A DNA stretch of 36,179 nt. It comes from Synechococcus sp. M44_DOE_062 (GTDB lineage: Bacteria > Cyanobacteriota > Cyanobacteriia > Thermostichales > Thermostichaceae). The DNA lies in assembly GCA_015295985.1 (NCBI GenBank), contig DVDX01000067.1, forward strand, positions 1 to 36,179, given 5' to 3'. Below, piece after piece: positions 1 through 36,179 of this stretch; within the stretch, counting starts at the first letter, position 1, and the number at the start of each line of letters is the position of its first letter. The position numbers were made by a program, and so were the translations under genes. The notes beneath the pieces are model-generated. The model was given only the letters and a program-made list of their open reading frames with translations. It had not been told where the DNA came from and searched no databases.

Positions 1-50
1 TAAGTTATAACAGAAAGCCGCCGTAAACGGCGGGGCTTGAAACCCAATTC
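1..50 (+). mobile_element. Right end of an IS200/IS605-type element (body outside window)
   Basis: A bulged hairpin is visible: AAGCC (15-19) pairs with GGCTT (34-38), and GCCGT (20-24) pairs with ACGGC (27-31), leaving an unpaired GG at 32-33. It is followed by TGAAACCCA. The second copy at 18197-18246 has the same stem architecture and the same GG bulge. Subterminal imperfect hairpins of this kind are the ends recognised by TnpA of the IS200/IS605 family, and in TnpB-type elements this stretch also forms the 3' part of the guide RNA. The transposase or tnpB gene, if present, lies to the left of the window. Confidence 0.55.
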
Positions 51-237
51 TTAGGTCAGCAGGAATGGCGCAGTCGCCTGGCCAACCAACGGTGGATCTA
101 CTGCTGGCCGGGATCCCTTCCAAATCTGCAGTGGGATTGTTTTCTGGAGAGTTGCCGCTACCATTTTGAGCGTTGCCACCAGAAACTCCCCGGTGGGAAA
201 AGAAGAGGGGGCCGCGTCCAAAGTGGGGGATAAGGTT

Positions 238-771
238 ATGTTCCAGCGTATTACTCTCGGCTCTGCTGTATTGGGATTGCTTCTGGCCATACCCGTCCTT
301 CCCGGCCACGGGTTTGGAGAGCCTCGAGTCGTTCCCGATACCCCCTTCTACTTCGACAACCACCGCTTCGATCGCTACCCAGATGCGGTTGTGGTGCGGG
401 TGGTGAGCGGCGACACCTTGGTGGTGCAAATTGAAGGGGAACAGAAGATGCGCCTGATCCGGTTGGCCGGGATCGAGGGCCTCAGCCCGGGAGAAAACCC
501 CTTTTACCAGCAAGCTATTGAACTGATGCGAGAGCGCATCCTCTACCGCACCGTCAAGCTGGAAGGGGATAAGCTGCTGCGCAACGCAGATGCTACGGGC
601 CTAGTGGAAGCCTATGTCTGGCTAGAAGGCCATCAGATAAACGCCATGTTGGTGCGCAACGGTCTGGCCCGCATCGTCCCCTACAGCCACAACATCAAGT
701 ACGACAGCTACTACGGTGGCCTACAAGAAAAAGCCCAGCAGGAGCGCCTTGGCATTTGGAGCCGTCTCTGA
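238..771 (+). CDS. Exported staphylococcal nuclease (SNase)-like domain protein, probably inactive
   Basis: 177 residues from the ATG at 238. A TTG 24 codons upstream (166) is possible, but the ATG puts a hydrophobic signal-like stretch (TLGSAVLGLLLAIPV) at the N-terminus, so I prefer it. The rest follows the SNase fold: a VVRVVSGDTLVV strand, then MRLIRLAGIEG, then a C-terminal part ending in ERLGIWSRL, as in Staphylococcus nuclease. The catalytic positions look degenerate. The first Arg (LIRLAG) is kept, but the usual DTPE is replaced by EGLS and the second catalytic Arg (family GRGLAY) is missing in ATGLVEAY. I infer an exported, non-catalytic or altered SNase-like domain. It stands alone between the IS end and the next plus-strand gene. 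Confidence 0.75.
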   Translation: MFQRITLGSAVLGLLLAIPVLPGHGFGEPRVVPDTPFYFDNHRFDRYPDAVVVRVVSGDTLVVQIEGEQKMRLIRLAGIEGLSPGENPFYQQAIELMRERILYRTVKLEGDKLLRNADATGLVEAYVWLEGHQINAMLVRNGLARIVPYSHNIKYDSYYGGLQEKAQQERLGIWSRL

Positions 772-870
772 GTTAGTTTTAGACTGAACTCAGTTCTTCA
801 GCAGAGAGGCAAGAGCTTCTCCCTTCTTACTTCTCTTCCCTTGCTTCTTCCCGGTTACGCTTAGCCTACA

Positions 871-1539
871 TTGACGGTTGAACCCACTCCAGCTTCCGGG
901 GATCCCAATCGCTGGTTGAGGCGGCTGCCTCTGGTGACCGGCCTTTTGGGCAGCGCCCTCTTGGTTATCAATCGACTGGCCTTCACGCCGGAATTGCTCA
1001 CCAGCCAGTCCCGCTCAGATGCCTTGGGGATCCTCCTCAGCGCTGTTTTGATCTTGACCGGCCTGCTGTGGCAGCAGATCCAGCCTCTTCCGCCCCAAAC
1101 AGCCCCCCTGCAGGGGATCCCCGGCTGCGATTGGCATCCCGATCTTTCCGAAAGTGAGAAACTGGAGCTGGCCTGGGCCTCCCACACCCTGCTTAGCACC
1201 ACCGCCGCCCGCACCGTGGTGATCTGGGTGGAGGGGCGAACCCTCCTGCAGCGGGGGATCCTGGCCAACCCCGGCCAGATGCCCTCCATTCAGCCCAAGA
1301 GCGTTTTGCAGCGGGTTTTGCAAACGGGGCGACCCGTCTATCTGGTGGATCTCAAGCTGTTCCCGGCCCGCGCCGAGTTCAATGATCTGTTGCCCCCCGG
1401 ATCCCAGGCCGTGCTGTGCCAGCCCATCGGCCAGAAAGGGTGCTTGATTTTGGGAAGCGATACCCCACGCAGCTTCAGCCGGCAGGAGCAAGCCTGGATT
1501 GCCGCCATTGCCGACAAGTTAGCGGCCCTATTTGGCTGA
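871..1539 (+). CDS. Cofactor assembly of complex C subunit B (CCB2/CCB4-type, DUF2930)
   Basis: 222 residues starting at TTG 871, with no in-frame ATG nearby. Two hydrophobic segments lie near the N-terminus (about residues 20-37 and 48-66: LGILLSAVLILTGLLW). A soluble domain with ELAWASHTLLSTTAARTVVIW and a GAF-like C-terminal half follows (LCQPIGQKGCLILGSDTPRSFSRQE). This pattern is recognisable as the cyanobacterial family related to chloroplast CCB2/CCB4. In chloroplasts those proteins help attach haem c(n) covalently to cytochrome b6 of the b6f complex on the stromal side of the thylakoid. Assignment is by recall of the family pattern. The specific role here is inferred. Confidence 0.65.
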   Translation: MTVEPTPASGDPNRWLRRLPLVTGLLGSALLVINRLAFTPELLTSQSRSDALGILLSAVLILTGLLWQQIQPLPPQTAPLQGIPGCDWHPDLSESEKLELAWASHTLLSTTAARTVVIWVEGRTLLQRGILANPGQMPSIQPKSVLQRVLQTGRPVYLVDLKLFPARAEFNDLLPPGSQAVLCQPIGQKGCLILGSDTPRSFSRQEQAWIAAIADKLAALFG

Positions 1540-1557
1540 GGTTCGCCGCTCCCAACT

Positions 1558-1589
1558 GCCCTTCGCCGGGAGAGGGGCCGGGGGTGAGG
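1558..1589. repeat. Short GC-rich dispersed motif between convergent gene ends
   Basis: The stretch CCTTCGCCGGGAGAGGGG followed by CCGGGGGTGAGG resembles the 'gggagagggg ... gggggtgagg' motif that recurs at gene ends in many cyanobacteria. It fills the 73-bp gap between the plus-strand stop at 1539 and the chlI stop. It may help end transcription of both, but I see no clean stem followed by a T-run. Confidence 0.35.
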
Positions 1590-1612
1590 TCTAGCAGCGC
1601 GGAGTGCTTGGG

Positions 1613-2671
1613 CTAGGCGGCGCTCTCCAAGCTCACCTGGAATACTTCGCTGAAGGCTTTTTCCACCTTGTAGCCCGAGTCGATGGTCTCCAGAGGATCC
1701 TTGCGCAGGCGGTGGCGCAAACACAGACTGATCACCCGACGAATATCGGCGACGGTGACCTCACTGCGCCCCTCTAGAGCCGCCAGGGCTTTGGCAGCCC
1801 GGTTGGTGACAATGTCTCCGCGCAACCCATCCACCTCCAAAGCCGCACATACTCCGGAGATCTTCAAGCGCAAATCGGGATCCACTGCCACGGTGGGCAA
1901 AAGATGTTGGGCTTTTTCGATGCGTTCCCGCAGGCGCTGCTGGGAATCGGCATACTTGGCCAAAAAAGCTTGGGGATCGGCGTCGAACTGACTGCGCTCC
2001 TCCACGATCCGCACCCGCAGGGCGGCATCTCGCACCGTTTCGATTTGGACAAACATGCCAAAGCGATCCAGCAGTTGAGGCCGCAATTCCCCCTCTTCCG
2101 GGTTGCCGGATCCCACCAGCACAAACCGAGCCGGGTGACGAATGGAAATGCCTTCCCGTTCCACGGTGTTCCAGCCTGAGGCCGCCGCATCCAGCAACAC
2201 ATCCACCAAGTGGTCATCCAGCAAGTTGACTTCATCCACGTAAAGGATGCCTCGATTGGCCTTGGCCAACAGCCCCGGCTCAAAAGCCTTCACCCCCTGA
2301 GCTAAGGCCCGCTCAATGTCGAGGGTGCCACACACCCGGTCTTCCGTTGCCCCCAAGGGCAGATCCACCATCGGCACCTGGATCCAAGTGCTTTCTGGCG
2401 TTTCCCCTGCTTGGAGCCGTTCCCACACTTGATCGCTCATCAAATCCCGCTGCCGTGGGTGGCTGTTGAAGGGATCCCCTTTCACCACCTCGATCTGGGG
2501 CAGCAGGTCGGCCAAAGCGCGGATGGTGGTGGATTTGCCCGTGCCGCGATCCCCCATGATTAGCACTCCGCCGATGCGCGGGTCGATCACGTTGAGGAGC
2601 AAGGCCAATTTCATCTCCTCTTGGCCAACAATGGCCGTAAACGGGAAAACCGGGCGACGTTCCAAATTCAT
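1613..2671 (-). CDS. chlI: Magnesium chelatase ATPase subunit I
   Basis: 352 residues from an ATG, a normal length for cyanobacterial ChlI. ChlI is the AAA+ motor that, with ChlD and ChlH, inserts Mg2+ into protoporphyrin IX at the start of the chlorophyll branch. Visible motifs: Walker [10 protein letters not shown] (residues 40-48), the [13 protein letters not shown] Walker B region, the [21 protein letters not shown] sensor-1/arginine-finger region typical of the chelatase family, and a C-terminal helical lid with [14 protein letters not shown]. It is monocistronic here, convergent with the CCB-type gene, and chlD and chlH are not in the window. Confidence 0.95.
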
Positions 2672-2981
2672 AGGGGCGATAACCAGCGATTCATCCCCAT
2701 TATCCCAGAGGCTACTCCCTTCTGGGTGTCGGATAGGCTGGAAAGGGACTGGAACCTGAAGACCGGTTTTCGGTCAAATAGATAAAGAAAGCTCAGTTGT
2801 CGGTGTGGGCGCAGCCCTGGTTTTCATGGGGAAGAGCAGATAGCATCGAAGCCTACAAGGTTCATCGGAGTCTTGAACCGGAGTAGAGCCAAAAGCCCAC
2901 AAAAAGCATAGGCAACGTGAGCAACAGTTGGCGGGTGGGGAGACATCAGCAGTGTCAGGCAAAGCAGGTCGGAGACGGTGG
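2672..2981. other. Intergenic region between chlI and the DUF4168 gene
   Basis: About 310 bp that must hold the divergent promoters of chlI (minus) and the DUF4168 gene (plus). The only structure I see is a 6-bp inverted repeat, GGTTCA (2859-2864) with TGAACC (2874-2879), separated by 9 nt, which could be an operator-like site or chance. No convincing small ORF or RNA gene. Confidence 0.3.
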
Positions 2982-3398
2982 ATGGCATTCTCAATGCCAA
3001 GCGTGGCCCAAAAAGGGCTGGTGGGCCTGATCTGGGTTTGCACTTGGATCCCTGTGCTCACTGTCTCTCTCGCTGTGGCCCAAACCCCCACCACCACTGT
3101 GGTGTTGAGCGATGAGCAGGTGACGAGGTACGCCCGCATCGTTTTGGAGATGGAGCCCCACCGGCAAGAGGCCCAAAAGCGCTCCCAAGCCACGAACGAC
3201 CCGGCCAGCAAAGATCAAATCCGGCGAGAATTCATCCGCACCGCGACCGAGATCATCACTCGCCACGGTATGACCGTGCCCGACTACAACCGCATTACGC
3301 TCTTGATCCGCTCCGAAGAGGGCAAAGCTTTGCAACAGCGCATTGAGGCCGAAATTCTCCGCCTACAGAGCGAGGATCCCCAACCGCCAGCTCGATAA
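2982..3398 (+). CDS. Exported DUF4168 family protein
   Basis: 138 residues from the ATG at 2982, which has GGAG about 7 nt upstream. A TTG at 2928 is in frame but would put a charged stretch before the signal. Residues 1-34 form a signal peptide (hydrophobic core GLVGLIWVCTWIPVLTVSLA, then VAQ). The mature part carries the DUF4168 pattern: LSDEQVTRYARIVLEMEPHR, then a helix and ITRHGMTVPDYNRIT. Members are small helical exported proteins of unknown function found in cyanobacteria and other bacteria. It lies 75 bp ahead of the DUF3611 gene on the same strand, so co-transcription is possible. Confidence 0.75.
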   Translation: MAFSMPSVAQKGLVGLIWVCTWIPVLTVSLAVAQTPTTTVVLSDEQVTRYARIVLEMEPHRQEAQKRSQATNDPASKDQIRREFIRTATEIITRHGMTVPDYNRITLLIRSEEGKALQQRIEAEILRLQSEDPQPPAR

Positions 3399-3473
3399 AA
3401 GTGACTGGGGCCAGAGGATAAAGATAGGCTGGAAGCGGAAGTTGGTGTCCATCCAGTGGAGCGGGGGAAAAAG

Positions 3474-4013
3474 ATGAACGAGCCCATGTCGCCGTCAGTG
3501 CGGGCGGCGGTCGAGCGGATGAAGTCTCGCTTGCGCCTGACTCGTCGCTTCGGGTTTTGGTTCCAGGCAATCTTGGGGGCGACGGCGCTGCTGCTGTGGT
3601 TTGGCTTTTTGATCGGCCAAAATACCGTTTACCGAGATGACTCGCTGGGGGCTATCATCGCCTTCTGGTTCACCTTGTTTACCTTGCTCACCCTGGCAGC
3701 CGGTCTATTCTTCAACTGGCGCTACTTGCTCCACGCCGAGCGCCGCTCCGCTTCTGCCGATGCCCTAAGCCAGTTGGATCTGCCCAAGCAGCTGCAGTTG
3801 GTCACCTATATTAGCCTCATTGGGGCCTTCCTCGCTCTGATTGGTATGGAAGCCCAAGTGGGCGAGCTGTTGGCGCGCCTGTTTTCCCGCACCCAGGCTA
3901 ACCAGGTAACAGGAGTGCTGCTGCTGGCTGCCAATATCAACGTGACGTTTGCCCACTTCATCTGCTTGGCAGGGGTTCTCTGGATTACTGGTGTCCTCGA
4001 CCGCGATCCCTAG
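3474..4013 (+). CDS. DUF3611 family membrane protein
   Basis: 179 residues from ATG 3474, preceded by a GGGGG-AAAA ribosome-binding stretch; an in-frame GTG at 3456 is less likely. Four hydrophobic segments are visible: FWFQAILGATALLLWFGFLI, IIAFWFTLFTLLTLAAGLFF, LVTYISLIGAFLALIGM, and the C-terminal NINVTFAHFICLAGVLWITG. The N-terminal basic stretch (RMKSRLRLTRRF) and the C-terminal ANINVTFAHF fit the cyanobacterial/plastid DUF3611 family, whose function is unknown to me. It ends about 100 bp before a MITE. Confidence 0.75.
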   Translation: MNEPMSPSVRAAVERMKSRLRLTRRFGFWFQAILGATALLLWFGFLIGQNTVYRDDSLGAIIAFWFTLFTLLTLAAGLFFNWRYLLHAERRSASADALSQLDLPKQLQLVTYISLIGAFLALIGMEAQVGELLARLFSRTQANQVTGVLLLAANINVTFAHFICLAGVLWITGVLDRDP

Positions 4014-4111
4014 CACTGGCTCCCTGTCCCAGCTTTGGGATTCATCGGCATTTGCGGGCATTTGCGTTGTTGCTTGTAACCCGTGGCGAGACGGCTTGCC
4101 GCTTTTGTGGA

Positions 4112-4241
4112 TAGTCGTTTCAGTTCAGAGTGAGACACCTGGGCTACTGCGTTGCTCCGCAACGCTGACGCGACGACACGACGACGCGACCAACGTTTTA
4201 GGCGTGGGTGCAGTGTCCTAGTGGGAATTGAAATGACCCTA
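4112..4241 (-). mobile_element. MITE, copy 1 (short form, about 130 bp)
   Basis: Read on the minus strand this is a shorter version of the elements at 31391-31676 and 36066-36179. The ends are near-inverted repeats: GTCGTTTCAGTTC on the plus strand, and GTCATTTCAATTC on the minus strand. TA dinucleotides lie at the outer edges (4112-4113 and 4240-4241). Shared internal blocks include AGCGTTGCGGAGCAACGC, CAGTAGCCCAGG and a run of CGCGTC-type units. No protein is encoded. TA flanks and inverted ends suggest mobilisation by an IS630/Tc1-type transposase, which is inference. Confidence 0.75.
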
Positions 4242-4250
4242 ACTGGGCCA

Positions 4251-4287
4251 AACAAAAAGCCCCCAACTTAGGAGATGAGCTGGGGGA
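4251..4287 (-). terminator. Rho-independent terminator downstream of psbK
   Basis: On the minus strand, CCCCCAGCT pairs with AGTTGGGGG (one G-T wobble, 9 bp, loop of about 9 nt) and is followed by CTTTTTGTTT. It lies about 70 bp beyond the psbK stop and is correctly oriented to end psbK transcription before the MITE. Confidence 0.75.
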
Positions 4288-4358
4288 AGCACCTAAGCCT
4301 TGCCTGAGTTTTCTGCAGACTACCCAGGCTATTCAAACATCAGCTAGGCGTGATGGCT

Positions 4359-4496
4359 TTACTTAAAGCCCACTGCTGCCTGCCAGACAAAAGCCAGCAG
4401 GAAAAACAGAACAGGGATGATCGGCAAAATGTCGATCAGCGGGTCAAACAATTCATAGCCTTCCGGCAAACTGGCCAGGAGCACCATCGCTGACAT
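4359..4496 (-). CDS. psbK: Photosystem II reaction center protein K
   Basis: A 45-residue reading frame beginning [20 protein letters not shown] and ending [10 protein letters not shown]. PsbK is a single-span subunit at the edge of the PSII core near CP43. The precursor is cleaved shortly before LPEGY, and the mature part has the family signature [29 protein letters not shown]-like pattern (only partial strings quoted), with the conserved FDP and [14 protein letters not shown] lies 9 nt before the ATG at 4496; a second ATG at 4487 is also possible. A terminator follows downstream. It sits behind psaK on the same strand with a 121-bp gap. Confidence 0.93.
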
Positions 4497-4617
4497 AGCA
4501 ACAAACCTCAGGGAAAAATGCGGCTGGAGAAACTGCTTCTTTCAGAATTGAAGTAAAGTTTAACATCATCAAGTAGAGATCCCGGCTAAGATTAAGAAAC
4601 GTAAAGGAACTGGCGAC

Positions 4618-4863
4618 CTAGAGAACGCCAATGTTGGAGAGACCCAAAACGACCCCCACCCCCAACAAATGGCCGAAGCTGGCAACCCCGATGACTTCCG
4701 GCCAGGTCATTCCCAGGACTGGCCCGGTCTCTGAGGCCACTCCAGAGGAAGATTTGAAGCTCAGGTAAGCCAGCCCTGTGCAGAGCAGAATGATCACGGC
4801 GCTCAGGGGGGACCAGGGGCTGGTTTGAGCGGTCAAAGCCAGCGGCGCGACAACAGGCATCAT
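4618..4863 (-). CDS. psaK: Photosystem I reaction center subunit PsaK
   Basis: 81 residues from tandem ATG codons (4863 and 4860), with GAGG 9 nt upstream. The frame extends upstream by 28 codons, but that part is unlike the family. Two membrane spans are visible (SPLSAVIILLCTGLAYLSF and VIGVASFGHLLGVGVVLGL), and the C-terminus ASFGHLLGVGVVLGLSNIG is the PsaK signature. PsaK is a peripheral two-helix PSI subunit beside PsaA, involved in antenna and trimer-edge contacts. The loop between the helices is short and rich in Ser/Gly. Its position just upstream of psbK puts one PSI and one PSII small subunit in line. Confidence 0.9.
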   Translation of the reverse strand: MMPVVAPLALTAQTSPWSPLSAVIILLCTGLAYLSFKSSSGVASETGPVLGMTWPEVIGVASFGHLLGVGVVLGLSNIGVL

Positions 4864-5243
4864 GGTTTTCGTCCTCAACTCAGGTTGACCGACCCTTAGA
4901 TTACCGCTCCTGCTGAGCCCCGGATGGGATCCCCTGGCAATCTGCACATAATTGCAACAGAGGCGGCAACAAAACCTTACACGACAGCTTTTCTCTGGCT
5001 TCAGGGGCAGTTTGCCGTTCGCCGGGATCCTTCAGGAATCCTTGGCCGGGAGAGGAAAGTGCCCCTATGGCTGCAGTTGTGAGGAAAATAAGGCTTGGGC
5101 TGAGAAGCTGGGCAGGTCTCTGCCGTATACTAACGAAAGTTAACAAATTTATCTCTTCGATCCCTTTTTGGTGTGATGGCTTGGACGCGCTGCCTCGACC
5201 CATCCTCTCTGTCTGCACTGTGCGCACCTAAGGATGGCTGCCG
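4864..5243. promoter_or_regulatory. Divergent intergenic region between psaK and crtR
   Basis: About 380 bp with no convincing gene. It holds promoters for psaK (minus) and crtR (plus). A TATACT box at 5126-5131 followed by AACGAAAGTTAACAAATTTAT is the best -10 candidate for crtR, but no good -35 is seen 17 nt before it. The stretch around 5010-5060 contains two related GCCGGGA-type units, one in a GGGATCC context. The site calls are weak. Confidence 0.35.
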
Positions 5244-6215
5244 ATGACTGTTGCTGCTACTGCTGAATCGGCCCACAAACCTTTTGCATTGCCTCGCGAG
5301 CTGCTGGGGCCACCCTCGGAATTTTGGAATCCCACCTTGCTGATGTTTTTGGCTGCGGTGGCGCTTTCAGCCTCTTGCTTTGGCGGGTACGCCTTCTGGC
5401 ACTGGCCCAAATGGATGGTGTTCTGGCTCAATTTTGTGGCCCTCTATGTTTTGGGCACGGTGATTCACGATGCTTCCCATGGCTCGGCCCACCGCAACCG
5501 CTTTCTGAACGAGGCACTCGGACACGGCTCTGCCCTGCTGCAGGGTTTTGTCTATCCCGTTTTTAAGCGGGTACACATGCAGCATCATGCCCACGTCAAC
5601 CATCCTGAAGATGATCCCGATCACTACGTCTCGACAGGGGGGCCGCTGTGGCTGATCGCGCCGCGGTTTTTCTACCATGAGGTGTTTTTCTTCAAGCGGC
5701 AGCTCTGGCGGAAAGGTCGCTGGGATCTGCTGGAGTGGGGCTTGAGTCGGCTGGTGGTGATCCTGACCTTTGGGCTGGCCGGCTACTTCGGCTACACCGA
5801 CTACATCATGAACTATTGGCTCCCCCCCGCTTTTATCATGGGATTTCTGCTAGGCTTGTTTTTTGACTACCTGCCCCATCGCCCTTTTCAATCCCAAGAG
5901 CGGTGGTACAACGCCCGCGTCTATCCGGGATGGCTGACCAACATTTTGCTCTTGGGGCAAAACTATCACTTAATCCACCATCTCTGGCCCTCTGTTCCCT
6001 GGTACAAATACCAGGCAGCATACTGGGCAGCCAAGCCTGAGCTGGACGCACGCAACTGCCAGCAAACGCTGGGGATCTGGGAGAAGGGAGAGTTTTGGGG
6101 CTTTTTGTACGATGCTCTGATCGGTCTGCACTGGCACAAGCCCACCTCAGCTCACCCCGCTGCAGCAGCCAATCCAGAATCAGAGGGATCCCCTGCGGAT
6201 CCACAGCCCGGTTAG
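5244..6215 (+). CDS. crtR: Beta-carotene hydroxylase CrtR
   Basis: 323 residues. CrtR hydroxylates beta-ionone rings, giving zeaxanthin from beta-carotene, and acts in the membrane as a di-iron fatty-acid-desaturase-type enzyme. Histidine boxes are present: HDASH (75-79), HMQHH (111-115) and H-x2-HH at 242-246 in NYHLIHHLWP. Hydrophobic pairs at about 31-70 and 165-208 give the usual hairpin topology. The C-terminal tail after HWHKP is low-complexity and includes a GGGATCCC site. The next gene starts 1 bp after its stop, so the two are almost surely co-transcribed. Confidence 0.92.
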   Translation: MTVAATAESAHKPFALPRELLGPPSEFWNPTLLMFLAAVALSASCFGGYAFWHWPKWMVFWLNFVALYVLGTVIHDASHGSAHRNRFLNEALGHGSALLQGFVYPVFKRVHMQHHAHVNHPEDDPDHYVSTGGPLWLIAPRFFYHEVFFFKRQLWRKGRWDLLEWGLSRLVVILTFGLAGYFGYTDYIMNYWLPPAFIMGFLLGLFFDYLPHRPFQSQERWYNARVYPGWLTNILLLGQNYHLIHHLWPSVPWYKYQAAYWAAKPELDARNCQQTLGIWEKGEFWGFLYDALIGLHWHKPTSAHPAAAANPESEGSPADPQPG

Positions 6216-6216
6216 C

Positions 6217-7098
6217 ATGGTTTGGCCAACACTGCAAGTCCCGCAGGTGCTGCTGTTTGTGGAGGCAGCCAGCTTGTTGCAAGACTCCAGTCAGGTTTTG
6301 TTGCAGGCCGGTCAGGCAACGGCGGATTTGCCAGAGTCCATTGCAGAAGCGCAAGCGCGAGCCGAAGCCCAGATGCAACTCCTTGGGATCCCGGCAGACT
6401 TGCGGGCACAGGTGCGAGGGATCCTCAGGCTGACCTCACCTCAAGAGGTGCTGGCCTACTTGCAGGACTTGCTGGACAGGGGATCCGGCCCGGATTTGGA
6501 AGCCTTTTTGGAGCAGGTGGGATCCACCTCTACGGTGCTGCGCTTCCCTCCCCTGTTGGTGGGGGCTGTGGCTCTGCAGGTGGTGCTGGAGCGGTTGGAC
6601 TTTTCTCCAGAAGAGCGGGCTGTGGTGCAAGCCCAACAGGATCAATGGGAACAGGCCCTGGCGGAATTGGCTGCTCACCACAGAGTTTCCCCAGAGCCGC
6701 TCCGGGCTGCTGCTGAGACGGTGCTGCGGGCTGCTTCAGCAGAAGAGCTGCTGCAACTGGGGCAGGATCTCTTTCAAGATCTCCAAGATCTCGCTGCTGC
6801 TGATTCTGAGCCAGAAGCTGAGCCTCAGGTGGAATTGGCGGGGCCTCTGCTGTTCATGATGGTGGCGGATTACCTGCTGACGCAAACGGAGTATCCGCTT
6901 ACGCCGGAGCAGCGGCTGGACTTGCAAACCAATCGCGCCGCGGCAGAAGCCCGCTACTTGGCCATGCAAAAGCTGGGCCGCATTGAAAACTTGGCGGAGC
7001 AGCAGGCTTATATTCAATCCTGGATCGACCAAGCTTCCGTACCGGATTTGCTACAGGCTTTGGATCGCTTTTTTGCGGCATCTGAACCCAACTCGTGA
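6217..7098 (+). CDS. Hypothetical all-helical protein behind crtR
   Basis: 293 residues; I do not recognise the family. It starts with ATG one base after the crtR stop, so translational coupling is likely. The sequence is Leu/Ala/Gln/Glu-rich with no cysteine and is probably all alpha. Two apparently similar halves each have a 'LLQ / L-x2-LGQDL' type helix pair, followed by a hydrophobic segment (PPLLVGAVALQVVLERL at about 110-126 and AGPLLFMMVADYLLTQTEYPLTPEQR at about 208-233). The halves are joined by an acidic linker (ADSEPEAEPQVE). No signal peptide. A link to carotenoid or membrane function would rest only on its position. Confidence 0.7.
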   Translation: MVWPTLQVPQVLLFVEAASLLQDSSQVLLQAGQATADLPESIAEAQARAEAQMQLLGIPADLRAQVRGILRLTSPQEVLAYLQDLLDRGSGPDLEAFLEQVGSTSTVLRFPPLLVGAVALQVVLERLDFSPEERAVVQAQQDQWEQALAELAAHHRVSPEPLRAAAETVLRAASAEELLQLGQDLFQDLQDLAAADSEPEAEPQVELAGPLLFMMVADYLLTQTEYPLTPEQRLDLQTNRAAAEARYLAMQKLGRIENLAEQQAYIQSWIDQASVPDLLQALDRFFAASEPNS

Positions 7099-7168
7099 GG
7101 CTCAGGGATCGCCAAAGGTTCTGGATCCCCTATTCTGGAAGCAAAGGGATCCCACTTGAGGTGCGAAA

Positions 7169-8038
7169 GTGGACTGGGGCAGCCTGTTCTGGATTTTTCT
7201 GATCTTCAGCTCTTTGCAACCTCTGCTGAACCGTCGCGCCCAAGAGTTCCGGCGCTTGATGGCCATTCGGGAGTTGGAGCAAAAGCGGGGCAGCCGGGTG
7301 ATTCTGCTCATTCACCGCCAGGAGTCAATCAGTTTTTTGGGGATCCCGGTTTCCCGCTACATCAGCATTGAGGACTCGGAACAGGTATTGCGGGCAATTC
7401 GCCTTACCCCACCCAATACTCCGATTGATTTGATCTTGCATACCCCCGGTGGCCTGGTGCTGGCTACAGAGCAAATTGCCCGTGCCTTGATCCGCCATCC
7501 GGCCAAAGTGACGGTGTTTGTGCCTCACTACGCCATGTCGGGGGGGACGATGCTGGCCCTGGCCGCCGATGAAATCGTCATGGATGCCAATGCAGTCCTG
7601 GGGCCGGTGGATCCACAGGTGGGGGGGTATGCTGCCGCCAGTATTCTGCAGGTGGTGGCTGATAAACCCATTGCCGAAATCGACGACCAAACCCTGATCC
7701 TGGCGGATCTGGCCCGCAAAGCGATGCAACAGGTGCAGAACTTCGTGCGGGATCTCTTGAAGGACGATGTGCCCAAGCGCAAAATTGCCCCCGAACGGAT
7801 CGAGCCCCTCATCCAGTACCTAACCAGCGGACAAGTTACCCACGACTACCCGATCACCGCCGAAGAAGCTCAAAGGTTGGGCCTGCCGATTTCTACTGAG
7901 TTGCCACCCCAGATCTATGCCCTGATGGACTTGTACCCGCAGGCCACCATAGGCCGTCCTTCCGTACAGTACATCCCTGTTCCCTATGATCCCCGCCCCG
8001 CTCTGCCCAGAGGGGGCTCCCACTCTGGCCTAGGGTGA
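7169..8038 (+). CDS. Serine dehydrogenase proteinase (SDH/ClpP-crotonase fold) family protein
   Basis: 289 residues from GTG 7169, with GAGG upstream. It has a hydrophobic N-terminus (GSLFWIFLIFSSLQPLL) that probably anchors it to a membrane. The Clp/crotonase-like core follows: DLILHTPGG (oxyanion region, 91-95), then VPHYAMSGGTMLALAAD with probable nucleophile Ser124, then LGPVDPQVGG. This matches the SppA-like SDH proteinase family. The C-terminal part DYPITAEEAQRLGLPI is typical of the same group. A role in membrane-protein quality control is inferred. The last 9 nt overlap the convergent J-protein gene. Confidence 0.85.
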   Translation: MDWGSLFWIFLIFSSLQPLLNRRAQEFRRLMAIRELEQKRGSRVILLIHRQESISFLGIPVSRYISIEDSEQVLRAIRLTPPNTPIDLILHTPGGLVLATEQIARALIRHPAKVTVFVPHYAMSGGTMLALAADEIVMDANAVLGPVDPQVGGYAAASILQVVADKPIAEIDDQTLILADLARKAMQQVQNFVRDLLKDDVPKRKIAPERIEPLIQYLTSGQVTHDYPITAEEAQRLGLPISTELPPQIYALMDLYPQATIGRPSVQYIPVPYDPRPALPRGGSHSGLG

Positions 8039-8722
8039 GCTTTTGGCGTAAGCTTCCATGGCTTCCAGGCGCAGCCCTCTGGCCCGGCGAAACAGCTCTT
8101 GTCCAGTGTGTAGGTGGCGGTCGTCGAAGTTCAGCGGGAAATACTTCAGCTCCTCTAGGGCATCTTCTAAGTGGTTGAGGGCGTAGTAGAGGCGAGAGGC
8201 CACTCCTCCCAAGCTGCTGGGATTGGGAAGGCGGCGAAAGATCTGCTGGGCTTGGGCCAGTTTCTGCACACACTCTTCCAGATAGTCAGCAAAAGACTGC
8301 AACAGGTCGGGATCAAAGGGATCCGCCGCCAAAGCATTCAACTGAGGCTTTAGGGAAGACAGCAAGGGCCCCAACACTCGGTTTAGAGGGGTGTAGACCT
8401 GTCGGATCCAGGCTGCACGGGCAAGGGCTTCGTGGCTGACGGTTTCACGGGGGGATCCCGTCGGCTGGGGGCGGGGTGAGGTGCGGCTGGAGTGCAGTTG
8501 CCGGTCGTATTCGCGGCGAGATTGGGGATCCTTGAGCACCGCGTAGGCAGCGTTGATCTGGCGGATGCGCTCAGCGGTGGCCCGATCTTTTTTGGCCAGC
8601 AGGCTGTCAGGATGGTGGTACTTAACCAAACGACGGTAGGCGGACTTGATCTCCTCCGCCGTCGCCCCCACGGAAACCCCCAAAACTTCGTAATGGGATC
8701 CCGCTCCCGATCCGCTCTCCAT
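8030..8722 (-). CDS. J-domain (DnaJ-like) protein
   Basis: 230 residues from the ATG at 8722; an in-frame ATG at 8761 would add 13 residues. The N-terminus is a complete J domain (about residues 10-70): HYEVLGVSVGATAEEIKSAY, HPD at 37-39, then INAAYAVLKDPQSRREYD. There is no Gly/Phe stretch, no zinc centre and no DnaJ C-terminal domain. After a Ser/Pro/Arg linker comes an unclassified helical region of about 130 residues (LNRVLGPLLSSLKPQLNAL, ALEELKYFPLNFDDRHLHTG). It probably stimulates a DnaK for a specific client. It overlaps the SDH gene tail-to-tail by 9 nt. Confidence 0.88.
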   Translation of the reverse strand: MESGSGAGSHYEVLGVSVGATAEEIKSAYRRLVKYHHPDSLLAKKDRATAERIRQINAAYAVLKDPQSRREYDRQLHSSRTSPRPQPTGSPRETVSHEALARAAWIRQVYTPLNRVLGPLLSSLKPQLNALAADPFDPDLLQSFADYLEECVQKLAQAQQIFRRLPNPSSLGGVASRLYYALNHLEDALEELKYFPLNFDDRHLHTGQELFRRARGLRLEAMEAYAKSSP

Positions 8723-8806
8723 AATCCCTAGGCTTGCCGGAAAGAAAAGAAACTTCCACATTGTACCTGCAGCCTAGAATAAAGGTGAGCTTTCCGGTGC
8801 TGCCCC

Positions 8807-9100
8807 ATGTCTTCCGCCTCGCCCCAGGGATCCCCCAACCCTTTCAGTGCCCTCTTGGGGGCCACCATTGCCGTCAGTCTGGGCTACGGTTTTTTTCAAC
8901 TGCTGCTCTCGATGTTGGCCAAGTTGCCGCCAATCGATGTGGAGATTGGATCGTTGGCCCGTGGGATTAGCATTCTGGTGCGCTACCTGCTGGTCGGTTC
9001 CGTTTCCTTGATCGCGTTTATGTTTGCCCTGGTGGGGTTGGGGCTGGCGGCCTACTTTGTGCAATTGCTGGGAGAGCGGCTGACCTCCTCTCAGCGCTGA
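8807..9100 (+). CDS. DUF3082 family membrane protein
   Basis: 97 residues, two predicted membrane segments (LLGATIAVSLGYGFFQLLLSML and LLVGSVSLIAFMFALVGLGLAAYFVQLL). This matches the small cyanobacterial DUF3082 proteins, which have no known function. The gene is divergent from the J-domain gene with an 84-bp gap, so the two promoters are close or overlapping. Confidence 0.75.
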   Translation: MSSASPQGSPNPFSALLGATIAVSLGYGFFQLLLSMLAKLPPIDVEIGSLARGISILVRYLLVGSVSLIAFMFALVGLGLAAYFVQLLGERLTSSQR

Positions 9101-9180
9101 AGCTGGAAGTTATGCGACTTGGCACAACCTTTGGCCGACGCGTTGGGCGTTTGTGATGAGCCGAACTTGCCAGCAGCTTC

Positions 9181-9768
9181 TCAGCGCAACACCACCCTGG
9201 GGGAGAGCAACAAAGTCAGGGATCCCTGGCGGTAGTCAATCCGGCCTTCCGCAAAGCGCACTTGGGCTAGGCCCGCTTTTTTGAGGGTAATCGCATCAGC
9301 ATGGGCCGGGTTCAGCCCAATGGCCGTTTGCACCCACAGGCTCAGATCCGGCTGGTGACCGACCAGAGCCAAAGACGCCAGAGGTTCCCGCTCTGCTTGC
9401 CAGCGCACCAAGTCAGCAAAACTGCCCCCCGGAGCCAGCGGCTCAAACACCTCCACAGCTTCGGCCAGGTTCTCCTCCCAAAAGATCTCAGCCGTCTGTC
9501 GAGCCCTCACCAGGGGACTGGTGAGCAGGAGATCCCATCTCCAGCCCATGTTCTTGAGCTGGCGGGCAACCTTGCGGCAGCGCTTGCGACCTTCGTCTGT
9601 AAGAGCCCGGAAGGCATCCTCGACTTCTGGCCGGGGTTCCTCGGCTATACCGTGGCGAATAAAATCTACCGCCAATTCCTGCCGGGCAGCCTGCTTTTCT
9701 GCCGCCCCCTGATGGTGCTCCGCGCTGCTAACGCGAACGCTCTCCTGTTGTCCAGACCCAGAGACCAT
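9181..9768 (-). CDS. sixA: Phosphohistidine phosphatase SixA
   Basis: 195 residues from ATG 9768. The catalytic core is a histidine phosphatase: FIRHGIAEE with the RHG phosphohistidine motif, LLTSPLVRARQTAEIF, and ALVGHQPDLS with the second His. SixA removes phosphate from histidine residues of phosphotransfer proteins. The start is uncertain. Known SixA proteins begin a few residues before RHG, and a TTG at 9675 would give 164 residues, the usual length. The 31 extra residues from ATG 9768 are encoded partly by a dispersed repeat (9717-9745). A GTCCTGCC-type repeat lies just upstream (9777-9806). Confidence 0.85.
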   Translation of the reverse strand: MVSGSGQQESVRVSSAEHHQGAAEKQAARQELAVDFIRHGIAEEPRPEVEDAFRALTDEGRKRCRKVARQLKNMGWRWDLLLTSPLVRARQTAEIFWEENLAEAVEVFEPLAPGGSFADLVRWQAEREPLASLALVGHQPDLSLWVQTAIGLNPAHADAITLKKAGLAQVRFAEGRIDYRQGSLTLLLSPRVVLR

Positions 9769-9806
9769 AGAACTCCAAAAACTCTGTCCTGCCAGCGCGA
9801 ACGGCA
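9717..9806 (-). repeat. Two small dispersed repeats at the 5' end of sixA
   Basis: 9717-9745 contains GCTGCTAACGCGAACGC, related to units at 17145, 18060 and 18170 in the IS605-type elements. 9777-9806 contains ACTCTGTCCTGCCAGCGCG, related to units at 13577 (murA), 20659 (xseA), 13848 and 31593. They flank the ATG at 9768. Confidence 0.6.
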
Positions 9807-9912
9807 CTGTTAAGTAAACCTTGGAATCACTGTAACTCTCCCAGAATACTGTGCTCTGTCGGGAGAAAAGCCCGCTCCCTCTACAGCAGCACTTCCGCAA
9901 CAAAACCAGCAG

Positions 9913-12048
9913 TCATGAAGAAGACGAGGGGTTGTGCAGGCGCTGGCTGACCAAGCTGCGCCCCTCCTGGGTGTAGAGCTTCCAGTAATTCCAGTAGTTG
10001 CCGAACACGGACTTCACATAGCCCCGGGTTTCAGGGAAGGGAATCTGCTCCACAAACACATCCGGATCCTCAAAGCCAAAGCGGTTTAGCCATCTGGCCA
10101 CGTTGCCGGGGCCACCGTTGTAGCTGGCCAAGGCCAGCAAGGTGTTGTCTTGATAGGTGCGGTGGGTGTAGTCGAAGTACCAGGATCCCAGGTAGAGATT
10201 GTCGGCAGGGTTGGTGAGGCTGTACTGGGCCAGGCCGATCTGCTGGGCAATCCAGCGCCCAGTAGCAGGCATTACCTGCATCAAGCCCAAAGCCCCCGAG
10301 GCCGAGACGATCTCCGGCTCAAAGCGGGATTCCTGCCGGATCAAAGCCGCCACCATCAAGGGATTGAGGTTGAATTGCCGTGACCAGCGGGCCATACCGG
10401 GTTGGGCGTAGGGATCCCTGCTCCAGGAATTGTCCGGGCTGGCATAGTAGTGCAACGGATAGATGGCCTGCCAGAAATCTTGGCGCTGCCTCAACATCTC
10501 CAGCAGGGGATCCGGCTCTTCGCTGAAGCGCAAAGCAGCCACCTGGTTAATGCCCCGCAGGTGCTCTCCGGCGCTGTTGCGCAAAATGCCCGTGACAAAG
10601 CGCTCGGCAACGCCCATCTGGCGGGGATCCCGCTGCACGGGAGTTTCGCCCTGCCAGCGTTCCCAGGCCAGTTGGCTGGCTCCCATCAAATGCAGGGCTT
10701 GCGTGGCCGCAGAGACCCCTGGCAACGGTTGGCGCACTGGCTGAAAATCCACCTCAACCCTTTTGCGCCCGCTGTAGAAATCTCCCACCGGCCAGCCCAG
10801 TTGCACTGCCGACCGCCAGCCGTAGTAGGTGTGGGGAAACTGCCGCAGCACCTGCCGATAGGTCTGCCGAGCCGCAGTGATATCCCCCTGCTGTTCCTGC
10901 CATTTGCCTGCCCAGTAGAGCAGTTGTGCTCCCATTTCCGTATCTCGCTGGGCAGATCCGATCTGTTGGGCCAGGGCGATGGCTTGGCTGAAATTGCCCG
11001 CTTGCGCTTGGCTCCAGGCCACTGTCCAGGCAGCGTTGGCTGCAGCTTCGCTGGCCGGAAAGCGATCCCAAAGGGCTTGCCGGGTGGCTTGGGCCGATTG
11101 GGGGCTGGCGTTGCGATCGTAGAGCTGGCTGAGGCTGAGCAACGCCTCTGGAGCTTCTTTGTCCGAGCCGGATCCCACCTGTCGAAGAAGTTCAATCGCC
11201 GTCGGCAGGTCACTCAGTTCCGCCAAACGGCGACGGGTGAGGGAAGCCTCTGGCCCATCGGGAAACTGTGCCAGCAGCGCTTGGTAAGCCGCTCTGGCCT
11301 GAGGAAACTCCCGCGAGATTTGGTGGCTGCGGCCCCAGCGGTAGAGATTCTGAGAGGTGGCGGGGGCACGCCCATAGGCCCGGGCAGCTTTGCCGTACTC
11401 CCGTTGCTCCCAGTAGGCATCGGCGAGGATCTGCCAGTCGGAAGCCGTGAGGGATCCCTCTTGAGCCTGCCGCCAGCGATCCAGCAAGGGCGTTAATCCA
11501 GGGGTTTGCGGGTGATGTTGGGCCAAATCCCGCAGCAGGTCATAGCGGTCGGGATCCAGCTCCAGCAAATGCTTGAGGGCACGTCCGGTCAGCGGATGGG
11601 TGGGAAATTGCTGCCGCAGCCGATCCACCTGGCCCATCCCCCAGAGGGCATAGGCAGCGACAGGACTGTGGGGATATTCCTGCAAAATCTTAGGCCACCA
11701 GATCCCTTGGGCTGTTTCCTTATCCTGCAACTGTTCATAGGCTTGGGCCCTGAGCTTCCAAATCTCTTCCCTCAAAACCGGTAGGCTCTCTTCCAGCCCT
11801 TGCAAATCCTTCAAGGCAGATCCCGCTTGGCCCGCTTGCAGCGCTGCATAGGCCCGCAGAAAGGCTGTTGTGGAAGTCTGGGGCAGTTGCGCCGGATCCC
11901 TGCCTTCTGGCGCAGAGGCCACCTCCGCGGTTCCTGCCCAGGATGAGGTGTAGAATCCCCAGACGGCCCCACCCAGAGCCGCTCCTGCTGCCAGCACACC
12001 GGCAACCCATCTTATCCAGCGTCGTTTGCTGCCTGTCGGGATCCCCAT
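9913..12048 (-). CDS. Soluble lytic murein transglycosylase (Slt70-like)
   Basis: 711 residues from ATG 12048, which has a perfect AGGAGG six nt upstream; the longer frame to 12210 lacks this. A membrane anchor or signal (WVAGVLAAGAALGGAVWGFY, about 12-31) is followed by a long TPR-like helical solenoid. The C-terminal SLT domain has the pattern ALIRQESRFEPE (catalytic Glu), ASGALGLMQVMPATG, LALASYNGGPGNVARW and ETRGYVKSV. It cleaves peptidoglycan glycan strands, forming 1,6-anhydromuramic ends, in the periplasm. It lies downstream of murA on the same strand with a 185-bp gap, linking murein synthesis and turnover. Confidence 0.9.
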   Translation of the reverse strand: MGIPTGSKRRWIRWVAGVLAAGAALGGAVWGFYTSSWAGTAEVASAPEGRDPAQLPQTSTTAFLRAYAALQAGQAGSALKDLQGLEESLPVLREEIWKLRAQAYEQLQDKETAQGIWWPKILQEYPHSPVAAYALWGMGQVDRLRQQFPTHPLTGRALKHLLELDPDRYDLLRDLAQHHPQTPGLTPLLDRWRQAQEGSLTASDWQILADAYWEQREYGKAARAYGRAPATSQNLYRWGRSHQISREFPQARAAYQALLAQFPDGPEASLTRRRLAELSDLPTAIELLRQVGSGSDKEAPEALLSLSQLYDRNASPQSAQATRQALWDRFPASEAAANAAWTVAWSQAQAGNFSQAIALAQQIGSAQRDTEMGAQLLYWAGKWQEQQGDITAARQTYRQVLRQFPHTYYGWRSAVQLGWPVGDFYSGRKRVEVDFQPVRQPLPGVSAATQALHLMGASQLAWERWQGETPVQRDPRQMGVAERFVTGILRNSAGEHLRGINQVAALRFSEEPDPLLEMLRQRQDFWQAIYPLHYYASPDNSWSRDPYAQPGMARWSRQFNLNPLMVAALIRQESRFEPEIVSASGALGLMQVMPATGRWIAQQIGLAQYSLTNPADNLYLGSWYFDYTHRTYQDNTLLALASYNGGPGNVARWLNRFGFEDPDVFVEQIPFPETRGYVKSVFGNYWNYWKLYTQEGRSLVSQRLHNPSSSS

Positions 12049-12233
12049 GCTTTGCCTCCTCACCACCTCTGAACTACGATACTCAACCCGACTGCGTTGA
12101 GCCACCGGACGACTCGATACTTGCAACATGGCTGGAGAGCTCACCCAGCAAGCGGTCGCCGCGCATTGTGGCCAGGCGATAGGCAGGGAGAGATGCAAGG
12201 ATTTCTTCAAACTTCAAACGGCGGTGAAACGGC

Positions 12234-13532
12234 TCATTTCCCCAATTGCGCTGTCGGGCTTTCGCTGCGGTACACCTTGGCCCCGACACTGCGCAGCTTT
12301 TCGTCAATGGCTTCGTAGCCCCGGTCGATGTAATGTAATCCGTGGATCGTGGAGCAGCCTTCAGCCGCCAGGCCAGCCAACACCAGAGCTGCACCCGCCC
12401 GCAGGTCAGTAGCCACCACCGGAGCACCGGAAAGGGACGGCACCCCTCGGATCAGAGCCACTTGGTTCTTTAGGCGAATATCGGCTCCCATGCGGTTCAG
12501 CTCGGGAATGTGGTGCATGCGGTTTTCAAACACCGTCTCCTCAATGGTGCAACTGCCCTCGCTCAAGGCAGCCAAAGCCATGATTGGCGCCTGCACATCG
12601 GTGGGGAAACCGGGATAGGGCAGCGTTTGAATATCGGTTGCCCGACAGAGCCAGCCCGAGCTCAGTTGAGCCGGGGCAATGCGCAGCCGGTTTGGGCCTT
12701 CTTCTTCCACCCGCAGCCCCATTGCTTGCAACTTGGCGATCACCGCCCGCAGATGATCGGGAATAACAGGGCCAACCGTGAGGTGAGAGCGGGTAATGGC
12801 CCCGGCAATGAGATAAGTGCTGGCCTCGATGCGGTCGGGAATGACCGTGTACTCCGTTCCATGCAAGCGGGGCACCCCTACCACCACTACTGTGTTGGTG
12901 CCAACACCGCGAATGCGAGCCCCCATGGCCTGACAAAAACGAGCCAGATCTGCCACCTCCGGCTCTTGGGCGGCGTTCTCAATCACCGTTTCCCCATCCG
13001 CCAGAGTAGCGGCCATCATCAAGGTCTCGGTGGCACCGACGCTGGGATAGTCCAAGTAAATACGGGTTCCCAACAGTTTACGGGCATAGGCGTGAACCAC
13101 CCCATGCTCAATTTGTACCGTCGCCCCTAGGGCCTGTAGACCCCGCACATGCAGATCCACGGGACGAGACCCAATTGCACAGCCGCCGGGCAAGGGAACT
13201 CTGGCCACCCCCAGCCGCGCCAATAGAGGTCCTATGATGAAAAAACTGGCCCGCAACTGGCTGACCCATTCATAGGGAGCTTGAGAAGTTTTCAGGGAGC
13301 TGGCATCCAGGTCAAGGGTATTGCCGACATGGGAAACCTTAACTCCCAGCGTGGCCAGGATCTGCCCCATGCGTTCAATGTCCAGCAGACGCGGCACGTT
13401 GTGGATTCGACAGGCCTCAGGAGCCAAGATAGCCCCGGCCATCAGCGCCAAGGCAGAATTTTTTGCCCCGCCAATGGGGATGTGGCCACTTAGGGTCTGC
13501 TTGCCGGTTATCTGCAGCACCGGCCCCATCAT
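12234..13532 (-). CDS. murA: UDP-N-acetylglucosamine 1-carboxyvinyltransferase
   Basis: 432 residues from ATG 13532. MurA transfers enolpyruvate from PEP to UDP-GlcNAc, the first committed step of peptidoglycan synthesis, in the cytoplasm. Visible: [19 protein letters not shown] with the active-site Lys24, and [15 protein letters not shown] with Cys118, the residue attacked by fosfomycin. The open frame continues upstream to a TTG at 13643 with GAGGAGG 4 nt before it. The 37 codons between (RDFTDRAP ... TESLGSSPG) encode a dispersed repeat and have no counterpart at the normal MurA N-terminus. Start choice is open: ATG fits the family, TTG has the better ribosome site. Confidence 0.93.
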
Positions 13533-13574
13533 CTCAGGTGAGGGTGCAATTCCGGTCAAGCCTGGCGAAGATCC

Positions 13575-13600
13575 CAAGGACTCTGTCCTGCCAACCTGCT
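13575..13600 (-). repeat. Small dispersed repeat in the murA leader
   Basis: AAGGACTCTGTCCTGCCAA includes a 5-bp inverted repeat, AGGAC-TCT-GTCCT. Related copies are at 9781, 13848, 20661 and 31593. It lies between the strong ribosome-binding site (about 13648-13656) and the family-consistent ATG of murA. It is translated as part of TESL if the TTG start is used. Confidence 0.6.
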
Positions 13601-13643
13601 GCGACTTTGCGCCGTGCGGAGCACGATCAGTGAAGTCTCTCAA

Positions 13644-14186
13644 TCTTCCTCCTCACCTAACAAAAAATACACAAAAATACACACAGGAATGATGGCCGCT
13701 TTCCAGGAAATACTCTGGAGAGAGAGGCAGCCAGATGGGCAAGCAGAAACTCGGTAGAGGAAGGAAGAGAAGTACTGCCGGCTCTGCCCTTATCTTACCC
13801 AAGTTCCTGGTTTGCGGCAGTAGTTCCAGGAACTCGGCCAAAGGGATCTGTCCTGCCGGCGCAGACAAAACCCAAGCCTCATATCCTCCGGACCTCTGGG
13901 AGCACCCCTGAGCGCGCTGAGGAAAGCTGACCAATCTCTGCGCATCCAAAGATAATTAGACTAAGTAAGATGCCCTGCGCTAGAGGTTAGGTTGAGGAGT
14001 GGGGATGAGCCTCAGCCTACTGCCAAAGTGGGGAGGGTAGCTGAGCAAGGGATCCCTGCTGCTTTTTGAGAAAGATCGTCTTCAGCAGACGTGAATTCTC
14101 AGCATAGCCTCATGGGGTTTGGCCCAGCAGCAAAAAGCAGTATGATACTCATGAGAAGCACTTGCAATAACGATGGGAGACAGCCG
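13644..14186. other. Intergenic region upstream of murA and the DUF3386 gene
   Basis: About 540 bp without a gene I can support. It contains a perfect 9-bp inverted repeat, AGTTCCTGG (13802-13810) and CCAGGAACT (13826-13834), with a 15-nt loop. It also has a GTCCTGCCGGCGC repeat unit at about 13850 and a palindrome with core AGCGCGCT near 13911. A 98-codon minus-strand frame (13653-13949) crosses it but has no protein-like features. Confidence 0.35.
14119..14146 (+). promoter_or_regulatory. Candidate promoter of the DUF3386 gene
   Basis: TTGGCC (14119-14124) and TATGAT (14141-14146) are separated by 16 nt, about 40 bp before the chosen ATG at 14187. This is a reasonable match to the SigA consensus, judged by eye. 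Confidence 0.4.
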
Positions 14187-14840
14187 ATGATCGCCACTCA
14201 AGTCTCTGCCCAAGAGTTGTTTCGGGCCGCCTATGAAAACCGCTACACCTGGGATCCCGCTTTCCCGGGCTACAGCGCCGAGGTCACCTATTGGGATGGG
14301 GAGCGCACATTCATTGGGCAGGTGCGAGTGGGGGCAGACCTAAAGGCCACCGTTACGGGCGTAGAAGATGAGGAAGCTCGAAAAGCCATTCACAACCAAC
14401 TCTGGGAGATTGCCATTCACCGGGTGCGCCGCAGCTTCGACGAGACCCATGGGAACAACACCTTCCGCTATGGCCAAACCCTGCCCGATGGCACAGTAGA
14501 GATCCTGGTGGGGGGCAGAGCCGAAGGGGATCGCTACCACGTGCGCGATAACCAGGTTACCATGGTGCATCGGCATATCCACGGAGTGGTGGTTACCATC
14601 CACACCTTCAGCAGCCACGATACCGGCGAAGGCTATCTTTCCCACCGCTACGATTCCGTCTATCACGATCCCCAAACGGGCGAGCAAAAGGGCGGGCGCA
14701 GCCAATTCGAGGATTTGTACACAAAAGTGGGCAAGTATTACATCCTCTCAGAGCGGCGTATCCAGACGGAGACGGAAACCGGCCCCGTGGAGAAGCGCTT
14801 CACCTTCAGCAACTTGACCTTGCTGGACACTGGGGCGTGA
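14187..14840 (+). CDS. DUF3386 family protein
   Basis: 217 residues from ATG 14187, which has GGGAG 7 nt upstream; the longer frame to 14091 is unlikely. It opens SAQELFRAAYENRYTWDPAFPGYSA, the conserved start of the cyanobacterial DUF3386 family. It then has repeated beta-type strands (YWDGERTFIGQVRVG, TFRYGQTLPDGTVEILVGG) and a HRHIHGVVVTIHTF / YLSHRYDSVY His-rich centre. No signal peptide or membrane span. Function unknown. Single gene with its own likely promoter. Confidence 0.8.
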   Translation: MIATQVSAQELFRAAYENRYTWDPAFPGYSAEVTYWDGERTFIGQVRVGADLKATVTGVEDEEARKAIHNQLWEIAIHRVRRSFDETHGNNTFRYGQTLPDGTVEILVGGRAEGDRYHVRDNQVTMVHRHIHGVVVTIHTFSSHDTGEGYLSHRYDSVYHDPQTGEQKGGRSQFEDLYTKVGKYYILSERRIQTETETGPVEKRFTFSNLTLLDTGA

Positions 14841-15067
14841 GCGACCCGGCATTGACCCCAGCAGGGTAGGGAGCTGACTCTCCCGTTCGTCACTGTTGGG
14901 CAGCTACCGGGAGGCTGAGTTCACGCCCTTCTTGGCAGCCAAGCCCTTCTCGATAACGGGAAAGCCAATCTGTAGGCTTTCAAGCTTTGTTGCGGAACGA
15001 TCCTCCCGGTTAGAAAAAGCAAGAGAGCCTGAGCTATGCTTTGAATATTCTCCCGCCTGCGATTGGC

Positions 15068-16342
15068 ATGGACAACACCACAGCAAGACCCGACCCGGAT
15101 TCCGAAGCCCCCATTGGTGCCCCTGAACTGATCATTCGCCCCGCCCAACTGGGGGATCTGGAGGCTGTGGAAGAGATTTTGGCTCAAGCCTTTGATGAAG
15201 AGTACGGCAGCCGCTCGGTGGATATTCGTCGCCAAGTGCGGCGGTTGCGCCAGTGGTATGGGCCCCTGAAAACCCTGACCCTGTTTCCCAATCGCTTTCA
15301 GCACATGTTTACGGTGCATGTGGCGGAGCTGGAGGGCAAGATTCAGGGAGTGATTCAGGTTTCCCCCTTCAACCATTCCCGCAGCACCTGGCGGGTCGAC
15401 CATATCGCGGTGGCGCCCTCTGCCCAGCGCCAGGGGGTGGGATCCCGGCTGCTCAAGCACTGCATGGAGCACTTTCGGGAAGCTCGCACCTGGATCCTGG
15501 AGGTGAACATCCACAACAAGGGAGCAATGGCGCTCTATCGACGCAACGGCTTCCAACCCTTGGCCCAGATCACCTACTGGTCGGTTCCAGCCGATATTCT
15601 GGCGGCCCTCAGCCGGCACGAGCCCAAATTGCCCAACCTGGTGCCGGTGACCAATCGGGATGCCTACGCCATCTACCAACTGGATACGGGATCCATGCCC
15701 GCCAATGTGCGCCAGGTGTACGACCGCGAGGTGAACGATTTTCGCACCAACCCACTGGATTGGCTCTTGGAGCAGGCCAAATGCGCCATCAGCCAGACGG
15801 AACGGGTGGAAGTGTGTGTTTATGAGCCCGAACGCAAAACCGCCATCGGTTACTTCAACTTGAAGTTGGATCGCACCGGGCAGCAACCTCATGTGGCCAA
15901 ACTCACGGTTCACCCCGCCTACACTTGGCTCTACCCCGAACTCATGGCCAAGATGGCCCAGCTTACCCAGGCTCATCCGTCGCAATCTCTGGCCTTGGCC
16001 TCCACCGATTACCAGCCGGAACGGGAGGAGTTCTTGCTCAAGCTGGGGGCTCGAGATGTGGAGCGGACGTTGCTGATGTCTCGCTCGGTGTGGCACAAAA
16101 TCCGCGAAAGCCGCTTCTTTAGCTGGGATAGCGCCTATCTCAACGCGGTGTTGCGGGGATTGCAGGTGAAGCAGCCGGTGCCGGAGCGGTTTGAGGGGCC
16201 ACCGGAAGGCTGGCTGGAGCACCACTTTCATCCCATTAGCCCAACTGAGCCGGATCCCAGCTCTGGTCGCGCTAGCAGTGCGGAGTCCTCACCAAGGCAC
16301 TCCAGAGACTCCCAATCTGAGGCTTCTCCACCCCCTAGCTGA
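15068..16342 (+). CDS. Two-part GNAT family N-acetyltransferase
   Basis: 424 residues from ATG 15068; a TTG at 15041 is also in frame. The N-terminal half is a full GNAT domain: LIIRPAQLGDLEAVEEILAQAF, IQGVIQVSPF, then VDHIAVAPSAQRQGVGSRLL with the acetyl-CoA pyrophosphate loop (QRQGVG), and a NKGAMALYRRNGFQP ending. The C-terminal half (from about residue 190) has no clear motifs but resembles a degenerate second GNAT fold (KTAIGYFNLKLD, HVAKLTVHPAYTWLYPELM). The last 35 residues are Ser/Pro-rich and include a small repeat (GCTAGCAGTGCGGAGT at about 16269). Substrate unknown. Confidence 0.8.
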   Translation: MDNTTARPDPDSEAPIGAPELIIRPAQLGDLEAVEEILAQAFDEEYGSRSVDIRRQVRRLRQWYGPLKTLTLFPNRFQHMFTVHVAELEGKIQGVIQVSPFNHSRSTWRVDHIAVAPSAQRQGVGSRLLKHCMEHFREARTWILEVNIHNKGAMALYRRNGFQPLAQITYWSVPADILAALSRHEPKLPNLVPVTNRDAYAIYQLDTGSMPANVRQVYDREVNDFRTNPLDWLLEQAKCAISQTERVEVCVYEPERKTAIGYFNLKLDRTGQQPHVAKLTVHPAYTWLYPELMAKMAQLTQAHPSQSLALASTDYQPEREEFLLKLGARDVERTLLMSRSVWHKIRESRFFSWDSAYLNAVLRGLQVKQPVPERFEGPPEGWLEHHFHPISPTEPDPSSGRASSAESSPRHSRDSQSEASPPPS

Positions 16343-16399
16343 TCGCGTCAGGGAGAGATAAGTCCCAATCCCGGCTTGCTTGCACCTTGCGAAAAACGG

Positions 16400-17017
16400 A
16401 TGAAAGACCTGAAGGGCAATTCTACTGCGGATCCCTCTTGGCGGGCGCTGATTCAGGCGGCACTGCACCGTAACCGTAGCGATCCCGGTGTGCGGTATTT
16501 GCAATTGGCCACGGTGGATCCCCAGGGGCATCCGCGCAACCGCACGGTGGTTTTCCGGGGGTTTTTGGGCGATACCGATCGCATTCAATTGGCAGTGGAT
16601 AGTCGTAGCGAGAAGATTCGACAAATTGCCCACTGCTCCCAGGCTCAGATCTGCTGGTATTTCTGCAAAACCCGCGAACAATTCCGCATTGCCGGCACCC
16701 TTGAGGCCATCGCCGCCGATCATCCGGATCCCCAAGCTCAGCGCCAGCGGCAGCAGTTGTGGCAACAGATATCGGAAAAAGGACGGCTTCTCTGGTTTTG
16801 GCCGGAACCCAAGGGGCCGCTTGCCCCGCCAGAGGCTTTTATCCAGGAGTTGCCGAAAGAGAAAGATCCGCAGCCTCCGCAGACTTTTGTGGCCTTACTG
16901 CTGGAGCCAACGGAGGTGGATCACTTGCAGCTTAAGGGGGATCAGATCTATCCCCAATTGCGGACGGTGTACGAACGCACCCCCCAAGGGTGGCAGCGTC
17001 GGGCCGTGAATCCCTGA
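16400..17017 (+). CDS. Pyridoxamine 5'-phosphate oxidase-like FMN-binding protein (Alr4036/Npun_F5749 type)
   Basis: 205 residues from ATG 16400; a TTG at 16376 would add 8. The split-barrel flavin fold is recognisable: VRYLQLATVDPQGHPRNRTVVFRGF, IQLAVDSRSEKIRQI, AQICWYFCKTREQFRIAG, and a C-terminal DQIYPQLRTVYERTPQGWQRRAVNP, where PdxH-type enzymes end in LxP. Cyanobacterial members form a separate PPOX subgroup. They bind FMN but their substrate is not established, so PdxH activity should not be assumed. It follows the GNAT gene on the same strand after 57 bp. Confidence 0.8.
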   Translation: MKDLKGNSTADPSWRALIQAALHRNRSDPGVRYLQLATVDPQGHPRNRTVVFRGFLGDTDRIQLAVDSRSEKIRQIAHCSQAQICWYFCKTREQFRIAGTLEAIAADHPDPQAQRQRQQLWQQISEKGRLLWFWPEPKGPLAPPEAFIQELPKEKDPQPPQTFVALLLEPTEVDHLQLKGDQIYPQLRTVYERTPQGWQRRAVNP

Positions 17018-17112
17018 AAGGGATCCAAACTGGTTTCAGCCTGGTCTGGGGTGGGGGATCCCTTGTTTCTTGAGGTCCTCGGAAAGCCCAAAGAACAGAG
17101 GAATGAACGTGG

Positions 17113-17172
17113 TGACATACTCCCGCTCTCATGCTGAAGCAAAGCGCTACGCGCCGCTAAAGCGAGAGGGGG
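17113..17172 (+). mobile_element. Solitary left end of an IS200/IS605-type element
   Basis: TGACATACTCCCGCTCTC begins it. The same TGACATACTCCC opens the element at 17966. CCCGCTCTC (17122-17130) pairs with GAGAGGGGG (17164-17172) with one G-G mismatch, forming the subterminal hairpin. The loop (17131-17163) contains GCGCTACGCGCCGCTAAAGC, a small repeat that seems to have inserted there. No right end follows directly. Confidence 0.5.
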
Positions 17173-17420
17173 CGGAGCTTCCCGGCGGTGTAGCTAACGT
17201 AACTGAACAATCCTGTTCTGCACGGTGGGGGCGTTGCCCTTGGATGGAACTCTGTACGCATGTGCCTGGTCTATTGGTGGTAGGGCAGCGGTTGATGCCT
17301 TTCTTCTAATCGACACGTGTTACTTTAGCTTGCAGTGGTCAGCTTGCAGTGGTCTCGATGTGCGTCTTGATCTGCTCATTTGCTCAGGCTGTTGCCTCTC
17401 TTTTTGCCGGGGGGCCATCG
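17173..17420. other. Gap between the IS left end and the exported protein gene
   Basis: About 250 bp with no supported gene. It contains a direct duplication, CTTGCAGTGGTC (17330-17341) repeated at 17344-17355. The stretch probably includes IS-derived sequence, but I could not identify a transposase remnant. Confidence 0.3.
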
Positions 17421-17930
17421 ATGAACAGGGCTTTGAGGGGCAAGGGATCCCTAGTGTTGTCTGCCGCTCTGGTTGGGGTAGGGGTTCTCGTGCAGGGATT
17501 GAGGGCACAGACTCTGGAGAAATCGATGCTGCAAGCCCTGGAGGATTCCGCTGAGGGGAATGTTATCCCTGTTCTGCACTCAGAACCTGCCTTGCCCCCC
17601 CAGGCTACCCCTACCTCTGCCCGTACGGGACCCTTTCGGGTCGGCAATCGCACGCCCCATCCGGTTCGGCTGGTGATCTTGATGCGCAGCGGCGAACGGA
17701 TGATCCATCCAGAGACGGCCCACTGGGATTTTGCACCTGGAGAAGGGGGCAGCGAAGGATTGCTGCTGAGCTTGGGAGAAGAACCGCTGCAAATCGGCCC
17801 CGGAGACATTGTGGTGGCTTTCGCCCTGGATGGAACCCGTCGCTATTGGGGGCCAAATGTCGTGGGAGAGTCTCTGGCCCCGTTTTGGGATGGGGAGAGC
17901 GGCTCCTGGTCGATGATCCTGCAGCCTTAG
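17421..17930 (+). CDS. Hypothetical exported protein
   Basis: 169 residues from ATG 17421, with a GGGGGG stretch 6 nt upstream; a frame start at 17349 is less convincing. A typical signal peptide is visible: basic MNRALRGKG, hydrophobic SLVLSAALVGVGVLVQGL, then RAQ as a likely cleavage site. The mature part has the pattern FRVGNRTPHPVRLVILMRSG, HWDFAPGEGGSEGLLLSLG, GDIVVAFALDGTRRYWGPN, suggesting a small beta-sandwich. I do not recognise the family. It lies between a solitary IS605-type left end (17113) and a complete non-autonomous element (17966-18253). Confidence 0.65.
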   Translation: MNRALRGKGSLVLSAALVGVGVLVQGLRAQTLEKSMLQALEDSAEGNVIPVLHSEPALPPQATPTSARTGPFRVGNRTPHPVRLVILMRSGERMIHPETAHWDFAPGEGGSEGLLLSLGEEPLQIGPGDIVVAFALDGTRRYWGPNVVGESLAPFWDGESGSWSMILQP

Positions 17931-17965
17931 ATGCTTTTGTACTGCATAGAACATCTTGTGGTTTT

Positions 17966-18253
17966 TGACATACTCCCTACCCTAAAGGGCAGGGACTCTT
18001 GACGCTTCAACAACCGCTGCTGGCAAGCCAGGCTTACGCAGTCTCCACGTCCGTTTTAGTGCTACGCACCGCTAACGCGAAAGCGTCGGGCGCTCGCCTC
18101 GGCGGCGCGGAGCGCTTTGCCCCATCCCGACTGCGGAAGTTTGACTTTAACTTCCTTAGCCAAGCTTAGCACTCCGTGCCGCTTACGCGAAAGCACAAAG
18201 CCGCCCTAGTCGCGTCAGCGAGCCGTAGGCTTTAGGGCGGGGTTTTAGACCCA
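17966..18253 (+). mobile_element. Non-autonomous IS200/IS605-type element (about 290 bp)
   Basis: Left end: TGACATACTCCCTACCC, with hairpin CCCT-A-CCC / GGG-C-AGGG around TAAA (17975-17994). Right end: AAAGCC pairs with GGTTTT, and GCCCTA with TAGGGC, leaving an unpaired GG (18197-18246), then AGACCCA. The right end is the same design as 1-46. No transposase is encoded. The right-end hairpin loop carries a 24-nt insert (GTCGCGTCAGCGAGCC-type), and the interior has two GCTAACGCGAAAGC-type repeats (about 18060-18090 and 18165-18195). The right tip overlaps the folD stop codon. Confidence 0.65.
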
Positions 18254-19129
18254 GGTTTCTGATAACTGGCTGCGAAGTTTGTAGCTCTCTAGGGTGTTGG
18301 CCAGCAGCATCGTTACTGTCATCGGCCCTACGCCGCCCGGTACGGGCGTGATGGCAGCGGCCAGCTCTTTGACCGCTTCATAGTCCACATCTCCCACCAG
18401 TTGCTCAGATCCGGCAGGGGTCTCGATGCGGTTGATGCCAACGTCGATGACCACCGCGCCGGGTTTTACCATATCTGCCCTCAGCAAGCGGGGGCGGCCC
18501 ACGGCCATCACCACAATGTCGGCGGCGCGGGTCACTTCCGCCAGATCGGGGGTGCGGGAGTGGGCCAAGGTGACTGTGGCATCGGCGGCCAGCAACATCA
18601 AGCTCAAGGGCTTGCCCACCAAGATGCTGCGACCGACCACCACTGCCTTCCGGCCTGCAATGGGGATCCCTTCTGCCTGCAACAGGCGCATCACACCCAA
18701 GGGGGTGCAACTGCGCAAGCCAGGTTCGCCACGCAACAGTCGGCCCAAGTTGAGGGGGTGGAGTCCATCCACATCTTTGCCAGGATCGATGGCCAAAAGG
18801 GGGGGGATGGGATCCCAGCCGGGGGGCAAGGGCAGTTGCACGAGGATGCCATCCACCCGCTCGTCCTGGTTGAGTTGGCCGATGGTGTCAAGCAGATGGG
18901 CAGGGGAGTCTTGAGCGGAAAAATGTCGGCCAAAAGAAGCAATGCCCACCCGCTCGCAGGCCCGCTCTTTACCACGCACGTAAGCCGCACTGGCGGGATC
19001 CTCTCCAACCCGCAACACCGCCAATCCCGGTGGACGCCCCACCTGGGTTACCCAAGCCTGCACTTGGGTGGCCATCTCGGCTTGCAGGCGGGCGGCTAAG
19101 GCTTTGCCATCGAGAATTTTGGCGGGCAT
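18245..19129 (-). CDS. folD: Bifunctional methylenetetrahydrofolate dehydrogenase/cyclohydrolase
   Basis: 294 residues from ATG 19129. FolD interconverts 5,10-methylene-THF, 5,10-methenyl-THF and 10-formyl-THF in the cytoplasm with NADP. Visible: the [14 protein letters not shown] substrate Lys region, [41 protein letters not shown] of the Rossmann domain, and [15 protein letters not shown] near the end. The last two codons (Trp, Val) and the stop fall in the tip of the neighbouring IS605-type right end, so the C-terminus may have been altered by insertion. A 91-bp gap separates it from xseB upstream; co-transcription is plausible. Confidence 0.95.
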
Positions 19130-19220
19130 GGGGGCGCAAGAGTAAAGACAACCATCCAGCGACCATCCATAGTGAAGCAGAATGGCGACAGCAGTGCAGG
19201 GGGAATATCAGGTGGGATCC

Positions 19221-19457
19221 CTAGAACGCCTGTGAGTCTTCTTCCTCTTGGCCCAATTGCTCGATGATGATCTCCACCTGCTGCCGCTTTTGCTCTAAGA
19301 AGTCCGCACAGGTTTTCAGGGTTCGGGCGGCCTGTTGAAAGCGCTCCACCACTTCCGCCAGATCCAGTTCCCCCGACTCGATCTGGGCAATCAAAGTTTC
19401 CACCTCGGCAATGGCTGCTTCATAGCGCCACGGCTCCTCACGTTTGCGGCGGTTCAT
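19221..19457 (-). CDS. xseB: Exodeoxyribonuclease VII small subunit
   Basis: 78 residues, a normal XseB length. The pattern RYEAAIAEVETLIAQIESGELDLAEVVERF and FLEQKRQQVEIIIEQLG is the characteristic two-helix coiled hairpin that packs on XseA. Its start overlaps the end of xseA by 20 nt in another frame, indicating translational coupling and co-production of the complex. Confidence 0.93.
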   Translation of the reverse strand: MNRRKREEPWRYEAAIAEVETLIAQIESGELDLAEVVERFQQAARTLKTCADFLEQKRQQVEIIIEQLGQEEEDSQAF

Positions 19458-20718
19458 GGTTCTCCTCTACTCGTACCCACAGGCTTCCCGAGGCCAGTTG
19501 TATCATCAGGCGGGTTTGGGGAGACAGTCGATGGGTGCGGATCAGGGATCCCTCTTCATTTCGCACCAGGGCATAGCCCCGTTTCAGAACGGCTTCAGGA
19601 TCGAGCGCTTGGAGGCGATCTTGCAGGGCCTGTTGGTGCTGCTGGTGTTGCCAGAAGCGATGGCGCACGGCTTGGAGTAGGCGATGTTGGTGTTGGGTCA
19701 AGCGCTCCTGAGCCTGTTGCAGCAGCCGCTCTGGATGTACGTAAGCCAGGTGGTGCTGGGCCTGCTGCAAACGCTGCTGGGCTTTTTCCAAAGCTTGGCG
19801 GGTGCGTTCGATCAACTTCTGGCGCAACTGGGATCCCTGGCGCTGCAATTCCCCCAGATCCGGCACGATCCGCTCGGCAGCCGCCGTTGGGGTGTGGGCA
19901 GCGTAGTCGGCAGCGTAGTCCGCCAGGGTTTCATCTCGCTGGTGGCCGATCCCGGTGACCACCGGGATCCGACATTCGGCAATCGCTCGCACCACCCGCT
20001 CATCGTTAAAACAGGCCAAATCCTCACTGGCTCCGCCGCCCCGCGCCAGCAAAAGCACTTCCGCTCGCCCATCCTGCTCCACCCGTCGAATGGCCCGCAC
20101 AATCGACTCTGCAGCCGCTTCCCCTTGCACTTGAGCCGGGGAGAACAGCACCCGCAGCCCGGGGTAGCGCTGGTTGAGGGTGCGCCGAATGTCTCCCCAA
20201 CCGGCAGCGTGGGGGGAACTGACGACGGCAATGCACTGGGGGTGAACAGGCAGAGGTCGCTGGTTGTCGAACAAGCCCTCGGCACTGAGGCGGGCCTTGA
20301 GCTGTTGAAATCGCAACGCCAACAGCCCTTCCCCGGCAGGCAGCAATTGCCAGATGACGAGGCGATAATAGCTGCCGCCACTGTAGATGCCGATTTGCCC
20401 AAGGGCAAGCACCTGCTGCCCCACTTCCGGCCAGAAACTGAGCCGGGAAGTTTGGCCCTGCCAGACCACCCCCTTGAGAACGTCGCCGGTTTCCGGATCG
20501 GTCAGGGTCAAGAACAGGTGGCCATTGCGGTTGCGCTGGCAACTGGATACTTCCCCGCTCACCCACAGCCTGGCCAAGTAGGGATCCCCCCCTAGCAGAG
20601 ACTTCATGTAGCGGGATACTCCCCCCACCGAAAGCAGAGGAGCTTCATCTGCGAGCAAAGACTCCGTCCCGCTGCCGTGGGCGGCCAAAGTCACTTCTAG
20701 AGGGTCGGGATCGCGCAT
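19438..20718 (-). CDS. xseA: Exodeoxyribonuclease VII large subunit
   Basis: 426 residues from ATG 20718. ExoVII degrades single-stranded DNA in both directions to oligonucleotides. An N-terminal OB-fold is visible (LARLWVSGEVSSCQRNRNGH, LFLTLTDPETGDVLKGVVW). The catalytic domain follows (IAVVSSPHAAGWGDIRRTL, EVLLLARGGGASEDLACFND, VVTGIGHQRDETLADYAAD), then a long Gln-rich coiled coil and a C-terminal strand (LDPEAVLKRGYALVRNEEGS). Residues 12-24 (AAHGSGTESLLAD) precede the OB-fold and are encoded by a dispersed repeat also seen in the murA leader. Confidence 0.94.
   Translation of the reverse strand: MRDPDPLEVTLAAHGSGTESLLADEAPLLSVGGVSRYMKSLLGGDPYLARLWVSGEVSSCQRNRNGHLFLTLTDPETGDVLKGVVWQGQTSRLSFWPEVGQQVLALGQIGIYSGGSYYRLVIWQLLPAGEGLLALRFQQLKARLSAEGLFDNQRPLPVHPQCIAVVSSPHAAGWGDIRRTLNQRYPGLRVLFSPAQVQGEAAAESIVRAIRRVEQDGRAEVLLLARGGGASEDLACFNDERVVRAIAECRIPVVTGIGHQRDETLADYAADYAAHTPTAAAERIVPDLGELQRQGSQLRQKLIERTRQALEKAQQRLQQAQHHLAYVHPERLLQQAQERLTQHQHRLLQAVRHRFWQHQQHQQALQDRLQALDPEAVLKRGYALVRNEEGSLIRTHRLSPQTRLMIQLASGSLWVRVEENHEPPQT
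20659..20680 (-). repeat. Small dispersed repeat in the xseA 5' coding region
   Basis: AGACTCCGTCCCGCTGCCG is a variant of the ACTCTGTCCTGCCAGCG unit seen at sixA and murA. It is read in frame as GTESL, the same peptide core (TESL) that the murA leader copy would give. Confidence 0.5.
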
Positions 20719-20800
20719 CCAGGGTTCTCAATAGCGATGGGACTTGTTGGGATCCCATCTAGAATAGGCGACGACGGACAACAGAGGAGGTGGAGGGGCA

Positions 20801-21943
20801 GTGACCTTCGCCCAGTGGCTGGGGTTGGGGGCATTGCTGGGTTTGCTGGTTCTGCTCTGGCAGATTCGGCAGATTCTGCTGCTGGTGTTTGCGGCTATTG
20901 TGTTGGCGGTGGCGCTGGATACCTTGGCTCAGATCCCGCAGCGCTACGGCTTTCGGCGCGGCCCCTCGATGGTCATCACCGGCTTGACAGTTCTGGTGGG
21001 CGCGATCTTGGTGGGGCTAATCGTGGTGCCCCCCCTGGCAGAGCAGTTGCGGCGGCTGTTTACCGATGGGGTGCCTGCCGGGATCCTTCAGGCCCAGCGG
21101 CTGTTCGAGAGCTTGATTCTTTCTTTGCCCACGGATATTGAGCTGCCGACGCTGCGGGAATTGGCCAATAGCTTGGTGCCCCAGGCAACCGAGTTGGTGC
21201 GCCAAGCGCGAGACTTTTTCTCCCAGTCTTTTACCGCCTTTTTCGGCACCCTGCTCAACCTGTTGTTTGTGATCATCCTCACCATCTTGTTGTTGGCGGA
21301 TCCCCAGGCCTACAGCCGCGCTTTTGTCTCGGTTTTCCCGGCCTTTTACCGTCCCCGTATTCGCTATATCCTCAAGCGCTGTGAGCTGGCCTTGCGGGGC
21401 TGGTTGATGGGGATCCTCTTCACCAGCACCTTGGTGATGCTGCTGAGTGGGATTGGGCTGTGGATTTTGGGGGTGCCCCTAATCTTGGCCAATGCGGTGC
21501 TGGCAGGACTGTTCAACTTCATCCCCAACATCGGCCCCACCTTGAGCGTGGTGGCCCCCATGCTGGTAGCCCTCACAGATGCCCCTTGGAAATCCTTGGC
21601 GGTGCTGGGACTGTATGTCCTGATCCAGCAGTTGGAAAGCAGTGTCTTCACCCCAATTGTCATGTCCCGGCAGGTGTCGCTCCTGCCTGCCCTAACCCTA
21701 GTAGCTCAAATTACTTCCGCCTTCTTCTTTGGGGTGCTGGGCCTGTTCTTGGCTGTCCCTTTGGCGGCAATCCTGCAGGTGTGGATTCAGGAGGTGCTGA
21801 TTCGGGATGTCCTGGATCCCTGGCAGGGATCCCGATTTCGGCCCTTCCTCAGGTTGGAAAGCGGCGAGAATGGGATCCAAAGCTCCCCCCAGGCAGAAAC
21901 CCGGGCTCCCCTCCCGCTACCGCAATCGGTGCAAGAAGGTTAA
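20801..21943 (+). CDS. AI-2E family (PerM/TqsA-type) membrane transporter
   Basis: 380 residues from GTG 20801, with GGAGGTGGAGGGG upstream. An N-terminal hydrophobic pair (WLGLGALLGLLVLLW, QILLLVFAAIVLAVALDTLA) precedes an amphipathic middle region (LRRLFTDGVPAGILQAQRLFES). A membrane bundle follows with NAVLAGLFNFIPNIGPTLSVVAPML and VLIQQLESSVFTPIVMSRQVSLLPALTL, the signature of the UPF0118/AI-2E family. Members export diverse small solutes or act as Na+(Li+)/H+ antiporters. The substrate here is unknown and autoinducer export should not be assumed. It is divergent from xseA (82-bp gap). Confidence 0.88.
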   Translation: MTFAQWLGLGALLGLLVLLWQIRQILLLVFAAIVLAVALDTLAQIPQRYGFRRGPSMVITGLTVLVGAILVGLIVVPPLAEQLRRLFTDGVPAGILQAQRLFESLILSLPTDIELPTLRELANSLVPQATELVRQARDFFSQSFTAFFGTLLNLLFVIILTILLLADPQAYSRAFVSVFPAFYRPRIRYILKRCELALRGWLMGILFTSTLVMLLSGIGLWILGVPLILANAVLAGLFNFIPNIGPTLSVVAPMLVALTDAPWKSLAVLGLYVLIQQLESSVFTPIVMSRQVSLLPALTLVAQITSAFFFGVLGLFLAVPLAAILQVWIQEVLIRDVLDPWQGSRFRPFLRLESGENGIQSSPQAETRAPLPLPQSVQEG

Positions 21944-22053
21944 CGGGGCAACGCTCTTCAGAAGATGTGATGCTCCTTCACACTTCTTCCACAATCACAA
22001 GGGCGCTTTATAGTAAGGATCCTATCTCCATCCTTCGAAGGATTGGATCTGCC

Positions 22054-22428
22054 ATGTCTCACTTCACCACCCTGCAAGTGCAAATCAAAGATGCCGATCT
22101 CCTGGAAGAGACCCTGAAGGAATTGGGCTATGCTGTGCAGCGGGATGCCAGCCTGCGGGGTTATCTCTGGAACCGCACCCGCGCCGATTTGGTGATCCGA
22201 CAAAAGAATGGCTTCGACATCGGGTTTCGCCGCAACGGGGATCACTACGAGCTGGTGGCCGATTTGTGGGGGGCGGGCATCGATCCCAAGACCTTCCTGG
22301 AGCCGATTCTGCAGCGCTACGCCCACAAAAGTTTGCTGCGCTCAGCCCGTGAGCAGGGCTATGCCATCGAGGCCGAAGAAGTGCTGGAGGATGGCACCAT
22401 CCGCGTGGTGGTGGGGCGTTGGGTATAG
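22054..22428 (+). CDS. DUF1257 / Ycf35-like protein
   Basis: 124 residues from ATG 22054 (MSHFTTLQVQIKDADLLEET); the frame is open further upstream but lacks family similarity. The pattern LKELGYAVQ, LVIRQKNGFDIGFRRNGDHYELVADLWG and FLEPILQRYA is the Ycf35/DUF1257 family, which is encoded in some red-lineage plastid genomes. Function is not established. A pentapeptide-repeat gene follows after 22 bp and may be co-transcribed. Confidence 0.85.
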   Translation: MSHFTTLQVQIKDADLLEETLKELGYAVQRDASLRGYLWNRTRADLVIRQKNGFDIGFRRNGDHYELVADLWGAGIDPKTFLEPILQRYAHKSLLRSAREQGYAIEAEEVLEDGTIRVVVGRWV

Positions 22429-22450
22429 CTAGGCCCATTGGGATGCGCCC

Positions 22451-23566
22451 ATGGTGGGTAACTCTCAGGAGGCTGTCAGAACTGGCCAGGGATCCCAGCC
22501 CCAACCTTGGGATCTGGTGTTGGGGGGGCAAAGGGCAACTGGGAGCGCCCCCGCCCATGCTTTGGTGCTGGGAGGTATTGAGGGAGCGCGGCGACGACTC
22601 ACCCACAGCGATGAAGCCGTGCGCTTGGCCACCCTGCCCCAGTTACTGCAGTATGGGTCGGCGGGCCTAGCCGAACTCATTGAAGCCCTCGCCGGCAATA
22701 GCTCTTGGGCAGTTCGCTTGGCAGCTTGGCGGCTGTTGTCTCAGCTAGGCCAGCCGGAGGCAGAACGGGCCTGTCACACCTACAGCCCTTTTCGCCCGGT
22801 GGGGGGAGCGCAAGGGGTGATCGTGGCCTATCGGCGGGGGGAGCGGGATTTTGCCTATGCCGACTTGGAGGGAGCTGACCTGCAAGAGGCCCGGCTGGGA
22901 GGGATCAACCTGTGGGAGGCCAACCTAAGGCGGGCCAACTTACGCTTTTGCAACTTCAACGGCGCCCGGCTGCGGCAAACGGATTTGCGCCAAGCGGATT
23001 TGCAAGGGGCTAAGCTGAGCGGAGCTGACCTACAGGGAGCTGACCTGCGGGGATCCGATCTGCGGGGGGCCAAGGTCAGCGGCACCAGCCTGCGGGGATC
23101 CCAGCTTTCGGAAGAGACCCACCTGGAAGAACGGGTGCGCCACATTTGGCACTTGCAGAACTGGGGGGGACAGGGGCAAGATTTTTCCGGCCAAGACCTG
23201 AGCAAAGCCGATCTGCGAGAACTGGTGCTCTGTCAGATCCGGCTGAGGGGAGCGGATCTAAACCGGGCCGATCTGCGCGGATCCAACCTGGAGGGAGCGG
23301 ACTTGGGGGGGGCCAACCTACAGCGGGCGGACTTGCGGGGGGCCAACTTGCAAAATGCCGATTTGGAAGGGGCCAATCTCAGCGGTGCCGAGCTGCGTCA
23401 GGCCCAGTTTCAGGGGGCCAACCTGCGGCGGGCCGATGTCAGCGGCGCCAACCTAACCCAGGCCAACCTGGAAGGAGCCCAGATTGAAGGGTTGAAGCAC
23501 AGTGGATCCCGGATTGCCGGCCTGATCTTTCCCGATGGCACCCCGGTCAAACCCTGGTGGTGGTAA
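22451..23566 (+). CDS. Pentapeptide-repeat protein with N-terminal HEAT-like domain
   Basis: 371 residues. The N-terminus (PWDLVLGG ... HALVLGGIEGARRRL, then AVRLATLPQLLQYGSAGLAELIEAL and SSWAVRLAAWRLLSQLG) looks like two HEAT-type repeats. From about residue 136 runs a pentapeptide array, A(D/N)Lxx, as in YADLEGADLQEARL. It is interrupted by a linker of about 35 residues (EETHLEERVRHIWHLQNWGG) before a second run of about 17 repeats. The repeats form a square right-handed beta-helix. Functions of cyanobacterial members are mostly unknown. No signal peptide, so presumably cytoplasmic. Confidence 0.88.
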   Translation: MVGNSQEAVRTGQGSQPQPWDLVLGGQRATGSAPAHALVLGGIEGARRRLTHSDEAVRLATLPQLLQYGSAGLAELIEALAGNSSWAVRLAAWRLLSQLGQPEAERACHTYSPFRPVGGAQGVIVAYRRGERDFAYADLEGADLQEARLGGINLWEANLRRANLRFCNFNGARLRQTDLRQADLQGAKLSGADLQGADLRGSDLRGAKVSGTSLRGSQLSEETHLEERVRHIWHLQNWGGQGQDFSGQDLSKADLRELVLCQIRLRGADLNRADLRGSNLEGADLGGANLQRADLRGANLQNADLEGANLSGAELRQAQFQGANLRRADVSGANLTQANLEGAQIEGLKHSGSRIAGLIFPDGTPVKPWWW

Positions 23567-23673
23567 CAAATGACGCGCTCCCCAGGGGCCAAATCCAAAA
23601 GAATCCCAAGATCCCCCGGCAATTGAGCGAACCCGGATCACCATAGGAGTAGAGATACCTATGGGGTACGGCT

Positions 23674-26049
23674 ATGGTTCTGGCAGAACAGCTCTCGACA
23701 AAACCGCTCACCGCCGATGAGCTTCGCAAAATGGATGCCTACTGGCGGGCCGCCAACTATCTGTCGGTCGGGCAAATCTATTTGATGGATAACCCGCTGC
23801 TGCGAGAACCCCTGAAAGTAGAACACGTGAAGCCACGCCTGCTGGGCCACTGGGGCACCACGCCTGGGTTGAACTTCATCTATGTGCATCTCAACCGCAT
23901 CATCAAACGGGAAAACCTCAACATCCTCTACATCACCGGCCCCGGCCACGGTGGCCCTGCTCTGGTGGCCAACACCTACTTGGAAGGCACCTACAGCGAG
24001 GTGTATCCCAACATCGGCCAAGACGCCGAAGGCCTGCGCAAGCTCTTCAAGCAATTCTCCTTCCCCGGCGGCGTGCCCAGCCACGTGGCTCCGGAAACCC
24101 CTGGCTCCATCCACGAGGGGGGAGAACTGGGCTATGCCCTGGCCCATGCCTTTGGGGCTGCCTTTGATAACCCCGATCTGCTGGTGGCCTGTGTGGTGGG
24201 GGATGGGGAAGCGGAAACCGGCCCCTTGGCCGCTTCCTGGCATTCCAACAAGTTCCTCAACCCCATCCACGACGGGGCAGTACTGCCGATTCTGCACCTG
24301 AACGGCTACAAGATTGCCAATCCCACTGTTTTGGCCCGCCTCAGCCGTGAAGAGCTGCAAAGCCTGTTTGCGGGCTACGGCTACAAGCCCTACTTTGTAG
24401 AAGGCTGCGAGCCTGCAGAAATGCACCAGTTGATGGCCGCCACTTTGGACACGGTGATCCACGAGATCCAAGAGATCCAGCAGCATGCCCGCAGCAAAGG
24501 GGATCCCACTCGTCCCCAATGGCCGATGATCATCCTGCGTACTCCCAAAGGCTGGACTGGCCCCAAAGCGGTAGAGGGCAAAAAGGTAGAAGATTTCTGG
24601 CGCTCCCACCAAGTGCCTCTGGCGGATCTGGCCAAAAAACCGGAGCACCTCAAGGCTCTGGAAGACTGGATGCGCAGCTACAAGCCGGAAGAGCTCTTCG
24701 ATGAAAATGGCCGTCTGCTGCCGGAGCTGCAAGAGCTGGCCCCCAAAGGGGAAAAACGCATGGGGGCTTTGCCCCACGCCAACGGCGGCCTGCTGACGCG
24801 GGAGCTGAAAATGCCGGATTTCCGTCGCTACGCCGTGCCTGTCCCCCGCCCCGGCACCACCGAAGCCGAGGCCACCCGGGTTCTGGGGCAATTTCTGCGG
24901 GATGTGATGAAGCTCAACCCCCACAACTTCCGTCTCTTTGGCCCCGATGAAACGGCTTCCAACCGCTTGGATGCTGTGTTTGAGGCCAGCAACCGCACCT
25001 GGGTAGCTCCTGTCTACGATTGGGACGAGCACCTCTCCCCAGATGGACGGGTGATGGAGATCCTCAGCGAGCACGTCTGTCAGGGCTGGCTAGAAGGCTA
25101 CCTGTTAACCGGGCGACACGGGTTCTTCTCCTGTTACGAAGCCTTTATCCACCTGGTGGACTCAATGTTCAACCAACATGCCAAATGGTTGAAAACCACC
25201 CGGCACATTCCTTGGCGGCGGCCCATTCCTTCCCTCAACTACCTGCTGACTTCCCATGTGTGGCGGCAGGATCACAACGGCTTCAGCCATCAGGATCCCG
25301 GCTTTTTGGATCACGTGGTCAACAAAAAGGCCGAAATCATCCGCGTCTACCTGCCCCCGGATACCAATACTCTGCTCTCGGTGGCCGACCACTGTCTGCG
25401 CAGTCGCCACTACGTGAATGTCATCGTGGCAGGCAAACAGCCGGCCCTGCAGTACCTGGATATGGATGCGGCCATCAAGCACTGCACCCAGGGCTTAGGG
25501 ATCTGGGAGTGGGCCAGCAACGATCAGGGTTCAGAGCCGGATGTGGTGATGGCCTGCTGCGGCGATGTGCCGACGATGGAAACCCTAGCGGCAGTGGACT
25601 TCCTACGGCAGCACCTGCCGGACATCAAGATCCGGGTGGTGAATGTGGTGAACTTGATGAAGCTGCAGCCTCCCAGCGAACACCCCCACGGCATCAGCGA
25701 TGTGGATTACGCCAGCATCTTCACGCCGGACAAGCCCATCGTGTTTGCCTTCCACGGCTATCCCTGGCTGATTCACCGCCTCACCTACCGTCGCCCCAAC
25801 CACCACAACTTGCACGTGCGCGGCTACAAGGAGGAGGGCACCACCACCACCCCCTTCGACATGTGTGTCCTCAACGAGGTGGATCGCTTCAGCTTGGCGG
25901 ACGATGTGTTGGATCGGGTGGAGCGCTTCAAGTACGAGCGGGCCCACATCAAGCAGATCATCCAGGATAAGCTGGTGGAGCACAAACACTACATCCGTGA
26001 GCACGGGGAAGATCTGCCGGAGGTGCGCAACTGGAAGTGGCCCTACTGA
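23674..26049 (+). CDS. xfp: Xylulose-5-phosphate/fructose-6-phosphate phosphoketolase
   Basis: 791 residues from ATG 23674, the usual length. A ThDP- and Mg-dependent enzyme that splits Xu5P or F6P with phosphate to acetyl-phosphate plus GAP or E4P. Visible: [33 protein letters not shown] (ThDP/Mg site, GDGE at 176-179), [30 protein letters not shown], and a C-terminal domain with [27 protein letters not shown]. It stands alone with no acetate kinase or phosphotransacetylase beside it. In cyanobacteria it gives a carbon-saving path from pentose phosphates to acetyl-phosphate in darkness or on acetate. Confidence 0.95.
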
Positions 26050-26126
26050 CACCTCTGGGCTCTGGCAGGATAGAGTTTTCTTGGGCTCTGCCTGCCAGAG
26101 TTTTCGGAAGTCTAGAGGTTGAGAGT

Positions 26127-27221
26127 GTGAGGGGTTCAGAAAGGGTGGATGCGGATACACTTCCCGATCTGGAGGTGGAAGAGACGGAGTGGGGAGGGAT
26201 GGCGCTCTCGCTGGGGCTGGGTTTGGCCCTCTCGACCCTTGTGATTGGGATCCGCCCCCAGGTGTTTGTTCCTTTTGGGTTGAGCGTGTTGGGTTCGGCC
26301 CTGCTGGGATCCCTGCTCGTCCCCGGGTTGCAGCGCTGGAAGGCGGGGCAGGTGATCCGCCAGGAGGGGCCCCAATCCCACCGAAAAAAAGCAGGCACAC
26401 CCACCATGGGCGGGATCAGCTTTTTGCCCGTGGGGCTGCTGGTGGCCGGGATTTGGAGCGGCTGGGATCCCCAGTGGCTGGCTGTCGCGCTGCTCACGCT
26501 GGCCTACGGTTTTGTCGGCTGGCTGGACGATTGGCTAGTGATCCGACAGCAATCCAACAAGGGGCTGTCTCCCCAACACAAGCTGTTGCTGCAGGTGGGG
26601 GTTGCCCTTGGGTTTTGTGTCTACCTGGCCTGGCAGGGGATCCCAACCGGTCTGGCCTTGCCAGGGATAGGTACCCTCTCTCTGGGTTGGCTGTTCTGGC
26701 CCTTGGCCCTGTTTGTGCTGGTGGGCACCAATAACGCCGTGAACCTCACCGATGGTATGGACGGCTTGGCGGCAGGGGTGGTGGCCATCCTGCTGGTTGG
26801 GCTGGGGCTCCTTCACAGGGATCCGGAGCTATCGGTGTTGGCCTTCGCCTTGAGCGGTGCCTGCTTGGGGTTTCTGGTTCACAACCACCACCGGGCGCGG
26901 CTGTTCATGGGTGATACCGGATCCCTGGGGTTGGGGGGCGCTCTGGCCGGGTTGGCGCTGCTGGGGGATCAGCTCTGGGCCTTGGCCCTGATGGGGGGAG
27001 TGCTGGTGGCAGAGGCGCTGTCGGTGATGCTGCAGGTGGGCTACTTCAAATACACCAAGCGCAAAACCGGCGCAGGCAAACGGCTGTTGCGCATGTCGCC
27101 CTTGCACCACCATCTGGAGCTGGGGGGCTGGTCGGAGGTGCAGGTGGTGGGATCCCTCTATGGAATAACGGCGCTGCTGGTGGGGCTGGGTTGGGCCTGG
27201 TGGCACTGGGCGGGAATTTGA
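26127..27221 (+). CDS. mraY: Phospho-N-acetylmuramoyl-pentapeptide-transferase
   Basis: 364 residues from GTG 26127, with TAGAGG 6 nt upstream. The open frame runs back into xfp (26037), and GTG 26145 or ATG 26199 are alternatives. MraY attaches phospho-MurNAc-pentapeptide to undecaprenyl phosphate, making lipid I in the plasma membrane. Motifs: KKAGTPTMGGI, FVGWLDDWLV (catalytic Asp pair), NNAVNLTDGMDGLAAG, RLFMGDTGSLGLGGALAG and MSPLHHHLELGGWSE. About ten hydrophobic segments. The N-terminal 25 residues are acidic (DADTLPDLEVEE), unlike E. coli MraY. It is not in a mur/fts cluster. Confidence 0.94.
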   Translation: MRGSERVDADTLPDLEVEETEWGGMALSLGLGLALSTLVIGIRPQVFVPFGLSVLGSALLGSLLVPGLQRWKAGQVIRQEGPQSHRKKAGTPTMGGISFLPVGLLVAGIWSGWDPQWLAVALLTLAYGFVGWLDDWLVIRQQSNKGLSPQHKLLLQVGVALGFCVYLAWQGIPTGLALPGIGTLSLGWLFWPLALFVLVGTNNAVNLTDGMDGLAAGVVAILLVGLGLLHRDPELSVLAFALSGACLGFLVHNHHRARLFMGDTGSLGLGGALAGLALLGDQLWALALMGGVLVAEALSVMLQVGYFKYTKRKTGAGKRLLRMSPLHHHLELGGWSEVQVVGSLYGITALLVGLGWAWWHWAGI

Positions 27222-27408
27222 GTTGGCGAGCTGGGGATCCACTGTGATTCCAATGGGGGGCCGACCTCAAAGGGGTCATCCCGAAGCCGATGGAAAGTTG
27301 GCCCCGCAGGTTCGTGCTCTCCCCAGGCATTGTGAGCATGGTGAACATTCTGCCCAGAGGCAGATCCTCTACAGTCTTGACACACCATTAATAAGCAAGG
27401 GTTGCGCT

Positions 27409-27498
27409 ATGGATCGAGGCCGCCGCATTGTTCACGCCCTATCTTCCCTGAGCCACCTCTTTAAGCGTAAGCACGGGATCCCTTTGATGTCGTTGTAG
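27409..27498 (+). pseudogene. Displaced signal-peptide start of the following binding-protein gene
   Basis: ATG 27409 has AAGGG 7-8 nt upstream and begins MDRGRRIVHALSSL, then FKRKHGIPLMSL before a TAG at 27496-27498. The next gene's frame begins at 27498, offset by +2. Adding one base near 27496 would fuse them into a basic n-region (FKRKHG) plus hydrophobic core (IPLMSL..VGMALAPTTLLG) plus GSQAQ. This strongly resembles one signal peptide split by a one-base deletion. A TTGACA at 27377-27382 lies upstream. Confidence 0.5.
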
Positions 27499-28562
27499 TG
27501 GGCATGGCACTGGCCCCGACAACCCTGCTGGGAATGGGATCCCAAGCCCAGAGCCGGCTGGTGGATGTGAAACTTCAACTGAAATGGTTCCCGCAAGCCC
27601 AGTTCGCTGGATACTTGATCGCCAAGGAAAAAGGATTTTATGAAGCCGAAGGTCTGAACGTTGAGTTGCTGCCAATTGGAGATCAATCCCCCATCCAGAC
27701 GGTGGTCGTGGGCGGAGCTGACTTCGGCAATACCTGGATCACCGACCTGCTGACTGCCCGGGCGCAGGGGTTGCCCGTGGTTCACATCGCCCAGATCTCT
27801 CAGAAATCGGGCTATGCGATGGTGTCTCTCAAATCCAGCGGGATCAAAAGCCCTGCCGACTTCAAAGGCAAAAAGGTGGGCATTTGGCCTTCTGGCAACG
27901 AATATCCGGCCCTGGCTCTGATGAAAGCCTTCAACTTGACCACCAGCCTGGATACAGGGGTGACCAATCCCGATGTGGAGCTGATCACCTATGGCTTCGA
28001 TCCGGCTCTGGTCTTTCCCGACAAGGTGGATGTAGCCTCGGCCATGCTCTACAACGAGCTGAATCAGATCGTGGGTTTGGGCTACCCCCTGAGCGAACTC
28101 AACGTCATGCACCTGCCAGACTACGGCATCAACCTCTTGGAAGACCTGCTGTTCACCACCGAGCGTGTTTTGAACGAAAGCAACTTTAAGGGATCCGGCC
28201 AATCGGGTAAAGCCATCGCGGCCAAATTGGTGAAAGCCTCGATTCAGGGTTGGGATTACGCTGTAGCCAACCCAGAAGAAACGGTGCAGGTGGTTCTCAC
28301 CTTCTGCGGCGCAACCTGCAAGGGATCCGGCTCGGAAGCGGATCCCCTCAAGCACCAAACCTGGCAAATGGCTGAAATTGCCAAGCTGTATCAGGCGGGC
28401 CCCACCCTGGAAGGCAATGCTGGGTTGCTGGTGCCTTCGGTGTATCGGGCCAATGTGGAAACCCTGAAATCTCTGGGCATTCTCAGTGCCGATCCGCCCG
28501 CTGCGGTGGTGGATTATTCGGTGTGGGAAATGGCCACCGGCAAATCGGCCCCCACCGGCTAA
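27498..28562 (+). CDS. NMT1/THI5-like ABC transporter substrate-binding protein, start probably disrupted
   Basis: 354 residues from GTG 27498 (or ATG 27504). The domain begins VDVKLQLKWFPQAQFAGYLIAKEKGFYEAEGLNVEL, the start of the NMT1/THI5-like periplasmic family, and continues DFGNTWITDLLTARAQGLPVVHIAQISQKSGYAMVS. Such proteins feed ABC importers for thiamine precursors, riboflavin, alkanesulfonates or similar solutes, and the ligand cannot be told from sequence. From GTG 27498 the signal would lack a basic n-region. The proper n-region seems to lie in the other frame just upstream. No permease or ATPase gene is adjacent. Confidence 0.8.
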   Translation: MGMALAPTTLLGMGSQAQSRLVDVKLQLKWFPQAQFAGYLIAKEKGFYEAEGLNVELLPIGDQSPIQTVVVGGADFGNTWITDLLTARAQGLPVVHIAQISQKSGYAMVSLKSSGIKSPADFKGKKVGIWPSGNEYPALALMKAFNLTTSLDTGVTNPDVELITYGFDPALVFPDKVDVASAMLYNELNQIVGLGYPLSELNVMHLPDYGINLLEDLLFTTERVLNESNFKGSGQSGKAIAAKLVKASIQGWDYAVANPEETVQVVLTFCGATCKGSGSEADPLKHQTWQMAEIAKLYQAGPTLEGNAGLLVPSVYRANVETLKSLGILSADPPAAVVDYSVWEMATGKSAPTG

Positions 28563-28786
28563 GTCCAGAGATCCAACTGGGCAGAGGCTGAGACCTGTTC
28601 AGGAAGTCTGTTGTGAGGAAAACGCAAAGATTACTGACTGATGTTTGTTCCCTGTCAAATTCTCAACTGAATCTTTTACATTCACCGTTGCAGATTGGGG
28701 ATCGCTGTAACGTATGGATATGAACTTAAGTTAACCGTGCGTTCCCCTGTAACCCAGTTGGGGGCCTCTAAAAGGAGTACCATCCT

Positions 28787-31414
28787 ATGCTGCCGAGTGG
28801 CTCCAAAAATTCCGATAGGCCAGCGGCACAGTCAGAGCCCAGCGATTCGGTCTCCGGTCTGCCGATGCGAGCGGCTCCTTCTCCGGCAGGTGCTGTCGAT
28901 CTTTCCTCAGCACCGCCAAAGGCAATTGCTCCCTACGTGGTGTTGCACGGCCATTTCTATCAGCCGCCTCGAGAGGATCCGTGCCTCAACCGCATTCAGC
29001 GACAGCCGAGTGCCAGCCCCTTTCACGACTGGAACGAGCGCATTTTGGCGGAATGTTACCGCCCCAACGCCTTTGCCCGCGTTCTGGACGACCAAGGACG
29101 GGTGGTGCGCATTGTCAACAACTATGAATTCTTGAGTTTTAACTTCGGCCCTACTCTCCTCTCTTGGTTAGAGGAGCATGACATTGAAGTTTACCAACGC
29201 ATTTTGGCTGGCGACCGCCTTAGCGCCGAGCGGCTTGAGGGTCATGGCAATGCCATCGCCCAAGTGTACAACCACGTCATCCTGCCCCTGGCCAACGAGC
29301 GAGACAAGTACACCCAGATCCGCTGGGGAATCGCCGATTTCCAACACCGCTTCGGGCGCTATCCCCAGGGGATGTGGCTGGCCGAAACTGCCATTGATGC
29401 AGCAACGGTCACGGCCTTGGTTGAGTGTGGGATCCGCTTCGTCATTTTGGCTCCCAGCCAAGCGCAGCGCATTCGCCCCTTGGGACACACGGAGTGGATC
29501 GACGTTAGCCAAAACCAGATCGATCCCCGCCGGCCCTACCGCTGCTTTACCCCCGACCGGGAGGGGTACTTGGATATTTTCTTTTTCGATGGCCCCATTT
29601 CCTGTGACTTGAGCTTTGGGGATATCGTCTACAGCACCCACTCCCTGGCGGAGCGGATCCGTTCCGCCCTGCGCCCGGATAAAGAGGGGGAAGCCTATCT
29701 GATCAACTGTGCCACCGATGGCGAGACTTTTGGCCACCACAAGCGGGGTGTAGAACGCACACTGGCCTATGCCTTTTGCGAGGAATTTCCCCGCCGGGGC
29801 TGGCAGGTGGGCAATTACAGCCATTTTCTCAGCCAACATCCCCCCACTTGGGAGGTGCAACTGAAACCGGTCACTGCCTGGAGTTGTGCCCACGGGGTAG
29901 GACGGTGGTCGCGAGACTGTGGCTGTGGGGCGGTGGGAGGGTGGCACCAACGCTGGCGGCAACCGCTGCGGGAGGCCCTCAACTGGCTGCGGGATCAGCT
30001 AGCCGAGATCTACGAGACAGAGGCCAGAGCCTACCTGCGGGATCCCTGGCTGGCGCGGGATCGCTACATCGAAGTGATTTTGGATCGGGAGCGCTGCGAT
30101 GCCTTTTTGCAGGAGCACCAGAGCCACCGCCTCACTACCGAAGATCGGGTGCAAGTGCTGCGCCTGTTGGAGATGCAGCGCTACAGCCAGTTGATGTTCA
30201 CCAGTTGTGGCTGGTTTTTCGAGGAGCTATCCCGTCCTGAAGGGGTGCAGATCCTGCGTTACGCGGCACGGGCTATCCAGTTGGCGGCAGCAGTGGCAGA
30301 TGTAAGTCTGGAAGAGGAGTTTTTGCAGCGCCTGAGCAAGGCCCCCAGCAACCTTGACCTCTACAGAGATGGCAAGGGGGTCTACTGCGCCTTGGTGCGC
30401 CCCAGCTTGATCAGCCCACAGCGGTTGGTGGCCCGCCACGCCATGTTTTCCCTGTTCGATGGGATCCCCCGTTCCCAAGGATATGTGCTGGATCAAGTGG
30501 ATCAAGAGCGCTTGAGGATAGGGGGATCGACGCTGGTCATTGGGCAGGTGAAGCTTACCTTTCCCACCACCCGCGAAGAGCACGATCTAATCTACGCCAT
30601 GCTCCACCTTGGTGGCTGGGACTTCCAATGCGGCGTCAAGCCGTTTGCCGGGCGGCGCATCTACGAGCAGATAAAAGCGCGGCTGCTGGCCGGATCCCAC
30701 AGTCGAATACAGATGATCCTGACCCTGCAAGACCTGTTTGGGCCGGAAACCTTCGACCTCAACGCCCTGAACGACGAAGACCGGCAGCAGATGATGCGCT
30801 GGCTCACCCAAGATACCCTAGACCGCCTGGCTCAGCTCTATCGCCAAACCTACCTGGACAATTACGGGGTCTTGATGGCCTTTCGGGCCGATGGCCTGCC
30901 GATCCCGGAAGAGTTGTTGGCTGCCGCTCAGATCACCCTCAACCAACGCCTGCTGACCAGTTTGCGGGCAATGGAAATGGAGGAGGGCAAGCGGGATCAC
31001 CTGCTGGAATTGCGGGCCATTGTGCGTGAGGCCGAGCAGTTGGGATGCCAGTTGCGGCGGGAAGAGGCAGCCCGCGTTTTGGATCGGCTCCTGCAGCGGG
31101 GGATGTGGCACCTTGCCCGTGCTTTTGAGCCGGAGACCTTCAGCGAACAGCTCTACAACTTGGAAGAATGGCTGCAATTGGCTGCAGACCTACACCTGCC
31201 CATCAACCTGGATCGCCTGCAAGAGCTCTACCTGACAGCGCTAGAGCGTCAAGTTGGCCCCCGTTGCCCGGCTTGGCCCCAAGAAGATTGCCGAGGCATT
31301 TCTGCCGAAAATCTACACCGCCTCTTACAGATTGGGCAGCGGATTCGGGTTAACGTCAACGCCTGGCTGCGTCACTTACAACCCCAAGATTACGGTCACT
31401 TCGATTCAAAATAG
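28787..31414 (+). CDS. Glycoside hydrolase family 57 / DUF3536 protein
   Basis: 875 residues from ATG 28787, with AAAAGGAG 9 nt upstream. The GH57 catalytic domain spans about residues 48-390: VVLHGHFYQPPREDPCLNRIQ, EYLDIFFFDGPIS-type core, WLAETAID with probable nucleophile Glu200, and CATDGETFGHH with Asp311. A DUF3536 helical C-terminal region follows. GH57 members act on alpha-glucans (amylase, 4-alpha-glucanotransferase, branching), so a glycogen-related role is inferred; the exact activity is unknown. The last residues (YGHFDSK) and stop are encoded by the end of a MITE (from 31391), so the native C-terminus has probably been replaced. The gene stands alone. Confidence 0.88.
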   Translation: MLPSGSKNSDRPAAQSEPSDSVSGLPMRAAPSPAGAVDLSSAPPKAIAPYVVLHGHFYQPPREDPCLNRIQRQPSASPFHDWNERILAECYRPNAFARVLDDQGRVVRIVNNYEFLSFNFGPTLLSWLEEHDIEVYQRILAGDRLSAERLEGHGNAIAQVYNHVILPLANERDKYTQIRWGIADFQHRFGRYPQGMWLAETAIDAATVTALVECGIRFVILAPSQAQRIRPLGHTEWIDVSQNQIDPRRPYRCFTPDREGYLDIFFFDGPISCDLSFGDIVYSTHSLAERIRSALRPDKEGEAYLINCATDGETFGHHKRGVERTLAYAFCEEFPRRGWQVGNYSHFLSQHPPTWEVQLKPVTAWSCAHGVGRWSRDCGCGAVGGWHQRWRQPLREALNWLRDQLAEIYETEARAYLRDPWLARDRYIEVILDRERCDAFLQEHQSHRLTTEDRVQVLRLLEMQRYSQLMFTSCGWFFEELSRPEGVQILRYAARAIQLAAAVADVSLEEEFLQRLSKAPSNLDLYRDGKGVYCALVRPSLISPQRLVARHAMFSLFDGIPRSQGYVLDQVDQERLRIGGSTLVIGQVKLTFPTTREEHDLIYAMLHLGGWDFQCGVKPFAGRRIYEQIKARLLAGSHSRIQMILTLQDLFGPETFDLNALNDEDRQQMMRWLTQDTLDRLAQLYRQTYLDNYGVLMAFRADGLPIPEELLAAAQITLNQRLLTSLRAMEMEEGKRDHLLELRAIVREAEQLGCQLRREEAARVLDRLLQRGMWHLARAFEPETFSEQLYNLEEWLQLAADLHLPINLDRLQELYLTALERQVGPRCPAWPQEDCRGISAENLHRLLQIGQRIRVNVNAWLRHLQPQDYGHFDSK

Positions 31415-31676
31415 GACATTGCACCTACACCCAAAACGCTGGTCGTGTCGTCGCGTCCTCGCGTCCTCGCGTCAGCGTTGCGGAGCAATAGCGTTGCGGT
31501 TCCCGTCAGGGTGCCGTAGGCATAGCAATAGCGTTGCAGATCAATGCAGATCAATAATGCACAGGTAATGCACAGGTTCGTTGGGCTTTTCAAGGACTCC
31601 GTCCCACTGGCGCGGTCGCGGCAGCGTTGCGTAGCAACACAGTAGCCCAGGCGTCTCACCCTGACCCGAAAGACTA
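31391..31676 (+). mobile_element. MITE, copy 2 (long form, about 286 bp)
   Basis: Begins TACGGTCACTTCGATTC and ends with GAC-CCGAAAGAC-TA, inverted relatives of each other, with TA at each edge (31391-31392, 31675-31676). It shares with copy 1 the CACC...AAAACG..GGTCG block, the CGCGTC units, GCGTTGCGGAGCAA and CAGTAGCCCAGG. An extra central block of about 155 bp includes GGTTCCCGTCAGGGTGCCG (also in copy 3), two tandem duplications and an ACTCCGTCCCACTGGCGCG repeat unit. It encodes no protein. Its first 24 bp form the end of the GH57 gene. Confidence 0.75.
31536..31577 (+). repeat. Two adjacent tandem duplications inside MITE copy 2
   Basis: GCAGATCAAT occurs twice in a row (31536-31545, 31546-31555), followed directly by AATGCACAGGT twice in a row (31556-31566, 31567-31577). 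These are exact repeats, suggesting recent slippage-type duplication. Confidence 0.85.
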
Positions 31677-31707
31677 CCAGTTGACAGCTAAGTGAACTTC
31701 AAATCCA

Positions 31708-31781
<74 letters not shown>

Positions 31782-31923
31782 ATTGGCAGGCCTCTTCAAC
31801 CGCCCGCCGAAGCTCAACAAGTATAGCACGCCGGCTACGGGCAAGGATGACAAGGGATCCCCGGGAGAGAAGGGGATCCAATCTGCGCTAAGCTGCAAAA
31901 ATCCCCCTCTTGTCCATCCAAGC

Positions 31924-32385
31924 ATGAATCAGTCTAAGGGTTTCCGCAAATCCAAGTCTGAGAAAAAACCGGCCAGCTCCAACACTGCCAAGCGCAAGGA
32001 AGCCGCCAAACGGTACGACGAGCTGAAAGCCAAGGGGATGCCGGAGTTCAACATCTTTGCCCGGCGTCGCCAGCCCGCGCCTGGCCAGCCCAATCCTTGG
32101 CTGCCGGTGGGATCCCTAGCAGTGGGGCGTTCCAGCGCCATTCACCAGGCCATTTTCCAAAACGAGGAAGAACTCAAAAAGGCAGCCGTCAGGCTGTTTC
32201 CCCGTCTCAGCAAAGTGAAAGATGACCTGGAGTTTGGGTTTCGCCTCAAGGACAAGGACTTCCAAGACGAGCCGATTCAGGTGGCGATCCGCCCCCAGCC
32301 TTCCCCCCTTCAAGTTTGGATGGCCAAAATCCGCAGTTGGTTGGGCCTCTCCGGCAAAGGAACCTCTAAAAATAAAAAAGGCTAG
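31924..32385 (+). CDS. HHL1-like protein (homologue of plant Hypersensitive to High Light 1)
   Basis: 153 residues from ATG 31924; the frame is open further upstream but lacks a family start. A basic N-terminus (KGFRKSKSEKKPASS) precedes the conserved core KGMPEFNIFARRR, PWLPVGSLAVGR, IHQAIFQNEEELKKAA and LEFGFRLKDKDFQDEPIQVA. This matches, by recall, plant HHL1, a thylakoid protein involved in PSII repair in high light. The plant protein has a C-terminal membrane span; here the C-terminus is LQVWMAKIRSWLGLSGKG, amphipathic rather than clearly membrane-spanning. Its stop overlaps the convergent hydrolase gene by 4 nt. Confidence 0.7.
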   Translation: MNQSKGFRKSKSEKKPASSNTAKRKEAAKRYDELKAKGMPEFNIFARRRQPAPGQPNPWLPVGSLAVGRSSAIHQAIFQNEEELKKAAVRLFPRLSKVKDDLEFGFRLKDKDFQDEPIQVAIRPQPSPLQVWMAKIRSWLGLSGKGTSKNKKG

Positions 32386-33293
32386 ACCGCTGCAAAGGCT
32401 CTGGGCAGCCAGTCCAAAATCAGGGGGTTAACCACCTCTGGGCGCTCATCGTGGGGGCAATGGCCTGTATTGGGAATGGGGAGAAACTGGTAGTCGATCC
32501 CTTGCACGTGGTTTTGAAAGCCGCGGCCCCGTTGAATGGGCGTCCAGGGATCCCCTTCTCCCCAGAGCACCAACAGCGGACAGCGCACCTGAGGCAATAA
32601 GGCTTCGGGAGTCGGGCCAGGGGGAGCGGTGAGAATGGAGGCAAACACCTGCTGAGCGCCCACATCACAGGAAGGGGCATAGAGGATCTCCACCAGCTCA
32701 TCCGTAATGGCGGCGGGGTTGCGGTACACCTGCTTCAGAGTTGCGCGGATACGCTGCCGCTGCCGCACCTGATTAAATAAAAACGGCCCCGTCACCGGAG
32801 AGGCCACCAGAGCGGTGAAAACACCCATGAAAAGGCGAAACATCGGGTTGAGCTCATGGGAGCGATGGTTCAATCCCCCAGCGCAATTGAGCAGCACCGC
32901 CCCTGCCGTTAATTGAGGATGGCGGGCGGCCATGAGCAAGCTGAGCAAGGCACCGATGGAATTGCCGATAAATACCGCAGGCTGCTGTATGTGCTGCTGC
33001 CAAAAATCTACCAGCAACTCCACCCAAAGATCCAGGGTGTAGGGGAGAGCAGGCTTGGCCGAGCCGCCAAACCCTAGCAAATCCAGGGCATAGACGCGGT
33101 ATCCTGCTGCAGCCAGCACGGGGATGTTGTGCCGCCAATGGCCAATGGACGCCCCGAATCCATGCACCAGAACCAGCGGGGATCCGGATCCCTGCACCAC
33201 ATAGCGAATGGCATGCCCGCGCCAGCTCCAGACTTGGGGAGCAAAAGGAGCAATGGCCTCAGCCGCAGAACCCGCAGGAGAAGCAGTCAGCAC
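32382..33293 (-). CDS. Alpha/beta-fold hydrolase
   Basis: 303 residues from GTG 33293. A standard alpha/beta hydrolase: LVLVHGFGASIGHWRHNIPVL (oxyanion HG), FIGNSIGALLSLL with nucleophile Ser112, WGEGDPWTP with acid Asp248, and GHCPHDERPE with His278. The variable cap region includes RQRQRIRATLKQVYRNP. Cyanobacteria and plants have a group of such proteins near pheophytinase; that link is by general resemblance only and the substrate is unknown. It converges on the HHL1-like gene with a 4-nt overlap. Confidence 0.85.
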   Translation of the reverse strand: MLTASPAGSAAEAIAPFAPQVWSWRGHAIRYVVQGSGSPLVLVHGFGASIGHWRHNIPVLAAAGYRVYALDLLGFGGSAKPALPYTLDLWVELLVDFWQQHIQQPAVFIGNSIGALLSLLMAARHPQLTAGAVLLNCAGGLNHRSHELNPMFRLFMGVFTALVASPVTGPFLFNQVRQRQRIRATLKQVYRNPAAITDELVEILYAPSCDVGAQQVFASILTAPPGPTPEALLPQVRCPLLVLWGEGDPWTPIQRGRGFQNHVQGIDYQFLPIPNTGHCPHDERPEVVNPLILDWLPRAFAAV

Positions 33294-33714
33294 AGCCCAA
33301 AGACACCCCCAATTGAAGGTGTAGGTAGAAACTCAGAGCTATTCCTGTTCATCATAACTTCGGAATGCCTTTGTCTCCCGTCTCTACCGCCCTGGCCGCT
33401 GCTGCAGTTGTGGGTTCAGGTTCTGCCGAGATCGGATTGGGCCCGTCAACATTCGACACAGGCATGCTGAACTTCTTGGGATCCCCGCCCCTGGCTAGAT
33501 GGCACAGACCCCAGGGATCAGCTTTTGGCCTCATTGGGTAGCTCGGCTGGGTTGAGCAGAAAGAGCGCTGAGAAGGCGCGACCCATCCGGGAGGCCAGAG
33601 CCGGAAGCGGGTTGGACAGGCTAAAGTGAAGGGACTGTTAAGATTCTTTAGTATTCTGCTATTGCCGAGGCAAAGCCACGCCAAACGTAACGCCACGCTA
33701 CACCGCAACTCTCC
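33294..33714. other. Divergent intergenic region
   Basis: About 420 bp between the hydrolase (minus) and the BT1 transporter (plus). I see no supported gene or RNA. A 59-codon plus-strand frame from ATG 33365 is Ala/Gly/Ser-rich and not recognisable. The AT-richer tract at about 33635-33660 (TTAAGATTCTTTAGTATTCTG) is the likeliest promoter area for the transporter. Confidence 0.3.
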
Positions 33715-35145
33715 ATGATCCATCCTCTGCTGCAACGGCTACACCAATCCACCCTGACCCCCCTGCGGGATATCCACTGGACGCCGGAACTGTTCGGGAT
33801 CCTCTTAGTGTACTTTGTGCAGGGGGCAGTGGGGCTGGCACGACTGGCCACCAGTTTTTACCTGAAGGATAGCTTGGGTCTCAGCCCGTCGCAGGTGGCG
33901 GCGTTGATGGGCGTTGCCATGAGCCCCTGGATCCTCAAACCCCTCTACGGCTTGCTGTCGGATACTGTACCAGTGGCGGGCTATCGGCGTCGTCCCTACC
34001 TCTTGTTGTCAGGGCTTCTGGGGTGTGGGGCTTGGCTGGGAATGGCCCTGTGGGCGCCGACGGCTGGGCTGGCCACCCTGTGGATGGTTTTGGGATCCCT
34101 GGCGGTGGCGGTGGGGGATGTGATCGTGGATTCGCTGGTGGTGGAGCGGGTACACGGCAGTGACTGGGCGGGGACGGGCACGCTGCAATCTTTAACTTGG
34201 GGAGCAACGGCCTTGGGATCCCTGCTCACCGCCTATTTGGGAGGAGCGCTCTTGGCCCATTATCCGCCGCAGGTGGTGTTTGGACTGACGGCCTTTTTGC
34301 CGTTGTTCATCGCTCTGGCAGCTTGGGTTATTGCCGATCAACCGGTGGTGGTGTCCCGGGGCTGGGATCCGTTGCAACAACAGGTGGGGCAGGTGTGGCG
34401 AGCGCTGCGGCAACCCAGCATTTTGCTGCCGGTGCTGTTTGTGTTCGTTTGGCAGGCCACTCCCAGCGCCGATGCAGCTCTGTTTTACTTTGTCACCAAC
34501 GATCTCGGCTTCGGGCCGGAATTTTTGGGTCAGGTGCGCTTGGTAACCAGCATTGCCAGCTTGCTGGGGGTAGGGATTTTCCAAGTGTATCTGCGGCGGA
34601 TCCCACTGCGGCCCCTGTTCGGCTGGATGACGGTGATCTCGGCAGGGTTGGGCCTGACCAGCCTTATCTTGGTCTATCACCTCAACCGGGATTGGGGCAT
34701 CGACGATCATTGGTTTAGCTTGGGGGACAGCCTGGTGCTGACGGTGGCAGGACAGATTGCCTTTATGCCGGTGCTGGTCTTGGCCGCCCGCCTCTGCCCA
34801 CCTGGGATTGAGGCCACCCTCTTTGCCCTGCTGATGTCGGCCTTTAATTTGGCGGGGTTTCTCTCCCAAGAGCTGGGATCCCTGCTGATGCATGGGCTGG
34901 GGGTAACGGAGACCGATTTCAGCCGACTGGGGCTGCTGCTGATCCTGACCAACCTTTCTACCCTCTTGCCCCTGCCGTTTTTGGGCTGGCTGCCGAGCAT
35001 GACCCTTGGCGAAGCCGATCCAGAGGCGGAAGCCCATGCCTCTCTGGAATCCTTTTTGCGGGATGTGCGTGCAGAGGAGGCAGAGACAGCCTTAGCGATG
35101 GAGGGAATTTCTCTGGCCGAGACTGACCCGACCCTCAGGAATTGA
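33715..35145 (+). CDS. Folate/biopterin transporter, BT1 family
   Basis: 476 residues from ATG 33715, about 12 membrane segments of the major-facilitator fold. The conserved early part PELFGILLVYFVQGAVGLARLATSFYLKDSLGLSPSQVAAL, then SPWILKPLYGLLSDTVPVAGYRRRPYLLLSG and VGDVIVDSLVVERVH, is the BT1 signature shared with Leishmania BT1 and cyanobacterial homologues. It probably imports folates or pterins across the plasma or plastid-type membrane. An acidic C-terminal tail (DPEAEAHASLESFLRDVRAEE) follows the last span. Confidence 0.9.
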   Translation: MIHPLLQRLHQSTLTPLRDIHWTPELFGILLVYFVQGAVGLARLATSFYLKDSLGLSPSQVAALMGVAMSPWILKPLYGLLSDTVPVAGYRRRPYLLLSGLLGCGAWLGMALWAPTAGLATLWMVLGSLAVAVGDVIVDSLVVERVHGSDWAGTGTLQSLTWGATALGSLLTAYLGGALLAHYPPQVVFGLTAFLPLFIALAAWVIADQPVVVSRGWDPLQQQVGQVWRALRQPSILLPVLFVFVWQATPSADAALFYFVTNDLGFGPEFLGQVRLVTSIASLLGVGIFQVYLRRIPLRPLFGWMTVISAGLGLTSLILVYHLNRDWGIDDHWFSLGDSLVLTVAGQIAFMPVLVLAARLCPPGIEATLFALLMSAFNLAGFLSQELGSLLMHGLGVTETDFSRLGLLLILTNLSTLLPLPFLGWLPSMTLGEADPEAEAHASLESFLRDVRAEEAETALAMEGISLAETDPTLRN

Positions 35146-35244
35146 GTGGCATCTTCCTCTACTTGCGGACGGGGATCCCCAATTGCTCCGCAACCAGCAC
35201 AGCCGGTTGCACAAGGGATCCAGAGAGCTGGTCACTGGGGCAAC

Positions 35245-35895
35245 CTACGAAAGCGATCCCAGCGCCCAAACCAACCGCTGCCCAGCACTGAAGAGCACCA
35301 GAATTGCCATCAGCCCAAACAAGCTCACCATGTACTCGGGGAAAAGGAAAAACAAGCTGTAGAGAAAGATGGTTTCGCTGCCCTCGATAAGCCCCGACGG
35401 CATGCTTAAGCTGGTCAGTTCATCCAGGGATCCTGCCCCAACAGCGCCATCTGTCCCTATAGCCCCGCAACGCTGTCGTGAACGCCGTTTTTCCAATAGT
35501 CCTGCCAAATACATCCAGGAGCAAAGGTTGATGTAAAAGCTGGCCAGCATCAGGGCCAAAGAAGCATAGCCCAGCAGGGATCCCTGATGAAAGGCCAGTC
35601 CCAGGGGAACGACCGCATAGACCACCACATCCAGCAGCATATCCAGGTAACCCCCCAGATCGCTTTGCCGCCCCTGCAGACGAGCCAACGTACCGTCCAG
35701 CCCATCCATAAATCGGTTCAGCAGCCACAGGCCCAAGCCCCATCCGTAGGCCCCATAAGCCGCCGCCACGCCAGAGGCTAGGCCCATAGCAAACCCCGAC
35801 AAGGTAACCGTCAGGGGATGCACCTGTTGGAGGGGGGGTTGCAGCACCGGAGCCAACAGCCGCTCCTTCCACTGCCTAAGCACCTTATCCAGCAA
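35245..35895 (-). CDS. CDP-alcohol phosphatidyltransferase family protein
   Basis: 216 residues from TTG 35895, which has AAGGAG 6 nt upstream; an in-frame TTG at 35919 lies in a dispersed repeat. The family catalytic motif D-G-x2-A-R-x8-G-x3-D-x3-D is complete in DGLDGTLARLQGRQSDLGGYLDMLLD (read from the second DG). Six or so membrane segments. It transfers a phosphatidyl group from CDP-diacylglycerol or a related donor to an alcohol; which one (glycerol phosphate, inositol, serine or another) cannot be judged. An unusual loop (RSRQRCGAIGTDGAVGAGS) overlaps a GCGTTGCGG repeat-like sequence. Confidence 0.82.
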   Translation of the reverse strand: MLDKVLRQWKERLLAPVLQPPLQQVHPLTVTLSGFAMGLASGVAAAYGAYGWGLGLWLLNRFMDGLDGTLARLQGRQSDLGGYLDMLLDVVVYAVVPLGLAFHQGSLLGYASLALMLASFYINLCSWMYLAGLLEKRRSRQRCGAIGTDGAVGAGSLDELTSLSMPSGLIEGSETIFLYSLFFLFPEYMVSLFGLMAILVLFSAGQRLVWALGSLS

Positions 35896-36065
35896 GAAAC
35901 ACTCCTTATTGCCTGGCAACGCTGTTGCGAATGAGCACCACCGATTGGGATCCCAGAGGCCGAAAGCCCAAAACCTCTGGATCTAATCTCCGAATCATAA
36001 TCCCAGATGATAAGAATGCCATCTTGCTCCGCAATGGCGTTGCAAATAAACGGAGGTTAGAGCAT

Positions 36066-36179
36066 TATGGCCGTTTCGATTCAAACTAGAACCCTAAACC
36101 ACACTCAAAACGGTGGTCGCGTCTTCGCGTCCTCGCGTCCTCGCGTCAGCGTTGCGGTTCCCGTCAGGGTGCCGTAGGC
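36066..36179 (+). mobile_element. MITE, copy 3 (cut by window end)
   Basis: Begins TATGGCCGTTTCGATTCAAA, with TA at 36066-36067. It continues with the same order as copy 2: CTCAAAACG.TGGTCGCG, repeated CGCGTCCT units, GCGTTGCGG and TTCCCGTCAGGGTGCCG. The right end lies outside the window. The preceding gap (35920-36065) contains short GCAATGGCGTTGCAAAT-type units. Confidence 0.7.

Follow-up and report, generated by a model that had tools for sequence, protein, structure and literature searches.

Does the gene for a substrate-binding protein (SBP) in this stretch of DNA carry a genuine frame break at its start, and what would such a break mean for the importer that the protein serves? The window, meaning the whole stretch that was analysed, is contig C1 (36,179 bases) of the source genome G000, a 2.93-Mb draft assembly of 90 contigs that appears to come from a hot-spring cyanobacterium. 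A preliminary description of this DNA had reported two reading frames at the gene start, one running through the basic stretch FKRKHG to a TAG and the other carrying the mature protein, and we found both in the sequence as described. The frame opened by the ATG at 27409 encodes FKRKHG and yields 29 residues before the TAG at 27496-27498. The mature frame has an upstream stop codon (TAA, 27468-27470); its first possible start is the GTG at 27498, followed by an ATG at 27504, and it ends at 28562 (Table 1).

Table 1. Positions of the features discussed in the text, in window coordinates.
Feature	Position	Strand	Remark
Upstream neighbour, MraY-like glycosyl transferase family 4	26037-27221	plus	flank, not a transporter part
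Stretch absent from the nearest relative, G004	27277-28510	plus	flanks kept and joined in G004
Conserved 5' leader (60 bases)	27319-27378	plus	perhaps promoter, operator or regulatory region
Out-of-frame start: signal-peptide n-region and first part of hydrophobic core	27409-27498	plus	ATG aligned in both orthologues
Frame-break site	27490-27500	plus	one base fewer than both relatives (alignment)
Mature frame: 354-residue NMT1/THI5-like SBP	27498-28562	plus	
Downstream neighbour, GH57/DUF3536 protein	28787-31414	plus	same in G003 and G005; flank, not a transporter part
tRNA gene	31708-31781	minus	no other Rfam match in the window reaches gathering score

We compared the gene with its homologues in the same genus. 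Matches at E <=1e-50 were present in three of six genomes, namely G000 and the orthologue carriers G003 and G005, whose proteins are 93% and 92% identical to the mature frame, respectively. In both orthologues, a single frame that opens at an ATG aligned with window position 27409 (L002:1405 and L003:1411) encodes a basic n-region, a long hydrophobic core and then the mature protein; counted from their first starts, these unbroken frames span L002:1243-2565 and L003:1309-2565. From the ATG to the shared motif GGCATGG, the window has 92 bases, G003 has 99 and G005 has 93. The two relatives are thus two codons apart, and the window alone is out of frame. With the mature frame so similar to the orthologues, the observation is more than chance. 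This confirmed that the given sequence does contain a frame break. The frameshift proposed between signal peptide and mature domain therefore stands relative to the orthologues, but not at that location: the break lies inside the signal peptide, separating the first and second parts of the hydrophobic core. Homologues had been expected to show a continuous signal peptide with the same n-region. The continuous signal peptide was present in G003 and G005, and the n-region is alike in position and charge but not in its letters, which are weakly conserved (across 27408-27491, all three sequences agree in 10-16 of 30 columns). Neither orthologue starts at 27498-27504 with no similarity upstream, the pattern that the preliminary description had named as contrary to a frameshift.

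The suggestion that the protein might not be exported was sound. G003 and G005 have both elements of a Sec export signal, a charged n-region and a hydrophobic core, in the frame of the mature protein. The window does not: the longest product of the mature frame has no charged n-region, and its hydrophobic core carries a proline in place of the leucine of both orthologues. By a simple hydropathy score, the best 12-residue segment of the longest in-frame leader reached 1.25 in the window, compared to 1.95-3.27 in the 24 readable loci among 37 homologous ones (G003, G005 and G027 included; the 13 loci without a readable motif uncounted). Most of the wider homologues belong to Deinococcota, and the starts of all were chosen by a rule that requires K or R near the start, so that their charge is no independent evidence. 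By inspection, no purine-rich ribosome site precedes 27498, and most of residues 1-18 have a pLDDT below 50 in the structure model. Having lost its charged n-region and some of its hydrophobic core, the product should stay in the cytoplasm, and export of the binding protein was probably lost in the source strain. Importers of this class need their receptor outside the inner membrane. Uptake should therefore fail despite the open frames of the permease and ATPase genes, and we infer that this importer no longer functions in uptake. Among the wider homologues, one from a Trueperaceae MAG (L058:2001-3032) shows two stop codons in its translated match, which may reflect a broken copy, an error in the MAG or a gapped match.

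The leader upstream of the gene is conserved in 24-26 of 30 columns among the window, G003 and G005, versus 10-17 of 30 just upstream and 14-17 of 30 just downstream, and by inspection this conservation is not that of a protein frame. A pattern search found no sigma-70-like site in it. When positions 27326-27385 were used as a query, the leader did not recur in the other G000 or G004 stretches searched; two matches turned up, 14-15 bases long and confined to G004. A weak 9-base repeat, GCATGGTGA, lies inside the conserved leader at 27327-27348.

The assignment of the mature protein to the NMT1/THI5-like binding proteins was borne out by a match to PF09084 of 146.3 bits (1.6e-42) against a gathering score of 20.5. 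The structure model (pLDDT 90.7) has the full periplasmic binding protein fold, with 4nmy_A (E 4.3e-22) and 3ix1_A (5.9e-20) as the best Foldseek matches and TM scores to the target of 0.80 and 0.82. These two entries, a thiamin-bound protein and a FAMP-binding protein, are the best PDB matches by both sequence and fold. The window protein shares family and fold with them, yet it is only 24% and 22% identical, respectively, and its signal peptide is out of frame. We take FAMP-binding proteins like 3ix1 to be of the ThiY type. As a lead only, a pyrimidine-like ligand is suggested by the fold and by the genes found beside it in the operons of other bacteria. No TPP riboswitch reached the Rfam gathering score in the window, and thiamin riboswitch control was dropped, the one match at that score being the tRNA gene. 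A literature search returned nothing on the binding-protein gene.

Apart from the break, the mature frame itself bears little sign of decay. Receptor dN/dS was 0.037 between G000 and G003 and 0.039 between G000 and G005, below all three controls measured in the same way (MraY 0.155-0.163, GH57 0.071-0.073, phosphoketolase 0.046-0.054). The permeases, at 0.082-0.147, are above the receptor and within the control range; the ATPase was compared over 158 codons only, starting from an internal Met, and with dS values of 1.7-1.8 against G003 and G005 this comparison is near saturation. The low receptor value indicates that purifying selection lasted until very recently and that any decay is young. 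A test for relaxed selection showed only a slightly raised dN, and there is no stop codon in the mature frame; with neither relaxed selection nor further lesions, the gene is at most a very young pseudogene. If all the excess dN over the G003-G005 rate were neutral drift, the broken state would span roughly 0.017 of synonymous distance as an upper bound. The dS between G000 and G004 is 0.16-0.23, and we estimate that the break has existed for no more than roughly one fifth of the period since these two split. Recent pseudogenes made by a single-base indel carry one lesion in an otherwise conserved frame and belong to a dispensable system. The present case differs from the typical one in that the mature domain is completely readable and only the export signal is cut off.

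We sought the partner genes with the importer parts of Meiothermus as queries. In records titled Meiothermus, the same importer stands in a pyrimidine/hydantoin-type operon, with the SBP gene after two permease genes and an ATPase gene. Flanking genes encode a dihydropyrimidinase (TIGR02033, above cut-off) and a hydantoinase/carbamoylase-family amidase (TIGR01879, above cut-off), with one further ORF between the dihydropyrimidinase and ATPase genes. The Meiothermus SBPs are 63-66% identical to the window protein, and across G000, G003, G005 and G027 the permeases are 51-57% and the ATPases 66-69% identical to those of Meiothermus. In contrast to the clustered Meiothermus genes, those of G000, G003 and G005 are scattered, and the best dihydropyrimidinase match in these three genomes is only 28-29% identical. 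In G000, permease 1 (C14:2548-3423, L157:2548-3423; 53% identical to Meiothermus), permease 2 (C10:72035-73072, L168:12035-13075; 55%) and the ATPase (C12:40828-41583, L173 about 828-1583; 69%) all have open frames. Together with the SBP gene they occupy four different contigs, none beside another part, and with two permeases and an ATPase of matching family, G000 holds the parts of a complete ABC importer. The two permease genes adjoin in G027.

Close matches to all four parts were present in G000, G003, G005 and G027, compared to lesser paralogues (ATPase 50-53%, permeases up to 35%) or nothing in G001, G002 and G004. By close matches, the four parts are thus all-or-none in seven genomes. 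A search of 388 genomes from the class (evenly drawn from a larger group; at most five candidates scored per genome; our chosen cut-offs 1e-60 and 1e-45) located SBP and permease 2 in the same four and nowhere else, although three of the four belong to one genus and the co-distribution rests on few independent events. In alignments inspected by eye, no regulatory motif common to the upstream regions of the four genes was evident. Their co-distribution suggests that they form one ABC importer. A dispersed importer has a counterpart in N-I (natA-E) of Anabaena PCC 7120, a carrier of amino acids (TCDB 3.A.1.4) whose subunits, in a passage of PMC4500139, bear distant ORF numbers and so lie at separate chromosomal places; the difference is that in our case the link among the four parts comes solely from their co-distribution. 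This scattered importer, coming and going as a unit, is a more informative result than the frame break.

The nearest relative among the genomes compared, G004, shares 92-94% DNA identity with the window around the gene and has lost most of it in a deletion (Table 1). The last 52 bases of the SBP gene survive as a scar at the deletion junction (L139 = G004:C1, 5907-5970). At both permease sites in G004 the flanks are kept and the gene is missing. Empty sites were thus seen for the SBP and two permease genes, and no counterpart of the ATPase neighbourhood turned up in the G004 stretches searched. In G001 and G002, the places compared contain no remnant of the receptor gene. Very probably, the binding-protein gene was present in the ancestor shared by G000 and G004; the latter lost it and is now without the other parts too. 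Since G004 does without all four genes, the system appears to be dispensable in this clade.

The main rival to a real deletion is a sequencing or assembly error, under which the gene would be intact in the cells and the importer functional; we regard this as unlikely, though it deserves serious weight. It would fit the strong purifying selection on the receptor, the open frames in the rest of the importer, and the draft state of the assembly in its 90 contigs, and an error would explain the open partner and mature frames equally well. Against it, the break site contains no repeat and no homopolymer longer than three bases, the usual seats of consensus indel errors, and frame breaks look rare in the compared part of the G000 assembly. 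In a comparison of 683 kb of G000 with 1.22 Mb of the 3.05-Mb G004 genome, 150 of 153 G004 proteins covered to at least 80% map to G000 in one frame, as do 140 of 147 G000 proteins in the reverse direction. A protein was counted as single-frame if one stretch alone matched or one covered 95%, and with the 80% entry limit, breaks within the outer 20% of a protein may escape the count. Of the three exceptions, those at L161 (gaps of 12, 13 and 12) and at window 8033-8868 (gaps of 12 and 5) were inspected and have no single-base gap; the third lies in L162, and we read the L161 case as a wrong-strand ORF. An error-ridden assembly was rejected as a blanket explanation on these counts. The rarity of frame breaks elsewhere, together with the absence of a repeat or long homopolymer at the site, favours a real change. 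At window 8698-8745, near the 5' end of an ORF on the minus strand (8030-8761), length differences of 12 and 5 bases to G004 were observed; the 5-base difference falls between the first ATG (8761) and the second in-frame ATG (8722), and the choice of start decides whether the frame differs.

It is improbable, and more so than an error, that the change is real but tolerated, with a protein made from GTG 27498 or ATG 27504 that is poorly exported or works inside the cell. The TAG overlaps the GTG (27498-27500), so that coupled re-initiation is possible, and both the mature frame and the 5' leader are kept. Such a product would, however, have no charged n-region and only a weak, short hydrophobic core with the proline noted above, no purine-rich ribosome site precedes its start, and the low model confidence over its first residues fits a useless leader without proving one. 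A programmed or phase-variable switch, by slippage or ribosomal frameshifting, we consider very improbable even though only one base separates the two frames. The phase variation that had been suggested did not survive inspection and was rejected: there is no simple, tandem or direct repeat at the break, and the sole array in the region is the weak one in the upstream leader. Likewise, -1 ribosomal frameshifting was rejected in the lack, by inspection, of an X XXY YYZ slippery heptamer at 27489-27495, and the two relatives are without the break. We give equally little credence to the possibility that the upstream frame is unrelated noncoding DNA and the gene truly begins at 27498-27504. The weakly conserved letters of the n-region would agree with this, but a later true start was rejected because both orthologues read through from the aligned ATG into the mature protein. 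They need the upstream frame for a charged, long signal peptide, and the 24 readable homologous loci have their hydrophobic core in frame with the mature protein.

We therefore lean, by a modest degree, towards a real, recent and export-abolishing change in the signal peptide of a dispensable importer's receptor, one that the cells themselves would carry, rather than the assembly alone. A one-base deletion would have arisen recently within the signal peptide, such that translation from ATG 27409 stops at 27496 after its short peptide. The product from either later start would comprise the complete binding domain behind an incomplete signal peptide, with no charged n-region and a shortened hydrophobic core, and a cytoplasmic binding protein would leave the importer without a receptor. 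This would be bearable for an importer whose four genes are all missing from the nearest relative. Unless it is a sequencing error, the event looks like an ordinary kind, a gene loss caught at its start. More tentatively, an importer encoded at four loci may have been gained and lost as a unit in an apparently thermophilic genus of cyanobacteria, with loss starting at the export signal of its receptor. On the same tentative reading, the other parts would still be open in the source genome, and the sister species would preserve the final state, with all four genes gone and one readable scar.

If the break is an error, the outcome is a small correction to one draft genome. As a warning for annotation, software that places the start at 27498 automatically would mask the frame break as well as the loss of the signal peptide. 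If the change is real, the loss of a nutrient importer would be seen at a first step that can be dated, with two sister species to compare, and an all-or-none distribution would look like a means of identifying unlinked genes as parts of a single machine.
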